DNA of 64,000 bases from contig NZ_WKFH01000003.1 of NCBI RefSeq assembly GCF_014884385.1, positions 1,502,001 to 1,566,000 of the forward strand. The letters are read 5' to 3'. Positions 1 through 64,000 of this stretch are shown piece by piece (within the stretch, counting starts at the first letter, position 1; each line of letters starts with the position of its first letter). The notes under the pieces are model-generated. The model worked only from the letters and a program-made list of their open reading frames with translations, did no database searches and was not told where the DNA came from. Source of the DNA: Phycobacter azelaicus. GTDB lineage: Bacteria; Pseudomonadota; Alphaproteobacteria; Rhodobacterales; Rhodobacteraceae. A program made the position numbers and the translations under genes.

Positions 1-1
1 T

Positions 2-589
2 GACCTCGACCGTCTTACGGATGAAAGGGGCCCGGTCCGCGCCCGCACCTGCGCGGAACTGAGACAGATCCCGCTGAAGGGCGGCGATGGCGAAGGCATA
101 CCCGATCTGGCCGAGGTGCTTGATCTGGTGGCCGGGCAAGTGCCTTTGTTGATCGAGGTGAAAGACCAGGACGGGCAGATGGGGCGCAACGTGGGCGCGC
201 TGGAGGCTGCGGCGGTCAAGGTGCTTGACGGGTACCAGGGGGATATCGCGCTGATGTCCTTCAATCCCCATTCGGTTGCCGAACTGGCCCGGCTGGCGCC
301 CGGCATCGCGCGCGGGATCGTCACCAGCGCCTATGTGCCGGACGAGTGGCCCGAACTGCCCCGCGCGGTCTGCCACGACCTGCGCAATATCCCCGATTTC
401 GAGCGCAGCGAAGCCTGTTTCATCAGCCACGAGGCCAGCGATTTGTCCCGTCCCCGCGTGCAGGGCTTGCGGGATGCGGGTGTGCCGGTTCTGTGCTGGA
501 CCATCACCTCGCCCAGCGAGGAGGCAGAGGCGCGCGCCCTTGCGGACAATGTGACCTTTGAGGGTTATCTTTCCCCCCTGCCGACTTGA
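2..589 (+). CDS. Glycerophosphodiester phosphodiesterase family protein (5' end missing)
   Basis: This is the C-terminal part of a GDPD-family TIM-barrel enzyme, which hydrolyses glycerophosphodiesters to glycerol 3-phosphate and an alcohol. The reading frame is open from base 2, so the start lies outside the window. Near the truncated end the protein reads DLDRLTDERGPV, the substrate-loop signature of the family, followed by LLIEVKD, which carries a metal-binding Glu. The end, with PVLCWTI and a TFEGYLSP tail, fits the last barrel strands. The upstream His-Glu-Asp residues are not visible. The next gene begins 57 bases downstream on the same strand. Confidence 0.85.
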   Translation, partial: DLDRLTDERGPVRARTCAELRQIPLKGGDGEGIPDLAEVLDLVAGQVPLLIEVKDQDGQMGRNVGALEAAAVKVLDGYQGDIALMSFNPHSVAELARLAPGIARGIVTSAYVPDEWPELPRAVCHDLRNIPDFERSEACFISHEASDLSRPRVQGLRDAGVPVLCWTITSPSEEAEARALADNVTFEGYLSPLPT

Positions 590-646
590 TCCGCGCCCAC
601 AAGAGGCCAGATACTGAGGCAAAACGGGAAAGGCCAAACCGGGCAG

Positions 647-1834
647 ATGGAGCAGGCAGAAATCGAAATTCGGGTTCTGGAAAGCCTCGCGCAGATTGCG
701 GAGAGCGACTGGGACGCTTGCGCCTGCCCCGAGGCGGCGGATGGCGGCCGCCCGCTTGATCCTTTCACCACGCATCGGTTTCTGCTGGCGCTGGAGCAAA
801 GCGGCTCTGTCGGGCGCGGCACCGGCTGGCAGCCGCAGTACCTTACGGCCTATCAGGACGGTACGCTCATTGCCTGCGCGCCGCTTTATGCCAAATCCCA
901 CAGCCAGGGCGAATATATCTTCGATCACAACTGGGCCCATGCCTATGAACGGGCCGGGGGGCGCTATTATCCGAAACTGCAGATCGCGGTGCCCTTCACG
1001 CCTGCCACCGGGCGGCGCTTTCTTGTGCGCCCGGGATATGAGGGGATCGGCCATTCGGCTTTGGTGCAGGGCGCGGTGCAACTGGCGGCGGACAATCGGC
1101 TGTCCTCTTTGCATGTGACCTTCTGCACCGAAACGGAGGCCGAGATCGGCGAAGAGATGGGGCTGATGAGCCGGGCGACACAGCAGTACCATTGGCTGAA
1201 CGATGGCTATCGCGATTTCGATGACTTCCTTGCGGCGCTGTCCTCGCGCAAGCGCAAAACCCTGCGCAAGGAACGGCGCGAGGCGCAAGCCTTTGGCGGT
1301 GAGATTAGCTGCTACACCGGCGCGCAGATCCAGCCTGAACACTGGGATGCCTTCTGGGCCTTTTACCAGGACACCGGCAGCCGCAAATGGGGCACGCCTT
1401 ACCTGACGCGGCAGTTCTTTGACATCGTGCATGAGACCATGGCCGATGACATGCTTCTGGTGCTGGCCGAGCGGGATGGATACCCCGTCGCGGGCGCGCT
1501 GAACTTTATCGGGCGCGAGACGCTTTTTGGCCGCTACTGGGGCTGCATCGAACATCCCCCCTTCCTGCATTTCGAACTGTGCTACTATCAGGCCATCGAA
1601 CAGGCCATCGCCATGGGGCTGTCGCGGGTCGAGGCGGGCGCACAGGGCGAGCACAAGCTGGCGCGCGGCTACCTGCCCACGCAGACCCACAGCCTGCACT
1701 GGATCGGCGATCCGGGCTTTGCCGATGCGGTGAAACGCTATTTGCAGGCCGAGCGCGCCGCCGTGGAAGAAGAGATCGAGATCCTGACGGACTATGGCCC
1801 TTTCAAAAAGGTGCAAGTGGAGGAACAGGAATGA
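647..1834 (+). CDS. GNAT family N-acetyltransferase (DUF482/COG3146 type)
   Basis: A 395-residue protein of the DUF482 family, a double-GNAT fold related to FemABX-like peptidoglycan aminoacyltransferases. Its biochemical role has not been settled. The sequence shows the typical N-terminal block ([10 protein letters not shown]), a mid-protein basic stretch ([13 protein letters not shown]) and a C-terminal block ending in [14 protein letters not shown], which is highly typical of the family. The stop overlaps the start of the pterin dehydratase gene as ATGA, so the two are probably translationally coupled. The family call is firm; the acyl acceptor cannot be read from the sequence. Confidence 0.85.
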
Positions 1835-2133
1835 CCGAAAAACTATCCGAAGCCACCCGAGGCCCGCTGCTGGACCCGCTGTTTCAGGCGGGCTGGAGCA
1901 TGGTCGAGGGGCGCGATGCCATCACCAAGACCTACACCTTCGGCGGCTTTGACGAGGCCTTCGGCTGGATGACCCGCGCCGCGATCTGGGCCGAGAAATG
2001 GAACCACCATCCGGAGTGGAGCAATGTCTACAACCGGGTGACGGTGGTGCTGACCACCCACGACGTGGGCGGCCTCAGCGCGTTGGACGCAAAACTCGCC
2101 CGCAAAATGGACGCGCTGTTTCCGGGGGAGTGA
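1831..2133 (+). CDS. phhB: 4a-hydroxytetrahydrobiopterin dehydratase (pterin-4a-carbinolamine dehydratase)
   Basis: A 100-residue cytosolic enzyme that dehydrates 4a-hydroxytetrahydropterin, recycling the pterin cofactor of aromatic amino acid hydroxylases. The hallmark [16 protein letters not shown] is present, with the two active-site His residues, followed by [13 protein letters not shown]. The length is normal for the family. The start is the ATG overlapping the preceding stop (ATGA), because upstream in-frame sequence is the neighbouring gene read in another frame. No phenylalanine hydroxylase gene is seen in the window, so the partner must be elsewhere or the protein has another role. 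Confidence 0.9.
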
Positions 2134-2211
2134 GGGGAGGGAAGCTGGGCGGGGCGTCCTTGCGGTTCTGAGCCGACATTTAGCCTAAGCGCCTATCTGG
2201 TTCGATTGAGG

Positions 2212-2970
2212 TTAATTCCCTAGCGCTTTCCACTCTTTTTGAGCAGCTTCAAGATCCACATTGAACTGCTCGACATCCATCTGATAGCTCAGGACCGCTT
2301 CCGCAACTTTAATGCCCGCCTCGATGTCAGAGAGATAGTGAACCTTACATACGACACGAGAGTGACCGTAGTCCTTGCCGCGCTCAATCAACTCATCAGC
2401 ACGTTCAGGAGCGACCTTAGCCAGTACTAGCGAAATGCCATAGCCTGCCGCGGTGTGTCCTGAAGGATAACCACCATCATCGCGCAAGTAGTCTTCTGCA
2501 TACGGCGTACATGTAGGCAGTCCAAACTTGGCGAAGGGACGTGTACGTTGATAGTGATCCTTCGCATCATACGTTGACAGACCGTAGTCAGATATTGAGC
2601 GTGCGATTAAAGCGTAGATGGCAGGTGTGCTTTCGATGCTGATCGTCTCACCCAAAACCGCACCGAATACCTTTGAATAATAGTCAGGGCTGATTCTAGC
2701 GTCTTGTGTCGCCTGTGCGACACGTGATGGGGCGTATTCCTGCAAGGCGGCCCGCATGTCTGCATTGTAGGCTTCCGTGCCCTTTGAAGGAGGGGGAGCG
2801 ACGATCGCCATCGCTTCGACCTCGTCTTCAAGATATGGAGTATAGAAAGTGTAAGCGCCCCGCTTTGTAGGCTCTAGATCAAGGATGTTGGTAGGCTCCA
2901 AAGCCAAAGCAATTCCCGAAAAGCCGGTTAGCGCTATGATCACCGTGGCGATGTTTAGTTTGGGGTTCAT
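2212..2970 (-). CDS. PAP2-superfamily acid phosphatase, PhoN-like, secreted
   Basis: A 252-residue class A nonspecific acid phosphatase-like protein. An N-terminal signal peptide is clear (hydrophobic run ending ALA near residue 24), so it probably acts in the periplasm. The three PAP2 motifs are in order: KDHYQRTRP, PSGHT and SRVVCKVHYLSDIEAG, supplying the Arg and His residues of the phosphoryl-transfer site. Base composition and codon use are visibly more AT-rich than in the flanking genes, which suggests recent acquisition. It stands alone, convergent with the pterin dehydratase gene and upstream of the polA 3' end on the same strand. Confidence 0.88.
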   Translation of the reverse strand: MNPKLNIATVIIALTGFSGIALALEPTNILDLEPTKRGAYTFYTPYLEDEVEAMAIVAPPPSKGTEAYNADMRAALQEYAPSRVAQATQDARISPDYYSKVFGAVLGETISIESTPAIYALIARSISDYGLSTYDAKDHYQRTRPFAKFGLPTCTPYAEDYLRDDGGYPSGHTAAGYGISLVLAKVAPERADELIERGKDYGHSRVVCKVHYLSDIEAGIKVAEAVLSYQMDVEQFNVDLEAAQKEWKALGN

Positions 2971-3191
2971 GGAATTTTCTCCACTATCGCTATGTTATTA
3001 CATATAATGCTTGCGACGAGAATCGCCACCATTTTTTTGAAGCCATAGAGGCAAGAGAGTTGGATTTCTGGCAGCGAAAACCATCACTTTGGGCTCTGAA
3101 CAGGCGTTCGCTGCGTCATGCACGAAGGTCCGCTTTTCGCGTGCAACGCGCGATCCGGTTCAGCGATGGGGCAGCTACCGCCCGCCCCTGA

Positions 3192-6029
3192 TCAGTGCGC
3201 CTCGGCCCAGTTGTTGCCTGTCCCTGCATCCACGGTCAGTTTGACGTCCAGATGCACCGCCGGGTCGGCGGCGCTTTCCATGACGCGGCGGGCGGTTTCG
3301 ATGGTTTCATCGACCGCCGCCTCGGGCACTTCGAAGATCAATTCGTCGTGCACCTGGAGCAGCATCTTGGCGGGCAGGTGGGCGATGGCGTCGGGCATAC
3401 GGATCATGGCGCGGCGGATCACGTCGGCGGCGGTGCCCTGAATGGGCGCGTTGATCGCGGCGCGTTTGGCAAATCCGGCGCGCGGCCCCTTGGCGTTGAT
3501 CTCGGGCGTGTGGATCTTGCGGCCGAACAGGGTCTGCACGTGGCCGTGTTCCTTGGCGAACTCCACCGTGCTGTCCATGTATTTGCGGATGCCGGGGAAG
3601 CGCTCGAAATAGCGGTCGATAAAGCCCTGCGCCTCGCCCCGCGGGATGCGCAGGTTGCGCGCCAGACCAAAGCCCGAGATGCCGTAGATCACACCAAAGT
3701 TGATCGCCTTGGCCTTGCGGCGGATGTCCGGCGTCATCTCGTCCAGCGGCACGTCGAACACCTCAGACGCAGTCATCGCGTGAATGTCCAGCCCATCGGC
3801 AAACGCCTGTTTCAGCGTGCCGATATCGGCCACATGGGCGAGGATGCGCAGTTCAATCTGGCTGTAGTCGAGCGAGACCAGCTTGTTGCCCTCTTCGGCC
3901 ACGAAGGCCTCGCGGATGCGGCGGCCTTCCTCGGAGCGGACGGGGATGTTCTGCAGGTTCGGATCCGCCGAGGCCAGCCGCCCGGTGTTGGCGCCGGTCT
4001 GCACATAAGATGTATGCACCCGCCCAGTCTCGGGGTTGATGTGATCCTGCAGCGCGTCCGTATAGGTCGATTTCAGTTTCGACAGCTGCCGCCAGTCCAG
4101 CACGCGGGCGGGCAGCTCGTGTTCGGTTGCCAGCTCTTCCAGGATATCGGCGCCGGTGGCATAGGCGCCGGTCTTACCCTTCTTGCCGCCCTCGATCCCC
4201 ATCTTGTCAAACAGGATCTCGCCCAATTGTTTCGGGCTGCCCACGTTGAAACTTTCGCCCGCCAGCGTGTGGATCTCATCCTCAAGCGCCGCCATCTTTT
4301 GGGCGAAGGCGTTGGACATGCGGCTGAGCGTGTCGCGGTCGACCTTGATGCCGTGACGCTCCATCCGGGCAAGAACCGGCGACAGGGGGCGTTCCAGCGT
4401 TTCGTAGACGGTGGTGACCTTCTCGCGGTGGAGCTGCGGTTTGAATAGCTTCCACAGGCGCAGGGTGATGTCTGCATCCTCGGCCGCATAGGGCACCGCG
4501 TCGGCAACCGGCACCCGGTCGAATGTGATCGCGGATTTGCCGGTGCCCAGCAGCGATTTGATGGGGATCGGCGTGTGATCAAGATAGCGTTCAGAGAGCG
4601 TGTCCATGCCGTGGCCGTGCTCACCGCCATGAAGGGAATAGGACAAGAGCATGGTGTCATCATAGGGCGCGACGGTGATGCCATCGGCGAACCCTTCGCC
4701 ACGCTGGCGCACCATGATCTTGGCATCATATTTCATGTTCTGGCCGATCTTGAGGATCGCGGGATCCTCAAGCACCGGTTTCAGCATCGACAATGCGGTG
4801 TCGAACTCCATCTGCCCCTCGGCCAGCGCGTCAGAGCCGAACAGATCGTCGCCGCCCGCCTCGGCCTTGTGGGTGAGGGGGATATAGCAGGCCTCTCCCG
4901 GCTCGACGCAGAGCGAGATACCGACCAGATCGGCGGTCATTTCATTGAGGCCCGTGGTTTCGGTGTCAAAGGCGACCCAGCCACGATGGCGGATGCGGTC
5001 GATCCACTTTTGCAAGGAGTCGGCATCGCGCACGCATTCGTATTTTTCGGCATCAAAAGGTGCCGCCTCTGCCGGAGTATCCTCGATCGGGGTGCCTGCG
5101 GGGGCTTTCGGTTCGGGTATGACCGGCGCCTCGCGGCCCATCTGCTTGGCCATGCGGGTGCTGAGGGTGCGGAACTCCATCTGCGCCAGGAAATCGAGCA
5201 GCGTATCGGGATCCGGCTCCTGCAGCTCCAGATCCTCCAGCGTGAAGTCGAGGGTCATGTTGCAATCCAGCTGCACCAGCCGTTTGGACAGTTCGATCTG
5301 CTCGCGCATCTCGATCAGGGTCTGGCGGCGCTTGGGCTGTTTGATCTCTTCGGCGCGGTCCAGAAGCTCTTCGAGCGAGCCGAATTCATTGATCAGCAGT
5401 GCTGCGGTCTTGATCCCGATCCCCGGCGCGCCGGGCACGTTGTCCACACTGTCGCCTGCCAGCGCCTGCACATCGACCACGCGCTCCGGGGCGACGCCGA
5501 ATTTCTCCACCACGCCGTCGCTGTCGATGCGCTTGTTCTTCATTGCATCCAGCATCTCGACGCCGCCGCCCACCAGCTGCATCAGGTCCTTGTCCGAGGA
5601 AATGATGGTGCAGCGTCCGCCCGCGTTTCGCGCCTGATGGGCGAGGGTGGCGATGATGTCATCGGCCTCGAACCCTTCGATCTCCTTGCAGGCGATGTTG
5701 AAGGCGCGGGTGGCATCGCGGGTCAGCGGAAACTGCGGGCGCAGGTCTTCGGGCGCGGGGGGGCGATTGGCCTTGTAAAGATCGTAAAGATCGTTGCGAA
5801 AGCTTTTGCCTGAGTGATCGAAGATCACCGCCACATGGGTCGGTGCATCGGGGCCAGTGTTTGCCTCGATGTACTTATAAAGCATGTTGCAAAAGCCCGC
5901 GACGGCCCCGATCGGCAGCCCGTCGGATTTGCGAGTCAGCGGGGGCAGCGCGTGATAGGCACGAAAAATGAAAGCCGAGCCGTCAATCAGATGAAGATGG
6001 CATCCCTTGCCGAATTGTGTCTCGCTCAT
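3192..6029 (-). CDS. polA: DNA polymerase I
   Basis: A 945-residue family A DNA polymerase for Okazaki-fragment processing and repair. All three domains are intact. The N-terminal 5'-3' exonuclease begins HLIDGSAFIFRAYHAL. The 3'-5' proofreading domain shows FDTETTGL near residue 353, so the metal-binding DxE is retained. The polymerase domain shows motif A (SLDYSQIELRILAH, about residue 715), motif B (RRKAKAINFGVIYG) and motif C (LLQVHDELIFE, about residue 894). It lies divergent from the amidohydrolase gene with about 170 bases between them. Confidence 0.97.
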   Translation of the reverse strand: MSETQFGKGCHLHLIDGSAFIFRAYHALPPLTRKSDGLPIGAVAGFCNMLYKYIEANTGPDAPTHVAVIFDHSGKSFRNDLYDLYKANRPPAPEDLRPQFPLTRDATRAFNIACKEIEGFEADDIIATLAHQARNAGGRCTIISSDKDLMQLVGGGVEMLDAMKNKRIDSDGVVEKFGVAPERVVDVQALAGDSVDNVPGAPGIGIKTAALLINEFGSLEELLDRAEEIKQPKRRQTLIEMREQIELSKRLVQLDCNMTLDFTLEDLELQEPDPDTLLDFLAQMEFRTLSTRMAKQMGREAPVIPEPKAPAGTPIEDTPAEAAPFDAEKYECVRDADSLQKWIDRIRHRGWVAFDTETTGLNEMTADLVGISLCVEPGEACYIPLTHKAEAGGDDLFGSDALAEGQMEFDTALSMLKPVLEDPAILKIGQNMKYDAKIMVRQRGEGFADGITVAPYDDTMLLSYSLHGGEHGHGMDTLSERYLDHTPIPIKSLLGTGKSAITFDRVPVADAVPYAAEDADITLRLWKLFKPQLHREKVTTVYETLERPLSPVLARMERHGIKVDRDTLSRMSNAFAQKMAALEDEIHTLAGESFNVGSPKQLGEILFDKMGIEGGKKGKTGAYATGADILEELATEHELPARVLDWRQLSKLKSTYTDALQDHINPETGRVHTSYVQTGANTGRLASADPNLQNIPVRSEEGRRIREAFVAEEGNKLVSLDYSQIELRILAHVADIGTLKQAFADGLDIHAMTASEVFDVPLDEMTPDIRRKAKAINFGVIYGISGFGLARNLRIPRGEAQGFIDRYFERFPGIRKYMDSTVEFAKEHGHVQTLFGRKIHTPEINAKGPRAGFAKRAAINAPIQGTAADVIRRAMIRMPDAIAHLPAKMLLQVHDELIFEVPEAAVDETIETARRVMESAADPAVHLDVKLTVDAGTGNNWAEAH

Positions 6030-6198
6030 CGCCGATACTCCCGTTTGGCCCTGTTATCGGTGATCGCGCCCGGAAGGGCAATTGCCCTTTGCCCAGAGAT
6101 CCGCCGGTTTGTCCTGCAGGCAAAAGTTGCGGGTGACATATGAGCAATCCGCCTTATGGTGAACGAGACTTGCACCGTTTTGTTTTCAGGAGTTGGAG

Positions 6199-8049
6199 AT
6201 GAGCAAACACATTCATGGCTGCATCTGTTGCAGTGGCGATTTCGGGCAGATTTTCAAGACAAACCAGCGGGTTAAGGACCTGAAAGAGCAGGTGGCCGAG
6301 GGCAGCTGGTCCAGCCGCTGGGGCATGGACCTCGGCAGCCTTGGTCGACGCGATTTCCTGAAAGGTGGCGCGGCCATTGCCGGCCTTGCGGCGGCCCTTC
6401 CGAGCGGGGCAAAGGCGCAAGGGACATCCACGCTTGTCTTTACCGGCGGCACGGTGCTGACGGTCGATGAGGATTTTTCCGAGGCCGAGGCCATCGCCAT
6501 TCGTGGAAACCGGATCCTGGCGGTGGGCACTGCGGGTGAGGTGCGCTCGGTTGCCGGGGCGGATGCCCTTGTTGTCGATCTGGAGGGCAAGACCGTCCTG
6601 CCAGGTTTTGTCGATCCCCATACCCATGTGGTCAGCGGCGCCGTGATGGATGCGGTGATGGAATATGTCGGCATGGCGCGTTTCGGCACCGTGGCCGAGG
6701 TGCTGGATCACATCGCCGCCCGCGCGGCAGATGCGCCCGCAGGGGAATGGCTGGTGTTCCGTAACTTTGACCCTGCGGTGCAGGAGGGTGCGGACGAGCT
6801 GACCTTTGCCGATTTCGATGCGATCTCCACCGAGCATCCGATCTTTGTGATCAATGCTTCCGGGCATCTGGCCTATGCCAATCTCGCCGCCTTTGAGGCC
6901 TCCAATGTGCCGATGGATGTGCAGAACCCTCCGGGTGCAGAATTCGTGCGCGATGCCGATGGCAACCTAACTGGCGTCATCAAGAACAACGTGGCCTTCC
7001 TGCAGGTGCTGAGCGGATATCCCAAGCTGGCCTCGACCGATCCTGTGGATGCGCTGGTGGGGCTTTTGTCGAAATGGAGTGCCCTCGGCCTGACAACCGT
7101 CAGCGAGCTGGCCCTTGGTGGCCTCACGCAGTCCCCGGCGGATGTGGATATCCTGATGGGAGCGGCGGCGACGGGCCGTCTGGCGGCGCGCCTGCGCGGC
7201 TATCCCTTCTATTCCATCGGGGCTGATGTCTGGGACGCCGCCGATATCACTCCGAACATGGGTAACGCTCTGGCCCGTGTATCGGGCTACAAGCTGGTCG
7301 CGGACGGGTCGAACCAGGGCTACACGGGTCTTCAGCGCGAGCCCTACCTCAACTCAGACAATTACGGCATTGCCTATATCGCCCCTGATGATCTGGTCGA
7401 GATGGCGGTGGAGCGTGCCAGCAAGGGCTGGCAGCTGGCGATCCATGGCAACGGCGATGCGGCCATCGACAATGTCCTGGACGCCTGCGAGGCGGTGCGC
7501 GATGCAGGGATAGACATGAGCCGGGTGCGCGCACGCATCGAGCACTGCTCGATCCTGCATGATGAACAGATCGCCCGCATGAAGGAGCTTGGCGTTTCGG
7601 CCAGCTTCCTGATCGGCCACGTCCACTACTGGGGCGTCGCCATGCGCGACGAGGTCTTTGGCGAGGAAAAGGCGCAGCTCTTGGATCGCTGCAAGAGTGT
7701 CGAGGACGCGGGCGTTGGCTTCACCATCCATTCCGATTTTACCGTGACCGACCCGGACCCGCTGCACATGATCGAAATGGCGGTGACGCGGAAGACCTGG
7801 AAAGACCCCGATTATGTGTTGGCGCCGGATGAAAAGGTCTCGGTCGAAACCGCCATCCGCGCGATCACGTCCGAGGCGGCCTGGCAGCTGTTCTCGGATC
7901 ACGAGGTGGGCAGCCTGGAGCCGGGCAAGCTGGCGGATCTGGTGATCCTCGATCAGGACCCGCGCAAAGTGGATCCCGACACCATCAAGGACATCGCGGT
8001 GCTGGAAACCTGGATGGACGGGCGCCAGGTCTACAAGCGCGGCGCATAA
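6199..8049 (+). CDS. Tat-exported amidohydrolase (YtcJ-like amidohydrolase 3 family)
   Basis: A 616-residue metal-dependent hydrolase. The ATG at 6199 follows AGGAG with ideal spacing; an in-frame TTG six bases earlier is less likely. Residues 4-11 read HIHGCICC, ahead of a twin-arginine signal LGRRDFLKGG (Arg 50-51) and an AKA-QG cleavage-like site near residue 73. The catalytic part has the metal-binding DPHTHV motif near residue 140, later His residues (AIHGNGDAA, RIEHCSI) and the C-terminal SLEPGKLADLVILD. The substrate is unknown. The Cys-rich n-region before the Tat motif is unusual. Export to the periplasm is inferred from the signal. Confidence 0.87.
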   Translation: MSKHIHGCICCSGDFGQIFKTNQRVKDLKEQVAEGSWSSRWGMDLGSLGRRDFLKGGAAIAGLAAALPSGAKAQGTSTLVFTGGTVLTVDEDFSEAEAIAIRGNRILAVGTAGEVRSVAGADALVVDLEGKTVLPGFVDPHTHVVSGAVMDAVMEYVGMARFGTVAEVLDHIAARAADAPAGEWLVFRNFDPAVQEGADELTFADFDAISTEHPIFVINASGHLAYANLAAFEASNVPMDVQNPPGAEFVRDADGNLTGVIKNNVAFLQVLSGYPKLASTDPVDALVGLLSKWSALGLTTVSELALGGLTQSPADVDILMGAAATGRLAARLRGYPFYSIGADVWDAADITPNMGNALARVSGYKLVADGSNQGYTGLQREPYLNSDNYGIAYIAPDDLVEMAVERASKGWQLAIHGNGDAAIDNVLDACEAVRDAGIDMSRVRARIEHCSILHDEQIARMKELGVSASFLIGHVHYWGVAMRDEVFGEEKAQLLDRCKSVEDAGVGFTIHSDFTVTDPDPLHMIEMAVTRKTWKDPDYVLAPDEKVSVETAIRAITSEAAWQLFSDHEVGSLEPGKLADLVILDQDPRKVDPDTIKDIAVLETWMDGRQVYKRGA

Positions 8050-8257
8050 AGCAGCTGGCCAGGGGTACCTTTTGCCCCTGAGCCGAACCCCTACATTCTG
8101 GTTTGCAGGTTCCCAAGCGTAAACACTCTGTTTCCGCTTGGCGCGCGCTCTGCCGCCCTTTTGTCGAGAATTTGTGCTAATTTCGCCCCGTTCCAAGTTG
8201 GGGTGCGCGCCAAGGCGCGACGCCTCCGCAATTGCTCGTTTCGTAAAGGGGGTCACG

Positions 8258-9163
8258 ATGTCGGATCACACAAAGGTTTTTTCCTACTCGGTCGAGGGAC
8301 TGTCTTACACGGTCACCCTCTATGAACAGGACGGGCAGATTTTTGCGGATATCTCCGTCGCCGAAGGGAGCATGGATGTGAACGCCATCTATTTCGGGGA
8401 CGATACCCTTTCCGGCGACAGCGAGACACTGAGCGGCCCGCTCAACATGAACGGAGCGGAGAGCGACGGTGAGCCAATTCAATGGGACGAGGCCATCAAA
8501 CTGAGTGATCCGGGTCTTGGACCTGAGGGTGCAGACAAGGAAACCTACCTTGAGGCGGGCGATACCCTGACGCTTGAGCTGGATGTGCAAAGCCTGGATG
8601 AGGTCGATATTTTCGGCATCCGCGCAACCTCGACGACCACCGATGCGGGGTCGATCAAGGCGGTTTCCGATGACCCGGAAGAACCGGAGGAGCCAGAAGA
8701 GGATCCCACCTACCAGAAGGTGTTCTTCGGTCAGGAGTTCTCGGATGCCGGTGATCCCTTGGGTGGCACCTTCATCCTGGATGAAGAACCCGACCCGAAC
8801 CCCTATAACAACCTGGCCCTGCCTGAAGGCACCGAGCCGACTTTTGAGAATTACCTGAACTATTTCACGTCCGAAGAGGTCGGCGGTGATGTGACCACGC
8901 TGCAATCCGTTGTCTTCTATCAGACCGCCGAGGATGGCTCCCTTGTGGAGGAGTTCCGCTTGGATGCACCCGAGGGCGGTTTCCAAAGCGCCGATGATCT
9001 GCTTGCGGCCTATGATGCGGCGATTGAGGACGGGATACTGGCACCCGCATCCGGCGCGGACGACGGGTCCGATCTGATGGCCGTGTTGAGCCTGGAGCCG
9101 GGCATGGACGCCCCGGCAGAGGAGGACCTGATGCCCGAGGTCGAGGATATCGACCTCGCCTGA
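8258..9163 (+). CDS. Acidic protein of unknown function
   Basis: I do not recognise this 301-residue protein. The ATG at 8258 is preceded by AAAGGGGG at good distance, so it is preferred to an earlier in-frame start. The protein is very rich in Asp and Glu. An N-terminal half of alternating beta-like segments (VFSYSVEGLSYTVTLYEQDG) is joined by a repeated acidic-proline linker (DDPEEPEEPEEDP, about residues 145-157) to a second half. There is no signal peptide or membrane segment. Such acidity is compatible with a secreted or surface protein, but no GGxGxD-type repeats are seen. It stands alone and ends at a strong terminator shared with the convergent Rieske gene. Confidence 0.75.
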   Translation: MSDHTKVFSYSVEGLSYTVTLYEQDGQIFADISVAEGSMDVNAIYFGDDTLSGDSETLSGPLNMNGAESDGEPIQWDEAIKLSDPGLGPEGADKETYLEAGDTLTLELDVQSLDEVDIFGIRATSTTTDAGSIKAVSDDPEEPEEPEEDPTYQKVFFGQEFSDAGDPLGGTFILDEEPDPNPYNNLALPEGTEPTFENYLNYFTSEEVGGDVTTLQSVVFYQTAEDGSLVEEFRLDAPEGGFQSADDLLAAYDAAIEDGILAPASGADDGSDLMAVLSLEPGMDAPAEEDLMPEVEDIDLA

Positions 9164-9193
9164 TCCCGCTTGTCAGCTTTTGCACGGGAACCC

Positions 9194-9228
9194 AAAAGGC
9201 GCCTTGGATCTTCTCACGGGCGCCTTTT
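9194..9228. terminator. Bidirectional intrinsic terminator
   Basis: A perfect 10-bp inverted repeat AAAAGGCGCC / GGCGCCTTTT with a 15-base loop lies between two convergent genes. A T-run follows the stem on each strand, so it can serve both the acidic-protein gene and the Rieske oxygenase gene. Confidence 0.85.
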
Positions 9229-9256
9229 CCTTTGGGCGCCTGGCAAGCTTGACCGA

Positions 9257-10405
9257 TCAGCCCGCGATCAACTCCTCGACCAGCAGGTTAAACCGGTTCA
9301 ACGCCCCTTCGAACCTGCCAAAAAGATGGCTCGGGTTCCCGCGTGAGGCAAAACCCGCCTGAATTTCTTCGCCCAGATCAAAATCCTCCCTCAGGGTCAT
9401 ATGGGTGATCTTGTGGTTCTTCTCCCAATGCGCCTGCATCTGTGGCGTATCGGGCGTGTCCGCTGGCACCAGCGTTGCAAGGCGCATTCGGGTTTGGCCC
9501 TCCGACAAAGGCGTGCTGTTGATCCAGACAATATGATCCTGTTGCACCAGCATCTGCGTTGTCGGCATCAGGGAATAAAGAAGGTTGGCGTCCTTGCGAA
9601 TGGACCACTCCTGTTCGGGTGTGTCGCCCAGAGCGGTCATCGTACGGCGCGGCAGGACCGATCGCATGTGTGATCCAAACATCTGGTAGGTCGACAGGTT
9701 GTCCGGGAAATGCGGCGCAATGGTTGCCGCATGGGCGACGCGAAAATGGTAGGCCTCGATCCCGCCTTCGACGAGAACCTTCCAATTCGCAGCTATCTCG
9801 ATTGTCTCTTCTACGGCAATGCGGTGATCGGCGAGCGCCAACCAATCCAACTCTGCGGCCATGCCTCCGAGCCAATTGTCAACGTTCAGATCTCCGCCTG
9901 CATCCGGGTCTGCGATCACCCAGATGAAGCCATGCGCCTCGGCCGCCGGCAGGCGGCGCAGCCCGCGTTCACTGCGGGGAAGGTCCGGGAAGCCCTGTGC
10001 CTCTTGCGGGACGGCGCGCAAATCCCCGTCGTTTGTCCAACTCCAGCCATGATAGGGGCAGGTGAATACCCGCTTGCAGCCCGACGTCTCCCGTTCCAGC
10101 CGGGCGCCCCGATGGCGGCAGACGTTGAGAAAGGCGCGCACCTGCCCCGAATCATCTCGGGCCAAAAGGACCGGCAGCCCCATGACATCGCGCGCAAGAA
10201 AGGCCCTTGGCTCTGCCAGCTCGCTGGAATGGGCGGCAACCGTGGGTTTGCGGCGAAAGATCATCGCGCGCTCACGCTCAAAGCGATCTGGGCTGCAATA
10301 CCGGGAGATCGGCGAATGCGAGATCGACGCATCCAGATAGGCCGATTTCTGCTCGGCCAGCCCGATGATTTCCTTGATGAGGGTGATTTCCTCGGTCCGG
10401 TCCAT
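9257..10405 (-). CDS. Rieske aromatic ring-hydroxylating oxygenase, alpha subunit
   Basis: A 382-residue Rieske non-haem iron oxygenase. The N-terminal Rieske centre is CRHRGARL...CPYHGWSW. The catalytic domain carries the mononuclear iron site EAYHFRVAH (His-x4-His), and the Asp ligand is expected near the C-terminus. The start at 10405 is chosen because GGGAGG precedes it; an in-frame ATG at 10438 lies inside an operator-like palindrome. No ferredoxin, reductase or beta-subunit gene is adjacent, so electron donors must be encoded elsewhere. Control by the divergent TetR regulator through two palindromes upstream is inferred. Substrate unknown; relatives include quaternary-amine and aromatic-acid oxygenases. 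Confidence 0.9.
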   Translation of the reverse strand: MDRTEEITLIKEIIGLAEQKSAYLDASISHSPISRYCSPDRFERERAMIFRRKPTVAAHSSELAEPRAFLARDVMGLPVLLARDDSGQVRAFLNVCRHRGARLERETSGCKRVFTCPYHGWSWTNDGDLRAVPQEAQGFPDLPRSERGLRRLPAAEAHGFIWVIADPDAGGDLNVDNWLGGMAAELDWLALADHRIAVEETIEIAANWKVLVEGGIEAYHFRVAHAATIAPHFPDNLSTYQMFGSHMRSVLPRRTMTALGDTPEQEWSIRKDANLLYSLMPTTQMLVQQDHIVWINSTPLSEGQTRMRLATLVPADTPDTPQMQAHWEKNHKITHMTLREDFDLGEEIQAGFASRGNPSHLFGRFEGALNRFNLLVEELIAG

Positions 10406-10430
10406 AGTGCTGCCTCCCAGTGCAAAATGC

Positions 10431-10446
10431 CTTACCATATGGTAAG
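10431..10446. promoter_or_regulatory. Operator-like palindrome 1 (TetR site)
   Basis: CTTACCATATGGTAAG is a perfect 16-bp palindrome between the divergent Rieske oxygenase and TetR genes, 26 bases ahead of the oxygenase start. Its size and symmetry fit a TetR-family operator. The assignment to the adjacent regulator is inferred. Confidence 0.8.
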
Positions 10447-10449
10447 TAA

Positions 10450-10465
10450 CTTACTGCGTGGTAAG
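10450..10465. promoter_or_regulatory. Operator-like palindrome 2 (TetR site)
   Basis: CTTACTGCGTGGTAAG shares both half-sites (CTTAC and GTAAG) with the palindrome at 10431-10446. Its centre lies 19 bp away, so two dimers could bind nearly side by side. The central six bases are not symmetrical. Confidence 0.7.
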
Positions 10466-10506
10466 TTGTCAATAATGGCCTATGATGGCCACACAGGAGT
10501 ATGCAT

Positions 10507-11082
10507 ATGGCTGAACACACAGAGGCAGCAGATCGCTATGTGAAACTGGCTTCCCGGCATTTTGCCGAGCGCGGATACACAGGCGTCAGCCTTGCCGCCA
10601 TCGCCAGGGAAGCGAAGGTCACCAAACAGGCGCTTTTGCATTTCTTTGGCACCAAGGAGCGACTTTATGCGGCGGTGCTCTCCGCGCTGGCCACGCGCCT
10701 ATGTACAGAAATCGATGAGCTGCCGGGCGAGCGTGCAGAGGACCGTCTGATGCACTACTTTGAACGCCAGGGCGTTGGCAGTTTGCAGGATGCGCGCCTC
10801 GTGATCCGCGCGCTATTGGAAAGCGACGAGACGGCAAAAATCTGGCCGCTGAAACCCTATCTGGACAAACTGGTGGTCTTGGCCCTGCAAACGGAACGCT
10901 GGCAAGGCGCTGCACAGGAAGAAGTGTTGGCAGGCCTCTATCAGCTTATCGGAGCATCCCAGTATTTTTCAATTTCCACGCCAACCCTTTCAGGCATGTA
11001 TGGAACAGGCGCGATGGAAGCGCTGCACCAGCACACGAGGCAGAACGCCAAGGAGGCTGTTGCTGCCTTCCTGGGCAGGTAG
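10507..11082 (+). CDS. TetR/AcrR family transcriptional regulator
   Basis: A 191-residue repressor-type protein. The N-terminal TetR helix-turn-helix reads FAERGYTGVSLAAIAREAKVTK followed by FFGTKERLYAAVL, all typical; the C-terminal ligand domain is generic. The ATG at 10507 lies seven bases after AGGAG; the ATG at 10501 is too close to that site. The gene is divergent from the Rieske oxygenase, and two CTTAC...GTAAG palindromes occupy the shared promoter region. It therefore probably represses both itself and the oxygenase until a substrate-like ligand is bound. Confidence 0.93.
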   Translation: MAEHTEAADRYVKLASRHFAERGYTGVSLAAIAREAKVTKQALLHFFGTKERLYAAVLSALATRLCTEIDELPGERAEDRLMHYFERQGVGSLQDARLVIRALLESDETAKIWPLKPYLDKLVVLALQTERWQGAAQEEVLAGLYQLIGASQYFSISTPTLSGMYGTGAMEALHQHTRQNAKEAVAAFLGR

Positions 11083-11155
11083 TCCGCGGCGCAAATGACA
11101 AAAGGCGCCGCCGGATGGCCGGGACGCCCTTGTTCATCTGGTCGGGTGAAGCTGG

Positions 11156-11338
11156 TCAGTCGACCTTGCCCTCGAAATCCTTGTGGATGTACTTGCAGTC
11201 GCAATAGGGGCATTCGACCCAGCCGGTATCCTCGGGGATCTGCAGGTAGACCCGCGGATGTCCCAGCGCGCCTTCGCCGCCGTCGCAGGCGACACGGTAG
11301 CTGTCAACGATCTTGGTTTCAGGCGCTTCGATGGTCAT
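11156..11338 (-). CDS. Zinc-finger protein of the zf-CHCC family (NDUFS6-like)
   Basis: A 60-residue protein beginning [18 protein letters not shown]. The metal-binding pattern is Cys, then GHPRVYLQI with His, then [11 protein letters not shown], matching the zf-CHCC domain of the respiratory complex I accessory subunit NDUFS6/13 kDa. Alphaproteobacteria commonly have such a stand-alone homologue away from the nuo operon. A role in complex I assembly is known for the mitochondrial relative and is inferred here. The start is the first ATG of the conserved region; upstream in-frame sequence looks like a shadow of the ABC gene region. Confidence 0.85.
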
Positions 11339-11409
11339 CGGCTGGCGATCCTCTTGCTGATGGGGTAGGGGCTTTATGTGACAGGACAGCCGAGGGAGCA
11401 AGAGCCGCG

Positions 11410-12339
11410 ATGACTGATGATGCAATCCGGATCGAAAGCTTGCGCAAAACCTACAAAGGGGCAAAGGGCCAGCCCGAGAAACACGCGCTGAAGGGTATCG
11501 ATCTCACCGTTCCGCGCGGATCGGTCTTTGGCCTGTTGGGGCCCAATGGTGCCGGTAAGTCGACCCTGATCAACATTCTCGCGGGGCTGGTGGTAAAAAC
11601 CAGCGGCAAGGTGACGATCTGGGGCTTCGATCAGGATGAGAACCCGCGCCAGAGCCGGGCCTCGATCGGGGTGATGCCGCAGGAGCTGAATCTGGATCCC
11701 TTCTTTACCCCACGCGGCGCGCTGGAGGTGCAGGCGGGTCTTTATGGCGTGCCGAAATCCGAACGCTACAGCGATGAGATTCTGCGCATGATCGGGCTTG
11801 AGGACAAGGCCGAGGCTTATGCCCGCACCCTCTCGGGCGGCATGCGGCGGCGGCTCCTCTTGGGCAAGGCGCTGGTGCATCGTCCAAACATCCTCGTGCT
11901 GGATGAACCCACCGCCGGCGTCGATATCGAGCTGCGCCAGATGCTCTGGGACAACGTGCGCAAGCTCAATGAACAGGGCATGACCATCATCCTGACCACC
12001 CACTACCTCGAAGAGGCCGAAGAGATGTGCGACGAGATCGCCATCATCAACCAGGGCGAAGTGGTGGCGCGCGACAGCACCGCGGACCTTTTGGGCCGTC
12101 TTGATGCCCGCGCCATGGTGGTGCACCCAGCCGCGCCGGTCAGCGATCTGCCCCAGGGCGCAGGGATCGAGGCCGAGCTGCGCGGCGATGGCGCCGTGGT
12201 GCTGCGCTATCACAGCCAGACAACCAGCGCCGAGGACGTGCTGGCCGCCGTGCGCGCCGCCGGGATCACCATCCGCGATGTAAAGACCGAAGAGGCGGAT
12301 CTGGAGGATGTCTTCCTCGCCCTCACGAAATCCCGCTAA
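11410..12339 (+). CDS. ABC transporter ATP-binding protein, YadG/NatA-like
   Basis: A 309-residue ABC-2-type ATPase. It has Walker [10 protein letters not shown], a Q-loop ([12 protein letters not shown]), signature LSGGMRRRL, Walker [13 protein letters not shown] and an H-loop in [11 protein letters not shown]. The phrases GVDIELR and TTHYLEEAE are close to YadG. The start ATG at 11410 is supported by the beginning of the conserved domain ([12 protein letters not shown]). YadG-like ATPases normally sit beside a YadH-like permease. Here the next gene is a GNAT acetyltransferase 11 bases on, so the permease partner is not adjacent. Substrate unknown. Confidence 0.92.
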
Positions 12340-12350
12340 GGGGCGCCCCG

Positions 12351-12818
12351 ATGCGCATTCGCGCGTTTGAACCTCGCGATGGCGTCGATTGGGGCCGCAT
12401 CTTTCACGCCGCCGTGCACGGCATTGGCGTGCGCGACTACACCCCCGCCCAATGCGAGGCCTGGAGCCCGGAGGAAGCTCCGGCAAAGGTGATCCGCGAA
12501 CGCGCTCGCGATGGTCGCACCATTTGGGTAGCTGCAGACAGGGCGGATGTTGCCCAAGGCTTTATCGAGCTGGAGCCGGACGGCCATATCGACTGTTTCT
12601 ACATCGCACCGGTTCACGCGGGCACCGGGATGGGTGCGGCGCTTTATGCCGCGCTGGAGGAAGAGGCCAATAGCCGAGGTCTTGCCCGCCTATATGTCGA
12701 GGCCAGCGAAGCCGCCCGCCGGTTCTTTCTGCGGCACGGTTTCACCGATCAGGGCCGCCGCGAGTTCACCCGCCGGGGCGTTTCCATGCACAACTACGCG
12801 ATGGAGAAGGCGTTGTAG
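12351..12818 (+). CDS. GNAT family N-acetyltransferase
   Basis: A 155-residue single-domain GNAT enzyme that transfers an acetyl group from acetyl-CoA to an unknown amine. The acetyl-CoA loop reads FYIAPVHAGTGMGAALYAALEEEA, with the usual x-x-G-x-G/A spacing, followed by LYVEASEAARRFFLRHGF, the typical last strand and helix. It begins 11 bases after the YadG-like ATPase and is probably co-transcribed with it. Overall pattern resembles the YafP/PA4534 type, but the substrate cannot be assigned. Confidence 0.88.
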   Translation: MRIRAFEPRDGVDWGRIFHAAVHGIGVRDYTPAQCEAWSPEEAPAKVIRERARDGRTIWVAADRADVAQGFIELEPDGHIDCFYIAPVHAGTGMGAALYAALEEEANSRGLARLYVEASEAARRFFLRHGFTDQGRREFTRRGVSMHNYAMEKAL

Positions 12819-12863
12819 GCGCAGCGTAAACACAGACCTGTGTGTCCGGCCAATAGGCCGGGC

Positions 12864-12894
12864 AGCCCCCGCCCGCCCCCATGGCGGGGGCTTT
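12864..12894 (+). terminator. Intrinsic terminator-like hairpin
   Basis: A perfect 10-bp stem AGCCCCCGCC / GGCGGGGGCT with a 9-base loop is followed by a short TTTG. It lies 45 bases after the GNAT gene and before the convergent DUF1203 gene. The T-run is weak. Confidence 0.55.
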
Positions 12895-12929
12895 GTCCCC
12901 ACCTCGGCTAGGCGCTGCCCTACTTGCAT

Positions 12930-13394
12930 TCACCCCCGGTCGATCCGCGCCTTATAGCAGTTGTTGCGGGCGGATCTTATGTGGATGTAGGCGACGCGGG
13001 GATCGGTGAAGATCTGCCCGGCCTGTTCTAGCATCTGCGCCTGCTCTACCACCGCTCCGGTGCCGTAGACGATGCGGTCGTCTGCACCGTAGCCCTTGAC
13101 CAGGTAATCGGGGGAGCCTTGCAGCGCCTCGGGCATCTCACCCCCGTCATAGCGGGGGCATTCATCCGCGCACAGGAAGATGGGGCCGACCTCTGCATAG
13201 GGCTGTGGCGCGGGAAAGGGGCGGTGGGCGAGGATCAGCATCTCCGCGCCCTTGGGGATGTAGCGCAGGCAATGGCGGCAGGGATTGCCGCCGCCGTCGG
13301 ATAGGCAGCGTTCCGGCGGCTGTCCGTTGGCGTCTGGGCCGCCTGCTTGAAGGGTGCGGGTGATGTTGGTGGGAAGGGCGGTGATCTTCAGCAT
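12930..13394 (-). CDS. DUF1203 family protein
   Basis: A 154-residue protein matching the DUF1203 pattern: a beginning around ALPTNITRTLQAGGPDANGQPPE, then CRHCLRYIPKGAEMLILAHRPFP, FLCADECPRYD and RSARNNCYKARIDRG at the end. Five or more Cys and several His residues suggest metal binding, but no function is established for the family. The start is the ATG at 13394 just before the conserved region. It is divergent from dnaE2 with about 210 bases between. Confidence 0.8.
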   Translation of the reverse strand: MLKITALPTNITRTLQAGGPDANGQPPERCLSDGGGNPCRHCLRYIPKGAEMLILAHRPFPAPQPYAEVGPIFLCADECPRYDGGEMPEALQGSPDYLVKGYGADDRIVYGTGAVVEQAQMLEQAGQIFTDPRVAYIHIRSARNNCYKARIDRG

Positions 13395-13576
13395 GGGGTG
13401 TCTCCTGTTTGGCATCAGTACTGCCGTTTTCCGAAGGGGCAGAGCGACCCGGATCCTGCGCATCTGACCGATGGGGGGCTCCCGCCCGTCTCAAAACCGG
13501 CAGAGCCGGGTTTTCGCCGGTTGGGCGTGGCGCGGATCCCCCTTCGGGCGTGATCCGCGGGGGCGACTCGATATCG

Positions 13577-13591
13577 GAACAAAACGTGAAT
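13577..13591 (+). promoter_or_regulatory. LexA-box-like site upstream of dnaE2
   Basis: GAAC-AAAACGT-GAAT matches the alphaproteobacterial LexA pattern GAAC-N7-GAAC (GTTC-N7-GTTC on the other strand) with one mismatch. It lies 15 bases before the dnaE2 start. The near-identical arrangement before imuB supports it. Confidence 0.6.
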
Positions 13592-13605
13592 ATATAGGTG
13601 AGGTC

Positions 13606-16500
13606 ATGTCTGTTGAGTTTGCGATTCTGTCCAATTTCACCTTTCTCACCGGGGCCTCGCACCCGGAGGAGTATGTGGCGCGCGCGGTTGAGCTGGGGAT
13701 CGAGGCGCTGGCGATTGCGGATGAGAATTCGGTTGCCGGGATCGTGCGCGCCCATAGCGCGGCGCGTGATATTGCCCGCCGCGTGGGTGAGCGGCAGGCC
13801 TGGGACCGGGAGAATATGCCCATCGGGCCGCCCCGGCCTGCGCATATCCCGCCCGTGCCCTCTTTCCCGATCTATGCGGTGCCACGTCTGATCCCGGCGG
13901 CGCGGCTGGTCTTTACCGATGCGCCACCGGTGATCGCCCTGCCCATGGATCGCAAAGGCTGGGGGAGCCTGTGCCGGATGCTTTCGACCGGGCGGCTGCG
14001 GGCCGAGAAAGGCGCGTGTCATCTGCAGATGTCTGACCTCTTGGAGTTTGCCGACGGTCTCCACCTGCTTCTGTTGCCACAGGCGGAGCCTCTGCCGGGC
14101 GGCGCGGGCGGGTGGGGGCCGCATATGAAAGCGCTGACGCGCCGCTTTGCCGGACGGATGCACCTGATGATGTCCCCTGCCTATGACGGGCGGGATGGAC
14201 ACCGCTTTACCCGGCTTGCGGCCCTGGCCGATGAACTGAGCCTGCCCACGATCGCCAGCGCCGCCCCGCGTATGCACCATGGATCGCGCCGCCGCCTTGC
14301 GGATGTGCTGAGCGCCATCCGCCTGCGCTGCCGGGTAGAGGATCTGGGCCGCGCCGCCCTTGCCAATGCCGAGCAGCGCCTGCGCGCACCGGAGGAGATG
14401 AAGCGCATATTCCGAGGCCACGAAGACGCCCTGATGCGCGCGCAGGATCTGGCCGCCAGCCTCACCTTTTCGCTGGATGAGCTGCGCTATGACTACCCGG
14501 ACGAAGGGCTGGAGGGCGAAACCTCATCCCAGCGTCTGCGCCGTCTTGCCGAACAGGGGCTGATCTGGCGCTATCCGGCAGGCGCTCCGCCAAAGGTCCG
14601 CGCCATGCTGGAGCATGAGCTGACCCTGATCGCCAAGCTGAAGTATGAGCCTTACTTCCTGACCGTCCATGACATTGTCGACTTTGCGCGCTCCCGCGGG
14701 ATCCTGTGTCAGGGACGCGGCTCGGCGGCCAATTCGGTGGTCTGCTACTGCCTTGGCGTCACCTCGGTCAGCCCGGAAATGGGCACCATGGTTTTTGAAC
14801 GTTTCGTGTCCGAAGCGCGCGACGAGCCGCCCGACATCGATGTGGATTTCGAGCATGAGCGTCGTGAAGAGGTGATCCAATGGATCTACGAGCGTTACGG
14901 TCGCCACCGGGCGGGGCTGTGCGCAACCGTGATCCACTACCGGGGCAAACGCGCCATCCGCGAGGTGGGCCGCGCCATGGGGTTGAGCGAGGATACCATC
15001 GCCGCCATGTCCTCGCAGCTCTGGGGGAGTTTTGACCGCAGCGGCGCGAACCCCGCCCGCCTGCGCGAGATCGGCCTGGACCCGAACGCGCCCCGCCTGC
15101 GCCAAACGCTGGATCTGGTGGGGCAGATCATCGGCTTTCCCCGGCATCTGTCGCAGCACGTGGGCGGTTTCATCATCACCGCAGGCCGTCTGGACGAATT
15201 GGTGCCGATCGAGAACGCCACCATGGAGGGGCGCACGGTCATCTGCTGGGACAAGGACGACATCGACGCGCTGGGCATTCTCAAGGTCGATGTCCTTAGC
15301 CTTGGCATGCTGACCTGCATCCGCAAGGCATTCGATCTGATGCGGCAGCATCACCGGCTGGACTACGCCCTCGCCACGCTGCCGCCCGAGGATCCCGCGG
15401 TTTATGACATGCTGTGCCGGGCCGACAGTATCGGGGTTTTCCAGGTCGAAAGCCGGGCGCAGATGAACTTTCTGCCGCGTATGCGGCCGCGCAACTTCTA
15501 CGATCTGGTGATCGAGGTGGCGATCATCCGCCCCGGTCCCATTCAGGGCGATATGGTCCACCCCTATATCCGCCGCCGCAACGGAGAGGAGGCGGTGGAG
15601 TTTCCTTCGGATGCGCTGGGTGAAGTGCTGGGCAAGACCCTTGGCGTGCCGCTGTTTCAGGAGCAGGCGATGCAGATCGCCATGGTGGGCGCGGGCTTTA
15701 GCCCCGAACAGGCCGATAGGCTGCGCCGCTCCTTGGCGACCTTCAAGAAGCACGGCAATGTCTCCGAATTCCGCAGCCTGTTCCTGCGTGGCATGGCACG
15801 CAACGGCTATGACGCCGACTTCTCAGAGCGCTGCTTTTCTCAGATCGAAGGGTTCGGCGCCTATGGCTTTCCTGAAAGCCATGCGGCCAGTTTCGCGCTT
15901 CTGGTCTATGCCTCGGCCTGGATCAAATGCCACCATCCGGGTATCTTTGCCTGCGCTTTGCTCAACTCCCAGCCGATGGGGTTCTATGCGCCCGCGCAGA
16001 TCGTGCGGGACGCCCGCGCCCATGGGGTTGAGGTGCGCCCGATCTGCATCAACGCCAGCTACTGGGACAATGTGATGGAGCCGGACGGGCAGGGCGGGCT
16101 GGCGCTGCGCCTCGGCTTTCGCCAGATCAAGGGCCTCAGCGACGAGGATATCAGCTGGCTGACGGCGGCGCGCGGCAATGGCTATACCGAGGTGCAGGAC
16201 GTCTGGCGCAAGGCGGGTCTGCCGCCGCCGGTGATCGAACGGCTGGCCGAGGCGGATGCCTTTGCCGTTCTGGGCCTGTCCCGTCGTGAGGCGCTGTGGC
16301 AGGCCAAGGCGATCACCGCGAAGAAACCACTGCCCCTGTTCGAGCGCGAGCTGGAGGGCGAGGCGATAGATGAACCCGCCGCCCACCTGCCGCAGATGAG
16401 CATCGGCGAGGAAGTGGTGGAGGATTACGTCTCGATGCGCCTGTCTTTGAGGGCGCATCCCGTCGCGCTGCTGCGGCATATCCTGTCGCCAGAGGGCTGA
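13606..16500 (+). CDS. dnaE2: Error-prone DNA polymerase DnaE2 (short C-terminus)
   Basis: A 964-residue C-family polymerase, the catalytic subunit of the SOS mutasome. The N-terminal PHP domain begins EFAILSNFTFLTGASHPEEYV. The palm carries PPDIDVDFEHERREEVI, and GRGSAANSVVCYCLGVT and FPESHAASFALLVYASAW are typical of DnaE2. The protein stops just after SLRAHPVALLRHILSPEG. DnaE2 proteins usually continue for roughly another 100 residues with an OB-fold (around AGLVLVRQRP), and no such coding sequence follows in any frame. The start ATG at 13606 has AGGTGAGG ahead of it and a LexA-like box 15 bases upstream. imuB lies about 33 kb away rather than next door. Confidence 0.93.
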   Translation: MSVEFAILSNFTFLTGASHPEEYVARAVELGIEALAIADENSVAGIVRAHSAARDIARRVGERQAWDRENMPIGPPRPAHIPPVPSFPIYAVPRLIPAARLVFTDAPPVIALPMDRKGWGSLCRMLSTGRLRAEKGACHLQMSDLLEFADGLHLLLLPQAEPLPGGAGGWGPHMKALTRRFAGRMHLMMSPAYDGRDGHRFTRLAALADELSLPTIASAAPRMHHGSRRRLADVLSAIRLRCRVEDLGRAALANAEQRLRAPEEMKRIFRGHEDALMRAQDLAASLTFSLDELRYDYPDEGLEGETSSQRLRRLAEQGLIWRYPAGAPPKVRAMLEHELTLIAKLKYEPYFLTVHDIVDFARSRGILCQGRGSAANSVVCYCLGVTSVSPEMGTMVFERFVSEARDEPPDIDVDFEHERREEVIQWIYERYGRHRAGLCATVIHYRGKRAIREVGRAMGLSEDTIAAMSSQLWGSFDRSGANPARLREIGLDPNAPRLRQTLDLVGQIIGFPRHLSQHVGGFIITAGRLDELVPIENATMEGRTVICWDKDDIDALGILKVDVLSLGMLTCIRKAFDLMRQHHRLDYALATLPPEDPAVYDMLCRADSIGVFQVESRAQMNFLPRMRPRNFYDLVIEVAIIRPGPIQGDMVHPYIRRRNGEEAVEFPSDALGEVLGKTLGVPLFQEQAMQIAMVGAGFSPEQADRLRRSLATFKKHGNVSEFRSLFLRGMARNGYDADFSERCFSQIEGFGAYGFPESHAASFALLVYASAWIKCHHPGIFACALLNSQPMGFYAPAQIVRDARAHGVEVRPICINASYWDNVMEPDGQGGLALRLGFRQIKGLSDEDISWLTAARGNGYTEVQDVWRKAGLPPPVIERLAEADAFAVLGLSRREALWQAKAITAKKPLPLFERELEGEAIDEPAAHLPQMSIGEEVVEDYVSMRLSLRAHPVALLRHILSPEG

Positions 16501-16519
16501 GGGCAACTTGGTCCGGCAC

Positions 16520-16544
16520 CGCCCTCCCCCTTGGGAGGGCGCTT
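16520..16544 (+). terminator. Terminator-like hairpin after dnaE2
   Basis: CGCCCTCCC / GGGAGGGCG forms a 9-bp stem with a 4-base loop, followed by CTTTG. It lies 20 bases after the dnaE2 stop. The T-run is short, so termination may be partial. Confidence 0.5.
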
Positions 16545-16689
16545 TGAACCCACCCAGGGTCGGGCGCGACCCTCAGCAATACGTGCACCCATTGCCACAT
16601 CTGGCGCTAACGGCGGTTTCCCAATGCGCGGCAAGCCTGTAGAAGGCATCTCAACGCTGACACAGTCCGACTATCCCGGAGACCTACCG

Positions 16690-18207
16690 ATGAGCAGACC
16701 CAAACCCGTTGTTCTTTGCATTCTTGACGGCTGGGGCACAGGGGAGCCGGGGGTGGCCAATGCCCCTCATATGGCGAATACACCCACTTTCGATGCGATC
16801 ATGGAAAACGGTCCCACCGCGCGGCTGATCACCCATGGGCCGGATGTGGGGCTACCCTCGGGGCAGATGGGTAATTCCGAGGTGGGCCACACCAATATCG
16901 GCGCGGGCCGGGTGGTTGCGATGGATCTGGGCCAGATAGACCTTGCCATCGAGGATGGCTCTTTCTTTCAGAACGATGCTCTGCAGGACTTCATTGCCAA
17001 ACTGAAGGAAACCGGCGGCGCTGCGCATCTGATGGGGCTGGTCTCGGACGGGGGGGTGCATGGGCACATCACCCATATCCTGGCCGCGATCAAAGCGATC
17101 CGCGACGCAGGCGTGCCGGTCTGGTTGCATGCCGTGACGGACGGGCGCGACGTGGCACCGAAATCCGCCTTTGGCTATTTCGAGGAACTGAAGGAAAAGA
17201 TGTCCGAAGGCGCGCGTGTTGCCACCGTGACGGGCCGCTATTACGCCATGGACCGCGACAACCGCTGGGAGCGCGTCAAGGAAGCCTATGATGCCATGAT
17301 CAAGGCGCAGGGGCGCAGCGTGCGCGATGCCCATCACGCGGTGGATCATGCCTACAACCAGTCCGAAACCGATGAATTCATCGGTGCCAGCGTGGTGGCG
17401 GGCTATGAGGGGGTGAAGGACGGCGACGGCTTCTTCTGCCTCAACTTCCGCGCCGACCGCGCGCGTGAGATCCTGCGCGCCATCGGCGAGCCGGGCTTTG
17501 CCGATTTCGACACCGGTGCGCGCCCCGAACTGGCGGGGCTTCTGGGGATGGTGGAATATTCCGACGGGCACAACGCCTATATGACCACCTGCTATCCCAA
17601 GGCGCCCATCGTCAACACGCTGGGGGAATGGGTCGCGAAACAGGGCCTCACCCAGTTCCGCCTGGCCGAGACCGAGAAATATCCGCACGTGACCTTCTTC
17701 CTCAACGGCGGCAAGGAGGAACCGGAGGCGGGCGAGGACCGCTACATGCCGAAATCGCCAAAAGTGGCCACTTATGATTTGCAGCCCGAGATGTCGGCGC
17801 CTGAGGTGACAGAGAAATTCGTCGAGGCGATCGAGAAGGGTTATGACCTGATCGTCACCAATTACGCCAACCCGGACATGGTCGGTCATACCGGCGACAT
17901 TCAGGCTGCGATCAAGGCCTGCGAGGCGGTGGATCAGGGCCTGACCCAGGTCGTTGCCGCGCTCGAAAAGGCGGGTGGCGCCATGCTGGTGACAGCCGAT
18001 CATGGCAACTGCGAAGTGATGATCGATCCCGAAACCGGGGGCGCCCATACTGCCCATACCACCAACCTTGTGCCGCTGGCGTTGGTCGGCGGACCCGAAG
18101 GGGCAACCTTGCGCGATGGGCGCCTTGCGGATCTGGCGCCGACCCTGCTGGACCTTATGGGCTTGCCCAAGCCGGACGAGATGACCGGCGAGAGCCTGCT
18201 CGCATGA
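16690..18207 (+). CDS. gpmI: 2,3-bisphosphoglycerate-independent phosphoglycerate mutase
   Basis: A 505-residue glycolytic enzyme interconverting 3- and 2-phosphoglycerate without a cofactor and using manganese. The metal-site motif LCILDGWG is at the N-terminus. The catalytic Ser is in GQMGNSEVGHTNIGAGR, and the late metal motifs VTADHGNCEVM and AHTAHTTNLVP complete the alkaline-phosphatase-like domain. The start at 16690 begins the conserved MSRPKPVVLC. The stop overlaps the next gene as ATGA, so gpmI and the EnvC-like gene are coupled, an arrangement common in alphaproteobacteria. Confidence 0.97.
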   Translation: MSRPKPVVLCILDGWGTGEPGVANAPHMANTPTFDAIMENGPTARLITHGPDVGLPSGQMGNSEVGHTNIGAGRVVAMDLGQIDLAIEDGSFFQNDALQDFIAKLKETGGAAHLMGLVSDGGVHGHITHILAAIKAIRDAGVPVWLHAVTDGRDVAPKSAFGYFEELKEKMSEGARVATVTGRYYAMDRDNRWERVKEAYDAMIKAQGRSVRDAHHAVDHAYNQSETDEFIGASVVAGYEGVKDGDGFFCLNFRADRAREILRAIGEPGFADFDTGARPELAGLLGMVEYSDGHNAYMTTCYPKAPIVNTLGEWVAKQGLTQFRLAETEKYPHVTFFLNGGKEEPEAGEDRYMPKSPKVATYDLQPEMSAPEVTEKFVEAIEKGYDLIVTNYANPDMVGHTGDIQAAIKACEAVDQGLTQVVAALEKAGGAMLVTADHGNCEVMIDPETGGAHTAHTTNLVPLALVGGPEGATLRDGRLADLAPTLLDLMGLPKPDEMTGESLLA

Positions 18208-19352
18208 CTTTGCGTCCCTCCAGCCTGTTCTGCGGACTTGTGCTGTGTCTTGCGCTGGCGCTACCTGCGCAGGCCGAAACCGAAGCCGCGCGCGCGGCGC
18301 GGCAAGCGGCAGCGCAGCTGGAGGCGGCAACGCTGAAACTGGAGCAGGCTGACAGCGCCCGCGATAGGGTAAAGGCGCTAAGCGAGACCATCCGAGCCTA
18401 TGAGGCGGGCCTGGCCGCCATGCGCGACGGTCTGCGCGGCGTGGCGCGACGCGAATCCCAGCTTCTGGCGCAGCTGCGTGCTCGCGAGGAGGAGGTTGCC
18501 GAGCTGGTGGGTATTATCCAGACGATCGAAACCTCCTCGCCGCCGGTTCTGATGCTGCACCCGTCCGGGCCCTTGGGCGCGGCGCGCTCTGCGATGATGC
18601 TGGCCGAGGTCACGCCGGGTCTCAATGCGCGCGCCGAAGCGCTGCGCGCAGATCTGGAAGAGGTGCAGACCCTGCGCCTGTTGCAGCAGGCGGCGGCGGA
18701 AAAGCTGCAAGAGGGGCTGAGCGGTATCCAGACCGCCCGCACTGAGCTGTCGACGGCCATCGCGGATCGCACCGACCTACCCAGACGCTTTACCGAGGAT
18801 CCAATCCGCACCGCGTCCCTGATTGCCTCGACCGAGACCCTGTCTGGTTTTGCCAGCGGCCTTTCCGAGATCGCCGATGGCGAGGTGATCCAGAGTCGCG
18901 CCGATGTGAGCGACTTGCGCGGGGATCTGCCCTTGCCGGTCGAAGGTCTGGTGCTGCGCACGTATGGCGCGCGCGATGCTGCGGGGATTGCGCGCCCCGG
19001 CATCCTAGTGGCCGCGCGCCCGCGTGCGCTGGTAACATCGCCGACGGCAGCGACGATCCGCTATCGCGGCCCTTTGCTTGATCTTGGCAACGTGATGATT
19101 CTGGAGCCGCAGCCCGACACGCTGTTCATTCTGTCCGGCCTTGCCGAGGTTTTTGGTACGGCCGGAGAGGTCATCCCCGAGGGCACACCTGTCGGTCTGA
19201 TGGGCGGTGAGGCGCCGCAAGCGGGGGCGATTTTGTCACTAAGCGGTGAAGGGGGTGGAACTGACCGCACAGAAACGCTCTATATAGAGGTGAGAATGGA
19301 CAACAGCCCGGTGGATCCTGAAACATGGTTCGACGCCGGAAAAGGTGGATAA
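18204..19352 (+). CDS. Murein hydrolase activator EnvC-like protein
   Basis: A 382-residue exported protein. It has a signal peptide (LVLCLALALPAQA, about residues 10-23), then a long Ala/Glu/Leu-rich coiled coil (about residues 25-110 and 150-190), and a C-terminal LytM/M23-like domain. The usual zinc ligands HxxxD and HxH are missing: the region reads GPLLDLGNVMILEP. The domain is thus non-catalytic, as in E. coli EnvC, which activates amidases at the septum. It overlaps gpmI by four bases, and ctpA begins within or just after its end. Role in division-associated wall cleavage is inferred from the family. Confidence 0.85.
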   Translation: MTLRPSSLFCGLVLCLALALPAQAETEAARAARQAAAQLEAATLKLEQADSARDRVKALSETIRAYEAGLAAMRDGLRGVARRESQLLAQLRAREEEVAELVGIIQTIETSSPPVLMLHPSGPLGAARSAMMLAEVTPGLNARAEALRADLEEVQTLRLLQQAAAEKLQEGLSGIQTARTELSTAIADRTDLPRRFTEDPIRTASLIASTETLSGFASGLSEIADGEVIQSRADVSDLRGDLPLPVEGLVLRTYGARDAAGIARPGILVAARPRALVTSPTAATIRYRGPLLDLGNVMILEPQPDTLFILSGLAEVFGTAGEVIPEGTPVGLMGGEAPQAGAILSLSGEGGGTDRTETLYIEVRMDNSPVDPETWFDAGKGG

Positions 19353-19359
19353 AGGTTTC

Positions 19360-20700
19360 ATGAAAAAATTCGCGATGGCCGCATTTGGCGGAACGCTGGC
19401 AGGGATCGTGGCAACCACTTACGTGGCTGGCCCCCTCTTGGCTCAGGAAGGCGCCCGCGAGGCGACGGTCTATGAGCAGCTTGATCTCTTTGGCGATATC
19501 TTCGAACGGATCCGCGCACAATATGTCGAAGAGGTGGATGAGAAAGAGCTGATCGAAGCGGCCATCGGCGGCATGTTGTCGTCGCTCGATCCGCACTCCA
19601 GCTATCTGTCACCGGATGACGCGGCCAGCATGCAGGTGCAGACCAAGGGAGAGTTTGGCGGACTTGGTATCGAAGTCACCCAGGAAGAGGGTTTTGTGAA
19701 GGTCGTCTCGCCCATCGATGGCACCCCGGCGGATGAGGCCGGGATCGAGGCTGGCGATTTCATCACCCATGTGGATGGCGAAAGTGTGCTTGGCCTGTCG
19801 CTGGACGAGGCGGTGGATATGATGCGCGGCCCGGTGGGATCCGAGATCATCATCACCGTGGTGCGTGAAGGTGAGCCGGAACCCTTTGACGTCTCAATCA
19901 TCCGCGACACCATCAAGCTCACCGCCGTGCGCGCCCGCACTGAAGGTGACACCGTGGTGATGCGGATCACCACCTTCAACCGCCAGACCACGCCAAACCT
20001 GGAAAGCGGCCTGAAAGAGCAGATCGAAGCCGCAGGTGGCATCGACAACGTGAACGGTATCGTTCTGGATCTGCGCAATAACCCTGGCGGCCTTCTGACG
20101 GAGGCGATCAAGGTCGCGGACAGCTTCCTTGACAGTGGCGAGATCGTTTCGACCCGTGGCCGCAACCCCGAAGACGGCGAGCGTTTCAACGCAACGCCCG
20201 GTGATCTGTCGGGCGGTAAGCCCATCGTGGTGCTGATCAACGGCGGTTCGGCTTCGGCCTCGGAAATCGTTGCTGGCGCCCTGCAGGATCACCGCCGCGC
20301 CATCGTTGTGGGCACCAAATCCTTTGGCAAAGGCTCGGTTCAGACCGTCATGCCACTGCGTGGTGATGGCGCAATGCGTCTGACTACGGCGCGTTATTAC
20401 ACGCCTTCGGGCCGCTCGATCCAGGCGCTGGGCGTCAGCCCGGACATCGTGGTGGAACAACCCCGCCGCAGCCCTGCAACCGAGGAGGAAGAGGCAGCCT
20501 CGGCGGCACATCGCTCTCGTTCGGAGGCGGATCTTCGCGGGCGCCTCAACAATGACAGCCTGACAGAGGACGAAGTCCGTCAGATCGAAGAAGATCGCGA
20601 AAAAGCGGAAAAAGCTGCCGAACTGCGGGAACAGGACTACCAGCTGGCCTATGCCATCGACATTCTGAAGGGGCTGACCGCGCTCGGTCCGAACGACTGA
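19360..20700 (+). CDS. ctpA: Carboxy-terminal processing protease, S41 family
   Basis: A 446-residue periplasmic serine protease. The N-terminal segment MKKFAMAAFGGTLAGIVATT is a signal or anchor. A PDZ domain follows (FGGLGIEVTQEEGFVKVVSPIDGTPA, about residues 95-180). The catalytic core holds the nucleophile in GGSASASEIVAGALQDH and the Lys in GTKSFGKGSVQT. A charged Glu/Arg-rich tail (residues about 375-425) ends the protein. An in-frame GTG at 19345 is possible, but the ATG at 19360 gives a normal signal sequence. It lies directly behind the EnvC-like gene; Ctp proteases are known to trim murein hydrolases and their regulators, which fits this operon. Confidence 0.94.
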   Translation: MKKFAMAAFGGTLAGIVATTYVAGPLLAQEGAREATVYEQLDLFGDIFERIRAQYVEEVDEKELIEAAIGGMLSSLDPHSSYLSPDDAASMQVQTKGEFGGLGIEVTQEEGFVKVVSPIDGTPADEAGIEAGDFITHVDGESVLGLSLDEAVDMMRGPVGSEIIITVVREGEPEPFDVSIIRDTIKLTAVRARTEGDTVVMRITTFNRQTTPNLESGLKEQIEAAGGIDNVNGIVLDLRNNPGGLLTEAIKVADSFLDSGEIVSTRGRNPEDGERFNATPGDLSGGKPIVVLINGGSASASEIVAGALQDHRRAIVVGTKSFGKGSVQTVMPLRGDGAMRLTTARYYTPSGRSIQALGVSPDIVVEQPRRSPATEEEEAASAAHRSRSEADLRGRLNNDSLTEDEVRQIEEDREKAEKAAELREQDYQLAYAIDILKGLTALGPND

Positions 20701-20721
20701 TCCGGGTGAGGAGAAGAAGTG

Positions 20722-20750
20722 GAAAGGCCGCCCCGTTGGGGCGGCCTTTC
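20722..20750. terminator. Strong bidirectional terminator
   Basis: GAAAGGCCGCCCC and its complement form a 13-bp stem with a 3-base loop between ctpA and the convergent glycine-zipper gene. T-runs occur at the stem end on both strands. Confidence 0.85.
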
Positions 20751-20793
20751 TGCCTGGGTTCGGCCCCAATGGCGTTTTTGTACCGTCAGGGCG

Positions 20794-21405
20794 TCACTCC
20801 AGGTCAATGAAAATCTGCGAGGCGACACCAGCCTCAAGCAAGGCCTCCTTGATTTCATCAATCGCATTGACATCGGGCGAGCTGACAATGACCACATCGT
20901 TCACCACCAGGGAATAGAGCGGCGCATCCGGCGCAAGATTTGCCAGGTACTTCTCGGCTGCCAGCCGTGATTTCGGACCCCACTTTCCGTCATAGGACAC
21001 GCCAATCGTGTACTGCGCGTCCATGGTCATCTCCTTGCTGACAGTGTTGCCGTCGTTCAGATCCTGCAAGACCTTTTGAAGCTCCGCCTCATCAGTGATG
21101 CGTTCGGGCACGAAGACATTTGTGCAGGTCTCGACCTCTCGGTATTTGGTGACGGTGTTCTTGCTGGTTTCATTGGCAACGGCGCCACCAACGATGGCCC
21201 CGACGGCAGCGCCGGCGTTTTTGTCGGTCACGACCTTTCCGATCACTCCGCCAACTATTGCTCCGCCGATTATCTTTTCAGGACTGCCGCCTTTGACGGT
21301 TTCCTGATAAGGCACCATCTGCGTTTCGCACCTGGTCTCGTATGACCCTGCAAATGCCTGGGATGCCATTAGAATGGCCGTTGCTCCTGCTGCCAAAAAT
21401 CTCAT
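20794..21405 (-). CDS. Glycine-zipper exported protein
   Basis: A 203-residue protein with a signal peptide (MRFLAAGATAILMASQAFAG). After it comes a glycine-zipper stretch (KIIGGAIVGGVIGKVV and AGAAVGAIVGGAVANE, about residues 43-80), typical of the Rick_17kDa/2TM outer-membrane-associated families. The C-terminal half contains GVSYDGKWGPKSRLAAEKYL, which is reminiscent of a peptidoglycan-binding repeat. The start ATG at 21405 has AAGGAG nine bases upstream. The function is unknown; envelope location is inferred from signal and zipper. Confidence 0.8.
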   Translation of the reverse strand: MRFLAAGATAILMASQAFAGSYETRCETQMVPYQETVKGGSPEKIIGGAIVGGVIGKVVTDKNAGAAVGAIVGGAVANETSKNTVTKYREVETCTNVFVPERITDEAELQKVLQDLNDGNTVSKEMTMDAQYTIGVSYDGKWGPKSRLAAEKYLANLAPDAPLYSLVVNDVVIVSSPDVNAIDEIKEALLEAGVASQIFIDLE

Positions 21406-21683
21406 GTCTTGTGTCTCCTTGTGCAGGCTGAAAAGCGCCCGCTGCCTCCTGCACGACGCTACGCCTGTCGGCAGGTCGCCGCCCGGTGACACGCTGGCTG
21501 TCGCCACTGGTCCCGTCGGCCAATCAATCTTGTGGCTATCAAGCCGTACGCTCAATGGTTATTCAATATCACGGCGGGATTTCGCCCGTTTCAGGGCTGC
21601 GGCATGACCCTCAGGCAAACCCGGTTGAAATAGGCGCCCGGAAACCGGCGGCATCCGGCGGCGTGCTGGGCTAGGGTGGCCTC

Positions 21684-22754
21684 ATGATGTTCGATCTGCC
21701 TGATTCCCGTACCCTGTACAAAGCGCTGCTGTCCCGTGATGTATCTTATGATGGGCGCGTCTATGTGGGTGTCACGTCAACCGGCATCTTTTGCCGCCTG
21801 ACCTGCCCGGCGCGCAAACCCAGGTTCGAAAACTGCCGGTTTTTCCAGACGCCGGGCGACTGTATCGACGCAGGATTCCGCCCCTGCAAGCGTTGTAAGC
21901 CCCTGGCCGCCGCCGCCGGAGAAGATCCCACGGTGCAAGCCCTTCTGGCCGCCCTTGAAGAACGCCCGACCCACCGGTGGCGCGAGAGAGATATAAATGC
22001 CCTTGGGTTTGATCCTTCCACAGTACGGCGCAGTTTCCGGCGCCATTTCGGCATGACCTTCCTCGAAATGGCCCGCCAGCGCCGTCTGCGCGAGGGGTTC
22101 ACGACGCTAAAGGCCGGGGAGCCGGTGATCGCAGCGCAGATCGAAGCGGGGTTCGAGTCCCCTTCTGCCTTCAGGGCCGCCTTTGCTCGCTTGACGGGTC
22201 TGGCACCGGGCAGTTTCCGTTCGGATGCCCTTTTGCTGGCCGATTGGATAGACACGCCCCTTGGCCCCATGATCGCGGTTAGCTGTGCGCATCGGCTGCA
22301 CCTTCTGGAGTTTGCGGATCGCAAGGCCCTCCCAAGGGAAATGATGCGGCTGGCAGCCTCTCAAGCTGGCGGTATCGGCTTTGGTCGTCCAGCGCCGACG
22401 GATCAGGTGGCACTGGAATTGAACGGCTATTTCGCAGGCACCTCGGATCGATTTGAAACACCGTTGGCCTTGCACGGCACGCCCTTCCAGCGGGCTGTCT
22501 GGGACCTCCTGCGCGATATCCCGGCGGGAGAAACGCGCAGCTATTCCCAGATTGCCAAGGATTTGGGGCGTCCGTCTGCTACGCGCGCGGTGGCTCGTGC
22601 CAATGGGGCCAATCAACTGGCGCTGGTCGTGCCCTGTCACCGGGTTCTGTCTGCCGACGGGAACCTCACGGGATATGGCGGCGGTCTGTGGCGCAAACAG
22701 CGCCTGATCGAGATCGAGGCCGATCTGGCGCGCGCAAGGGGAACAGCGGCCTGA
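21684..22754 (+). CDS. ada: Bifunctional DNA methylphosphotriester/O6-methylguanine repair protein and regulator Ada
   Basis: A 356-residue Ada protein. The N-terminal zinc domain has Cys 37, 41, 68 and 71 (GIFCRLTCPARKP and RPCKRCKP); Cys37 would accept the methyl group from phosphotriesters. An AraC-type helix-turn-helix follows (STVRRSFRRHFGMTFLEMARQRRLREG). The C-terminal methyltransferase domain carries the acceptor Cys318 in VVPCHRVL. All key residues are intact, so it should repair alkylated DNA and activate its own regulon. An ATG pair (21684 and 21687) makes the exact start uncertain by one codon. It is convergent with the small gene downstream. Confidence 0.95.
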   Translation: MMFDLPDSRTLYKALLSRDVSYDGRVYVGVTSTGIFCRLTCPARKPRFENCRFFQTPGDCIDAGFRPCKRCKPLAAAAGEDPTVQALLAALEERPTHRWRERDINALGFDPSTVRRSFRRHFGMTFLEMARQRRLREGFTTLKAGEPVIAAQIEAGFESPSAFRAAFARLTGLAPGSFRSDALLLADWIDTPLGPMIAVSCAHRLHLLEFADRKALPREMMRLAASQAGGIGFGRPAPTDQVALELNGYFAGTSDRFETPLALHGTPFQRAVWDLLRDIPAGETRSYSQIAKDLGRPSATRAVARANGANQLALVVPCHRVLSADGNLTGYGGGLWRKQRLIEIEADLARARGTAA

Positions 22755-22762
22755 TAACCGGA

Positions 22763-23131
22763 TCAGGCAGTCTCCACACAGTGACGCCGGAAGGCCCGTT
22801 TCAGCATGTCGAGCTCTGCCCGCAGGAGGTCTACCTCGGTCCGCAGGTCTGTGGAGTCCACATCCCCCCCAAGGAGCGTGAAATGGTACAGTGGTTTATC
22901 CTGCCCTGCGCAGGTGATGACGAAACTGTGCACGCCATCAGCTACGGCCGCCGACGGGATCGGTATGACCAGCTCCCAGACACCTGCCGTTTCGGTTTCG
23001 TTCAGGCTGACATCGCTGACGGGTTGATCAAGGTAGAGCACCGTGATGTCCGGCTGCTCGCCGCCCCCGCTCACATGGCCTTCCCAGCGGCCATTGCGGA
23101 AACGGATCTTGGTGATTGTCAGATCGCTCAT
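22763..23131 (-). CDS. Conserved protein of unknown function, coupled to DUF6478 gene
   Basis: A 122-residue protein starting MSDLTITKIRFRNGRWEG. Short beta-like segments fill most of it (ITVLYLDQPV, GVWELVIPIP), and a C-terminal helix (TDLRTEVDLLRAELDMLKRAF) looks like a coiled coil. A GTG at 23146 overlapping the preceding stop (GTGA) is an alternative start five codons earlier. It follows the DUF6478 gene on the same strand with almost no gap, so the two products may act together. I do not recognise the family. Confidence 0.7.
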   Translation of the reverse strand: MSDLTITKIRFRNGRWEGHVSGGGEQPDITVLYLDQPVSDVSLNETETAGVWELVIPIPSAAVADGVHSFVITCAGQDKPLYHFTLLGGDVDSTDLRTEVDLLRAELDMLKRAFRRHCVETA

Positions 23132-23142
23132 CTCGGAGGGCC

Positions 23143-23904
23143 TCACAGGTTGGCGCGGCGATGCCGGGCAAAGGTCAGGTCGCGCAGCACCACCTGGTTC
23201 ATCTCGGGCGCTTCAAAGATCAGATCAAGCCAGGCGCTCTTGACGCGCTTTTCGTTGATTTTCGTATAGGCCAGATCGAACTCCACGCCCATGCGGCGTT
23301 CACCGTGGGGCAGCTCTCGCACGATCTGTTCGGTGTTCGGCCCGTGGCTGATGTTGAGCCTGGCAAAGATCTCGAGCGGTCTTTCGGTCTCAACGATGGT
23401 GTCAAAGCGGATCAGGTGCTGACGGGTCAGTCCTTCCAATGCGCCTTGAGGCAGGGCGATAACCAGAGACAGGAACGAGCCGTCGAAGTTGAAAACATCC
23501 AGGCGCAAGCCATGGGGGGCAAGGTCTTCTTCGCGCGTATTGCGCAACTGGCGCAGGGTCAGCTCGGAATAGGCACAATCATGGAACACCTGCACCTCAC
23601 TGCCGACCTTGGCCTTGGATGGCACCGAGGACAGGCCGGGAACCGGCAGGGGACCGCGCCATGCCTCTGGGCGCCAGGACCAGTCGCTGCCATGAGGCGT
23701 CGGAAATGAGCTGGACCCGATATGCGGCAGAGCGAGCCGCCCTTCGGCCACATGCAGCAGCCGGTCAAGGCGCGATTTGAGCTGCCGTGCCCGGTTTTGT
23801 TGGCGGCGCAACTCGTTGAGGGGGGCGGTTTCCACCTTATTGGCGATGCGGCCCCAATGGCGCAGGGTGCGGCGATGCAGCAGCTTTTCCATAATCCTGC
23901 TCAT
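23143..23904 (-). CDS. DUF6478 family protein
   Basis: A 253-residue protein with the features of DUF6478, found mainly in Rhodobacteraceae: HRRTLRHWGRIANKVETAPL at the N-terminus, a basic helical part (RRQQNRARQLKSRLDRLLH), then VFHDCAYSELTLRQLRNTREEDLAPHGL and GPNTEQIVRELPHGE. There is no signal peptide or membrane segment. The function is unknown. It is followed immediately by a small gene on the same strand, and preceded by another unknown gene about 100 bases upstream. Confidence 0.8.
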   Translation of the reverse strand: MSRIMEKLLHRRTLRHWGRIANKVETAPLNELRRQQNRARQLKSRLDRLLHVAEGRLALPHIGSSSFPTPHGSDWSWRPEAWRGPLPVPGLSSVPSKAKVGSEVQVFHDCAYSELTLRQLRNTREEDLAPHGLRLDVFNFDGSFLSLVIALPQGALEGLTRQHLIRFDTIVETERPLEIFARLNISHGPNTEQIVRELPHGERRMGVEFDLAYTKINEKRVKSAWLDLIFEAPEMNQVVLRDLTFARHRRANL

Positions 23905-24010
23905 GACTTCTGGGGCCCTGCCTTCTGACTGTTGTTGCCTTGCCGGTTTTACCGGTCACGGTCCTTGGCGCATATGCCCGAACCGCTGCCGACAATCTAG
24001 CCGCTCCGGA

Positions 24011-24901
24011 TCAGTCAAATAAACCTGCAATTCGCTCCGTGAGAGAGAGATTTGTGCCGCCGCCGGATTTTAGGGGCGCTTTTGCCTGCTGCTCGCGGTC
24101 ACCGCGCGCAACAGGCCGCAAGGCGCCCGAGGGGATGCGGCGCGGCAGGTGAGTAGTGACAGGGGGTGAAACAGTCGTAGCCACCACTGGCTGCAGAGCA
24201 GAGGCGGCGCGGGTGCGCTGGGCCATCTGATCGAGCAGGTCTGCGCCGCGTGCATCAAGCAGCGGGCTTTGCTCCGGGGCGTAGAGCGCCAGCAGGATCA
24301 CGTAACCGTCCTGCACAAAGGCGCCGCGCCAGTGCTCGGAACTGGCCCCTCGCGCGCCGTGATCCGGCATATCCAGTTTGACCAGCGGCAGCGTCCCTCC
24401 GTTGCGTTCTTCCAGAACATGCGCTCCCGGCACGCTTGCCGCCAGCTCTGATAGCGAAGGGGAGGCTCGGCCATCGGCGGCCTTGCCGAGAGTGGCGGTT
24501 ATGACGGCGCTTTTGCCAAAGCTGGCAAAGACCCCCCTGACGCCCAGCCTGTCGCAGCGCGGCAGCAGGGCAAATCCGTCGGCCGCATCCCGCCGGAGCA
24601 TCTTTTTATCAAAACAATAACCTGCGGGCGCTGCCAGTACGATATCAGCGCCATCCATGGCCACTGCGGTCAGCCGGTCAGTGCCCGCGCTTGGTGCGGC
24701 GAAAGGAAGACCGCCGCTCGGCACCTGATCGCAAGCGGACACAACGGCGAAGACAGAGAATGCCGCAAACCCATTTGCACGGCGGCCAAGGAACCGCAGC
24801 GCGTGCGTGACACGATCTTTTATGCTCGCTCTTTTGCCCAGCTTTGCTGCTCCCCCGGCAGGCGCTTCTCTCAGTGCGTCCAACAGGGATAGATGCGGCA
24901 A
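24011..24901 (-). CDS. Unknown protein with lipoprotein-like segment
   Basis: A 296-residue protein that I do not recognise. Residues about 38-57 form RRANGFAAFSVFAVVSACDQ, a convincing lipoprotein signal with VSAC lipobox, but it is preceded by some 35 residues from the first available ATG. No ATG, GTG or TTG was found closer to the hydrophobic part, so the n-region is either very long or the start is non-standard. The mature part includes YCFDKKMLRR and RGVFASFGKSAVITATLG, and ends in a basic, proline-containing tail. It is divergent from the large ABC-like gene. Confidence 0.65.
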   Translation of the reverse strand: MPHLSLLDALREAPAGGAAKLGKRASIKDRVTHALRFLGRRANGFAAFSVFAVVSACDQVPSGGLPFAAPSAGTDRLTAVAMDGADIVLAAPAGYCFDKKMLRRDAADGFALLPRCDRLGVRGVFASFGKSAVITATLGKAADGRASPSLSELAASVPGAHVLEERNGGTLPLVKLDMPDHGARGASSEHWRGAFVQDGYVILLALYAPEQSPLLDARGADLLDQMAQRTRAASALQPVVATTVSPPVTTHLPRRIPSGALRPVARGDREQQAKAPLKSGGGTNLSLTERIAGLFD

Positions 24902-25073
24902 AGGAACAGGACAAGAGGCAAGGCTCTTTGGCCCGGCTCCACCTTGTCAAAATGCACAGTGCTGCCTAGTTTTACGAGATTGTTTTTGACCGGGCGGCCT
25001 GAGGGAAGCCAAAGCGTGATGAACGCTGCGGGGTCGTTTCAAATCGTCAGCACAGGTAAGACCGGGTGGCATC

Positions 25074-28000
25074 ATGAGATCGATAAAATCCGGTTCGCCC
25101 TCCAAGGGGGCGCAGGCTTTGCCGGTTTCACTCTTCGCCTTTATCTGGGCACATTCGCGCCGTCAGCAATTCCTGCTGCTTGCGCTTACTGTTCTGACCT
25201 TCCCGTTTCTTTATGCCAGTCTAGAGCTGCCAAAACGGATCATCAACGATGCCATCGGCGCCGAGGCGCCGGTGATCGATGTCTGGGGCGGGCATCAGGT
25301 CGGTCAGGTCGATTATCTATTGCTTTTGTGTCTGGCGTTTCTAGGGGCGGTTCTCTTGGGCGGCATGATGAAGATGCGGCTCAACACCATGAAAGGTATC
25401 GTGGCCGAACGCCTGCTGCGGCGCCTTCGCTATACGCTGATCAGTCGCATGATCCGCTTTCCGCGGCCCTATTTCCGCACCACCAGCCAGGGAGAGCTGG
25501 TGTCGATGATCACATCAGAGAGCGAACCCATGGGCGGCCTGATGGGCGATGCGGTGGCGCAGCCGGTGTTCCAGCTGGGGCAGATGCTGACCATCGTGAC
25601 CTTCCTGTTCATGCAAAGCGTCTGGTTCGGTCTGGTGTCGGTGGCGCTCATTCCGCTGCAGGCCTGGCTCATTCCGATGCTGCAGCGCCAGATCAACTTG
25701 CTGAACAAGGACCGCATTCAGGAGGTGCGGATGCTGGCTGCCGAGATCGGTGAGACCGCTGCCGGGATAGAGGATCTGCGCGCCAATGGCGGCTGGCGGT
25801 ATCGCCTGGCGCAGGTCTCGGACCGGCTGGGGCGCCTGTTCGAGATTCGCCGCCGGATCTACACCAAGAAGTACTTCATGAAGTTCCTCAACAACATGAT
25901 CGGCCATATGACACCTTTCGTGTTCTACTCGGCGGGGGGCGTTCTGGCGATCCGGGGGGACATCACCGTCGGGGCGCTGGTCGCGGCGCTGGCGGCCTAC
26001 AAGGATCTGTCGGCCCCGTGGAAAGAGCTGTTGACCTACTACAACCAGGTGCAGGACATGTCCCTGCGCTGGAAGATCATGGTGGACCGCTTTGCCCCGC
26101 GCGGCATGATCGATGCGGCGCTGATCGAGGGAGAGCCAGATGACATCCCGCACCTGCGCGGGGATATCGAAATGCGGGGTGTCTCGGTTCGGGACGGTGA
26201 TGGCAATATCGTGCTCGAAGATATCTCCTTGACCATTCCGGCGGGCAGCAGGGTTGCGATCAAAAGTTCCAGCGACAGCGCGCGGGCGGCCTTTGGCCAG
26301 TTGCTGACCCGCGAGATCATGCCCGCGCGCGGAACGATCGAGGTGGCCGGGCATCGGTTTGACCAGTTGCACCAGGGAGTGATCGCCGCCCGCATCGGAT
26401 ATGCCTATTCGCACCCCTACCTCTTTTCCGGCTCCCTTGGCGACAACGTCCTGATGCCGCTGCGCAGCCGCCCCGGCAACGTCAGCCGCGACAATGCGAC
26501 CTTGCGCAAACAGGCCGAGGCTAAGCGGGCCGGCAACAGCGGCGATCTTTTGGAGGCCGACTGGGTCAATCCCGAATTGGCGGGTCTCGGCTCCGAAGGG
26601 GACCTTCGTGACTGGTGGTTTCAGCTGATCGAGGCGATGGGTATCGATGAGCAGCTGTTTCAGCGCACCCTCCATGCTCGGTTCGAAAGCGGCGCCCATC
26701 CGGCGCTGGTGCAGCACATCATCCGCCTGCGTCCCATCATTCGCGAGCGTTTGCAGGACGCGGGCCTTGCGGACGCGGTACATCACTTTGATCCGGAACG
26801 CTTCAACCCGGCGGTGCCCCTTGCCGGGAACATCCTTTTTGCCGTGCCGACCCGCGAGGTGCCGGTGGAAGAACTTATCGCTCCCGGCGGGCTGCTGCTG
26901 CGCTTGATCCGCGAACAGGGTCTCAGCGCCGAAACCATGGGTATCGGCCTTGGGGTGGTGGATACGCTTATCAAGACCTTCGGGCGCGAGGACACGGACC
27001 ATCCCCTGTTTCTGCGTCTGGGCATCGAGGAGGATCTGTATCGGCGCCTGTGCAGCGCGGCTGAACAGTTCACGTCGCAGGGTAGCGGCGGCATGTCAGA
27101 AGAGGAGCAGGCGCTCCTGATGACGGTGCCGTTCCTGTTGAGCGAAGAGCAGATCGGATCAAGCCTGCCCGATGACTTCAAGGCACGCATTCTGAAAATT
27201 CGCAAAAGTCACGCCGCACGTTTGATCGCTGAGACCGAAGGGCTGTTTCAACCGCTGAAAGAGCAGGCCTATTTCGCGCGCCTGTCGGTTCTTGAAAACG
27301 CGCTTTTTGGGAGAATATCACTCCGCGCCGGGGCGCGGGCGGCACAGGTTGAGGCTGTTGTGGCCGAGGTGCTGAAATCCCACGGCCTGCAAAAACGCCT
27401 GGCGCTGATCCTTTATGATCTGCCAACTGGTCTTGGCGGCTCGATGCTGGAGCCGGTGTTCCAGGAACGCGCCGCCTTTACCCGTGCCGCCATCAAGCGG
27501 CCCGACATCCTGATTCTGGACAAGGCTCTTGCCAGCCACAGCGCCGAGAACCGCCTGCGCACGCGGGATCGCCTGCGCGGTCTGATGCCGCAGACCACCA
27601 TGATCTTCATGGAGGATCATATCCAGCATCCTGAGCGATATGACCTCTATTTCGAGATCCGCGATGGGAGGATCGATGGCGTCAAGCGGCGCAGCGAAGG
27701 GGTTCCGGAGGGGGCTGGAACCAGCGATTTCGCGGCCAAGTTCGACATCATTGCGGGAGCCGATCTTTTTGCGCAGCTCGATACCCGCAACCAGCGGCTT
27801 TTGGCGTTTTCTGCGGGCTGGCACGAGGTGCCCGCAGGCGAGCGGGTGTTTGCTGCCGGGGAAAGTGGCGATGCGGTCTACCTCTGCCTGTCGGGCCGGG
27901 CCGAGCTCAGATGGCCAAACGCACCAGAGGGGGCCGCGCCGGTTTCCGTGATTGAGCCGGGACGGCTGATCGGCGATCTGGCGGTGATCACGAAAGACAC

Positions 28001-28232
28001 CCGCAAATTGGATCTTTTTGCAGCCGAGGACTGCAGGTTTCTGCGCATCGGCGCCACGGAATACAAGGCGGTGATCGAAAGCGATATCAACGCGGCCCTG
28101 CGCCTGCTAGAGACCACTGCGGGCCATTTGTCCAATGCTGGTGACAGGATGCTGTCGATGGCGCAGCAAAGCGCACAAGGCGGAGTGCAGGACGCGGCGG
28201 GGAACGTGGGGCCGGAACCGAACAAGGACTAA
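25074..28232 (+). CDS. Degenerate ABC exporter-like protein with C-terminal cyclic-nucleotide-binding domain
   Basis: A 1,052-residue fusion. Residues 1-350 resemble an ABC exporter membrane domain (several hydrophobic spans; MIRFPRPYFRTTSQGELVSM is a typical coupling region). A nucleotide-binding domain starts near 370, but Walker A is lost: around residues 395-404 it reads AIKSSSDSAR instead of GxxGxGKST. About 270 residues of unrelated sequence follow before a poor signature (LGGSMLEPV) and Walker B ILILDKA (Asp816, Lys817 where the catalytic Glu should be). Residues about 885-1015 form a cNMP-binding fold (ERVFAAGESGDAVYLCLSGRAEL; GRLIGDLAVI). It is followed after six bases by a CPBP protease gene. 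Transport activity is doubtful. Confidence 0.85.
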   Translation: MRSIKSGSPSKGAQALPVSLFAFIWAHSRRQQFLLLALTVLTFPFLYASLELPKRIINDAIGAEAPVIDVWGGHQVGQVDYLLLLCLAFLGAVLLGGMMKMRLNTMKGIVAERLLRRLRYTLISRMIRFPRPYFRTTSQGELVSMITSESEPMGGLMGDAVAQPVFQLGQMLTIVTFLFMQSVWFGLVSVALIPLQAWLIPMLQRQINLLNKDRIQEVRMLAAEIGETAAGIEDLRANGGWRYRLAQVSDRLGRLFEIRRRIYTKKYFMKFLNNMIGHMTPFVFYSAGGVLAIRGDITVGALVAALAAYKDLSAPWKELLTYYNQVQDMSLRWKIMVDRFAPRGMIDAALIEGEPDDIPHLRGDIEMRGVSVRDGDGNIVLEDISLTIPAGSRVAIKSSSDSARAAFGQLLTREIMPARGTIEVAGHRFDQLHQGVIAARIGYAYSHPYLFSGSLGDNVLMPLRSRPGNVSRDNATLRKQAEAKRAGNSGDLLEADWVNPELAGLGSEGDLRDWWFQLIEAMGIDEQLFQRTLHARFESGAHPALVQHIIRLRPIIRERLQDAGLADAVHHFDPERFNPAVPLAGNILFAVPTREVPVEELIAPGGLLLRLIREQGLSAETMGIGLGVVDTLIKTFGREDTDHPLFLRLGIEEDLYRRLCSAAEQFTSQGSGGMSEEEQALLMTVPFLLSEEQIGSSLPDDFKARILKIRKSHAARLIAETEGLFQPLKEQAYFARLSVLENALFGRISLRAGARAAQVEAVVAEVLKSHGLQKRLALILYDLPTGLGGSMLEPVFQERAAFTRAAIKRPDILILDKALASHSAENRLRTRDRLRGLMPQTTMIFMEDHIQHPERYDLYFEIRDGRIDGVKRRSEGVPEGAGTSDFAAKFDIIAGADLFAQLDTRNQRLLAFSAGWHEVPAGERVFAAGESGDAVYLCLSGRAELRWPNAPEGAAPVSVIEPGRLIGDLAVITKDTRKLDLFAAEDCRFLRIGATEYKAVIESDINAALRLLETTAGHLSNAGDRMLSMAQQSAQGGVQDAAGNVGPEPNKD

Positions 28233-28238
28233 GACCTG

Positions 28239-29129
28239 ATGCTGGAGAGGCAGAACTACACCGCCCACGAAGCGCTTGTGCGTGCTGCGCGGGCAAAACC
28301 GCAGCTCTGGCGGCTCGGGATCGGTCTCGTCGTTGTTTACTTGATCGCCTTTGCGCTCTCTTCGGTTGTTCTGCCGATCCTGGCGGCGCTTTTTCCCGGC
28401 ACCTGGCTGAGCGGAATGGCCGATGGCAGCACGCCCGGGGCGATGCTGGTTTTGCTGGGTGGTTTTGGCTTCATCACGCTGGGCGTTGCGCTGAGCGCGC
28501 GGCTTTTGCAGGATCGCGCCTTCTTTTCGGTCATTGGGCAGCCGCGCCCGCTGGTGCGCCAGTTCCTTCGTGTGAGCCTCTATCTGCTGGGTCTCGGCAT
28601 CGTGCTGTCGCTGCTTCCTCCCTATGAAATGGGAGCGCCGATGCAGCCGAACCTGCCGTTTGGAACCTGGTTGTCCTTGCTGCCGTTCTCTTTGCTGGTG
28701 GTGCTGATCCAGACCAGCGCTGAGGAGATTCTCTTTCGTGGCTATATCCAGCAGAGCCTTGCAGCGCGCTTCAAAAGCCCTCTGATCTGGCTTGTGGCGC
28801 CCTCTGCCGTATTTGCGCTTGGGCATTTTCTGCCAAACGAGGCAGGGGATAACGCTGTTCTCATTGCGCTTTGGGCCGGGGTATTTGGCTGTCTGATGGC
28901 CGATCTTACTGCCCGTGCGGGTACGCTTGGTCCGGCCATTGCGGTGCATTTCTTCAACAATGTCACTGCGCTGCTGCTTTTCGCGTCACCCAGCAGCCTT
29001 CATGGGCTTGCTCTCTATCTACAGCCGTTTGACATGTCCGATACCGAGGCGCTGCGACCCTGGCTTGCGGTGGACTTTGCCATGATGCTGGTCACATGGC
29101 TTGCTGCGCGCCTTGCGATACGGCGCTGA
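28239..29129 (+). CDS. CPBP family intramembrane metalloprotease (CAAX-protease-like)
   Basis: A 296-residue polytopic membrane protein of the CPBP/Rce1 family. The three active-site motifs are visible: SAEEILFRGYIQ (Glu-Glu and Arg), FALGHFLP (His) and HFFNNVTALL (His and Asn). About seven or eight hydrophobic segments surround them. It begins six bases after the degenerate ABC/cNMP gene, so the two are co-transcribed and may work on the same process. The substrate is unknown; family members process prenylated proteins, bacteriocin-related peptides or anti-sigma factors. Confidence 0.9.
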   Translation: MLERQNYTAHEALVRAARAKPQLWRLGIGLVVVYLIAFALSSVVLPILAALFPGTWLSGMADGSTPGAMLVLLGGFGFITLGVALSARLLQDRAFFSVIGQPRPLVRQFLRVSLYLLGLGIVLSLLPPYEMGAPMQPNLPFGTWLSLLPFSLLVVLIQTSAEEILFRGYIQQSLAARFKSPLIWLVAPSAVFALGHFLPNEAGDNAVLIALWAGVFGCLMADLTARAGTLGPAIAVHFFNNVTALLLFASPSSLHGLALYLQPFDMSDTEALRPWLAVDFAMMLVTWLAARLAIRR

Positions 29130-29189
29130 TTGCAATTGAACGCGATGGGGCTTATCTGAGGGGCCGAACAGCCCCCACAGAGGCATGAT

Positions 29190-30149
29190 ATGAACTGGAT
29201 CACCAACTACGTCCGCCCGCGGATCAACTCGATCTTCTCGCGCCGTGAAGTCCCGGAAAACCTGTGGACCAAATGCGACGAGTGCGGCACCATGCTGTTT
29301 CACCGCGAGTTGAAGGACAATCTGAACGTCTGCACCAACTGCGGCCATCACATGCACATCACGCCGCGCGACCGGTTCAATGCACTGTTTGACGGCGGCA
29401 TCTTCACCGAGGTCGCTGTGCCTGAACCTCTGGCCGATCCGCTGAAGTTCCGCGACCAGAAAAAATATCCCGACCGCATGAAGGCGGCGCAGAAAAAGAC
29501 CGGCGAAAAAGAAGCCATGCTGGTGGCCGCCGGTGAAATGGGCCGCACGCCCATCGTGGCCATTGCGCAGGACTTTTCCTTCATGGGCGGCTCCATGGGG
29601 ATGTATGTGGGCAATGCGATCATTGCAGCCGCCGAAGAGGCGGTAAAGCTGAAGCGCCCGCTGATCCTGTTTTCGGCGGCTGGCGGCGCGCGCATGCAGG
29701 AAGGTATCCTGTCGCTGATGCAGATGCCGCGGACCACTGTTGCGGTGCAGATGCTGAAAGAGGCGGGTTTGCCTTACATCGTGGTTCTGACCCACCCCAC
29801 CACCGGTGGCGTCACGGCGTCCTATGCGATGTTGGGGGATGTGCAGATCTCTGAGCCGAACGCCCTGATCTGCTTTGCTGGGCCGCGCGTGATCGAGCAG
29901 ACCATCCGCGAGAAACTGCCCGATGGTTTCCAGCGTGCCGAATACCTTTTGGATCATGGCATGCTGGACCGGGTGACCCCGCGCACCGAGCTTCGCGAAG
30001 AGCTGATCACCATCGTGCGTATGCTGATGGGCCTGCCGCCGCAGGTGGTGGGTGATCTTCCGGCGCCGGGGGAGGCCGAAGAGCTGCCCGCGCCCGAGGT
30101 CGAAAAAGACGCGGAACCTGCCGCAGATACAGCGAACGAGACCAAGTAA
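29190..30149 (+). CDS. accD: Acetyl-CoA carboxylase carboxyltransferase, beta subunit
   Basis: A 319-residue subunit which, with AccA, moves the carboxyl group from biotin to acetyl-CoA for fatty acid synthesis. The zinc ribbon has Cys 29, 32, 48 and 51 ([10 protein letters not shown] and VCTNCGHHM). The carboxyltransferase core includes [18 protein letters not shown] and [16 protein letters not shown]. An acidic tail rich in Pro, Glu and Ala follows residue 285. It is followed by a terminator and then folC, the classic accD-folC order. Confidence 0.97.
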
Positions 30150-30192
30150 CCCTGTCATAGACTGCGTGCACCCGTGCTGGGTGCTTTGCCGC

Positions 30193-30225
30193 GCCCGTCT
30201 GCCTGACCCGGCGGGCGGGCTTTTT
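30193..30225 (+). terminator. Intrinsic terminator after accD
   Basis: GCCCGTCTGCC / GGCGGGCGGGC forms an 11-bp stem with two G-U pairs and a 6-base loop, followed by TTTTT. It sits between accD and folC. Confidence 0.8.
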
Positions 30226-30251
30226 CATCAGACCCCAGCAGGGAGCGAGCC

Positions 30252-31526
30252 ATGACGCAACAGACCTCCGATGCCATCCTCGACCGCATGATGGCGTTGC
30301 ATCCCAAGATCATCGATCTGACGCTGGACCGGGTCTGGCGCCTGCTTGCGGCGCTGCACAACCCGCAGGACGCCCTGCCGCCGGTGGTGCATATTGCGGG
30401 CACCAACGGCAAGGGATCGACCCAGGCTATGATCCGCGCCGGGCTGGAGGGGGCGGGAAAATCCGTTCATGCCTATACCTCGCCGCATCTGGCGCGGTTT
30501 CACGAACGTATCCGGCTGGCCGGTGAGCTGATCACGGAAAATCACCTCGCGGAGGTTCTGGACGAGTGCTATTCGGCGAATGGCGGTGAGAACATAACCT
30601 ATTTCGAGATCACCACCTGCGCGGCCCTGCTGGCCTTTGCGCGCACGCCTGCCGATTACACCCTCTTGGAGGTTGGGCTTGGCGGTCGGCTGGATGCCAC
30701 CAATGTGGTCGGACAACCCGCCCTTTCGGTGATTACGCCGGTGTCGATCGACCACGAACAGTTCCTTGGAAACACGATCGCCAAGATCGCGGGCGAAAAG
30801 GCGGGGATTATCAAGCGCGGTGTGCCCGTGGTTGTCGGCCCGCAGGCGGATGAAGCGATGGAGGTGATCGAGGACGTCGCGGCCCGCCATGGCGCGCCAC
30901 TCATTGCCCACGGCCAGCACTGGCACGTCTACGAGGAACGCGGTCGCCTGATCTTTCAGGATGAAACCGGCCTCATGGATCTGCCCATGCCCGCGCTGAT
31001 CGGGGCGCATCAGGTGCAGAACGCCGGGATCGCTCTGGCGGCCCTGCGGCATCTGGGGATGGATGAGGCGGCCTGTGAAGCGGCCATGACGGGCGCCACA
31101 TGGCCTGCGCGGATGCAGCGCCTGAAGACGGGCCCGCTTTTGGAGGCAGCGGGAAGCGCCGAGCTGTGGCTGGATGGCGGGCACAACGCGGCGGCGGGCG
31201 TGGCGCTTGCTGATGTCCTTGCGGGGTTGCCAAAGAAACCAACGCATCTCATCTGCGGGATGCTGAACACCAAGGATGTCACCGGCTACATGGCCCCGCT
31301 GGCGCCCCATGTGGAAAGCCTGACGGCCATTTCAATTCCCGGAGAGGCGGCAACGCTGAGCGCCGAAGAGACAGAGGCTGCTGCGCAATCCGTCGGTATC
31401 AACGCCAACCGCGCAGCGGATACACTATCGGCGCTGAAGGCGATCGTTGCCGAAGATCCGGAGGCTCGGGTGCTGATCTGCGGATCGCTTTACCTCGCGG
31501 GCAATATCCTGCGCGAAAACGGCTGA
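30252..31526 (+). CDS. folC: Bifunctional dihydrofolate synthase / folylpolyglutamate synthase
   Basis: A 424-residue Mur-ligase-family enzyme that adds glutamate to dihydropteroate and to folates. It has the P-loop HIAGTNGKGSTQAMI near residue 50, SPHLARFHERIRL, the magnesium motif VGLGGRLDATNVV, and SIDHEQFLGNTIAKIAGEKAGI. The C-terminal ligase domain includes LWLDGGHNAAAG. The length is normal and the start ATG follows GGGAG. It lies behind the accD terminator and may have its own promoter. Confidence 0.95.
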   Translation: MTQQTSDAILDRMMALHPKIIDLTLDRVWRLLAALHNPQDALPPVVHIAGTNGKGSTQAMIRAGLEGAGKSVHAYTSPHLARFHERIRLAGELITENHLAEVLDECYSANGGENITYFEITTCAALLAFARTPADYTLLEVGLGGRLDATNVVGQPALSVITPVSIDHEQFLGNTIAKIAGEKAGIIKRGVPVVVGPQADEAMEVIEDVAARHGAPLIAHGQHWHVYEERGRLIFQDETGLMDLPMPALIGAHQVQNAGIALAALRHLGMDEAACEAAMTGATWPARMQRLKTGPLLEAAGSAELWLDGGHNAAAGVALADVLAGLPKKPTHLICGMLNTKDVTGYMAPLAPHVESLTAISIPGEAATLSAEETEAAAQSVGINANRAADTLSALKAIVAEDPEARVLICGSLYLAGNILRENG

Positions 31527-31538
31527 ACGACACGGGCA

Positions 31539-31557
31539 GGGCGGGGTACTCCCGCCC
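31539..31557 (+). terminator. GC-rich hairpin after folC
   Basis: GGGCGGG / CCCGCCC forms a 7-bp stem with a 5-base loop, 12 bases after the folC stop. There is no T-run, so intrinsic termination is doubtful. Confidence 0.35.
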
Positions 31558-31578
31558 GGCTTCGATCTTGCGATCTCA

Positions 31579-31609
31579 CCCCGTTGGGCATGGCGCCGCT
31601 GATGCGGCG
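31579..31609 (+). repeat. REP-like palindromic element, copy 1
   Basis: CCCGTTGGGC leads into a hairpin GGCGCCGC-tgat-GCGGCG. The same layout (CCCGTTGGGC plus a GC palindrome) recurs at 45792-45824 and, inverted, at 46736-46773. Confidence 0.45.
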
Positions 31610-31634
31610 TGGCCGAGGTGCCGCGATAGCGGCT

Positions 31635-32060
31635 CTAAATATGGTCGTCCAGCAGGGCGCGGGCCTGTTCGATGGCGGCCAGTCGCTCCATCGATCTGAT
31701 ATCCTGTCCGACGAGACGCACCCCACCAAAGAGTGTAGTGGCCGATCCAATCGCCGTGAGCGCCATGGATATGAGTGCGGGGACACCAAGGGGCGTGGTG
31801 AGAAAGCCGAAGCCAAGAACCGTAGCGGTCCACCCACCGCCGGTCAGGGCGTATTCGATAGCCGGCGGGGCCTTCCTCAACTCATGCTGCCTTGCCTGCA
31901 AGAGGATATCGGCCCAGAAACGTGGTCGGGTCTGGTCGGCGGGACGGGGATGCCTGTCCAGACCGTTCCAAATCAGGATGTCCGCCGGGTTCCTCAGCAA
32001 GGCCGCGACCACGTCGTCCAGGTCGGTCGGGCTTGCCTTGTTGAGAATGGGCGGTTTCAT
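31635..32060 (-). CDS. Small membrane protein of unknown function
   Basis: A 141-residue protein. The first 75 residues are soluble and charged (DLDDVVAALLRNPADILIWNGLD). Two hydrophobic segments follow (TATVLGFGFLTTPLGVPALI and ALTAIGSATTLFGGVRLVG), then a short C-terminal helix (SMERLAAIEQARALLDD). It begins six bases after the stop of the upstream membrane-protein gene on the same strand, so the two form an operon. I do not recognise the family; the pair has similar size and topology and might form a complex. Confidence 0.65.
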   Translation of the reverse strand: MKPPILNKASPTDLDDVVAALLRNPADILIWNGLDRHPRPADQTRPRFWADILLQARQHELRKAPPAIEYALTGGGWTATVLGFGFLTTPLGVPALISMALTAIGSATTLFGGVRLVGQDIRSMERLAAIEQARALLDDHI

Positions 32061-32066
32061 CCGACG

Positions 32067-32459
32067 CTAGTGCTTTTCGGCACTTTGCGCGAGTGCGGCC
32101 CGAATGACCTCTTTCTGGTCGAGGCTGGCCGCCTTGGCAGCTGCCTGTGGATCGCGTTGGTCGATGTGGGCGATGGTCTTGTACAGCCGCCCTTCAAGAG
32201 CAGCGGCCAATCGGTTTCGCCGCAAACGTACGCCAACAAAGGTCATCACGACCACAATGGCGACTGCCAGACAGCCAAGTGCGATCAGATCGCCGTAGTC
32301 CACTCTGGGTAGGGCCTCTCTGAACGCAAAGACCGACGCGCCGTAGGCCACCATGGTGCAGAATCCGTTCCAAACCGCAGACTGCCAGGCCTGACCCACC
32401 AGATCATCATGCAGGTTGCGCTGCGCACTCAGGGCTGTTGTGGCGGCATCGTTGGGCAT
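32067..32459 (-). CDS. Small membrane protein of unknown function
   Basis: A 130-residue protein starting MPNDAATTALSAQRN. The ATG at 32459 is chosen because AGGAGG lies about 12 bases upstream and earlier in-frame sequence has no coding character. Two hydrophobic segments (WNGFCTMVAYGASVFAF and LIALGCLAVAIVVVMTFVG) are followed by a basic loop and a helical tail (KEVIRAALAQSAEKH). It is transcribed ahead of the second small membrane protein. Unknown function. Confidence 0.65.
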   Translation of the reverse strand: MPNDAATTALSAQRNLHDDLVGQAWQSAVWNGFCTMVAYGASVFAFREALPRVDYGDLIALGCLAVAIVVVMTFVGVRLRRNRLAAALEGRLYKTIAHIDQRDPQAAAKAASLDQKEVIRAALAQSAEKH

Positions 32460-32508
32460 TTTTCGGACCCTCCTTTGGGAAAGAGAGTAAGCCCGATGCG
32501 CCGTGTTT

Positions 32509-33576
32509 TCAACTTTGACCCCAGTCCTTGTCCTGCATTTCGCGCAGGCGGGAGGCGGTGCGTTCGAATTCGAATGCGCCGTCGCCTTCGACATAGAGGT
32601 ATTCCGGCTCGGCGGCGGCAGTGCAGATCAGCCGCACCTGCGCCTCGTACAATGCATCGATCAGGGTGACGAAGCGCTTGGCCTCGTTGAAGTTGCTGCG
32701 CGACAGGCGGGGGATGTCCTCGAGCACCAGAACCTTCACCTCTTCGGCGATGGCAAGGTAGTCGCCTGGTCCCAGCATCTTGCCGCAAAGGTCATAGAAT
32801 GTCGCCCGCGCGACCCCATTGCGGAAACCGGGCAGCACCACCTCGCGGCCCTTCACCTCAAGCGTGAGGGGCTGAGCATCGCCGCCCGAAAGATCCTCCC
32901 AGATGGCGCGAAGCTGGGCGCGGGACTCTGCATTCACCGGCGTGAAATAGACAGGTGAGCCCTTGAGGCGATCCTGCCGGTAATCCACCGGGCTGACCAT
33001 CTCCCAGACCTGCATCTTCTCTTTGATGAGATCGATGAAGGGCAGGAAGAGTTGTCGGTTGAGGCCGTTCTTATAGAGGTCATCCGGCACCCGGTTCGAG
33101 GTGGTGACCACGGTGACGCCCGCCTCGAACAGCGCTTCGAACAACCGCCCCACGATCATCGCATCGGTGATATCGGTGATCTGCATCTCGTCAAAGGCCA
33201 GAAGGCGCACGGAGTCCGCAACTTCCTTGGCCACGGGCGCAAGAGCGTCCTGCACGCCCTGCTGGCGCGCCTCGTGCATCTTGGCGTGGATTTCCTGCAT
33301 GAAGGCGTGGAAGTGCACCCGCCTTGCGGGAATGCCATCAAGGCTGTCGACAAAGAGATCCATCAACATGGATTTGCCGCGCCCGACCCCTCCCCAGAGG
33401 TAGAGGCCCTTGACCTCGGCCCGCGTCGCCTTGCGAAAGAGGCCGCGTTTCACCGGCGGCGCCATCAGGCCCTCGGCTATGCGGTCAAATTCCGGCAGAA
33501 CAGCCTGCTGTGCCGGATCCGGGCGGATCTGGCCTGCTTCGCTGCGGGTCTGATAATGCGCGCTTACTTGGGTCAT
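32509..33576 (-). CDS. zapE: Cell division protein ZapE (AFG1-like ATPase)
   Basis: A 355-residue P-loop ATPase of the AFG1/ZapE family, associated with the division ring in gammaproteobacteria and with mitochondrial protein quality control in eukaryotes. Walker A is LWGGVGRGKSMLMD and Walker B is LLAFDEMQITD, followed by VTTSNRVPDDLYKNGLNRQLFLPFI, all diagnostic. The start at 33576 (MTQVSAHYQ) is preferred because upstream in-frame residues are not conserved in character. It stands between the small membrane proteins and a divergent MFS gene. Confidence 0.92.
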   Translation of the reverse strand: MTQVSAHYQTRSEAGQIRPDPAQQAVLPEFDRIAEGLMAPPVKRGLFRKATRAEVKGLYLWGGVGRGKSMLMDLFVDSLDGIPARRVHFHAFMQEIHAKMHEARQQGVQDALAPVAKEVADSVRLLAFDEMQITDITDAMIVGRLFEALFEAGVTVVTTSNRVPDDLYKNGLNRQLFLPFIDLIKEKMQVWEMVSPVDYRQDRLKGSPVYFTPVNAESRAQLRAIWEDLSGGDAQPLTLEVKGREVVLPGFRNGVARATFYDLCGKMLGPGDYLAIAEEVKVLVLEDIPRLSRSNFNEAKRFVTLIDALYEAQVRLICTAAAEPEYLYVEGDGAFEFERTASRLREMQDKDWGQS

Positions 33577-33757
33577 GGCGCCAGCCATAACGCGCGGCGC
33601 GGGGGATGGGAAGGCTGACAGAGGGCATTGGCTATTGTTGCTGGAGCGCAACCCATGAACTTCACATCAATTCTCCTTATGTGACTGCGCAGATTTCTTG
33701 AATTGACGTGTCGCCCTCAATGCCTAACGTCGCACATCTGATTTGAGAGGATCCATT

Positions 33758-35008
33758 ATGAGCGGCGCAGCGGCACAGAAGACACCCTTGTTCACCCCGG
33801 TTTTGATCGTGGGCTGCGTGATCATCATGGTCAGCTTTGCGGTGCGCGCCTCTTTCGGGGTGTTCCAGATCCCCATCGCCGAAGAGTTCGGCTGGCTGCG
33901 CACGGAGTTTTCGCTGGCCATCGCGATCCAGAACCTCGCCTGGGGCATTGGCCAGCCGATCTTTGGCGCCATTGCGGAAAAGATCGGCGATCGCAAGGCC
34001 ATCATTCTGGGCGCCTTGGTCTACGCGGCGGGGCTGGCGTTGAGCGCAGGGTCTACCACACCGATTGAGCATCAGGCCTATGCTTGGCTGGTGGGCTTTG
34101 GCATCGCGGGCACGGGCTTTGGCGTGGTGCTGGCGGTCGTGGGACGGGCCAGCTCGGATGAGAACCGCTCGATGTCGCTGGCGATTGTCACGGCGGCAGG
34201 CTCGGCCGGGCAGATCTTTGGCGCGCCCTGGGCGGAGTGGATGCTCACCTTCCTGACCTGGCAGACGGTGTTCCTTGTCTTTGCAGGCGTTGTGCTGGCG
34301 CTGATCCTGACGCTGCCGCTGATGCGCGCGCCGGAAATGGCCAGCAAATCAGAGCTGGAAGAAAGCATGGGCGCCATCCTGATCAAGGCCTTCAAGGATC
34401 CCTCCTATACGCTGATCTTCCTCGGGTTTTTCAGCTGCGGCTATCAGTTGGCCTTTGTCACCGCGCATTTCCCGGCCTTTGTCACCGAGATGTGCGGGCC
34501 GATCATGCCGGGCGGGGCGCTATATAGTATCGGGATCACCTCCACCTCGGCGCTGGGCGCGGTTGCGATCTCCTTGATCGGGGCCGCCAATGTGGGGGGC
34601 ACCTTGCTTGCGGGGTATCTGGGTAAGCGGTACTCCAAGAAGTACCTGCTGGCGGCGATCTATACCGGGCGCACCATTGCGGCGGCGGCCTTCATCATGG
34701 TGCCGATCACGCCGACGACGGTCATCATCTTCTCTATTGTCATGGGGTCGCTGTGGCTTGCGACGGTGCCGCTGACCTCTGGCCTCGTCGCGCATATCTA
34801 TGGGCTGCGCTACATGGGCACGCTTTACGGGATCGTGTTCTTCAGCCACCAGCTGGGCAGTTTCCTGGGCGTCTGGCTAGGTGGGCGTATGTATGACGCC
34901 TATGGCGATTATACCTTCGTGTGGTGGATTGGCGTGGCCGTCGGGGCCTTCAGCGCCATCGTGCATCTGCCGGTGCGGGAACGCCCCTTGGGCAGCGTGG
35001 CGGCGTGA
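33758..35008 (+). CDS. MFS transporter (monocarboxylate/oxalate-formate antiporter-like)
   Basis: A 416-residue major facilitator with about twelve hydrophobic spans. Typical motifs are the loop 2-3 segment GAIAEKIGDRKAIILG and GLRYMGTLYGIVFFSHQLGSFLGVWLGG late in the protein, seen in the OxlT/MCT-like subgroup. The ATG at 33758 follows GAGAGG with seven bases spacing; an in-frame TTG at 33743 is unlikely. Substrate unknown; monocarboxylates are the most frequent guess for this subgroup. It is divergent from zapE. Confidence 0.88.
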   Translation: MSGAAAQKTPLFTPVLIVGCVIIMVSFAVRASFGVFQIPIAEEFGWLRTEFSLAIAIQNLAWGIGQPIFGAIAEKIGDRKAIILGALVYAAGLALSAGSTTPIEHQAYAWLVGFGIAGTGFGVVLAVVGRASSDENRSMSLAIVTAAGSAGQIFGAPWAEWMLTFLTWQTVFLVFAGVVLALILTLPLMRAPEMASKSELEESMGAILIKAFKDPSYTLIFLGFFSCGYQLAFVTAHFPAFVTEMCGPIMPGGALYSIGITSTSALGAVAISLIGAANVGGTLLAGYLGKRYSKKYLLAAIYTGRTIAAAAFIMVPITPTTVIIFSIVMGSLWLATVPLTSGLVAHIYGLRYMGTLYGIVFFSHQLGSFLGVWLGGRMYDAYGDYTFVWWIGVAVGAFSAIVHLPVRERPLGSVAA

Positions 35009-35106
35009 TCTTTGCAAACGGGCGGAGCCAGCAAAGCGTGCAGGTTGTTAGGCCTTTCAAAGCAGGTGTTCTTGACTTGGCGTGACAATGGACTTTCTTG
35101 TCCGGC

Positions 35107-35688
35107 ATGACTGATCTTTCGACCCAATCGCTGGACGAGCTTAGCCTCAACGAGCCAGCCCGGCCCAAGGCGCCGCCGGTGCCCGCAGCAACAGATATGC
35201 ACCGTCGTCAGGGGCAACAACTGGCGGCCATTCATCGTCATTATCTGATGGAGATGGCTCAGATCGCTGCCGTTCTGGCGCGGATCGAAGCTGGGGACAC
35301 GCCGCCCGAAGACCTGGAATCGATCGTGCTGTCCCTCGATATGGCCGAGAATTTTCGCGCCTTCGGATCGCTGTGCGGGCATGAATGTCAGGTGCTGAAG
35401 TTTCACCACGACATTGAAAGCGCCGATATGTTCCCCCGGATCGAAGCCGCGGCTGGGGAAAGGTTCCGTGCGATCGTGGCCAAGTTGAAGTCAGAGCATG
35501 AAGTGGTCCACGAGTTGATCCTCCGCCTCGCCCGCGCAGCGGAGGCACTGGCGCAAGACCCGTGCGAAGCGAATTTCGCTGAGGCAGCCGCCATATTCCG
35601 AAAACTGGAAGAGGTTGTGCGCTCGCATTTCGGCTATGAGGAAACGGAACTGGCAGAGGCTATCGGGTATTACCTCGGCGCGATTTGA
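35107..35688 (+). CDS. Hemerythrin/HHE-domain protein
   Basis: A 193-residue helical protein with an extended N-terminus and a hemerythrin-like four-helix bundle. The likely metal ligands are His and Glu in IHRHYLMEM, CGHECQVLKFHHDIES, KSEHEVVHELI and RSHFGYEETELAEAIG. Such proteins bind a di-iron centre and sense or carry oxygen or nitric oxide, or store iron. The ATG at 35107 is the first good start; an in-frame TTG lies nine bases upstream. The next clear gene begins about 120 bases downstream. Confidence 0.82.
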   Translation: MTDLSTQSLDELSLNEPARPKAPPVPAATDMHRRQGQQLAAIHRHYLMEMAQIAAVLARIEAGDTPPEDLESIVLSLDMAENFRAFGSLCGHECQVLKFHHDIESADMFPRIEAAAGERFRAIVAKLKSEHEVVHELILRLARAAEALAQDPCEANFAEAAAIFRKLEEVVRSHFGYEETELAEAIGYYLGAI

Positions 35689-35810
35689 TGGGCGCCTTTC
35701 TGGGTGCGATAGCCGTGAGACTACGACCGGTCAGCAGCGCCTTGTTCGGGAGACCGCTTGATAGTATTGTCTGCCAAAAGCGGCATTCGACCGTGACGAG
35801 CAGGCATTCT

Positions 35811-36167
35811 ATGAAATTCGTGACCGACGGAATGATGAAGCAACTGTTTGCGGTGCTTTCCTGCGCTGCCCTGCTCGTGTGGTCGCTGGTTCCGTCCTTT
35901 ACACATGCACCCACAGTCATTGACACCATGCAGGATCACCTGGAAATGGTCGAAGCTCATGGGCACTCGCATGGCTTTGAGGAAGACCTTTACTGGGCGA
36001 TGCATGGGCACAGCCATGATGTAGCGGATCACGATCACGGTCAGGCGCTTCTCCCTCTCGGCAGGGAAGCTGATCCGTTTTCCGAGTTCACGAAACCCTG
36101 GACGAGGATAGCGTCGATTGACGGCCCGTACAGGCAGTTCCGAATAGACCGACCTCCGCGCGGATGA
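35811..36167 (+). CDS. His-rich exported small protein (metal-binding candidate)
   Basis: A 118-residue protein with a signal-like hydrophobic run (MMKQLFAVLSCAALLVWSLVP) and a His-rich mature part. Between about residues 50 and 78 it reads EAHGHSHGF and, after a short spacer, MHGHSHDVADHDHGQ, giving about ten His in 30 residues. This pattern fits periplasmic binding of zinc, nickel or copper. ATGs at 35811, 35832 and 35835 are possible starts. It lies upstream of a HupE/UreJ-family gene and a transmembrane anchor gene on the same strand, so a metal-handling operon is likely. Family not recognised. Confidence 0.7.
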   Translation: MKFVTDGMMKQLFAVLSCAALLVWSLVPSFTHAPTVIDTMQDHLEMVEAHGHSHGFEEDLYWAMHGHSHDVADHDHGQALLPLGREADPFSEFTKPWTRIASIDGPYRQFRIDRPPRG

Positions 36168-36223
36168 TCGGGGCGGCTTATGCCGTGTCAAACGATCAAC
36201 CTCAATTCAAGCGGAGTAATTCC

Positions 36224-36952
36224 ATGAAAACCCTCACTGAGGGCGTTCGGCGCATGCCAATGCGTCATGCGCTTCTCGTCCTAGCCGCGCTTGCACTTAC
36301 AACAGGCACTGCGCTTGCTCATGACGTCACCCCTGGCGATGCGGGCTATATTCAAGAGATTTGGGGCGTGCATGTCATCCCCTTCATCTATCTTGGCGCA
36401 AAGCACATGATCACGGGATATGACCATATCCTCTTCCTTCTGGGCGTCGTTTTCTTCCTCTATCACATGAAGGACGTGGCGATTTACGTCAGCCTTTTTG
36501 CTCTTGGTCACTCGGTCACGATGCTTCTGGGCGTTTGGTTCGGCTGGGGCATCAATGCCTATATCATCGATGCCATCATTGGTTTGTCGGTGATCTACAA
36601 GGCGCTCGACAATCTTGGCATGTTCCAGAAATGGTTTGGGGTCCAGCCGAACACCAAATGGGCAACGCTGATCTTTGGTCTGTTCCATGGTACGGGGCTT
36701 GCATCGAAGATCCTGGAGTACCGGATTGATCCGGACGGTTTGTTGGCAAACCTCCTGGCCTTCAATGTCGGTGTGGAACTTGGGCAATTGCTGGCTCTCT
36801 TTGTCATCCTGATCGTCATGGGATACTGGCGCCGCAGCCCGAATTTCATTCGCCAGGCTTCTATCGCCAACTGGATCATGGTCGGCCTGGGGATCTGGCT
36901 GACCTACGTGCAAGTCGCAGGCTTCCTGCAATTCTTTCATCACGGACACTGA
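36224..36952 (+). CDS. HupE/UreJ family membrane protein
   Basis: A 242-residue polytopic membrane protein with a signal sequence (LLVLAALALTTGTALAHD). The HupE/UreJ hallmark appears as HMITGYDHILFLLGVVFF, with later FALGHSVTML and FGLFHGTGLASKIL, each containing conserved His. About six or seven spans are visible. HupE and UreJ are known nickel permeases beside hydrogenase or urease genes; none is seen here, so the cargo metal is uncertain. The start ATG has GCGGAG upstream. It is preceded by a His-rich small protein and followed after 11 bases by a membrane-anchored protein. Confidence 0.88.
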   Translation: MKTLTEGVRRMPMRHALLVLAALALTTGTALAHDVTPGDAGYIQEIWGVHVIPFIYLGAKHMITGYDHILFLLGVVFFLYHMKDVAIYVSLFALGHSVTMLLGVWFGWGINAYIIDAIIGLSVIYKALDNLGMFQKWFGVQPNTKWATLIFGLFHGTGLASKILEYRIDPDGLLANLLAFNVGVELGQLLALFVILIVMGYWRRSPNFIRQASIANWIMVGLGIWLTYVQVAGFLQFFHHGH

Positions 36953-36963
36953 CGGAGGACGAT

Positions 36964-37578
36964 ATGCATAACGCACCAAGACCGAACCTCGAAGATCTGC
37001 CCACACGGGCGCAGTTGCGGCGCTCGTCCATTGCCGCAGGCATCGGCGCAGTCATGATCGCAGTGATGATCTACATGCCTGCAGAGCTGGGCAAAGATCC
37101 CACTGGCGTCGGCACACTCCTTGGTCTGACCGAGATGGGTGAAATCAAGCAACAGCTTGCGCAGGAAGCCGCAGAAGATGCGGAACTGCACGGCTCTGAT
37201 GCTTCGTCATCCTTGATGGATGACATCCTCGGCCTGTTCGTTTCAGCGGCCCATGCACAGGACACATGGCAGGATGAGATGACCTTCACGCTCGAACCCG
37301 GCGATTGGGTCGAGATCAAGGCGACCATGCAGGAAGGCGCGACCCTTTACTATTCGTGGGTTGCGGACGGAGGGCGCATCAACTTTGATCTCCACGCCCA
37401 TGCGGGCGAGCAGAACGTCACCTATGAAAAGGGCCGTGGAAAAACCGAGGGCGAAGGCAGCTTCGAGACGCCTTTTGCCGGGGATCATGGTTGGTTTTGG
37501 AGGAACCGTGACGACAAGCCCGTCACGGTGACGCTTCAGTTGCGAGGCGACTACAACGCCATCGTTCGGAGTGAATAA
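36964..37578 (+). CDS. Transmembrane anchor protein associated with HupE
   Basis: A 204-residue protein with one N-terminal membrane span (IAAGIGAVMIAVMIYM, about residues 23-40), an acidic helical stalk rich in Ala, Glu and Ser, an internal hydrophobic AHAQ segment (about residues 85-98) and a C-terminal beta-like domain (FTLEPGDWVEIKATMQEGATLYYSWVA... HAHAG... GDHGWFWRN). Annotations of homologues as transmembrane anchor protein beside HupE genes are familiar to me, but no function is established. It is co-transcribed with the HupE gene and could supply a periplasmic domain for it. Confidence 0.75.
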   Translation: MHNAPRPNLEDLPTRAQLRRSSIAAGIGAVMIAVMIYMPAELGKDPTGVGTLLGLTEMGEIKQQLAQEAAEDAELHGSDASSSLMDDILGLFVSAAHAQDTWQDEMTFTLEPGDWVEIKATMQEGATLYYSWVADGGRINFDLHAHAGEQNVTYEKGRGKTEGEGSFETPFAGDHGWFWRNRDDKPVTVTLQLRGDYNAIVRSE

Positions 37579-37582
37579 GTGA

Positions 37583-37624
37583 TTGTCCGGCGCAGACTAT
37601 GTGATGTGTGCGCCGGACAAATTT
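37583..37624. terminator. Bidirectional intrinsic terminator
   Basis: TTGTCCGGCGCA and TGCGCCGGACAA form a perfect 12-bp stem with a 14-base loop between convergent genes, followed by ATTT. It closes the HupE cluster and the minus-strand cyclodeaminase operon. Confidence 0.75.
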
Positions 37625-37647
37625 GAAATCGTGATCCTTGGCGCTCG

Positions 37648-38565
37648 TTATCTCTCAGAGCGCCATTTCTCTAGGATGTGACGGCTGGCCATCAGGTCCA
37701 GATGGGCGCCACCGCCGTTCTTGAACAGGGTGATCGCCTCTGGGTCATAGGCGGGGAAGGCGTCGAGGGCGTAGAAATCCGCCAGCACGTCGCCCCGCTG
37801 TATGACGCCCTCAGCCAGCGGAATCTTGAATTCGCCGATGTGATCCAGCGTGGTGTCGAAGCTGTCGCAATAGATGCGCGCACGGCAAAGCGCCTCGTCA
37901 TCGGTCTCACGCATGTCGGGGCGGTAGGCACCGATCAGGTTCAGGTGCTGACCGGGTTTCAGCCATTCCCCTGTGACCACCGGGGTCGAGGACATGGTGG
38001 AGGTCACGATGATATCCGCCGAGCGCACGGCGGCCTCCAGATCTGCGGTGACCTCGATCTGCGGATAGATGGCCTTCATGTCCTCGGCCTTGGACCGGGT
38101 GCGGTTCCAGACCCGGATCTGGGCGCGGGGGTAGGCGGAGCCAAAGGCCTCCACCAGCGATCCGGCGACGGTGCCCGCGCCGACGATCAGGATGTCGCGG
38201 CTTTCGGGGTTCGCCAGCCGCATCGCCCCCAAAAGGCTGTCGCCTGCGGTCTTCCACTTGGTCACCAGGTGGAAATCCACCAGCGCATCGAGGGTGCCGT
38301 CCTGATCGGAATAAAGACAGACCGCGCCATTGACCATCGGTTTGCCCGCCGCTGGGTTGCCCGGAAAGATCGTTGCCGTCTTTACCGCAAGGCCCAACCC
38401 GTCAATCCAGGCCGAGCGGCTGAGCAGCGTGTCGGGGTCACGGTAGAGGAAGGTATCGCCGATTTCCGCTTTGGGCAGATCATGCCCCTTGGCCAGTGCC
38501 TCAGTGAATTCGGTCCAGTCCAGAAGGGCTTCCCCTTCTGCAAATCCGATGGATGGGATGGTCAT
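37648..38565 (-). CDS. Ornithine cyclodeaminase / mu-crystallin family protein
   Basis: A 305-residue NAD(P)-dependent protein. The Rossmann motif is ILIVGAGTVAGSLVEAF, and the family features DTFLYRDPD, KTATIFPGNP, TSTMSSTPVV and LIGAYRPDMRE are present. Members include ornithine cyclodeaminase, imine or ketimine reductases and iminosuccinate reductase; the sequence does not decide which. Its start overlaps the stop of the HAD gene as ATGA. The operon order is EamA carrier, HAD hydrolase, this gene, suggesting uptake or export and conversion of a small amino compound. Confidence 0.87.
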   Translation of the reverse strand: MTIPSIGFAEGEALLDWTEFTEALAKGHDLPKAEIGDTFLYRDPDTLLSRSAWIDGLGLAVKTATIFPGNPAAGKPMVNGAVCLYSDQDGTLDALVDFHLVTKWKTAGDSLLGAMRLANPESRDILIVGAGTVAGSLVEAFGSAYPRAQIRVWNRTRSKAEDMKAIYPQIEVTADLEAAVRSADIIVTSTMSSTPVVTGEWLKPGQHLNLIGAYRPDMRETDDEALCRARIYCDSFDTTLDHIGEFKIPLAEGVIQRGDVLADFYALDAFPAYDPEAITLFKNGGGAHLDLMASRHILEKWRSER

Positions 38566-39182
38566 GCAGCCTCCTCGGGCGTCAAAAGCCCCTCGTCTAC
38601 CAGGCGCGCGGCCCAGGTGTCCGGTGTGGTGAAAAGATGGGTGTGCCAGCCGCGCGCGGCGGCGGCCTCGATGTTTTCCGGGCGGTCATCCGTGAACAAC
38701 AAACGGTCCGGCGCCACGCCCGTGTCGCGCTCCAGATGGGCATAGATTTCCGGTTCAGGCTTGATGGTGCGCAGGTGGCCTGAAACGAAGGAGCGGTCGA
38801 ATTCGTCGAAGAACGGGTAGGCCTTGCGGGCAACCTCGAAGGTTCCGACACCGAAATTCGTCAGCGCAAAGACCGGCACATCCCGCGCTTGCAGCGCGCG
38901 CATCAGGCGTACCGAATGGGGGATCTCGGGCGAGGCCATCTCGATCCAACTGTCGTGCCAGTGGCGGATCTCTTCGGCCCAGTCGGGGTGTTGATCTGCC
39001 AGCTTGTAAACCGAGGCGCGAAAATCATGCCCCCGGTCGATATCGAGGTTCATCTCATGCAGGTCCACCTCGGCAAACAGCGCTGTGCGCCGGTCCGGTC
39101 CGATGCGGGCGTCGAAAAAACCTTCGGGATTCCATTCGATCAATACGCGGCCAATGTCGAAAACGACGGCGTCGATGGGCAT
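38562..39182 (-). CDS. HAD-superfamily hydrolase (subfamily IA)
   Basis: A 206-residue haloacid dehalogenase-like phosphatase. Motif I is AVVFDIGRVLIEWNP: the second Asp of the usual DxD is replaced by Gly, as in many YihX-like proteins. Motif II is FALTNFG, motif III has Lys in TIKPEPEIY, and motif IV is LLFTDDRPENIEAA. The start at 39182 begins the conserved MPIDAVVFD. It lies 26 bases after the EamA carrier gene and overlaps the ornithine-cyclodeaminase-like gene. Substrate not predictable. Confidence 0.88.
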   Translation of the reverse strand: MPIDAVVFDIGRVLIEWNPEGFFDARIGPDRRTALFAEVDLHEMNLDIDRGHDFRASVYKLADQHPDWAEEIRHWHDSWIEMASPEIPHSVRLMRALQARDVPVFALTNFGVGTFEVARKAYPFFDEFDRSFVSGHLRTIKPEPEIYAHLERDTGVAPDRLLFTDDRPENIEAAAARGWHTHLFTTPDTWAARLVDEGLLTPEEAA

Positions 39183-39208
39183 CTTGTCGGTCCCTGTCCT
39201 GTCCTCGT

Positions 39209-40171
39209 TTACCCGGCCGACCGGGGGCGCGGGCGGGGCACCGGGCGGCTGCGCCGGGTTTCGCGCCAGACTGAAACAAGACCTGCGCCAATGATCAAGG
39301 CCGAACCGGCCCAGACCGGCAGATCGGGCCATTCATCGAAGACCAGAACGCCCCAGAGGACCGCCATGGGCATGGCGACATATTCGAACGGTGCGGCCAG
39401 GCCCGCCTCGTTCAGCCGATAGGCCTGGCTGACCAGATAGCCGCCAAGCGATCCGGCAAGGCCGACGCCGACGAACAGCCACCAATCCTGTGGTGCGGGC
39501 CAGATCCAGGCGCGCAGGATGTAATCCACGGCGGCATTATCACCGGTGGCAAAGCGGCCATCGCCCGTGAAAAGCCCAACCAGTCCGCTGACCACCAGAA
39601 AGCCCAAGGTGGGATAGAACGACAGGGTGGAGGCTTTTTCGGCCCCGCCCGCGCGCCGGGTCAGCACATGGAGCGTGGCATAGCCGCAGGCGCCGAGCAG
39701 CGGCAGGATCGCGGCGGCCTGAAAGCTGCCGGGGCCGGGCCGCATGATGATCAGAACGCCAAGGAACCCCGCAGCCACCGCGCCCCAGCGCCAGGGGCCA
39801 ACGCGTTCCTTCAACACCACTACCGACAGGGCGGTGACGATCAAGGGGGTGGCAAAGGCGATGGCGACCGCCTCGGCGATGGGCATGATGGCAAGACCGG
39901 TGAAAAAGCAAAGGTTGGCAAACAGCACGGCACAGCAGCGCATCAGGTGCAGTTTCGGCTGCCGGGTGCGCAGGATGTGGAAGCCGCCCTCCAAGGGGAT
40001 GATCACTGCCGCCAGTACGATCAGCGCCACCACCGAGCGCACCATCACCACCTGATACAGCGGATAATCGCCCGACAGAAACTTGAAGATCACGTCGATC
40101 ACGGAGAAACAGACGGCAGACCCCGCAGCGGCCATCAGCCCCAGAACACTGACTTTGATTTCCTGGCTCAT
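39209..40171 (-). CDS. EamA/DMT-family drug/metabolite transporter
   Basis: A 320-residue carrier with ten hydrophobic spans in two EamA repeats. Typical segments are FSVIDVIFKFLSGDYPLYQVVMVR in repeat one and AAPFEYVAMPMAVLWGVLVFDEWPD in repeat two. The start at 40171 (MSQEIKV) precedes the first span; more upstream in-frame codons overlap the promoter. It is the first gene of a three-gene minus-strand operon with a HAD hydrolase and an ornithine-cyclodeaminase-like protein. It probably moves the metabolite those enzymes act on. Confidence 0.9.
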   Translation of the reverse strand: MSQEIKVSVLGLMAAAGSAVCFSVIDVIFKFLSGDYPLYQVVMVRSVVALIVLAAVIIPLEGGFHILRTRQPKLHLMRCCAVLFANLCFFTGLAIMPIAEAVAIAFATPLIVTALSVVVLKERVGPWRWGAVAAGFLGVLIIMRPGPGSFQAAAILPLLGACGYATLHVLTRRAGGAEKASTLSFYPTLGFLVVSGLVGLFTGDGRFATGDNAAVDYILRAWIWPAPQDWWLFVGVGLAGSLGGYLVSQAYRLNEAGLAAPFEYVAMPMAVLWGVLVFDEWPDLPVWAGSALIIGAGLVSVWRETRRSRPVPRPRPRSAG

Positions 40172-40293
40172 GGCCTGCCTTTCTGGCGCGTTTTTCGATG
40201 TATCACGAGCTGTTATTCCCCTGATGACAAAATGCCATTGGGCGCTGCGACCCTTTGTTCCTACCCTGAAGAAAACCATGAGGGAATGCCCGG

Positions 40294-40632
40294 ATGATCA
40301 CATGTTACGTCGCCTATGAAATCAACCCGGACCGGGTGGAGGCCTTTGAGATCTACGCCAAGGCCTGGATCCCGCTGGTCGAACGCTTTGGTGGCACCCA
40401 TCACGGCTATTTCCTGCCGCAGGAAAGCGCCAATGACTTGGCGCTGGCGCTGTTCTCCTTCCCCTCGCTTGCGGCTTATGAGGACTACCGGACCAAGAGC
40501 GTTGAAGACGCCGATTGCCAGGCGGCGTTCCGTTTCGCCAAGGAAAACGACATCATCCGCCGCTATGACCGTAGTTTCCTGAAACCCGTAATGGAGGGTG
40601 ATCTGGCCCCCTTGCGGGCTGCGATGGGTTGA
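40294..40632 (+). CDS. NIPSNAP family protein
   Basis: A 112-residue ferredoxin-like alpha/beta-barrel protein of the NIPSNAP family. It begins MITCYVAYEINPDRVEAFEIYAKAW and contains ERFGGTHHGYFLPQESANDLALALFSFPSLAAYEDYR, which is characteristic. No enzymatic function is established. It is divergent from the EamA carrier operon. Confidence 0.88.
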   Translation: MITCYVAYEINPDRVEAFEIYAKAWIPLVERFGGTHHGYFLPQESANDLALALFSFPSLAAYEDYRTKSVEDADCQAAFRFAKENDIIRRYDRSFLKPVMEGDLAPLRAAMG

Positions 40633-40739
40633 TCGGGGCAACTCCCACATCCCATAAGGCCCCAAAGGACTACCTTTGGCAAAAGGAGCGGCGCGACCGT
40701 GGGCATCGTGGCGGATCAACAAGGTGGATGGATTCGAGC

Positions 40740-41339
40740 CTATTGCGCGGGCTCTTCAGTCATTGCCGTTGCTTCCGCAAAAGCGGCGGCGCGGATCTCA
40801 GCGGCCAGATCGGAATCGGGCAGGGTACGCGCCAGAACCATTCCGCCCACACAAAGCGCCGCCATGGCCATAGCCTTTTGCCGTGCGTCGGGGGCATTCT
40901 GCTGCAACAGGCTGCCTTGCAAAAGGCCCACCATGGCGGTCAGGAGCCGCTGAAAAGCGTCGCGCACCTCGGGGCTGGCGCGGGCAACGTCCGATGGCAG
41001 GGCGATCATCGGGCATTGGTCCTGCACGGCCCCAAGATGAGCATCCGAAAGGTAGCTCTGGATCATCTGCCGTGCGGCCTCGCTGTCAGGGTTCATCGCA
41101 TTGATGCCCGCCTCATGGCGCCACTGGGCACCGCGGCCCATTAAAAAGCTGGAAACAGCGGCGCCGAACAGATCTTCCTTGGTTGCGAAATGGCTGTAGA
41201 ATCCGCCTCGCGTCAGGCCTGCCTCGGCCATGACCATATCGATGGTCACCCCATGAAAGCCGTGGATATTGAACAGGATACGCGCGGCCTCGACGATCCG
41301 GGCACGGGTCTTTGCCTTGTGGGTGCTGCTGTAGGGCAT
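40740..41339 (-). CDS. TetR/AcrR family transcriptional regulator
   Basis: A 199-residue regulator. The DNA-binding part is AARILFNIHGFHGVTIDMVMAEAGLTRGGFYSHFATKEDLF, close to NemR/AcrR-type proteins. Two Cys (DQCPMI and LCVGGM) lie in the C-terminal domain. The start at 41339 (MPYSSTHKAKTR) is preferred over the upstream GTG/ATG because conservation begins there. It is divergent from a small YciI-domain gene, and a perfect 11-bp inverted repeat lies between them, its probable operator. Confidence 0.92.
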   Translation of the reverse strand: MPYSSTHKAKTRARIVEAARILFNIHGFHGVTIDMVMAEAGLTRGGFYSHFATKEDLFGAAVSSFLMGRGAQWRHEAGINAMNPDSEAARQMIQSYLSDAHLGAVQDQCPMIALPSDVARASPEVRDAFQRLLTAMVGLLQGSLLQQNAPDARQKAMAMAALCVGGMVLARTLPDSDLAAEIRAAAFAEATAMTEEPAQ

Positions 41340-41387
41340 GGGGCTGTGGCTCCTGTTTTCGGCGGTTACGGCCAGTGTGACAGAGTT

Positions 41388-41413
41388 CAAAATATGTTCT
41401 TTAACATATTTTG
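41388..41413. promoter_or_regulatory. Palindromic operator between TetR and YciI-domain genes
   Basis: CAAAATATGTT-cttt-AACATATTTTG is a perfect 11-bp inverted repeat with a 4-base spacer, 48 bases from each divergent start. It is AT-rich against a GC-rich background. It is the likely binding site of the adjacent TetR regulator. Confidence 0.8.
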
Positions 41414-41461
41414 AGGGCGGATAGCCTTGGGGTCACTGATGATTTCAAAGGGAGCATTAAG

Positions 41462-41782
41462 ATGCCAAAATTCGTAATCGCCTATCATGGTCACCCCGAT
41501 GTCTCGACGCCCGAGGAGGGCGCAAAGATGATGGCAGACTGGAAGGCCTGGATGGCCGGTCTTGGCGCGGCTGCGGTGGATCCGGGCCTTGCTTTGGGGC
41601 CGTCAAAGACCGTTCTGAGCGATGGGTCGGTGGCAGAGGATGGAGGCGCTAATCCGCTTTCAGGCTACACGGTGATCGAAGCCGCTGACATGGACGCAGC
41701 GATCGAGATGGTGCGCGGCTGTCCGCATTTGTCTGGAAGCGGGTCCCTTGAGATCGCCCCTGACATGGAGCTCGAAATGTAA
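41462..41782 (+). CDS. YciI-like (YCII-related) domain protein
   Basis: A 106-residue protein starting MPKFVIAYHGHPD. The YciI-like fold is suggested by this strand, the EEGAKMMADWKAWMAGLGAAAVDPG helix region, SGYTVIEAADMDAAIEMVRGCPHL and the length. The function is unknown; relatives act as small dehydrochlorinase- or muconolactone-isomerase-like proteins or sit beside sigma factors. It shares a palindromic promoter region with the divergent TetR gene and is probably its main target. Confidence 0.83.
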   Translation: MPKFVIAYHGHPDVSTPEEGAKMMADWKAWMAGLGAAAVDPGLALGPSKTVLSDGSVAEDGGANPLSGYTVIEAADMDAAIEMVRGCPHLSGSGSLEIAPDMELEM

Positions 41783-41813
41783 GACGCGGAAGCCTTGTGG
41801 CGGTCTCGGGCGT

Positions 41814-42281
41814 TTATGGTCGCACGCCGCCCGAGGCGGCCGCCCGGATTTCCCGCTCCAGAGCGTCCAGAAACCGCGATCGGTCCGCCTTGGTAAAGCC
41901 CTTGCCGCTGCCGCCCGCGCCAAGCGGGTTGGCCGCGCGCAGGTCCGCCATCAGGTCGCGCATGGCCAGTTGCTGGCCGATATTGGCTTCGGTGAAGCGT
42001 TCGCCATTGTGGCGCAACACGCGGGCGCCCGCTTCGATGCATTTGGCGGCCAGCGGGATGTCGCCCGTCACCACCACGTCACCCGGCCCACAGCGCTCGG
42101 CGATCCACATATCAGCCACATCCGCCCCCTCGGCGACGATCACGGTTTCCACCAAAGGATTGGCCGAGGGGCGCAGGCCCCCGTTGGAGACCACAAACAT
42201 CTTGAGCCCATGCCGGGTGGCGACCCGCTCAGCCTCGGCCTTGACCGGGCAGGCATCCGCGTCGATGTAGAGTGCGCTCAC
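41814..42281 (-). CDS. YaiI/YqxD family protein (UPF0178, DUF188)
   Basis: A 155-residue protein of the UPF0178 family, a PIN-like fold. The start is [18 protein letters not shown], with conserved acidic residues, followed by [42 protein letters not shown]. The C-terminus includes [11 protein letters not shown]. Nuclease activity is suggested by the fold but not shown for the family. Its start overlaps the sthA stop by four bases, so it is translated from the sthA mRNA. Confidence 0.92.
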
Positions 42282-43741
42282 GTCTTTCCCTTTTTAGACT
42301 CTGATTTCCCGGATTTCTTGGCCGGGGTCTTCACCTTGAACTCCTCTGGGATGGGCATCCGGTTGAAGGCATCCAGACCGGCGATCTTGTAGGCTTCGGC
42401 CAGGGTCGGGTAGTTGAAGGTGTTCTGGACAAAGTACTCCACCGTGCCTTTGAGGTTCAGCACCGCCTGGGCGATGTGAATGAGCTCGGTCGCGCCTTCG
42501 CCGACGATCTGCACGCCCAGCACCCGGCGGGTTTTGAGGCTGAACAGCATCTTCAGCATGCCATGCTCCAGCCCCATGATATGCCCGCGCGAGGTTTCGC
42601 GGAACCGGGCGATGCCGACCTCGTAGGGCACACCGCGCTCTTGCAGTTCTTCTTCGGACATGCCGCAGGTCGAAATCTCCGGCACCGAGTAGATGCCATA
42701 GGGGAACCAGGGGCTTTCAGGCACGGTTGGGGTTTCCAGCGCGTGACAGGCAGCGACGCGCCCTTGCTGCAGCGAGGTAGAGGCAAGCGAGGGGTGCCCG
42801 ATCACATCGCCAGTGGCATAGACGTGCGGCACGGCGGTTTGATAGGTCTTGCGCTCAACGCTGATGCGGCCCCTGTGGTCGGTCTCCAGGCCCACGGCTT
42901 TTAGGTTCAGGCTGTCGGTATTGCCCATGCGCCCGGCGGCAAACAGCAGCATTTCCCCGCGCACGTGGCGACCATTGGCCATGCTGACCTCGATATGGCT
43001 ACCTTCGTCCTCGATCTTTTCAATGGCCGAACCAAGGCGCAGGTCGACGCCGTTTTCACGGATCTGATGGGTGAATTCGTGGATGATGGTGCGATCGATG
43101 AAATCGAGGAAAGTCTCGCGCGGCTCGATCAGGGTAACGCGTACATCCAGCGCCGAGAACATGGTGGCATATTCGACCCCGATGACGCCGGCGCCGACCA
43201 CGATCAGGGAGCGGGGGATCTCTTCCATCTCGAGGAACTCATCGCCATCGACAATTGTCTTGCCGTTGAAGGGGACATCATCGGGGCGATAGGTGCGGGT
43301 ACCGGTGGCGATCAGGAACTTTTCAGCGGTAACGCGCGTGGTATCGCCTGCTTCGGTGGCGACCTCCACTTCGTTCGGGCCGATAAAGCGCGCAAGCCCC
43401 GCCAGCCATTCGACGTGGTTGCGGTTAAACTGGTGTTCCAGCACGTCGACCTCGTGATCCAGCGTCATGTGTAGACGCGCTTTCAGATCCTCGGCGTCGA
43501 TCTGGTCCTTCACCCGGTAGGCGCGGCCATAAAAGCTGCGCTCGCGCCAGCCGGTGAGGTTCAGCACGGTTTCCCGCAGCGTCTTTGACGGCACCGTGCC
43601 GGTGTGGACCGAGACGCCGCCCAGCCGGTCCTTGCGGTCGATGACCAGCACACGGCGCTTGAGCTTGCCGGCCTGAATGGCCGCGGTGCGCCCCGAGGGG
43701 CCGGATCCGATAATGACGAGATCGTAATCGTACTGGCTCAT
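42278..43741 (-). CDS. sthA: Soluble pyridine nucleotide transhydrogenase
   Basis: A 487-residue FAD enzyme of the disulfide-reductase fold that exchanges hydride between NADPH and NAD. The FAD motif is [19 protein letters not shown], and the NAD(P) motif is [17 protein letters not shown]. The usual redox Cys pair is absent: the site reads [15 protein letters not shown], as expected for SthA rather than lipoamide dehydrogenase. The C-terminal dimer domain is intact ([23 protein letters not shown]), followed by a Lys-rich tail. It is co-transcribed with the UPF0178 gene. Confidence 0.93.
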
Positions 43742-43762
43742 GGTCGTTTGGTCCTTTCGGGA

Positions 43763-44596
43763 TCAGTCGCGATAAAGCGCCTCGGCGTGGAAGGCGACGT
43801 GATCTTCCATGAAGGTGGAGATGAAGAAATAGCTGTGGTCGTAGCCGGGCTGCAGGCGCAACGTCGCCTGCTGGCGGCGCTCGTTCACGGCCTGTGCCAG
43901 CGCCTCGGGGCGCAGAAGATCGATGAACTGGTCGGCGGTTCCCGTATCCACCAGCACGGGGCCGTCAAAGCCTTTTTCGCGCATCATGAGGGTGGCGTCA
44001 TGTTTCGCCCAGGTGGACTCATCCGCGCCCAGATAGGCGGTCAGCTGCTTTCGGCCCCAGTCGCTGGCGGTTGGGTTACAGATCGGCGCAAAGGCAGAGA
44101 CCGAGCGGAAGCGCCCCGGAAGGTTCATCGCCAGCGTCAGCGCGCCGTGTCCACCCATGGAGTGACCACAGATCGCCTGACGGCCCAGATCCACGGCAAA
44201 GTTTTCGCCCAGAAACGCGGGCAGCTCTTCGGCGACATAGTCCCACATCTGGTAGTGCGGCGCCCAAGGGGCCTGCGTGGCATTCACGTAAAAGCCTGCG
44301 CCCTTACCCAGATCGTAGCCCTCGTCATCGGCCACATCATCGCCGCGCGGTGAGGTGTCGGGAAAGACGATGGCGATGCCTTGCTCGGCGCACCAGGCCT
44401 GTGCGCCTGCCTTGGTCATGGCGTTTTCATGAGTGCAGGTCAGGCCCGACAGGAACCACAAAAGCGGTACCGGGCCGTCTTTTGCCTCTTCGGGTAGGAA
44501 CAGACCAAAGGTCATCTCGCCTTTCGTTGCGCTGCTCTTGTGCCGGTAGACGCCCTGCACGCCGCCAAAGCATGTGTTCTCCGAAACGATTTCCAT
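43763..44596 (-). CDS. fghA: S-formylglutathione hydrolase
   Basis: A 277-residue alpha/beta hydrolase that completes glutathione-dependent formaldehyde oxidation by releasing formate and glutathione. The nucleophile Ser146 is in CGHSMGGHGALTLA. LWFLSGLTCTHENAMTKAG and FPDTSPRGDDV are diagnostic, and the Asp and His of the triad are in DTGTADQF and YDHSYFFISTF. The start ATG at 44596 begins MEIVSENTCFGG. It lies 21 bases upstream of sthA on the same strand. The glutathione-dependent formaldehyde dehydrogenase gene is not in the window. Confidence 0.94.
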   Translation of the reverse strand: MEIVSENTCFGGVQGVYRHKSSATKGEMTFGLFLPEEAKDGPVPLLWFLSGLTCTHENAMTKAGAQAWCAEQGIAIVFPDTSPRGDDVADDEGYDLGKGAGFYVNATQAPWAPHYQMWDYVAEELPAFLGENFAVDLGRQAICGHSMGGHGALTLAMNLPGRFRSVSAFAPICNPTASDWGRKQLTAYLGADESTWAKHDATLMMREKGFDGPVLVDTGTADQFIDLLRPEALAQAVNERRQQATLRLQPGYDHSYFFISTFMEDHVAFHAEALYRD

Positions 44597-44754
44597 GGTG
44601 AGGCTCCTTGCAAATGGTTGCCTATCAGCTATCCGGCGTTGGCGGTGGGGTCCAGTGTTGCGGCGCCCTGACGCAGTCTTTTTGCGGCAGAAGGCTTGCA
44701 AAAGCCTGAATGCAGAGGGATTTGCCTGACCGGTGATCGGTCAGGCTGCCAAAG

Positions 44755-45684
44755 CTACTGCCCTGAAGCCCAGGCGATGGCCAGCGGTACCGTCAGGATC
44801 GAAATCGCGGTAGAGATCAGGATCGCCGCCGAGGCCCGGTGCGGCGCCACGTTGTAATGCTGGGCCAGCATGTAGACGTTACCTGCAACTGGCAGGGAGG
44901 CCGCCGCGATGGCGACCGAGGCCGGGAAGCTGGCAACCGGCACCAGCCACAGTACGCCAATGGCAACAAAAATGGGGTGCAGGACCAGTTTGGCAAAGCT
45001 GAGCCAGCCAGCCACCTGCATACGTTCTGCGGATTTCGAGGCCAAAGAGGCTCCGATGGCGAATAGCGCGCCGGGCGTTGCCGCACCGCCGAGGATCGAC
45101 AGAAAGTCATTGACCGGCGCCGGGATCGGCTGAGCGGAGGCCGACCAGGCCAGACCAGCCACGATGGCGACGATCATCGGGTTTCGCACCAGTCCGAGCG
45201 CCACGAGCTTCAGGGTCTGCAAGCCGAGCCCCGATCCGCGCCCAGCATTGATCAGGATGACGATGAGCGAAGAAAACACCACGAGATCGACGCTCAGCAC
45301 AACCATCATCGGCCCGATCGAGGCCTCCCCGAACAGGATCGCCATCATCGGAAGGCCCAGGAACCCCACGTTGCCGATGGCGGCGCATTGCGCCTCGACC
45401 GCTGCGGTGGGGATGTTCAGCCCCCTGAGCGCGGCCACGGCCGTGGCCACAAGGTAAACGGCCAGGGTGCCTGCAAGGTAGCCAAGTATCAGGTTCGGGT
45501 CGAACACCTCTGCAAAGGAGAGGTTGGCCGCAAAGCTGAATATCATTGCCGAGAGCGGGAAGAAGAAGACGAACTTCGTCAGATAGGCCGTCGCCTCGTC
45601 CGTGAAGAACCGCGTGCGCCCGGCCCAGTAGCCAAGGCCGATGATCGCAAAGAAGGGCAGGGTTCTGAAGAATATGTCAGCCAT
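44755..45684 (-). CDS. AEC family transporter (auxin efflux carrier-like)
   Basis: A 309-residue carrier with about ten hydrophobic spans and no signal peptide beyond the first span (IFFRTLPFFAIIGLGYWAG). The family features include NVGFLGLPMMAILFG in the first half and APHRASAAILISTAISILTVPLAIAW at the C-terminus. The substrate is unknown; bacterial members often carry malate or malonate. It is monocistronic. A perfect 9-bp hairpin (44724-44746) follows its stop but without a T-run. Confidence 0.9.
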   Translation of the reverse strand: MADIFFRTLPFFAIIGLGYWAGRTRFFTDEATAYLTKFVFFFPLSAMIFSFAANLSFAEVFDPNLILGYLAGTLAVYLVATAVAALRGLNIPTAAVEAQCAAIGNVGFLGLPMMAILFGEASIGPMMVVLSVDLVVFSSLIVILINAGRGSGLGLQTLKLVALGLVRNPMIVAIVAGLAWSASAQPIPAPVNDFLSILGGAATPGALFAIGASLASKSAERMQVAGWLSFAKLVLHPIFVAIGVLWLVPVASFPASVAIAAASLPVAGNVYMLAQHYNVAPHRASAAILISTAISILTVPLAIAWASGQ

Positions 45685-45710
45685 CGCAGGATTGGTAACC
45701 TGAATTGACC

Positions 45711-45751
45711 AAAACGAAAAGCCTGTTTGACAGGGCCTGCCTCAAACAGGC
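45711..45751 (-). terminator. Intrinsic terminator on the minus strand
   Basis: Read on the minus strand, GCCTGTTTGA and TCAAACAGGC form a perfect 10-bp stem with an 11-base loop, followed by TTTTCGTTTT. It would end transcripts coming from the unknown gene at 46038-46514, just before the AEC carrier start. Confidence 0.75.
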
Positions 45752-45791
45752 GTAAGCTCCCGCCCGTCGCCTTTGCATGAGACATGCAAGG

Positions 45792-45824
45792 CTCCCGTTG
45801 GGCCGGGCCGCGCTGGCGCGCGGC
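45792..45824 (+). repeat. REP-like palindromic element, copy 2
   Basis: CTCCCGTTGGGC is followed by GCCGCGC-tg-GCGCGCGGC, a GC palindrome. The arrangement matches copies at 31579-31609 and (inverted) 46736-46773. Confidence 0.5.
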
Positions 45825-46037
45825 GGGGGGCTCTTGGCGGCTGCAGGCTATTCGCGAGGAGCCCGATCTATCGTAAGCCTTACTTGCCAGCCGCCAGAGC
45901 GATGTCTGCCGTTCTGCAGTGGATCAAGACGACCTTGGATGCCGAATACGTCGGACTGCTACGCGCGGCTATGTTTCGGGCGGCTGTGTTTTGGGCTGGA
46001 CACCCTTAAAGCGCACTCACGCCCAATGCGTTTTCCT

Positions 46038-46514
46038 CTAAAGGTCGGCAATCATTTCCGCGACGTGTGCCTTGAGAACCTCAACCCGGTTTTGTGCCTG
46101 ATCGGCGAAGCCGCCTAGGGTCACGATCTCCGAGCGAAGAACGGCCAAGCGCTCCTCGGTTGCGGTCGGTAGCTCTTCCAGCAGTTCAAACAGTACATTG
46201 CTGGCGACTTTGGCTTCCTTTTTGCGGTTCTCCATTTCGCCTTCTGTACCGACCAATCGGATCACGCTGCTGTAAGCCTGATAGTCGCTAGAGTGAACGG
46301 ATAGTTGTTGCTCATGCGACATCTGAAACAGGGCGTCGATCGCGTCTCTTCGGCTGAGATGGCTGACACTGTCATAAAGCGCGCGAGCCTTGGATCGGTG
46401 TGCTGCCACTCTTTTCTTGTCTGAAGAGAAGTGGTTCGTTTTCTGTGCGTCTTGCGATGCGAGCGGGCGGGCCGCTGCAGCGGAATGCCCTACATTCTGT
46501 TGCGGAGACAACAT
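46038..46514 (-). CDS. Unknown helical protein
   Basis: A 158-residue protein that I do not recognise. The first 35 residues are polar and low in structure; the remainder is predicted-looking helix (RRDAIDALFQMSHEQQL, KEAKVASNVLFELLEELPTATEERLAVLRSEIV). It has no signal peptide, membrane segment or Cys motif. Codon use is less GC-biased than in its neighbours. It stands alone, flanked on both sides by 300 bases or more of gene-poor sequence with REP-like elements, and its transcript likely ends at the terminator at 45711-45751. Confidence 0.6.
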   Translation of the reverse strand: MLSPQQNVGHSAAAARPLASQDAQKTNHFSSDKKRVAAHRSKARALYDSVSHLSRRDAIDALFQMSHEQQLSVHSSDYQAYSSVIRLVGTEGEMENRKKEAKVASNVLFELLEELPTATEERLAVLRSEIVTLGGFADQAQNRVEVLKAHVAEMIADL

Positions 46515-46832
46515 ATTGGCCTGATCCTTTACTGGTTATGGCCGCAGTGTGCCCAAAAGAGATGTGTATTGCGTAAATTCCCGGCTTTTTATTGCTTGAT
46601 GGCGACATCCGGAGGGATGTGAACAAAGGCCTGACCGCCTGTCTCTGTACATCTTCAAAGCTTCGGTGAGTGCCCCTTCCAGCCTTTCCGGGCATTTGCG
46701 CTGCTGTTTATTTGACCGCTCTCGTTCAAACGCACCCCGCCGCGCGATAGCGCGGCGCCACGCCCAACGGGAGGGGCTGCCTGCGGGGCAGCTTCCGACG
46801 GGCGGGAGGGCCTCCTTTGCGGTTTGATCCGA
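46515..46832. other. Gene-poor stretch with REP-like element
   Basis: About 320 bases without a supportable gene. The right part holds a REP-like element (46736-46773). The left part should hold the promoter of the unknown gene at 46514, but no clear regulatory motif was seen. Confidence 0.45.
46736..46773 (-). repeat. REP-like palindromic element, copy 3 (inverted)
   Basis: On the minus strand it reads CTCCCGTTGGGC, then GTGGC and GCCGCGC-tatc-GCGCGGC. It is the closest relative of the copy at 45792-45824. Confidence 0.5.
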
Positions 46833-47807
46833 TCAACCGCTGCCGATGAGGGCGCCTGCACCAAGGACAAGCGCACCGCCCAGAACCACTTGCAGCGTTG
46901 CGCGCCAGAAAGGCGTTTCCATATACTTGTTCTGGATCCAGGCAATCGCCCAGAGTTCGATAAAGACGATGATGAAAGCGATCGTGGTTGCCGTCCAGAA
47001 CTCGGGGATCAGGTACGGCAGCGCATGGCCCAGCCCGCCCACCGTGGTCATCACGCCCGACGCCAGCCCCCGTTTCATGGGAGAGCCGCGCCCCGATAGT
47101 TCACCGTCGTCCGAAGCGGCTTCGGTAAAGCCCATCGAGATCCCCGCCCCGACAGAGGCGGCGACCCCCACCAGGAAGGTTGTCCAGGTGTCCTGCGTGG
47201 CAAAGGCGGTCGCAAAGATTGGCGCAAGGGTAGATACGGACCCATCCATCAGCCCGGCCAGACCCGGCTGTACCCAGGTCAGCACGAACTGGCGATGCGC
47301 GGTGCGATCTTCCTCTGAGCGGGCGTCACCGGTGAGATGCGCCTCTTCCAGCTCTGTCGCCGTGTCGCGGTGACCGGCCTCTGCGGCTGCCAGGTCACCC
47401 AGCAGTTTGCGGGTCTCGGCGTCCTTGGTACGAGCGGCGGCTGCAAGGTAGAACCGCTCCGCATCGGCCTCCATCGCCTTGGCCTCGTCGCGGATGCGAT
47501 CAAGACTCAGGTTCTCCATCAGCCAGATCGGGCGGCGATTGTAGTATCCGGCCACATGTTCGCGCCGGATCAGCGGAATGGCGTTGCCAAAGCGTTTCTC
47601 GTGCAGGGCGATCAGCCGGGCGCGATGCCCGTCCTCTTCTGCGGCCATTCCGTCGAACATGGCGGCCGAGGCGGGAAAGTCGTCCCGCAGCCGTGCCGCA
47701 TAGCCGCGGTAGATGCGCGCGTCGTCTTCTTCCGAGGAGATCGCCAGGGCTAGGATCTCTTGCCCGGTGAGGTCGGAGAAGCGTTTTCGTTGGGGAAGGA
47801 ACCGCAT
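46833..47807 (-). CDS. mbfA: Membrane-bound ferritin MbfA, iron exporter (ferritin-like plus VIT1 domain)
   Basis: A 324-residue protein. The N-terminal ferritin-like/rubrerythrin domain (residues about 8-160) carries Glu and His ligands in ALAISSEEDDARIYRGYA, MAAEEDGHRARL, MEADAERFYL and AAAEAGHRDTA. The C-terminal VIT1-like membrane domain (about 170-324) includes GLAGLMDGSVSTLAPIFATAF and MGFTEAASDDGELSGRGSP. This is the architecture of MbfA, an inner-membrane iron exporter known in Bradyrhizobium and Agrobacterium to be repressed by Irr. A perfect ICE motif lies 12 bases before its start, supporting the same control here. Confidence 0.93.
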   Translation of the reverse strand: MRFLPQRKRFSDLTGQEILALAISSEEDDARIYRGYAARLRDDFPASAAMFDGMAAEEDGHRARLIALHEKRFGNAIPLIRREHVAGYYNRRPIWLMENLSLDRIRDEAKAMEADAERFYLAAAARTKDAETRKLLGDLAAAEAGHRDTATELEEAHLTGDARSEEDRTAHRQFVLTWVQPGLAGLMDGSVSTLAPIFATAFATQDTWTTFLVGVAASVGAGISMGFTEAASDDGELSGRGSPMKRGLASGVMTTVGGLGHALPYLIPEFWTATTIAFIIVFIELWAIAWIQNKYMETPFWRATLQVVLGGALVLGAGALIGSG

Positions 47808-47819
47808 GTGACTTCCTTT

Positions 47820-47836
47820 TTTAGAATTGTTCTAAA
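47820..47836. promoter_or_regulatory. Irr-binding ICE motif upstream of mbfA
   Basis: TTTAGAA-TTG-TTCTAAA is a perfect 17-bp inverted repeat matching the iron control element bound by Irr in alphaproteobacteria. It lies 13 bases ahead of the mbfA start codon, within the likely promoter. Confidence 0.88.
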
Positions 47837-47992
47837 GTAGATTATGCGCATCACTCAAAAGTGCAAGTGGGAAAGCCGATACAGCTTGACGCAGGCAGAG
47901 CCTGCAGGGAACACAGTTGTTGAATGGGAGGCCGTTGGGCTAGGGTGGTTGCGCCCAATACAGTCATCCCGCGAGCGCCATGAGGTCGGATC

Positions 47993-48610
47993 ATGAACGA
48001 GCAAGCCAGCATTCTGCGGACAGGTCGCAAGTTCGACCAGGTCCTGAAAGGTGCGCGCGAAGTGTTCATGGCCGATGGATTCGAAGGGGCGAGTGTTGAT
48101 GACATCGCGCGTGCAGCGGGGGTCTCCAAAGCAACGCTCTACAGCTATTTCCCCGACAAACGGCTGTTGTTCATGGAAGTTGCCCGGCACGAATGCGCCC
48201 GGCAGGCGGATGCGCCGATGGATCTTTCGGGGGCGTGCTGCACGCCGCGCGATGTTCTGACCGCTGCCGGTCGGCATATCCTGTCGGTCAGCCTGTCGGA
48301 ATTCGGTCTGCGGATGTTCCGGATCTGTGTGGCAGAGGCGGACCGCTTCCCGGATCTGGGCCGTCAGTTCTATGAAAGCGGACCGATGGTGGTGCGGGCT
48401 CGCCTGCGCGACTATCTGCAAGGGGCGGCCACGCGCGGAGAGCTTCAGATCGAGGACTTCGATCTGGCAGCGGACCAGTTTGCCGAACTGTGCCGTGCCG
48501 ACCTGGTGCCGCGCCTTGTCTTTAATATCGATACCAGTTTCACGCCGGATGAGCGTGAGCGCATCGTGTCCGGCGCCGTGGACATGTTCATGGCGCGTTA
48601 CGGTACCTGA
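47993..48610 (+). CDS. TetR/AcrR family transcriptional regulator
   Basis: A 205-residue regulator. The helix-turn-helix region reads AREVFMADGFEGASVDDIARAAGVSKATLYSYFPDKRLLF, and the C-terminal domain (RHILSVSLSEFGLRMFRICVAEADRFPDLGRQFYESGP) matches the AefR-like TetR C-terminal type. It is divergent from mbfA with about 185 bases between the starts. No palindrome clearly assignable to this regulator was seen, so its targets are unknown. Confidence 0.92.
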   Translation: MNEQASILRTGRKFDQVLKGAREVFMADGFEGASVDDIARAAGVSKATLYSYFPDKRLLFMEVARHECARQADAPMDLSGACCTPRDVLTAAGRHILSVSLSEFGLRMFRICVAEADRFPDLGRQFYESGPMVVRARLRDYLQGAATRGELQIEDFDLAADQFAELCRADLVPRLVFNIDTSFTPDERERIVSGAVDMFMARYGT

Positions 48611-48651
48611 CCCCTCGCACCTATCGTTTAATTACAATTGGCCTTGCGGCA

Positions 48652-49149
48652 TCAATGCGTGACGAAATCGTTGGGCGTGTCGCGATAGGTCTCATGGCAG
48701 CTGAGGCAGGCCTGAACCATGTTCGGGACCGTGCGCAATAGGCCATTGCGCGTATATGCACTGATCTGTCTGGCGGCATCCTCGGCCCGTTCGGCGCGTG
48801 TTTCGAAGTCTTCCCATTGCTGCCATATCAAGGGCCGCGCATGAGAGTGCGGGTCCATGCGCGGTTTCTTGAACCGTTTGCGAATGTCGCCTGTGCTTTT
48901 GATCAGGCTGCGTCGAGCCGCTCTGGCCTTGGCAGCGTTGAACACCATGCGCCCGGCCATCATGTCGGCCAGGGTGGTGATAGCGGCCTTTTGACTGGTC
49001 ATCAGCTCCACCCGGCGTTTGACGTGCTTGTCGGTGATCGGCGCGGCGGCATCCAGCTGGGCGCCCACAAGGGCCAGGATCAGAACCAGAAGCGCAGGCA
49101 GGCTGCGTAGCGTACGGTGGTGGGTCAGGACAGAGCGATACGGCTTCAT
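48652..49149 (-). CDS. Cytochrome c' family protein
   Basis: A 165-residue exported cytochrome. A signal sequence (LRSLPALLVLILALVGAQLDA) precedes a helical domain rich in Arg and Lys (ELMTSQKAAITTLADMMAGRM). The haem-binding CLSCH is near the C-terminus, as in cytochrome c', where the five-coordinate haem may bind nitric oxide. The start at 49149 (MKPYRSV) is used since upstream codons would run into the imuB promoter. It is divergent from imuB, and the LexA-like box lies in the shared region. Confidence 0.85.
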   Translation of the reverse strand: MKPYRSVLTHHRTLRSLPALLVLILALVGAQLDAAAPITDKHVKRRVELMTSQKAAITTLADMMAGRMVFNAAKARAARRSLIKSTGDIRKRFKKPRMDPHSHARPLIWQQWEDFETRAERAEDAARQISAYTRNGLLRTVPNMVQACLSCHETYRDTPNDFVTH

Positions 49150-49212
49150 GGGCGCGCTCCCTTCATGGGGATTCTCGTCTCGGGAGAGAGGATTGACCGA
49201 ATCGAATATTTG

Positions 49213-49227
49213 GAACAAATGTAGAAC
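49213..49227 (+). promoter_or_regulatory. LexA box upstream of imuB
   Basis: GAAC-AAATGTA-GAAC is an exact match to the alphaproteobacterial LexA site GAAC-N7-GAAC. It lies 59 bases before the imuB start. Confidence 0.82.
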
Positions 49228-49286
49228 ATCGGTAGTGCTGACTGCTGGTTTCCATAAATTTTCAAACCTTCGACCCGGATCGCGCC

Positions 49287-50990
49287 ATGCCTCATCGCCG
49301 CATATTATCGCTTTGGTTTCCGCGCCTGGGCGCGGAGCGGGTGATGCGGGCAGGGCAGGGTAGTCTTGCCGGACCTTTGGCCATTGTGGAGGAACTTTCC
49401 AACACACAGGTTATTTCTGCGTTAAATGCCGAGGCCGAGGAGGAGGGGCTTTTTGTAGGTCAGCCCCTGCGCGATGCCCATGCCATCTGCGGTGCCCTGT
49501 TGACCCGCAGGCGAAATGCACCGGCAGAAAAAGCCTTTCTTGAGGCGCTGGGGCGCTGGGCTGGAAAGTTCAGCCCCTGGGTCGCGCCCGAGGGGGCTGA
49601 CAGCATCAACCTTGATATGACGGGATCTGCCCATCTTTTCGGCGGGGAAGAGGCGCTTTTGCAGCGGATCGAAGAAGACTGCGCGCGGATGGGGCTCACC
49701 GTGCGGATGGGTCTGGCCGATACATTGGGCGCGGCCTGGGCGCTGGCGCGCTATGCCGGGCAGGAGGCAGGGCTGCCGCCGGATCGCTCGGGTGATGCCA
49801 TTGATCAGGAGGCCCGCGCCACCCGTGCCCGCGCCGCCCGCAGTCCCGCGCGGGGCCAGCATAAGGGCAAGGCGGGGCGCAGGCACTGGACCCGGGGCGG
49901 TACCGCCCCCCAGCCGGTTGAGACCGCAAAATCGCCGCACCGGATTGCCCCGCCTGGGCAGTCGCGCGTGGCCTTGGCCTCCTTACCGATTGCGGCGCTG
50001 CGGCTTGAGGCCAGTACCGTGGCGCAGTTGGGCCGCCTTGGCCTGCGACAGATCGGCGATCTGCTGGATCAGCCTCGCGCCAGCCTTGCCCGGCGGTTCG
50101 GGCGGGGGCTGGTGCTGCGTCTGGATCAGGCCATGGGCAGCACGCCCGAGCCGGTCTCTCCGGCCCGTGCGGTCGAAAGTTTCGCAGTGCGCCTGACCCT
50201 GCCGGAGCCGATCGGACTGGTCGATGATCTGCTGGCGGGCATAGACCGGATGCTACCCCGCCTTTGCGCCCGGCTTGAGGACCGGGGCAAGGGTGCTCGG
50301 CTTTTGCGGCTGGAGGCGCACCGGGTGGATCAGGCAGCGCAGAGCGTCACTGTCGGGTTGGCCCGCGCCAGCCGTGATGCGGAGCGTATCCGCCCCCTGC
50401 TTGAGATGAAGCTGGAAGAGATCGACGCCGGGTTTGGCATAGAAATGCTGCGCCTTGAGGTGCTTCGGGCGGAACCCATCCATGCCCGTACCCAGGCCGG
50501 GCACCTTGAGGCCACTGCCGCCGCCCGCACCCGACAGGCGGGAGGGCAGGATGTGGTGCTGGAGGATCTGATCGGGCGTATCGGTGCCCGCATTGGCCTT
50601 GAGGCGATCACCCGGCGCCACCCGGTCGACACTCATATTCCCGAAAAGACGGCTAAGGTGCTGGCGGCCGCCTGGTCCGAACCGGCGCAGGACTGGCCGC
50701 CCTCTCCGCATCCGCGCCCCTTGCTGATGTGGCGGCCCGAACTGGTGATGGCGCCGGATGTGCCCACCGTGCCCGAACGCTTCCGCTGGCGCGGCCGCGA
50801 CTGGCAGCTGGCCGAGGCCGAAGGTCCCGAACGTATTGCCCCGGAATGGTGGCTGGAGGATCCCAATTGGCGCAGCGGGGTGCGCGATTACTGGGTGGTG
50901 GTCACTGGCTGCGGCGCCCGACTCTGGCTGTTCTTTGCCCATGGGGCTGCCCTGTCGCGGGGCTGGTTCTGCCATGGCAGTTTTGCCTGA
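49287..50990 (+). CDS. imuB: SOS mutasome Y-family polymerase-like protein ImuB
   Basis: A 567-residue Y-family-related protein. It opens ILSLWFPRLGAERVMR and has DSINLDMTGSAHLFGGEEALL, the ImuB version of the catalytic segment in which the polymerase Asp/Glu residues are missing. It is therefore a scaffold that links DnaE2 to the clamp rather than a polymerase. Helix-hairpin-helix and little-finger-like parts follow (LGLRQIGDLLDQPRASLARRFG). Residues about 170-220 are a low-complexity basic insert. imuA, normally just upstream, is not here; a cytochrome gene is. A perfect LexA box precedes it. Confidence 0.9.
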   Translation: MPHRRILSLWFPRLGAERVMRAGQGSLAGPLAIVEELSNTQVISALNAEAEEEGLFVGQPLRDAHAICGALLTRRRNAPAEKAFLEALGRWAGKFSPWVAPEGADSINLDMTGSAHLFGGEEALLQRIEEDCARMGLTVRMGLADTLGAAWALARYAGQEAGLPPDRSGDAIDQEARATRARAARSPARGQHKGKAGRRHWTRGGTAPQPVETAKSPHRIAPPGQSRVALASLPIAALRLEASTVAQLGRLGLRQIGDLLDQPRASLARRFGRGLVLRLDQAMGSTPEPVSPARAVESFAVRLTLPEPIGLVDDLLAGIDRMLPRLCARLEDRGKGARLLRLEAHRVDQAAQSVTVGLARASRDAERIRPLLEMKLEEIDAGFGIEMLRLEVLRAEPIHARTQAGHLEATAAARTRQAGGQDVVLEDLIGRIGARIGLEAITRRHPVDTHIPEKTAKVLAAAWSEPAQDWPPSPHPRPLLMWRPELVMAPDVPTVPERFRWRGRDWQLAEAEGPERIAPEWWLEDPNWRSGVRDYWVVVTGCGARLWLFFAHGAALSRGWFCHGSFA

Positions 50991-51078
50991 GTGCGTGTTC
51001 AGATGCAGAAGAAACCCTTCGCTCCATGGCGAAGTCTTTACACTATGGGGCGGGGGCCCCAGGGCCTAGGATCGACAT

Positions 51079-51825
51079 ATGACTGTATCTGACCCCCACC
51101 GACCGCCCCGCACCCCGCGCTTTGACATTCTGGGCCAGGCCATCGGCGATGCCAGCCGCACTCGCATGCTGTGTGAGCTGATGGAGGGGCGCGCCTATAC
51201 AAACAAGGAACTCGCCTCAGCCGCCGGGATCACGCCGCAGACCGCCACCGCGCACCTGCGCCTGTTGTGTGATGCGGGGTTGGTCGTGGCCGAAAAACGC
51301 GGCCGCTGCGTCTATAACCGGTTGGCGGGCGCTGAGGTGGCGCAAGCGCTGGAGCAGCTTGCAGCTATCGCTCCGATGGACAGCCTTTATCTGGCGCAGC
51401 GTCGCAAGGCGGGCGGATTGGCCGAGGTGCGCAGCTGTTACGACCATCTGGCTGGTCCTTTGGCCGTGGCGATGACAGAGGCCTTATTGAACAAAGGTAT
51501 GCTGATCGAGCGTGAAGGCGGGTTTCATGCCGTCCCGTCCGAAGCCTGGCAACCGCTTGGCGTGCAATTGCCCGATCAAGCCAAGCCGACCCGGCAGACC
51601 TTTGCCCGCCCCTGCCTTGACTGGACCGAGCGGCGCCTGCATGTGGCAGGGCCGCTTGGACGGCAGCTTTTGACCCATGCGCTGGCGTGCGGCTGGATGC
51701 AGCGTCGCGCGCACAAGCGGGGCCTGACCCTGACCGCACCGGGGCGGATGGCGCTGGAGCAAATCCTAGATCTGCAGCTATCGGAGATCACAGGCGGTAT
51801 GCAGCAGGCACCAAACACCGTCTGA
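51079..51825 (+). CDS. ArsR-type winged-helix transcriptional regulator (long form)
   Basis: A 248-residue protein. The N-terminal 90 residues form an ArsR-like winged helix: FDILGQAIGDASRTRMLCELMEGRAYTNKELASAAGITPQTATAHLRLLCDAGLVVAEKRGR, without the metal-binding Cys motif of ArsR. The C-terminal 150 residues (LGRQLLTHALACGWMQRR at the end) are an additional domain seen in long ArsR-like regulators. Its targets are unknown. It begins about 90 bases after imuB on the same strand. Confidence 0.88.
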   Translation: MTVSDPHRPPRTPRFDILGQAIGDASRTRMLCELMEGRAYTNKELASAAGITPQTATAHLRLLCDAGLVVAEKRGRCVYNRLAGAEVAQALEQLAAIAPMDSLYLAQRRKAGGLAEVRSCYDHLAGPLAVAMTEALLNKGMLIEREGGFHAVPSEAWQPLGVQLPDQAKPTRQTFARPCLDWTERRLHVAGPLGRQLLTHALACGWMQRRAHKRGLTLTAPGRMALEQILDLQLSEITGGMQQAPNTV

Positions 51826-51908
51826 AGATGGCATTGCGTCAGGGCAACCAAAAGACGCGCGAGCCGAAACCGCTTGATTCACGCGCGGTTTGGCGCGAAC
51901 CTTGATCC

Positions 51909-52253
51909 ATGACATTTCAAAGCAGCGCGTCCTTCCCCGGATCAGGCATACCCGAACAGGTCTCGTTCGACCGCAAGGAACTGGCGGTCATCCTGTCCCT
52001 TTACGGTCGCATGGTCGCCGCGGGAGAGTGGCGGGACTACGGCATATCCTCCTTGCGGGATCTGGCCGTCTTTTCGGTTTTCCGCCGCACAGCCGAACAT
52101 CCGCTCTACCGGATCGAAAAACACCCCAAGCTGCGCAACCGTCAGGGGCAGTATTCAGTTGTTGGCATGGACGGGCAGATCCTGAAACGGGGCCATGATC
52201 TTAAGACCGTGCTGCGCGTTCTGGAGCGCAAGCTGATCCGCGCGGTCGAATAA
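51909..52253 (+). CDS. DUF2794 family protein
   Basis: A 114-residue alphaproteobacterial protein. It shows the DUF2794 pattern: VSFDRKELAVILSLYGRMVAAGEWRDYGI, then FSVFRRTAEHPLYRIEKHPKL and GQYSVVGMDGQILKRGHDL. No function is known. It is convergent with the NlpC/P60 gene, nine bases apart. Confidence 0.88.
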   Translation: MTFQSSASFPGSGIPEQVSFDRKELAVILSLYGRMVAAGEWRDYGISSLRDLAVFSVFRRTAEHPLYRIEKHPKLRNRQGQYSVVGMDGQILKRGHDLKTVLRVLERKLIRAVE

Positions 52254-52262
52254 TGCGGCTCC

Positions 52263-53006
52263 TCAGCCAAGCCGTTTATGTGCCGTCACAGGCCCGTCGC
52301 CCTGTGCGGCGATGCGCTTGATTGCCGCGTCGAGCGGTTCGATTGCCACAGCCATATGATGTACATTGGCATGGATGATGCTGTCCGGATCGCGCACCAG
52401 GGCCACATGTCCTTTCCAGAACAACAGATCGCCGCGTTCATAGCTGCTGCCTGTCGGCAGAAGCCTGCCAAGTTCTCGCTCCTGCGGGCCGCTGTCACCG
52501 GGGCAGGGGATGCCGCAGACCAAGAGCGCCACCTGCACCAGGCCTGAACAATCGATGCCAAAGCGGCTGTTGCCGCCCCAGAGGTAGGGCGTTCCCAGAA
52601 ACCCCTCCGCCACCGTCACCGGATCAGCCGGCAGCGTTCCGATAGGGGACAGATGTGTCATTGGGATATGGCCCAGCTCGGTCTCGGCAAAACGGTCTGT
52701 GTCGGAACGAACCTGCACTCTGCTGCCAAAGCTGAGGGCGCAAAGATCGCGGGATTTGAAGTCGGCGTCCGCGTAGGCATGGGTGGCCGGGGCGCTGACC
52801 CAATGGGTGGCCTCAAGAGGTGTATCGAGTGCCGATGCCTCGATATGGCCGGTGTAACCGTCCTTGTCGGCCCGCACCGCTGCCCAAGCCTCATTCCTGC
52901 TCAGAATTTCGACCGTCTCTCCGTACAACAACTGGCGATCCCGCGGCCCATCCGGGGCGCGCAGCAGGTCCACCACGGGACGATTGACCCGAGCTGGTGA
53001 GGTCAT
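52263..53006 (-). CDS. NlpC/P60 family cell-wall endopeptidase
   Basis: A 247-residue protein with two N-terminal SH3-like segments (about residues 10-130) and a C-terminal NlpC/P60 domain. The catalytic Cys is in FGIDCSGLVQVAL and the His in WKGHVALVRD, with a second His in IIHANVHHM. Such enzymes cleave gamma-D-glutamyl-diamino acid bonds in wall peptides. No signal peptide is seen, which points to recycling of muropeptides in the cytosol. It overlaps the leucyl aminopeptidase gene by four bases, giving a peptide-degrading pair. Confidence 0.92.
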   Translation of the reverse strand: MTSPARVNRPVVDLLRAPDGPRDRQLLYGETVEILSRNEAWAAVRADKDGYTGHIEASALDTPLEATHWVSAPATHAYADADFKSRDLCALSFGSRVQVRSDTDRFAETELGHIPMTHLSPIGTLPADPVTVAEGFLGTPYLWGGNSRFGIDCSGLVQVALLVCGIPCPGDSGPQERELGRLLPTGSSYERGDLLFWKGHVALVRDPDSIIHANVHHMAVAIEPLDAAIKRIAAQGDGPVTAHKRLG

Positions 53007-54403
53007 AGGTTCAGCAGCTCTGGCAGGGCGGCAAAGATCGCCCGCGCGCCCTGCCCGACGCCGCCCTTGGGCCGAGCGGGGGCAGCGCTGGGTGTCCAGC
53101 CGTAGATGTCGAAATGCATGTAGCGCGCATCGCCCGCAAACCGGCGCAGGAAGAGCGCGGCGGTGATCGAGCCGGCAAAGCCGCCCGAGGGTGCATTGTC
53201 GAGATCGGCAATTCCGGGTTCGATCATCGATTCGTAAGGGTCATGGAAAGGCATGCGCCAGACTGGATCAGCCATCTGGGCGCCGCCGTTGGCTATGGCG
53301 ACGGCATCCGAATCGGTCCCGGCATAGAATGGAGCCAGATCCGGACCAACAGCAACCCGTGCGGCTCCGGTGAGCGTTGCCATCGAGATCAGCAGATCCG
53401 GGGCATCCTCTTCGGCGAGCGTCAGAGCATCGGCGAGAACGAGGCGCCCTTCGGCGTCCGTGTTGTTGATTTCCACGGTCAGCCCTTTGCGCGAAGTCAA
53501 AACATCACCGGGGCGAAAAGAATTGCCCGATACGGCATTCTCAACTGCCGGAATCAGTACCCTCAACTGAACGGGCAGACCCGCGGCCATGATCATCCGC
53601 GCCAGACCCAGCACCGTGGCCGAGCCGCCCATATCCTTTTTCATCAGGGCCATGCTGCCACCGGGTTTGAGGTTCAGCCCGCCGGTATCAAAGCAGACGC
53701 CCTTGCCTACCAGGGTCAGCTTGGGACCCTTTTTGCCCCAGCGCATGTCAATCAGGCGCGGGCGGGCTTCGGCGGCGCGGCCCACGGCGTGGATCATTGG
53801 GAGGTTCTGAGCCAGAAGCTCCTTGTCCAGCGTGATTTCGGTGGTGGCGCCGAACTCTTGTGACAGGCGTTCGGCTGCGGCCTGCAACTGGTCCGGTCCC
53901 ATATCGGCAGCGGGTGTGTTGATCAGATCGCGGGTCAGGCATTCGGCGGCCACGAGAGATTCGATGCCTTTGGCATCCACCGCTTTTGGCGCGATCAAGG
54001 CTGCGCCGGATCCTTTTGCCTCTTTATATCGACCAAAGGCGTAGCCGGTCATCAGCCAGCCAAAGCACTCCTGCTGCAGCATATTCTGAGGAATCGCGTT
54101 GTCCTCATCTGCTTCGGCCAGCTTGTAGGTGCCGTCCGGCAGCTTGCTGGCGCCAGCAGCAAGAACAAACCGCTGGCGCGCACGCTGGGCTGCCGTACCA
54201 TAGCCGACAACCGCAATTTCCGGCGCTGAAGCCTCGGCGCCGGGTACCAACAGGGCCTGTCCGATGGATGCCTTGAACCCGTTGGCCTGCATCCAGTGCG
54301 CGACATGTTCGGGCTGGCGCTTCAGCCAATCCTCCAACGAAACCTGATCAACAACATGAACGGCAATCGCAAAATCGCAAGGTGCGGCAAAAACGGTGGG
54401 CAT
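53003..54403 (-). CDS. Leucyl aminopeptidase family protein (M17)
   Basis: A 466-residue dinuclear metal aminopeptidase. The M17 signature NNTDAEGRLVLADAL is at about residues 307-321, with metal and catalytic Lys in VGKGVCFDTGGLNLKPGGSMALMKKDMGGSA. The N-terminal domain is shorter than in PepA and the sequence resembles the PepB-like subgroup common in rhodobacters. The gene overlaps the following NlpC/P60 gene as ATGA, so released wall peptides may be further trimmed by this enzyme. Confidence 0.92.
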   Translation of the reverse strand: MPTVFAAPCDFAIAVHVVDQVSLEDWLKRQPEHVAHWMQANGFKASIGQALLVPGAEASAPEIAVVGYGTAAQRARQRFVLAAGASKLPDGTYKLAEADEDNAIPQNMLQQECFGWLMTGYAFGRYKEAKGSGAALIAPKAVDAKGIESLVAAECLTRDLINTPAADMGPDQLQAAAERLSQEFGATTEITLDKELLAQNLPMIHAVGRAAEARPRLIDMRWGKKGPKLTLVGKGVCFDTGGLNLKPGGSMALMKKDMGGSATVLGLARMIMAAGLPVQLRVLIPAVENAVSGNSFRPGDVLTSRKGLTVEINNTDAEGRLVLADALTLAEEDAPDLLISMATLTGAARVAVGPDLAPFYAGTDSDAVAIANGGAQMADPVWRMPFHDPYESMIEPGIADLDNAPSGGFAGSITAALFLRRFAGDARYMHFDIYGWTPSAAPARPKGGVGQGARAIFAALPELLNL

Positions 54404-54546
54404 CCAGATACTCCAGAAGAAGGGGGCGTCGTTGCCACCAGAGTATCCGCCTCCACGGTGCCTGCAAGACCTGCTTACAAACTGGAAAACAATCAGATTT
54501 CGCTATGGGGGATCGTCACAGTCCGGATTGGCCCCGGATCGTACGG

Positions 54547-54936
54547 TCAGATGGAGAGATCTTGCTGCTCCCACACTGCCGTCAGCGAGCGTTCGCCCAC
54601 GCGCAAGAGCCTGAACACCGTCGCCGCAATGGCGGGTGCGTCCTTGCTGTCGATCGCGCCCGTGACATCCTGAGCGATGGAAGCCATCGCCGTCATGCCA
54701 ATCTGATCGGCAATCGCGATCAGCGAGCGCGCGTTCTTGCGCAGATTTTCCATATCGTCCTGACGCCACAATCGCTCACAATGCGACAGGCGGACGGCCA
54801 GTTCTTCAATTGCACGGCAGACGACATCCTCGGCTCCGGTTTCGCCCAGTTGCGTATACAACTCGGACAGTTTCCCCGGATCCAGGTGCACGTTTTCCTT
54901 GTGCATGACAGTGATTATATTAGCCACCACATTCAC
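54547..54936 (-). CDS. Small helical protein, Hpt-like without the phosphorylatable His
   Basis: A 129-residue (or 119 from the ATG at 54906) helical protein. The segment DDMENLRKNARSLIAIADQIGMTAMASIAQDVTGAI looks like the second and third helices of a histidine phosphotransfer domain (lKgsAanlGa), but Lys-Asn replaces the His. The start is uncertain: several GTG codons lie between 54925 and 54936 with GGGG nearby. The family is unknown to me; the Hpt resemblance is an inference and would make it a pseudo-Hpt. It lies upstream of the leucyl aminopeptidase gene. Confidence 0.6.
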   Translation of the reverse strand: MNVVANIITVMHKENVHLDPGKLSELYTQLGETGAEDVVCRAIEELAVRLSHCERLWRQDDMENLRKNARSLIAIADQIGMTAMASIAQDVTGAIDSKDAPAIAATVFRLLRVGERSLTAVWEQQDLSI

Positions 54937-55082
54937 CCCAATTCATTATGCCCCCACGGCACGATGCCCAACTTGCACCTCACAGGTTGTCAAAAGGTTT
55001 CCGCGCGGGTGTCCAAATTGCTCGAATTTACTGACAATGCAGGCTATCAGCTTTGCCAAGCTCAATTCAGGGAATGCTCTAC

Positions 55083-55733
55083 ATGCAATATGCCAAACCA
55101 CTGCCCGGGTATCTGGTGACACGCTATCATGGCTGGAAAGCGACGTCGTATCAGGAGAACCAAGGCTGGTACCGACGTCTGGCAAGCGAGGGGCAGCGCC
55201 CGCGCGCCATGGTCATTTCCTGCTGTGACAGCCGCGTGCATGTGACATCCATCTTTGGTGCGGACCAGGGAGAGTTCTTCATTCATCGCAATATCGCAAA
55301 TCTGGTGCCGCCTTACGCGCCTGATGGCGATCATCATGGCACAAGTGCCACGGTCGAATATGCGGTGACGGTTCTGAAGGTTTCGCACCTGATTGTTTTG
55401 GGGCACTCGCAATGCGGAGGGGTTCAGGGCTGTATCGACATGTGCAAGGGGCAGGCGCCCGCACTGGAGGAAAAGAGCAGTTTCGTCGGGCGCTGGATGG
55501 ATATTCTCAAGCCCAAGTTCACATCGGTCGCCGACATCGAGGACCCCGAGGCACAGGCGCGTCAGTTCGAACGTCAGGCGGTTGTGGCCTCGCTGGAGAA
55601 CCTGATGACCTTTCCCTTTATCGACAGTGCCGTGAAAGAGGGAGCACTGAGCCTGCACGGCCTGTGGACCGACATAGGCGAGGGCGGGTTGGAATGCTAT
55701 GATCCCAAATCGGGGGCTTTCCAGCCGGTCTAG
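55083..55733 (+). CDS. Beta-class carbonic anhydrase
   Basis: A 216-residue zinc enzyme hydrating carbon dioxide to bicarbonate. The ligands are Cys47, His108 and Cys111 with the Asp49-Arg51 dyad (SCCDSRV and LGHSQCGG). The start ATG at 55083 follows AGGG by about ten bases; an ATG at 55074 is too close to that site. The C-terminus WTDIGEGGLECYDP is typical. It is divergent from the Hpt-like gene and its end overlaps the convergent DUF3095 gene by four bases. Confidence 0.94.
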   Translation: MQYAKPLPGYLVTRYHGWKATSYQENQGWYRRLASEGQRPRAMVISCCDSRVHVTSIFGADQGEFFIHRNIANLVPPYAPDGDHHGTSATVEYAVTVLKVSHLIVLGHSQCGGVQGCIDMCKGQAPALEEKSSFVGRWMDILKPKFTSVADIEDPEAQARQFERQAVVASLENLMTFPFIDSAVKEGALSLHGLWTDIGEGGLECYDPKSGAFQPV

Positions 55734-56899
55734 GCTAATTCTCCGATCTGCCTTGGAGAGCGGCGCTGAAGGTCGGCTGCTGCACGGGTGTACCCACCCG
55801 ATGCCCCATCAACAAAATGTACATGATCGTCTCGCATCGCCGACGGCACGATACAGGTGACCATGGCGGCGTCCTGTTCATGAAGGCCAAAGCGAATCTC
55901 TCCGGCAGCCTCTGCCCGCTCAAGAAGCGCGACCACCTGATCGCGCACCGCCGGGCTGCAATCGACGGTCATCTTGAGCCCATCATCGAACTTTCGGAAA
56001 TCGGAATTTGCACTAATCACGGACAGGTAATGCGAAGGGTCAAAGCCGCCCGTTGGCCTGCCCCGCGCAAACAAAAGGCGGGCGATAGCCGATCCGACGA
56101 TCAACCAAAGTGCGCGAAAGGCCAGCGGCAGGCGCCCGCGCGACAGGCGGGCTTCCAGCATGAGGCCGGGAGGCGGGTATCGCAGCCTTGGTCCGGACTG
56201 AGGTACGGGATGTCCACCACGCTCTAGCTGCGCCGTCAACTCCAGAAGCCGCGCGGCAAGCCCGCTGAAGAGCCGCGGATCGCTTTGTGACGTGGGCTGC
56301 ACCACCACGGACAGAATCAGGCCGTTTCGGGCTGGCGTATTGTCCCAACGGCATGAGAGACCGGTCAGATCTGGTGCAGCCGTTTTCTCTGTCGGTGAAA
56401 TCGCATAGGCACCCGACTTCATCTGCCGTTCTGCCCAGGACAGTCCGCCGCCCGAGAACATCGCGTAATCCGCATCCGCAGAAACGGCATAGCGGGCAAC
56501 TGTCACATCAAGGCCTTCTGAACGAATACGCTCGATCGGCATCTGCGCCGCGCGCAGGGAGATGTCGAATTCGCGCAGAACCCATGCGCGAAGGTCCGCC
56601 AGCGTGTCCCGGGCGACCCCTGCCCATTCGGGGGGAACCGCAAATGAGGCGCCATCCCCTCCGAAGCTGTAGGGAAAAGGGGCGTTCTCCAAAGCGTTCA
56701 TCATGGCGGCAATGACCGACGCACCGATCATGTTGACGGTCTTGTAGCGGCCTGCTGCGATCAGATCGGTTGAGGACACGATGTCAGTACAGCAGATGAT
56801 CCAACCAGCAGGAAGAGGCACAAAGGCATCAGGGCGCGCGAGATCCGCAAACGTGCGTTGCTTGGGCAGCTGTTCGTAGAATTCGGCCTGCTCTGCCAT
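55730..56899 (-). CDS. DUF3095 protein, nucleotidyl-cyclase-like
   Basis: A 389-residue protein of the DUF3095 family, distantly related to class III adenylate cyclases. The two metal-binding Asp positions appear intact: ICCTDIVSSTDLIAAGRYKTVN and YSFGGDGASFAVP. The C-terminal half includes GGFDPSHYLSVISANSDFRKFDDGLKMTVDCS, also typical of the family. Cyclase activity has not been established for DUF3095 to my knowledge. A single weakly hydrophobic stretch (FRALWLIVGSAIARLLFA, about 265-282) may touch the membrane. It is monocistronic. Confidence 0.87.
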   Translation of the reverse strand: MAEQAEFYEQLPKQRTFADLARPDAFVPLPAGWIICCTDIVSSTDLIAAGRYKTVNMIGASVIAAMMNALENAPFPYSFGGDGASFAVPPEWAGVARDTLADLRAWVLREFDISLRAAQMPIERIRSEGLDVTVARYAVSADADYAMFSGGGLSWAERQMKSGAYAISPTEKTAAPDLTGLSCRWDNTPARNGLILSVVVQPTSQSDPRLFSGLAARLLELTAQLERGGHPVPQSGPRLRYPPPGLMLEARLSRGRLPLAFRALWLIVGSAIARLLFARGRPTGGFDPSHYLSVISANSDFRKFDDGLKMTVDCSPAVRDQVVALLERAEAAGEIRFGLHEQDAAMVTCIVPSAMRDDHVHFVDGASGGYTRAAADLQRRSPRQIGELA

Positions 56900-57029
56900 G
56901 GCTCGGGTTATCCGTTATCAAATGCGAATTGCTATTGAACTGTGATGATTGTCCGCCCATGCAAGCAGGTATGAGTAGTTTTGTCGCGCATCTCTTGATG
57001 ACGTCGCGCGATTAGGGAGGAGTGAGCGG

Positions 57030-58205
57030 ATGCAGGCGGGGTTAATCTTGCTGTGCCTGGCCTATGTGCTGAGCCAGTTTTTCCGCGCCTTCCTGGCGGT
57101 TCTGTCTCCAGTCCTGGCAGAGGATATCGGCGCGGGGGCAGACGATCTGGCATTTGCCTCCGGCATGTGGTTTCTGGCCTTCGCGGCCTTGCAGCTGCCC
57201 GTGGGCTGGGCGCTGGATCAGATTGGCCCACGACGCAGTGCTGCTGTGCTTTTGGTTCTGGGCGGCGGCGGCGGTGCCCTTGTATTCGCCCTGGCGAGTG
57301 CGCCCGCTCATGTCTCAATCGCCATGTTCCTGATCGGAATTGGCTGCTCGCCGGTTCTGATGGCCTCCTATTACATCTTCGCGCGTGAGTATCCTCCCGC
57401 GCGGTTTGCAACCCTTGCTGCGGTGATGCTGGGCGTGGGCTCGGCAGGAAATCTGGTTGCTTCTTACCCGACGGCTCTGGCGGTGGAGCTAGTAGGCTGG
57501 CGGGCAACTCTGGCTGGGCTGGCGGTCATATCGGCGTCGGTGGCTGCCGGGATCTGGCTGACGGTCAAAGATCCGCCGCGCATCATTTCCGAGCAGAAAG
57601 GATCTGTTCTGGATCTGCTGAGGCTGCCGGTCCTCTGGGCGATCTTTCCCATCATGCTGGTCAGCTATGCGCCGGTTGCCGCCATCCGGGGCCTTTGGAT
57701 CGGCCCGTATTTCAGCGATGTGCATGGGATGGACACCAGCCAGATCGGTCTGGTGACCCTTGTCATGGGGGCAGCAATGATCCTTGGCACTTTTGCCTAT
57801 GGACCGCTTGACCGCGTTCTAGGCACGCGCAAATGGCTGATCTGGGGAGGCAGCATGGCGGTGGTCGTGCTTTTGGGGGTGTTGATTCTGTGGCCGCAGG
57901 CGCCGGTCTGGGCTCCCATCGCGATGATGGCAGGCATCGGGTTCTTTGGCGCATCCTTTCCCGTGGTGATTGCCCATGGCCGCGCCTTTGTACCGCCGCA
58001 TCTGGTTGGGCGGGGTGTGACGCTCTTGAACTTCTTTGGCATCGGGGGTGTCGGGCTGATGCAGTTTGTCAGCGGGCGCATCCATGCGCAGATAGCCAGG
58101 TCGGCAGATGCCGCTGCACCCTATGTCGCGCTCTTCGCCTTCTTTGCGGCCACGCTTTTGATTGGCTGCCTTATCTACCTGTTCAGTCGCGACAGCCTCG
58201 ACTGA
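57030..58205 (+). CDS. MFS transporter
   Basis: A 391-residue major facilitator of twelve spans. The loop 2-3 motif is GWALDQIGPRRSAAVLL. Other features are YIFAREYPPARFATLAAVMLGVGSAGNLVASYPTALAVE and RGLWIGPYFSDVHGMDTSQIG, common in NarK-distant, uncharacterised rhodobacterial MFS proteins. The start ATG follows a GGAGTGAG region. Substrate unknown. It lies about 130 bases from the divergent DUF3095 gene and about 100 bases upstream of asd. Confidence 0.88.
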   Translation: MQAGLILLCLAYVLSQFFRAFLAVLSPVLAEDIGAGADDLAFASGMWFLAFAALQLPVGWALDQIGPRRSAAVLLVLGGGGGALVFALASAPAHVSIAMFLIGIGCSPVLMASYYIFAREYPPARFATLAAVMLGVGSAGNLVASYPTALAVELVGWRATLAGLAVISASVAAGIWLTVKDPPRIISEQKGSVLDLLRLPVLWAIFPIMLVSYAPVAAIRGLWIGPYFSDVHGMDTSQIGLVTLVMGAAMILGTFAYGPLDRVLGTRKWLIWGGSMAVVVLLGVLILWPQAPVWAPIAMMAGIGFFGASFPVVIAHGRAFVPPHLVGRGVTLLNFFGIGGVGLMQFVSGRIHAQIARSADAAAPYVALFAFFAATLLIGCLIYLFSRDSLD

Positions 58206-58301
58206 CATGTCCATGTCTTACGCAGCCCCTTTAAATCCTGCGTCAATCCCTATATGACACCGCAGCCGGCCACGAGGCCGGGCAAAACTGGAGAAACTAT
58301 T

Positions 58302-59324
58302 ATGGGTTATCGCGTCGTCATCGCGGGTGCCACGGGTAACGTGGGCCGCGAAATGCTGAACATTCTGGCCGAGCGCCAGTTCCCTGCGGATGAGGTTGCC
58401 GTTCTGGCAAGCCGCAAATCCCTGGGGACCGAAGTCACTTTCGGCGACAAGACCCTCACCACCCAGGATCTGGACACTTTCGATTTCACCGGCTGGGACA
58501 TGGCGCTGTTTGCCATTGGCTCGGACGCGACCAAGAAGTATGCGCCCAAGGCGGCGGCTGCGGGTTGCGTGGTGATCGATAATTCCTCGCTTTACCGTTA
58601 CGACCCGGACATTCCGCTGATCGTGCCCGAAGTGAACCCCGAAGCGGTGCATGGCTATGGAAAGAAGAACATCATCGCCAACCCGAACTGTTCGACCGCG
58701 CAGATGGTCGTGGCGCTGAAGCCGCTGCACGACCGCGCCAAGATCAAGCGCGTGATCGTCAGCACCTATCAGTCGGTGTCGGGCTCGGGCAAGGACGCCA
58801 TCGATGAGCTGTGGGACCAGACCAAGGCGGTCTACAACCCCACGCAGGAAGTGCCGCCAAAGGTCTACACCAAGCAGATCGCCTTCAACGTGATTCCGCA
58901 TATCGACGTTTTCATGGAAGACGGCTCGACCAAGGAAGAGTGGAAGATGGTCGCCGAGACCAAGAAGATCGTCGACCCCGCCATCAAGGTCACCGCGACC
59001 TGCGTGCGCGTACCGGTCTTTGTCGGTCACTCCGAATCGATCAATATCGAGTTCGAAGATCACCTTGATGAAGACGAAGCGCGTGACATCCTGCGCGAGG
59101 CGCCGGGCATCATGGTGATCGACAAGCGCGAGGATGGCGGTTACGTGACGCCGGTGGAATGCGTCGGCGACTATGCCACCTTCATCAGCCGCATCCGTCA
59201 GGACAGCACCATCGACAATGGTCTGAACCTGTGGTGTGTCAGTGACAACCTGCGCAAAGGCGCTGCGCTGAACGCCGTTCAGATCGCCGAACTCCTGGGC
59301 CGTGAGGTCTTGAAGAAAGGGTAA
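58302..59324 (+). CDS. asd: Aspartate-semialdehyde dehydrogenase
   Basis: A 340-residue enzyme of the aspartate pathway (lysine, threonine, methionine and diaminopimelate). The NADP motif is RVVIAGATGNVGREML, the catalytic Cys130 is in NPNCSTAQM, and VSTYQSVSGSGKDAIDEL and CVRVPVFVGHSESINIEF are characteristic. The start at 58302 has CTGGAG upstream; a further in-frame codon at 58254 is not needed. A hairpin follows the stop. Confidence 0.96.
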   Translation: MGYRVVIAGATGNVGREMLNILAERQFPADEVAVLASRKSLGTEVTFGDKTLTTQDLDTFDFTGWDMALFAIGSDATKKYAPKAAAAGCVVIDNSSLYRYDPDIPLIVPEVNPEAVHGYGKKNIIANPNCSTAQMVVALKPLHDRAKIKRVIVSTYQSVSGSGKDAIDELWDQTKAVYNPTQEVPPKVYTKQIAFNVIPHIDVFMEDGSTKEEWKMVAETKKIVDPAIKVTATCVRVPVFVGHSESINIEFEDHLDEDEARDILREAPGIMVIDKREDGGYVTPVECVGDYATFISRIRQDSTIDNGLNLWCVSDNLRKGAALNAVQIAELLGREVLKKG

Positions 59325-59359
59325 GTTGCCGCGCAACTTGCACCAAATACCAATAAAAC

Positions 59360-59390
59360 TGGGGCCATTTCGCAAGAAGTGGCCCCATTT
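59360..59390 (+). terminator. Terminator-like hairpin after asd
   Basis: TGGGGCCA / TGGCCCCA forms an 8-bp stem with a 12-base loop and a TTTGCG tail, 36 bases after the asd stop. Confidence 0.5.
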
Positions 59391-59465
59391 GCGTCTTCGG
59401 AGGCCCCATTCTGGTCACAAACAAGACCATGCTTGAAGGGGTCAGAGATATCGAGGAACGCTGCC

Positions 59466-59825
59466 ATGTACTCTCAGGATTTTGAACGCGAAACAGTTAC
59501 AACCGGCGATGCCGCCATGGCACAGACCGCATGGTCCAGTGCCTGCGATCAAAGCAGGCTGGATACGGAGATGGTCATTCAGCTGCGCATTTCGCTGGCT
59601 CCGGTCTTTGAAAGCGCAACCAGTTGGTCGGATCTGCGCAGCGCACTTCAGGCCAAGGGGTTTTACATGAAGCGGTCCAAGGGTCACATGCATCTCTACG
59701 ATGGCCACAGCCACGTTCAGATCTGCACCTGCAGTTTTCTGGGCTACCCGTCCGAGGATCTGGAAAAGCGTTTCAAGCAATCAGCGCCGACGCGCAAGGT
59801 ACGCAAACTCCCGGTGCGCAACTGA
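59466..59825 (+). CDS. Conserved protein of unknown function
   Basis: A 119-residue protein starting MYSQDFERETV; the ATG at 59466 follows GAGGA by eight bases. The segment LAPVFESATSWSDLRSALQAKGFYMKRSKGHMHLYDGHSHVQICTCSFLGYPSEDLEKRFK resembles a short module found near the C-terminus of relaxase-type mobilisation proteins, but no relaxase motif is present. I regard it as a chromosomal conserved protein. It is followed by almost 1 kb without genes. Confidence 0.72.
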   Translation: MYSQDFERETVTTGDAAMAQTAWSSACDQSRLDTEMVIQLRISLAPVFESATSWSDLRSALQAKGFYMKRSKGHMHLYDGHSHVQICTCSFLGYPSEDLEKRFKQSAPTRKVRKLPVRN

Positions 59826-60109
59826 CTTTCAGTGGCTTCGTGCGGCCTATCCTTTTGGAGAGTGTACTACGGAAAAGAGCGCCATTTCGGACCCTTTGGT
59901 CAGATAGGCGCGGCACAGTTCTAGGGGTAACTTGGAACTACTCCAAAGGGGTCCACGGACCCTGACCTGTCTGAGAAGCCGCTGACCACTGGGCCAGCTT
60001 CCGCCTTAACCGCCGGCTGCACCGCCCCCCGTGGCCCTGGCGGTAACATCCCTACCCTGACCCTGTGGTTGGCGGCTTCGAAGACCTGTATCTCATGATT
60101 GCAATTTTG

Positions 60110-60148
60110 AACAGGGTGCCGCGCTCTCACGGCGCCCTGTTGTTGTTT
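60110..60148 (+). terminator. Orphan terminator hairpin
   Basis: AACAGGGTGCCG / CGGCGCCCTGTT forms a 12-bp stem (one G-U pair) with an 8-base loop, followed by GTTGTTT. No protein-coding gene directly precedes it; it may end the 59466 transcript or an unannotated small RNA. Confidence 0.65.
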
Positions 60149-60345
60149 ACGGGAAGCGCCAAAGATCGCAGATTGGCGTGGCGGTTCGCGCTCAGTAGGG
60201 TCGTGTCTGAGCTACTCCCCAATGTTCCGGCAGTTTTCGGCGTAAGTTTAGCCACTCTCTGCTCCTGCTGATCGGGTTGGGTCTTGTCTCAGCCAGTAGA
60301 TCACAGCTGCTGGTTTGCCGCCAACGGAGGACCGGGGCGATCGAC

Positions 60346-60420
60346 CTGACGCATCCGCATCAGATTCAGCGTCACCTTCGCCTTGAAATCCGGCGAATGA
60401 TTCCTCCGTCCCGACAACGC
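60346..60420 (-). pseudogene. IS3-family transposase OrfA fragment
   Basis: On the minus strand the frame reads LSGRRNHSPDFKAKVTLNL, matching the first helix region (rRxfSpeFKakVaLeal) of IS3-type OrfA proteins. A stop lies just before it, no start codon is in frame, and the following sequence loses similarity. It is a short remnant, not a functional element. Confidence 0.4.
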
Positions 60421-60518
60421 TCATCCCCTTCTCGTCGAAGATCAGTAGACAAGAAATCGTAGTTTACGTCCGTGTTCGATTTGCTGGGGGTAACTCACAA
60501 AGATCCGGTCCCCTTTTG

Positions 60519-60548
60519 TTTGGCATAGCGCCGCTAGCGCGGCGCTGA
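60519..60548 (+). repeat. REP-like palindrome, divergent copy 4
   Basis: TTTGGCAT leads into AGCGCCGC-tagc-GCGGCGCT, a perfect 8-bp inverted repeat. It resembles the TTGGGCATGGCGCCGC layout at 31579-31609 but lacks the CCCG before it. Confidence 0.35.
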
Positions 60549-60770
60549 ATTCTGCTAAGAGGCGCCTTGAGGGGCATTTTTTCCTCTCAAGACGCCAGAT
60601 CCATTGTTTGTTCTCTTTCGGGACAACGGCAAGCCGCCCTTGACCCGAATGTCCAAGGCGTGCGGCCGCGCCCCTTCAGCGGCGCCGGGCCCAAGGCCGC
60701 TTCGGGTGTTGTAGCGCAGCCACGGCACCCGGCGGGCGAGGGAGAGCTTTTCTTTCCTTTAAGAGCTGCC

Positions 60771-61841
60771 CTATCCGTTGTTGCGCAGGCGTCCGACGAT
60801 ACCGGTCGGGAAGAAATAGACGCTGAGAATGAACAAGACGCCCAGCCACAACAGCCACCGATCCGCGTTCAGAAGCTCCGGCACCAGCGGCAGCCCGCTT
60901 GTCAGTTCGGATGCGGCGCCCATCAGGTTCTGCAGGTAGTTTTGCGCCAGAACGAAGAGTGTCGCGCCGATCACTGCGCCATACATGGTGCCCATGCCAC
61001 CAATCACTACCATCAAAAGGATATCGATCATGATCTCCATCGACAGGGAGGTGTCCGGCCCCACATAGCGCAGCCAGACCGCGTAGAGAGATCCAGCCAG
61101 CGCGGCGACCGCTGCCGAAAGGCAGGTGGCCGCAACGCGGTAGTAGACCACGCGATAGCCGATTGCTTCGGCCCGGAAATCGTTCTCTCGGATGGCTTGC
61201 AGCACCCGGCCAAAGGGTGAATTCACCACCCGCAACAGACCGAGGAACAGCACCAGCGCGCCGAAGAAGATGAAGTAGTAGGCCAGCAGTTTCCCGTTCA
61301 GCTTCACGCCAAAGAGCACGCCGTCAAAGGTCTCCTTGCCGAATTTGAAGGCCGGTCCCAGCTCCCGCGGAGTCTTGAAGGTCAGCCCGTCCTCGCCGCC
61401 GGTCAGGCTTGAGAGCTGGCTGACCAGAACAGCCACGGCCGAGGCGACGGCGAGCGTGATCATCGCAAAGAAGATCGCCCGCACCCTTAGGGAAAAGAGA
61501 CCGATCACCAGCGTCAGGGCAGCAGCCAGCATGGCGCCCGCGACGGCACCAACAGCGATGGAGTCAAACCCGCGTCCCATATGGGTTGAGGCCAGCGCGA
61601 CCCCATAGGCCCCGATGCCAAAGAACATGGTATGGGCAAAGCTGACGATCCCGCCGTAGCCCAGCAAAAGGTCATAGCTCGCGACCAACACGATGAAGAC
61701 GCAGATCCGCGCTGCCGTGTCGACCGTGCGCACGCCGGGAAAGAGGAAGGGCGCCAGCGCGAGGCTGATCAGGATCACGCCAAGGATCAGCGCCAGCGGG
61801 AGGGACCGGGGCGTATCGCCCGAAAGAAGCGTGCGTATCAT
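60771..61841 (-). CDS. livM: Branched-chain amino acid-type ABC transporter permease LivM
   Basis: A 356-residue inner-membrane permease with about nine or ten spans. Family features are RICVFIVLVASYDLLLGYGGIVSFAHTMFFGIGAYGVAL and SPFGRVLQAIRENDFRAEAIGYRVVYYRVAA, followed by MVVIGGMGTMYGAVIGATLF. The start ATG at 61841 overlaps the stop of the livH gene (ATGA). It is the last gene of the visible livG-livF-livH-livM run. No periplasmic binding protein gene lies in the window; the substrate may be a branched-chain amino acid, urea, an amide or an aromatic acid. Confidence 0.9.
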   Translation of the reverse strand: MIRTLLSGDTPRSLPLALILGVILISLALAPFLFPGVRTVDTAARICVFIVLVASYDLLLGYGGIVSFAHTMFFGIGAYGVALASTHMGRGFDSIAVGAVAGAMLAAALTLVIGLFSLRVRAIFFAMITLAVASAVAVLVSQLSSLTGGEDGLTFKTPRELGPAFKFGKETFDGVLFGVKLNGKLLAYYFIFFGALVLFLGLLRVVNSPFGRVLQAIRENDFRAEAIGYRVVYYRVAATCLSAAVAALAGSLYAVWLRYVGPDTSLSMEIMIDILLMVVIGGMGTMYGAVIGATLFVLAQNYLQNLMGAASELTSGLPLVPELLNADRWLLWLGVLFILSVYFFPTGIVGRLRNNG

Positions 61842-62868
61842 TTTGCTTTTACCACCGGGATCATGCCCATGGGGCGCCACATCAGGATGGCAACCATCAG
61901 GGCGATGTTGGAAATCAGCGCGGCCTTGGGTTCCAGAAAGGCGATGTAGTTTTGCAAAAGACCGACCAGAAGCGCACCGATAAAGCAGCCTTCGACCGAG
62001 CCGAGCCCTCCAATGATCACCACGATGAAGATCAGGATCATCGCGTGATTGCCCATATGGGCGGTGATCACTTCCTGGTAGAGGCCCCACATCACGCCGC
62101 CGAGACCCGCCAGAGCAGAGCCTGCGATGAAGACGCCGACGAACACCAGCCGCAGTCGGTAGCCAAGCGCCTGGACCATCTCTCCATTTTCGACGCCGGC
62201 CCGCACGATCAACCCGATCTTGGTGCGCCGCAGCACCCAGCGCATTGCCAGGAAGACCACAAGGCCGACGCCCACCGCCACCAGACGGTATTTCTCGATG
62301 GCTGCCCCTGCAAAGGTGATGGCGCCTTTCAGTGCTTCGGGGCGCAGGATGTAGATCTCCTCGGGGCCCCATAGAACGATGATCAGCTGCTCGACCACGA
62401 TGAGGCCGCCCATGGTGACAAGGATCTGTTTCAGGTGATGGCCATAAACCGGCTCTACGATCACCTTTTCAAAGGCCCAGCCCATCAGCCCGGTGGCCAG
62501 CATGGCGCCGATCACCGCCAGCAGGATTGCGCCGAGGTTCAGCATCAAGGAGGGGCCTCGGTCATATGGCCCAGCAGCATCAGCACAGAGATGCCGACAA
62601 AGGCCCCGACCGAGACAAAAGCCCCATGGCCAAAGTTGATCACATCCATCAGGCCAAAAACCAGCGTCAGGCCTGAGGCCATGATGAAGATCATCATCCC
62701 CATGGCCAGCCCCGATACCGTCAGCGTCAGCCAGCTGGAGGGGTTCTGGATGGCGATGAACCCGGCAATGGCAATGAGCGGAACCAGCAGGACCGGCATA
62801 TGCGGCGCAATGCGGTCGCGCAAGCTGGCCTCTGCCATCTTGGGGGCGTGTTCAGGTGCGGCGGTCAT
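61838..62868 (-). pseudogene. livH: Branched-chain amino acid-type ABC transporter permease LivH, frameshifted
   Basis: A LivH-type permease split into two reading frames. The upstream part (62545-62868, about 107 residues, starting MTAAPEHAP) ends GHMTEAPP and contains GLTLVFGLMDVINFGHGAFVSVGAFVG. The downstream part (61838-62545, MLNLGAILL onward) contains GYRLRLVFVGVFIAGSALAGLGGVMWG and VVIIGGLGSVEGCFIGALLVG. One extra base in the run of four G (62552-62555 on the plus strand) would restore ...TEAPSLMLNLG... as one protein of about 343 residues. The stop and the next ATG overlap as TGATG, so both halves could still be made by coupled translation. Confidence 0.75.
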
Positions 62869-62919
62869 CTTAGGCCTCACGAAGTGCGGTTGCGGGAAGC
62901 GGGGCGAAACGAGCGGTCA

Positions 62920-63642
62920 TCAATGCGCCTCCAGGCTGAGGCCCATAAGGCGTTCTTGCAGGGCGGCATCCGTTGCCAATTCCTGCATCTGGCCGGACCA
63001 GATCATGCGCCCGTCGTCCATCACATTGGCGCTGTCCCCCAGCGCCTTGGCGACGGCAAAGTTCTGTTCCACCAGCAGGACCGAGGCACCCTGATCCTTC
63101 AGGTCCTTCAGCGCGCGGGCCATGGTGGAGATGATGGCAGGGGCCAGCCCCTTGGTCGGTTCATCGATCAAGTAGAGCTTGCGCTCCTCGACCATGGCGC
63201 GTGCGATGGAGAGCATCTGTTTCTGCCCGCCCGAAAGGGTTCCGGCGTCCGATTTCCAGAAAGTCTTCAGCGGCGGGAAGGCAGCGAAGATCCAGTCGAG
63301 CCGAGCCGAATTGATCGGACCGGAGGCGGCGGCCAGCACCATGTTCTCCTCAACCGTGAGATCGGCAAAGATGCCCATATCCTCGGGCACGAACCCAAGG
63401 CCCATGCGGGCAATCGCCGGGGTGGGCATCTTTGTAATGTCCTCACCATCGAACAGAATGCGTCCCTGATGGGCGCGCCAGTGGCCGATCACGGTGCGCA
63501 GGGTTGTGGTCTTGCCCACGCCATTGCGCCCCAAAAGCATGGTCACAGCGCCGCGTGGCACCTCAAGGTCGACCCCTTGCAGGATGTGGTACTGGGCGAT
63601 GTTGGTATAGACGCCTTCGAGTTTCAGGATCGGATCAGACAT
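62920..63642 (-). CDS. livF: Branched-chain amino acid-type ABC transporter ATP-binding protein LivF
   Basis: A 240-residue ATPase. Walker A is LLGRNGVGKTTTLRTVIG, the Q-loop region is LGFVPEDMGIFADLTVEENM, the signature is LSGGQKQMLSIARAM, and Walker B is LYLIDEPTKGLAP, all of LivF type and intact. The start at 63642 (MSDPILKLEGV) overlaps the end of livG by eight bases, so the ATPases are translationally coupled. It lies 51 bases upstream of livH. Confidence 0.94.
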   Translation of the reverse strand: MSDPILKLEGVYTNIAQYHILQGVDLEVPRGAVTMLLGRNGVGKTTTLRTVIGHWRAHQGRILFDGEDITKMPTPAIARMGLGFVPEDMGIFADLTVEENMVLAAASGPINSARLDWIFAAFPPLKTFWKSDAGTLSGGQKQMLSIARAMVEERKLYLIDEPTKGLAPAIISTMARALKDLKDQGASVLLVEQNFAVAKALGDSANVMDDGRMIWSGQMQELATDAALQERLMGLSLEAH

Positions 63643-64000
63643 CTGCCAGCACTCCTTCCAGACCGCGGCCCATATAGGCTTCTTGCACCACATCCGAGGC
63701 CATGACCTCGGCAGGCGGCCCATCGGCGGCCAGCGCGCCGTTGTGCAGCACGATGATGCGGTCTGCGAGGGTGCGGATCACGTCCATCTTGTGTTCCACC
63801 AAGAGGATCGTGCGGTCACGCTGGTCTTTGAGTTCCTCGATCAGATCAAGCACCACCGGCGCCTCATCGACGCTCATGCCCGCCGTGGGCTCATCAAACA
63901 TGTAGACAGCAGGATCCAGCGCGATCAGCAGGGCCACTTCCAGCTTGCGCTGGTTGCCGTGTGAGAGTTCCGAAACCACCTGATGACGCTGCTCCAGCAG
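63635..64000 (-). CDS. livG: Branched-chain amino acid-type ABC transporter ATP-binding protein LivG (5' end outside window)
   Basis: The last 121 residues of a LivG-type ATPase; the start lies beyond the right edge. The signature is read as LSHGNQRKLEVALLI, the usual LivG variant of LSGGQ, followed by Walker B VYMFDEPTAGMSVDE and the H-loop LLVEHKMDVIRTLADRI. The C-terminus ends with GRGLEGVLADV. It leads the visible transporter run livG-livF-livH-livM. Confidence 0.93.
   Translation of the reverse strand: MLEQRHQVVSELSHGNQRKLEVALLIALDPAVYMFDEPTAGMSVDEAPVVLDLIEELKDQRDRTILLVEHKMDVIRTLADRIIVLHNGALAADGPPAEVMASDVVQEAYMGRGLEGVLADV

Follow-up and report, generated by a model that had tools for sequence, protein, structure and literature searches.

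An ABC exporter-like protein of Phycobacter azelaicus with a fused cyclic-nucleotide-binding domain and clade-wide loss of ATPase residues

The window analysed here is a stretch of 64,000 nucleotides from Phycobacter azelaicus. It carries an open reading frame (ORF) for a pseudo-ABC exporter with a C-terminal cyclic-nucleotide-binding domain (CNBD), followed on the same strand by a gene for an intramembrane protease. The features were mapped as listed below, with residues numbered along the 1052-codon ORF.

25074..28232, + strand: pseudo-ABC exporter with C-terminal CNBD (1052 codons, without internal stop)
25116..26108, + strand: transmembrane domain, residues about 15-345, both intracellular coupling segments retained (ABC_membrane match, model helices, alignment with NBD-less relatives)
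26151..26462, + strand: N-terminal part of the pseudo-NBD, residues about 360-463, with degenerate Walker A and Q-loop
26256..26291, + strand: Walker A equivalent, residues 395-406, Arg404 at the Lys position (Arg in 120/120 and Lys in 0/120 of the best 120 of 3288 homologues)
26463..27257, + strand: insert of ~265 residues, about 464-728 (alignment; block mean pLDDT 87-98)
26700..26981, + strand: extra repeat unit within the insert, residues about 543-636 (limits transferred from the profiles of family B)
27168..27419, + strand: repeat unit before the lost signature, residues about 699-782, spanning the insert end and the NBD proper
27258..27698, + strand: C-terminal part of the pseudo-NBD, residues about 729-875, with signature lost, Asp816-Lys817 and H-loop lost
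27741..28178, + strand: CNBD, residues about 890-1035, with phosphate-cassette Arg977 (PF00027; Arg977 in 120/120 of the best 120 of 3288; tree)
28239..29129, + strand: CPBP (Rce1-like) intramembrane protease, conserved next gene (PF02517, E 1.3e-16)

The ORF is long, in frame and free of stops, as the initial annotation had described it. Translation probably begins instead at codon 15, a TTG at 25116, giving 1038 aa, because the aligned relatives L004, L010 and L011 begin at that codon. Pfam searches matched ABC_membrane to residues 81-306 (E 1.3e-19), ABC_tran to residues 381-478 (24.7 bits, just under the cut-off of 25) and cNMP_binding to residues 917-1003 (E 8.7e-12; 45.3 bits against a cut-off of 27.5), the last in agreement with the cyclic-nucleotide-binding fold first noted at the C-terminus. 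The whole chain was assigned a type IV (ABCB-like) exporter fold by predicted structure comparison; this and its ABC_membrane domain place the protein, in fold as in descent, among the type IV ABC exporters. The closest named relatives among the best 120 of 3288 matches were proteins of Phaeobacter, Pseudophaeobacter and Roseobacter sp. MED193, which points to a roseobacter host. Two ORFs diverge from the ABC gene, a DUF6478 protein (23143-23904, - strand) and an ORF without Pfam match (24011-24901, - strand); relatives of both recur upstream of many loci of clade A, the clade of the window's protein described below.

A protein search yielded 3288 matches at E<=0.001, and the best 120 were analysed, including P0001, the window's own protein. 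In these 120 of 3288 the Walker A Lys, the catalytic Glu and the H-loop His were each found in 0/120. No sequence had the GxxGxGK[ST] pattern, the Walker A glycines being gone as well, or an LSGGQ signature (signature Ser 0/120, signature Gln 0/120). The Walker B Asp persists in 114/120. Lost sites are occupied by new near-invariant residues (Glu403 in 119, and Arg404, Ala406, Glu798 and Arg799 in 120 of the same 120). As a control, Walker A and DE[AP]T were intact in 15/15 ordinary exporters from the same genome search. The motif readings first made on the window's protein, AIKSSSDSAR at residues 395-404 and Asp816-Lys817 in Walker B, were exact, and the loss they describe is shared by all 120 homologues. 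As read from the alignment, the loss of ATPase residues is family-wide, old and shared across the clade.

Selection was estimated as dN/dS by the Nei-Gojobori method with our own script, on two sequence pairs only (relatives of 93% and 82% identity). Against the 93% relative the value was 0.063 overall; by region it was 0.053 for the membrane domain, 0.058 and 0.037 for the two parts of the pseudo-NBD, 0.043 for the insert and 0.086 for the CNBD. Against the 82% relative it was 0.114 overall, with dS partly saturated (>1 in parts). Every region is thus under purifying selection, which bears out the earlier view that the protein is maintained rather than decayed; together with their presence in all 120 homologues (best of 3288), this makes the motif losses more than chance. 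Pseudogene decay or a local error in the sequence, either of which would fit motif loss on its own, was ruled out and is given negligible probability. The same loss is present in 120/120 homologues (best 120 of 3288), all of 1000-1100 aa, so that neither same-length relatives with intact Walker motifs nor a scatter of shortened versions was seen among them; dN/dS is low, and new invariant residues stand at the lost sites.

The Walker B Asp and the Arg at the Lys position could still allow the pseudo-NBD to bind some nucleotide or phosphate. A related explanation would have ATP or another nucleotide bound without hydrolysis, with such binding, and not the CNBD, as the main control. It draws on the invariance of Arg404 and the retention of the Asp in an otherwise lost site, on a Ser or Thr at position 405 in 52/120 (all among the best 120 of 3288) and on the intact NBD fold of the structure model; the Walker A glycines and Lys, the signature and the H-loop are nevertheless all gone, and we consider this explanation unlikely.

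Between Q-loop and signature, an insert of about 270 residues unlike any ABC subdomain had been reported. Its presence was borne out (residues about 464-728); its supposed foreignness was not. In profiles of the sister family B described below, hhalign scored the unit at residues about 543-636 against the unit at about 699-782 at 88.1 (best of 60 shuffles 19.3), and the latter against the Q-loop segment at 34.8 (best of 60 shuffles 21.2). By these profile comparisons, part of the insert is an additional and diverged version of the Q-loop/helical segment of ABC proteins; structural support for this is weak.

The tree placed the window's protein in a clade of 28 tips, termed A (support 1.0). A paralogue clade, A' (26 tips, support 1.0), is 49% identical to A, and the window's own genome also carries an A' gene (L031). 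The node joining A and A' had a support of 0.70 in the midpoint-rooted tree. Together with three outliers, the two lie on one long branch (0.64, support 1.0) apart from the wide sister family B. Clade membership was confirmed by tree for the fetched sequences only. Co-occurrence was taken from the search table, with A and A' told apart by identity band, leaving out G020, G110 and G146 (split, chimeric or partial matches). A' accompanied A in 24/25 genomes having full-length A and was found without full-length A in G137, G184, G135 and G127. One genome, G082, has two A copies and a third copy at 38%. In L012 (from G020) the membrane domain is 59% identical to that of the window's protein and the remainder only about 35%, with a long extra linker.

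This pairing bears on the explanation that A belongs to a heterodimeric exporter as its degenerate chain, the other half hydrolysing ATP, so that active transport persists. Heterodimeric exporters in which one site has degenerated are an established type, and A' co-occurs with A. Known pairs, however, keep one complete consensus site between them. A', the only partner looked at, is equally dead (Walker Lys, catalytic Glu and H-loop His each 0/26) and does not supply a complete ATP site, so that A and A' could not form one. The heterodimer explanation is judged distinctly improbable.

Family B was sampled as the best matches to one member, an uneven sample in which 225 of 226 sequences had all sites aligned. 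Its motifs are half eroded (n=225): the Walker Lys was found in 148, the following Ser/Thr in 22, the Walker B Asp in 9, the Glu in 177, the His in 130 and LS..Q in 191, and Lys, Ser/Thr, Asp and Glu occurred together in only 2/225 (L148 and L173). A family B query matched 97/289 class genomes and 28/398 phylum genomes at E<=1e-60, both counts including a few A-type genomes and the phylum count also at least one short match. Members were found on rhizobial megaplasmids and in some metagenome-assembled genomes labelled beta- or gammaproteobacterial.

CNBD genes around family B were counted by profile. Eighty loci were taken, and 5 were set aside for too little downstream sequence. Of the remaining 75, 57 carry a small stand-alone CNBD ORF immediately downstream of the target and on its strand; in 4 the CNBD is fused, in 9 it is found at another place in the locus (in some cases overlapping the end of the target) and in 5 it is absent. 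This count replaced an earlier neighbour clustering, based on longest ORFs and drawing in antisense ORFs, which had recovered the target in 67/80 loci and a CNBD partner in 33. In a CNBD tree, in which L126, L129, L132, L135 and L165 were labelled as partners by hand, the partner, fused, A and A' domains formed one clade (115 tips, support 0.94) with 22/22 background CNBDs outside; the subnode joining A, A' and the fused L173 had a support of only 0.44. The C-terminal domain of the window's protein is therefore most simply read as a former separate partner, now fused.

The domain resembles CRP-type cNMP-binding domains in its fold match and in the cassette Gly (119/120) and Arg977 (120/120). 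It differs from them in that the cassette Glu remains in 2/120 and is replaced by Asp in 118/120 (all counts among the best 120 of 3288), the Ser/Thr-Ala pair is mostly lost in clade A, and no DNA-binding domain was found in the Pfam search of the window's protein. The canonical Gly-Glu ... Arg-(Ser/Thr)-Ala cassette is thus not present in clade A; the B partners keep the Ser/Thr and the Ala in 61 and 62 of 62. The sensor domain lacks two canonical cAMP contacts, and with the altered cassette the ligand may differ from cAMP.

Proteins of roughly 350-440 aa carrying only this membrane domain also exist, one of them in the window's genome (L032), which suggests that this domain can have a use of its own where no NBD is attached. 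Four of five aligned NBD-less relatives are shortened at both intracellular coupling segments; in the fifth, L014, the second is shortened and the first carries an insertion. Clade A, with both segments retained, probably still moves with its pseudo-NBD. NBD-less copies were located at L032 4779-6083 (contig C1 of the window's genome), L039 4941-6179, L299 5758-6996 (R. pomeroyi) and L300 5773-7011 (R. litoralis). L299 and L300 are annotated inside copper-resistance loci, and L032 and L039 look similar by eye.

The CPBP ORF begins at 28239, six bases past the stop codon of the ABC ORF (28230-28232). CPBP was the next gene after A in 20/21 loci (19/20 fetched loci and the window), on the same strand; by ORF bounds the two mostly overlap or lie no more than 16 bases apart. 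The exception was the second A copy in G082. The neighbour shares with CPBP/Rce1-like proteases the domain and the EExxxR motif (EEILFR in the window, EExxxR in 19/19 neighbouring homologues found), but the window's CPBP protein scored far below every NCBIfam equivalog cut-off. Of the signalling unit proposed in the initial annotation, the pairing of the two genes stands, by gene order only. In most loci the block continues with accD and folC. At A' loci a divergent gene of one cluster precedes in 18/19 (L031 8024-8584 and homologues, one of them a DUF3307 protein).

From this gene order the pseudo-ABC protein might serve as a scaffold in the membrane, there to hold or regulate the CPBP protease, with no substrate passing through. 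The tight pairing speaks for such a role, as do the NBD-less relatives, in which the membrane domain has ATPase-free uses. Yet the CPBP neighbour was not seen at A' and B loci in the neighbour clustering, it is missing next to the second A copy in G082, and the genes may keep their order because they belong to a housekeeping block that includes accD and folC. We hold a pure scaffold to be improbable.

We give about even chances to a pseudo-ABC membrane protein in which a small ligand on the CNBD, and not ATP hydrolysis, determines the state of the protein. Established for this reading are the predicted exporter fold, the clade-wide absence of catalytic residues, purifying selection, an old CNBD partnership later fused, and the NBD-less relatives. 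The ABCB-type membrane gate would have been kept, with the NBD as a docked, non-hydrolysing lever and the ligand-binding CNBD, once a separate partner protein, fused at the C-terminal end. An anionic cNMP-like ligand on the CNBD would move the pseudo-NBD, and this movement would switch the membrane domain through the retained coupling segments. The switch might open or close a passive path or alter the docking of a partner. The likeliest cargo or partner would be a glycolipid or envelope component, judging from the family B loci, which contain glycosyltransferases and often also a histidine phosphatase and an ABC importer of the oligopeptide type. A candidate for the effector is the CPBP protease, and A', encoded in the window's genome as well, may complete a dimer as its second chain.

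Counted against this ligand switch, besides the altered CNBD cassette and the residues through which the pseudo-NBD could still bind nucleotide or phosphate, were the following: the glycan context is that of family B and not of clade A; L014 departs from the other NBD-less relatives at its first coupling segment; and class III cyclase genes occur in a minority of loci (B 9/80, A' 6/23, A 1/20), a link that is suggestive only, as the loci are related, their lengths differ and the counts have no matched background. In the window's genome, 6 matches to class III cyclases (PF00211) stand against only 5 to CNBDs (PF00027), two of the latter being A and A', and the pseudo-ABC protein may be a missing effector there. 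In S. meliloti 2011 pSymB a gene row similar to one in R. leguminosarum WSM1325 was found, with no cyclase detected within 12 kb. The WSM1325 row (plasmid pR132502, L255 646-15285) consists of a cyclase gene, an oligopeptide-type ABC importer, three glycosyltransferases, the B protein and a CNBD gene, and the cyclase gene lies at the end of that cluster.

A bolder form of the ligand switch is possible but doubtful: an ABC exporter lineage would have given up ATP and become a membrane gate of two dead chains (A and A'), worked by the fused CNBD and gated by a cyclic nucleotide or alarmone, in which duplication of the helical subdomain would have built a new lever. Intermediate steps would survive side by side, in a parental family B (Mg2+ ligands mostly lost, CNBD a separate protein) and in the NBD-less offshoot.

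ABC proteins are defined by ATP, and to our knowledge degenerate members keep at least one ATP-binding site. The window's protein is an ABC exporter by descent and predicted fold, yet came out negative in each ABC ATPase test applied. With the type IV (ABCB/MsbA-like) exporters TmrAB, TM287/288, PCAT1 and MsbA it shares the transmembrane fold, the coupling segments and the NBD fold; it differs from them in lacking the Walker A Lys, catalytic Glu, signature and H-loop and in having the ~265-residue insert and the C-terminal CNBD. SUR and CFTR are likewise ABC exporter folds serving as regulator or channel. Both still bind ATP, whereas the paralogues A and A' are both without the sites. A report on HetC of Nostoc PCC 7120 (PMC10986499) describes another ABC exporter chain with a cNMP-type domain, which bound ppGpp, not cAMP, in vitro; there the domain is N-terminal, a C39 peptidase domain is present and the ATPase site is essential for function. 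In the window's protein the CNBD lies at 917-1003, the ATPase site is dead and no peptidase family was found among Pfam matches up to E 1, unlike HetC. No description of the pseudo-ABC family was found among the open-access papers searched. A maintained family in which both paralogues lack catalytic residues, a domain of the second-messenger type is fused and NBD-less cousins exist would show ATP-free uses of the exporter scaffold. Many database records name such proteins ATP-binding transporters, which is probably misleading.
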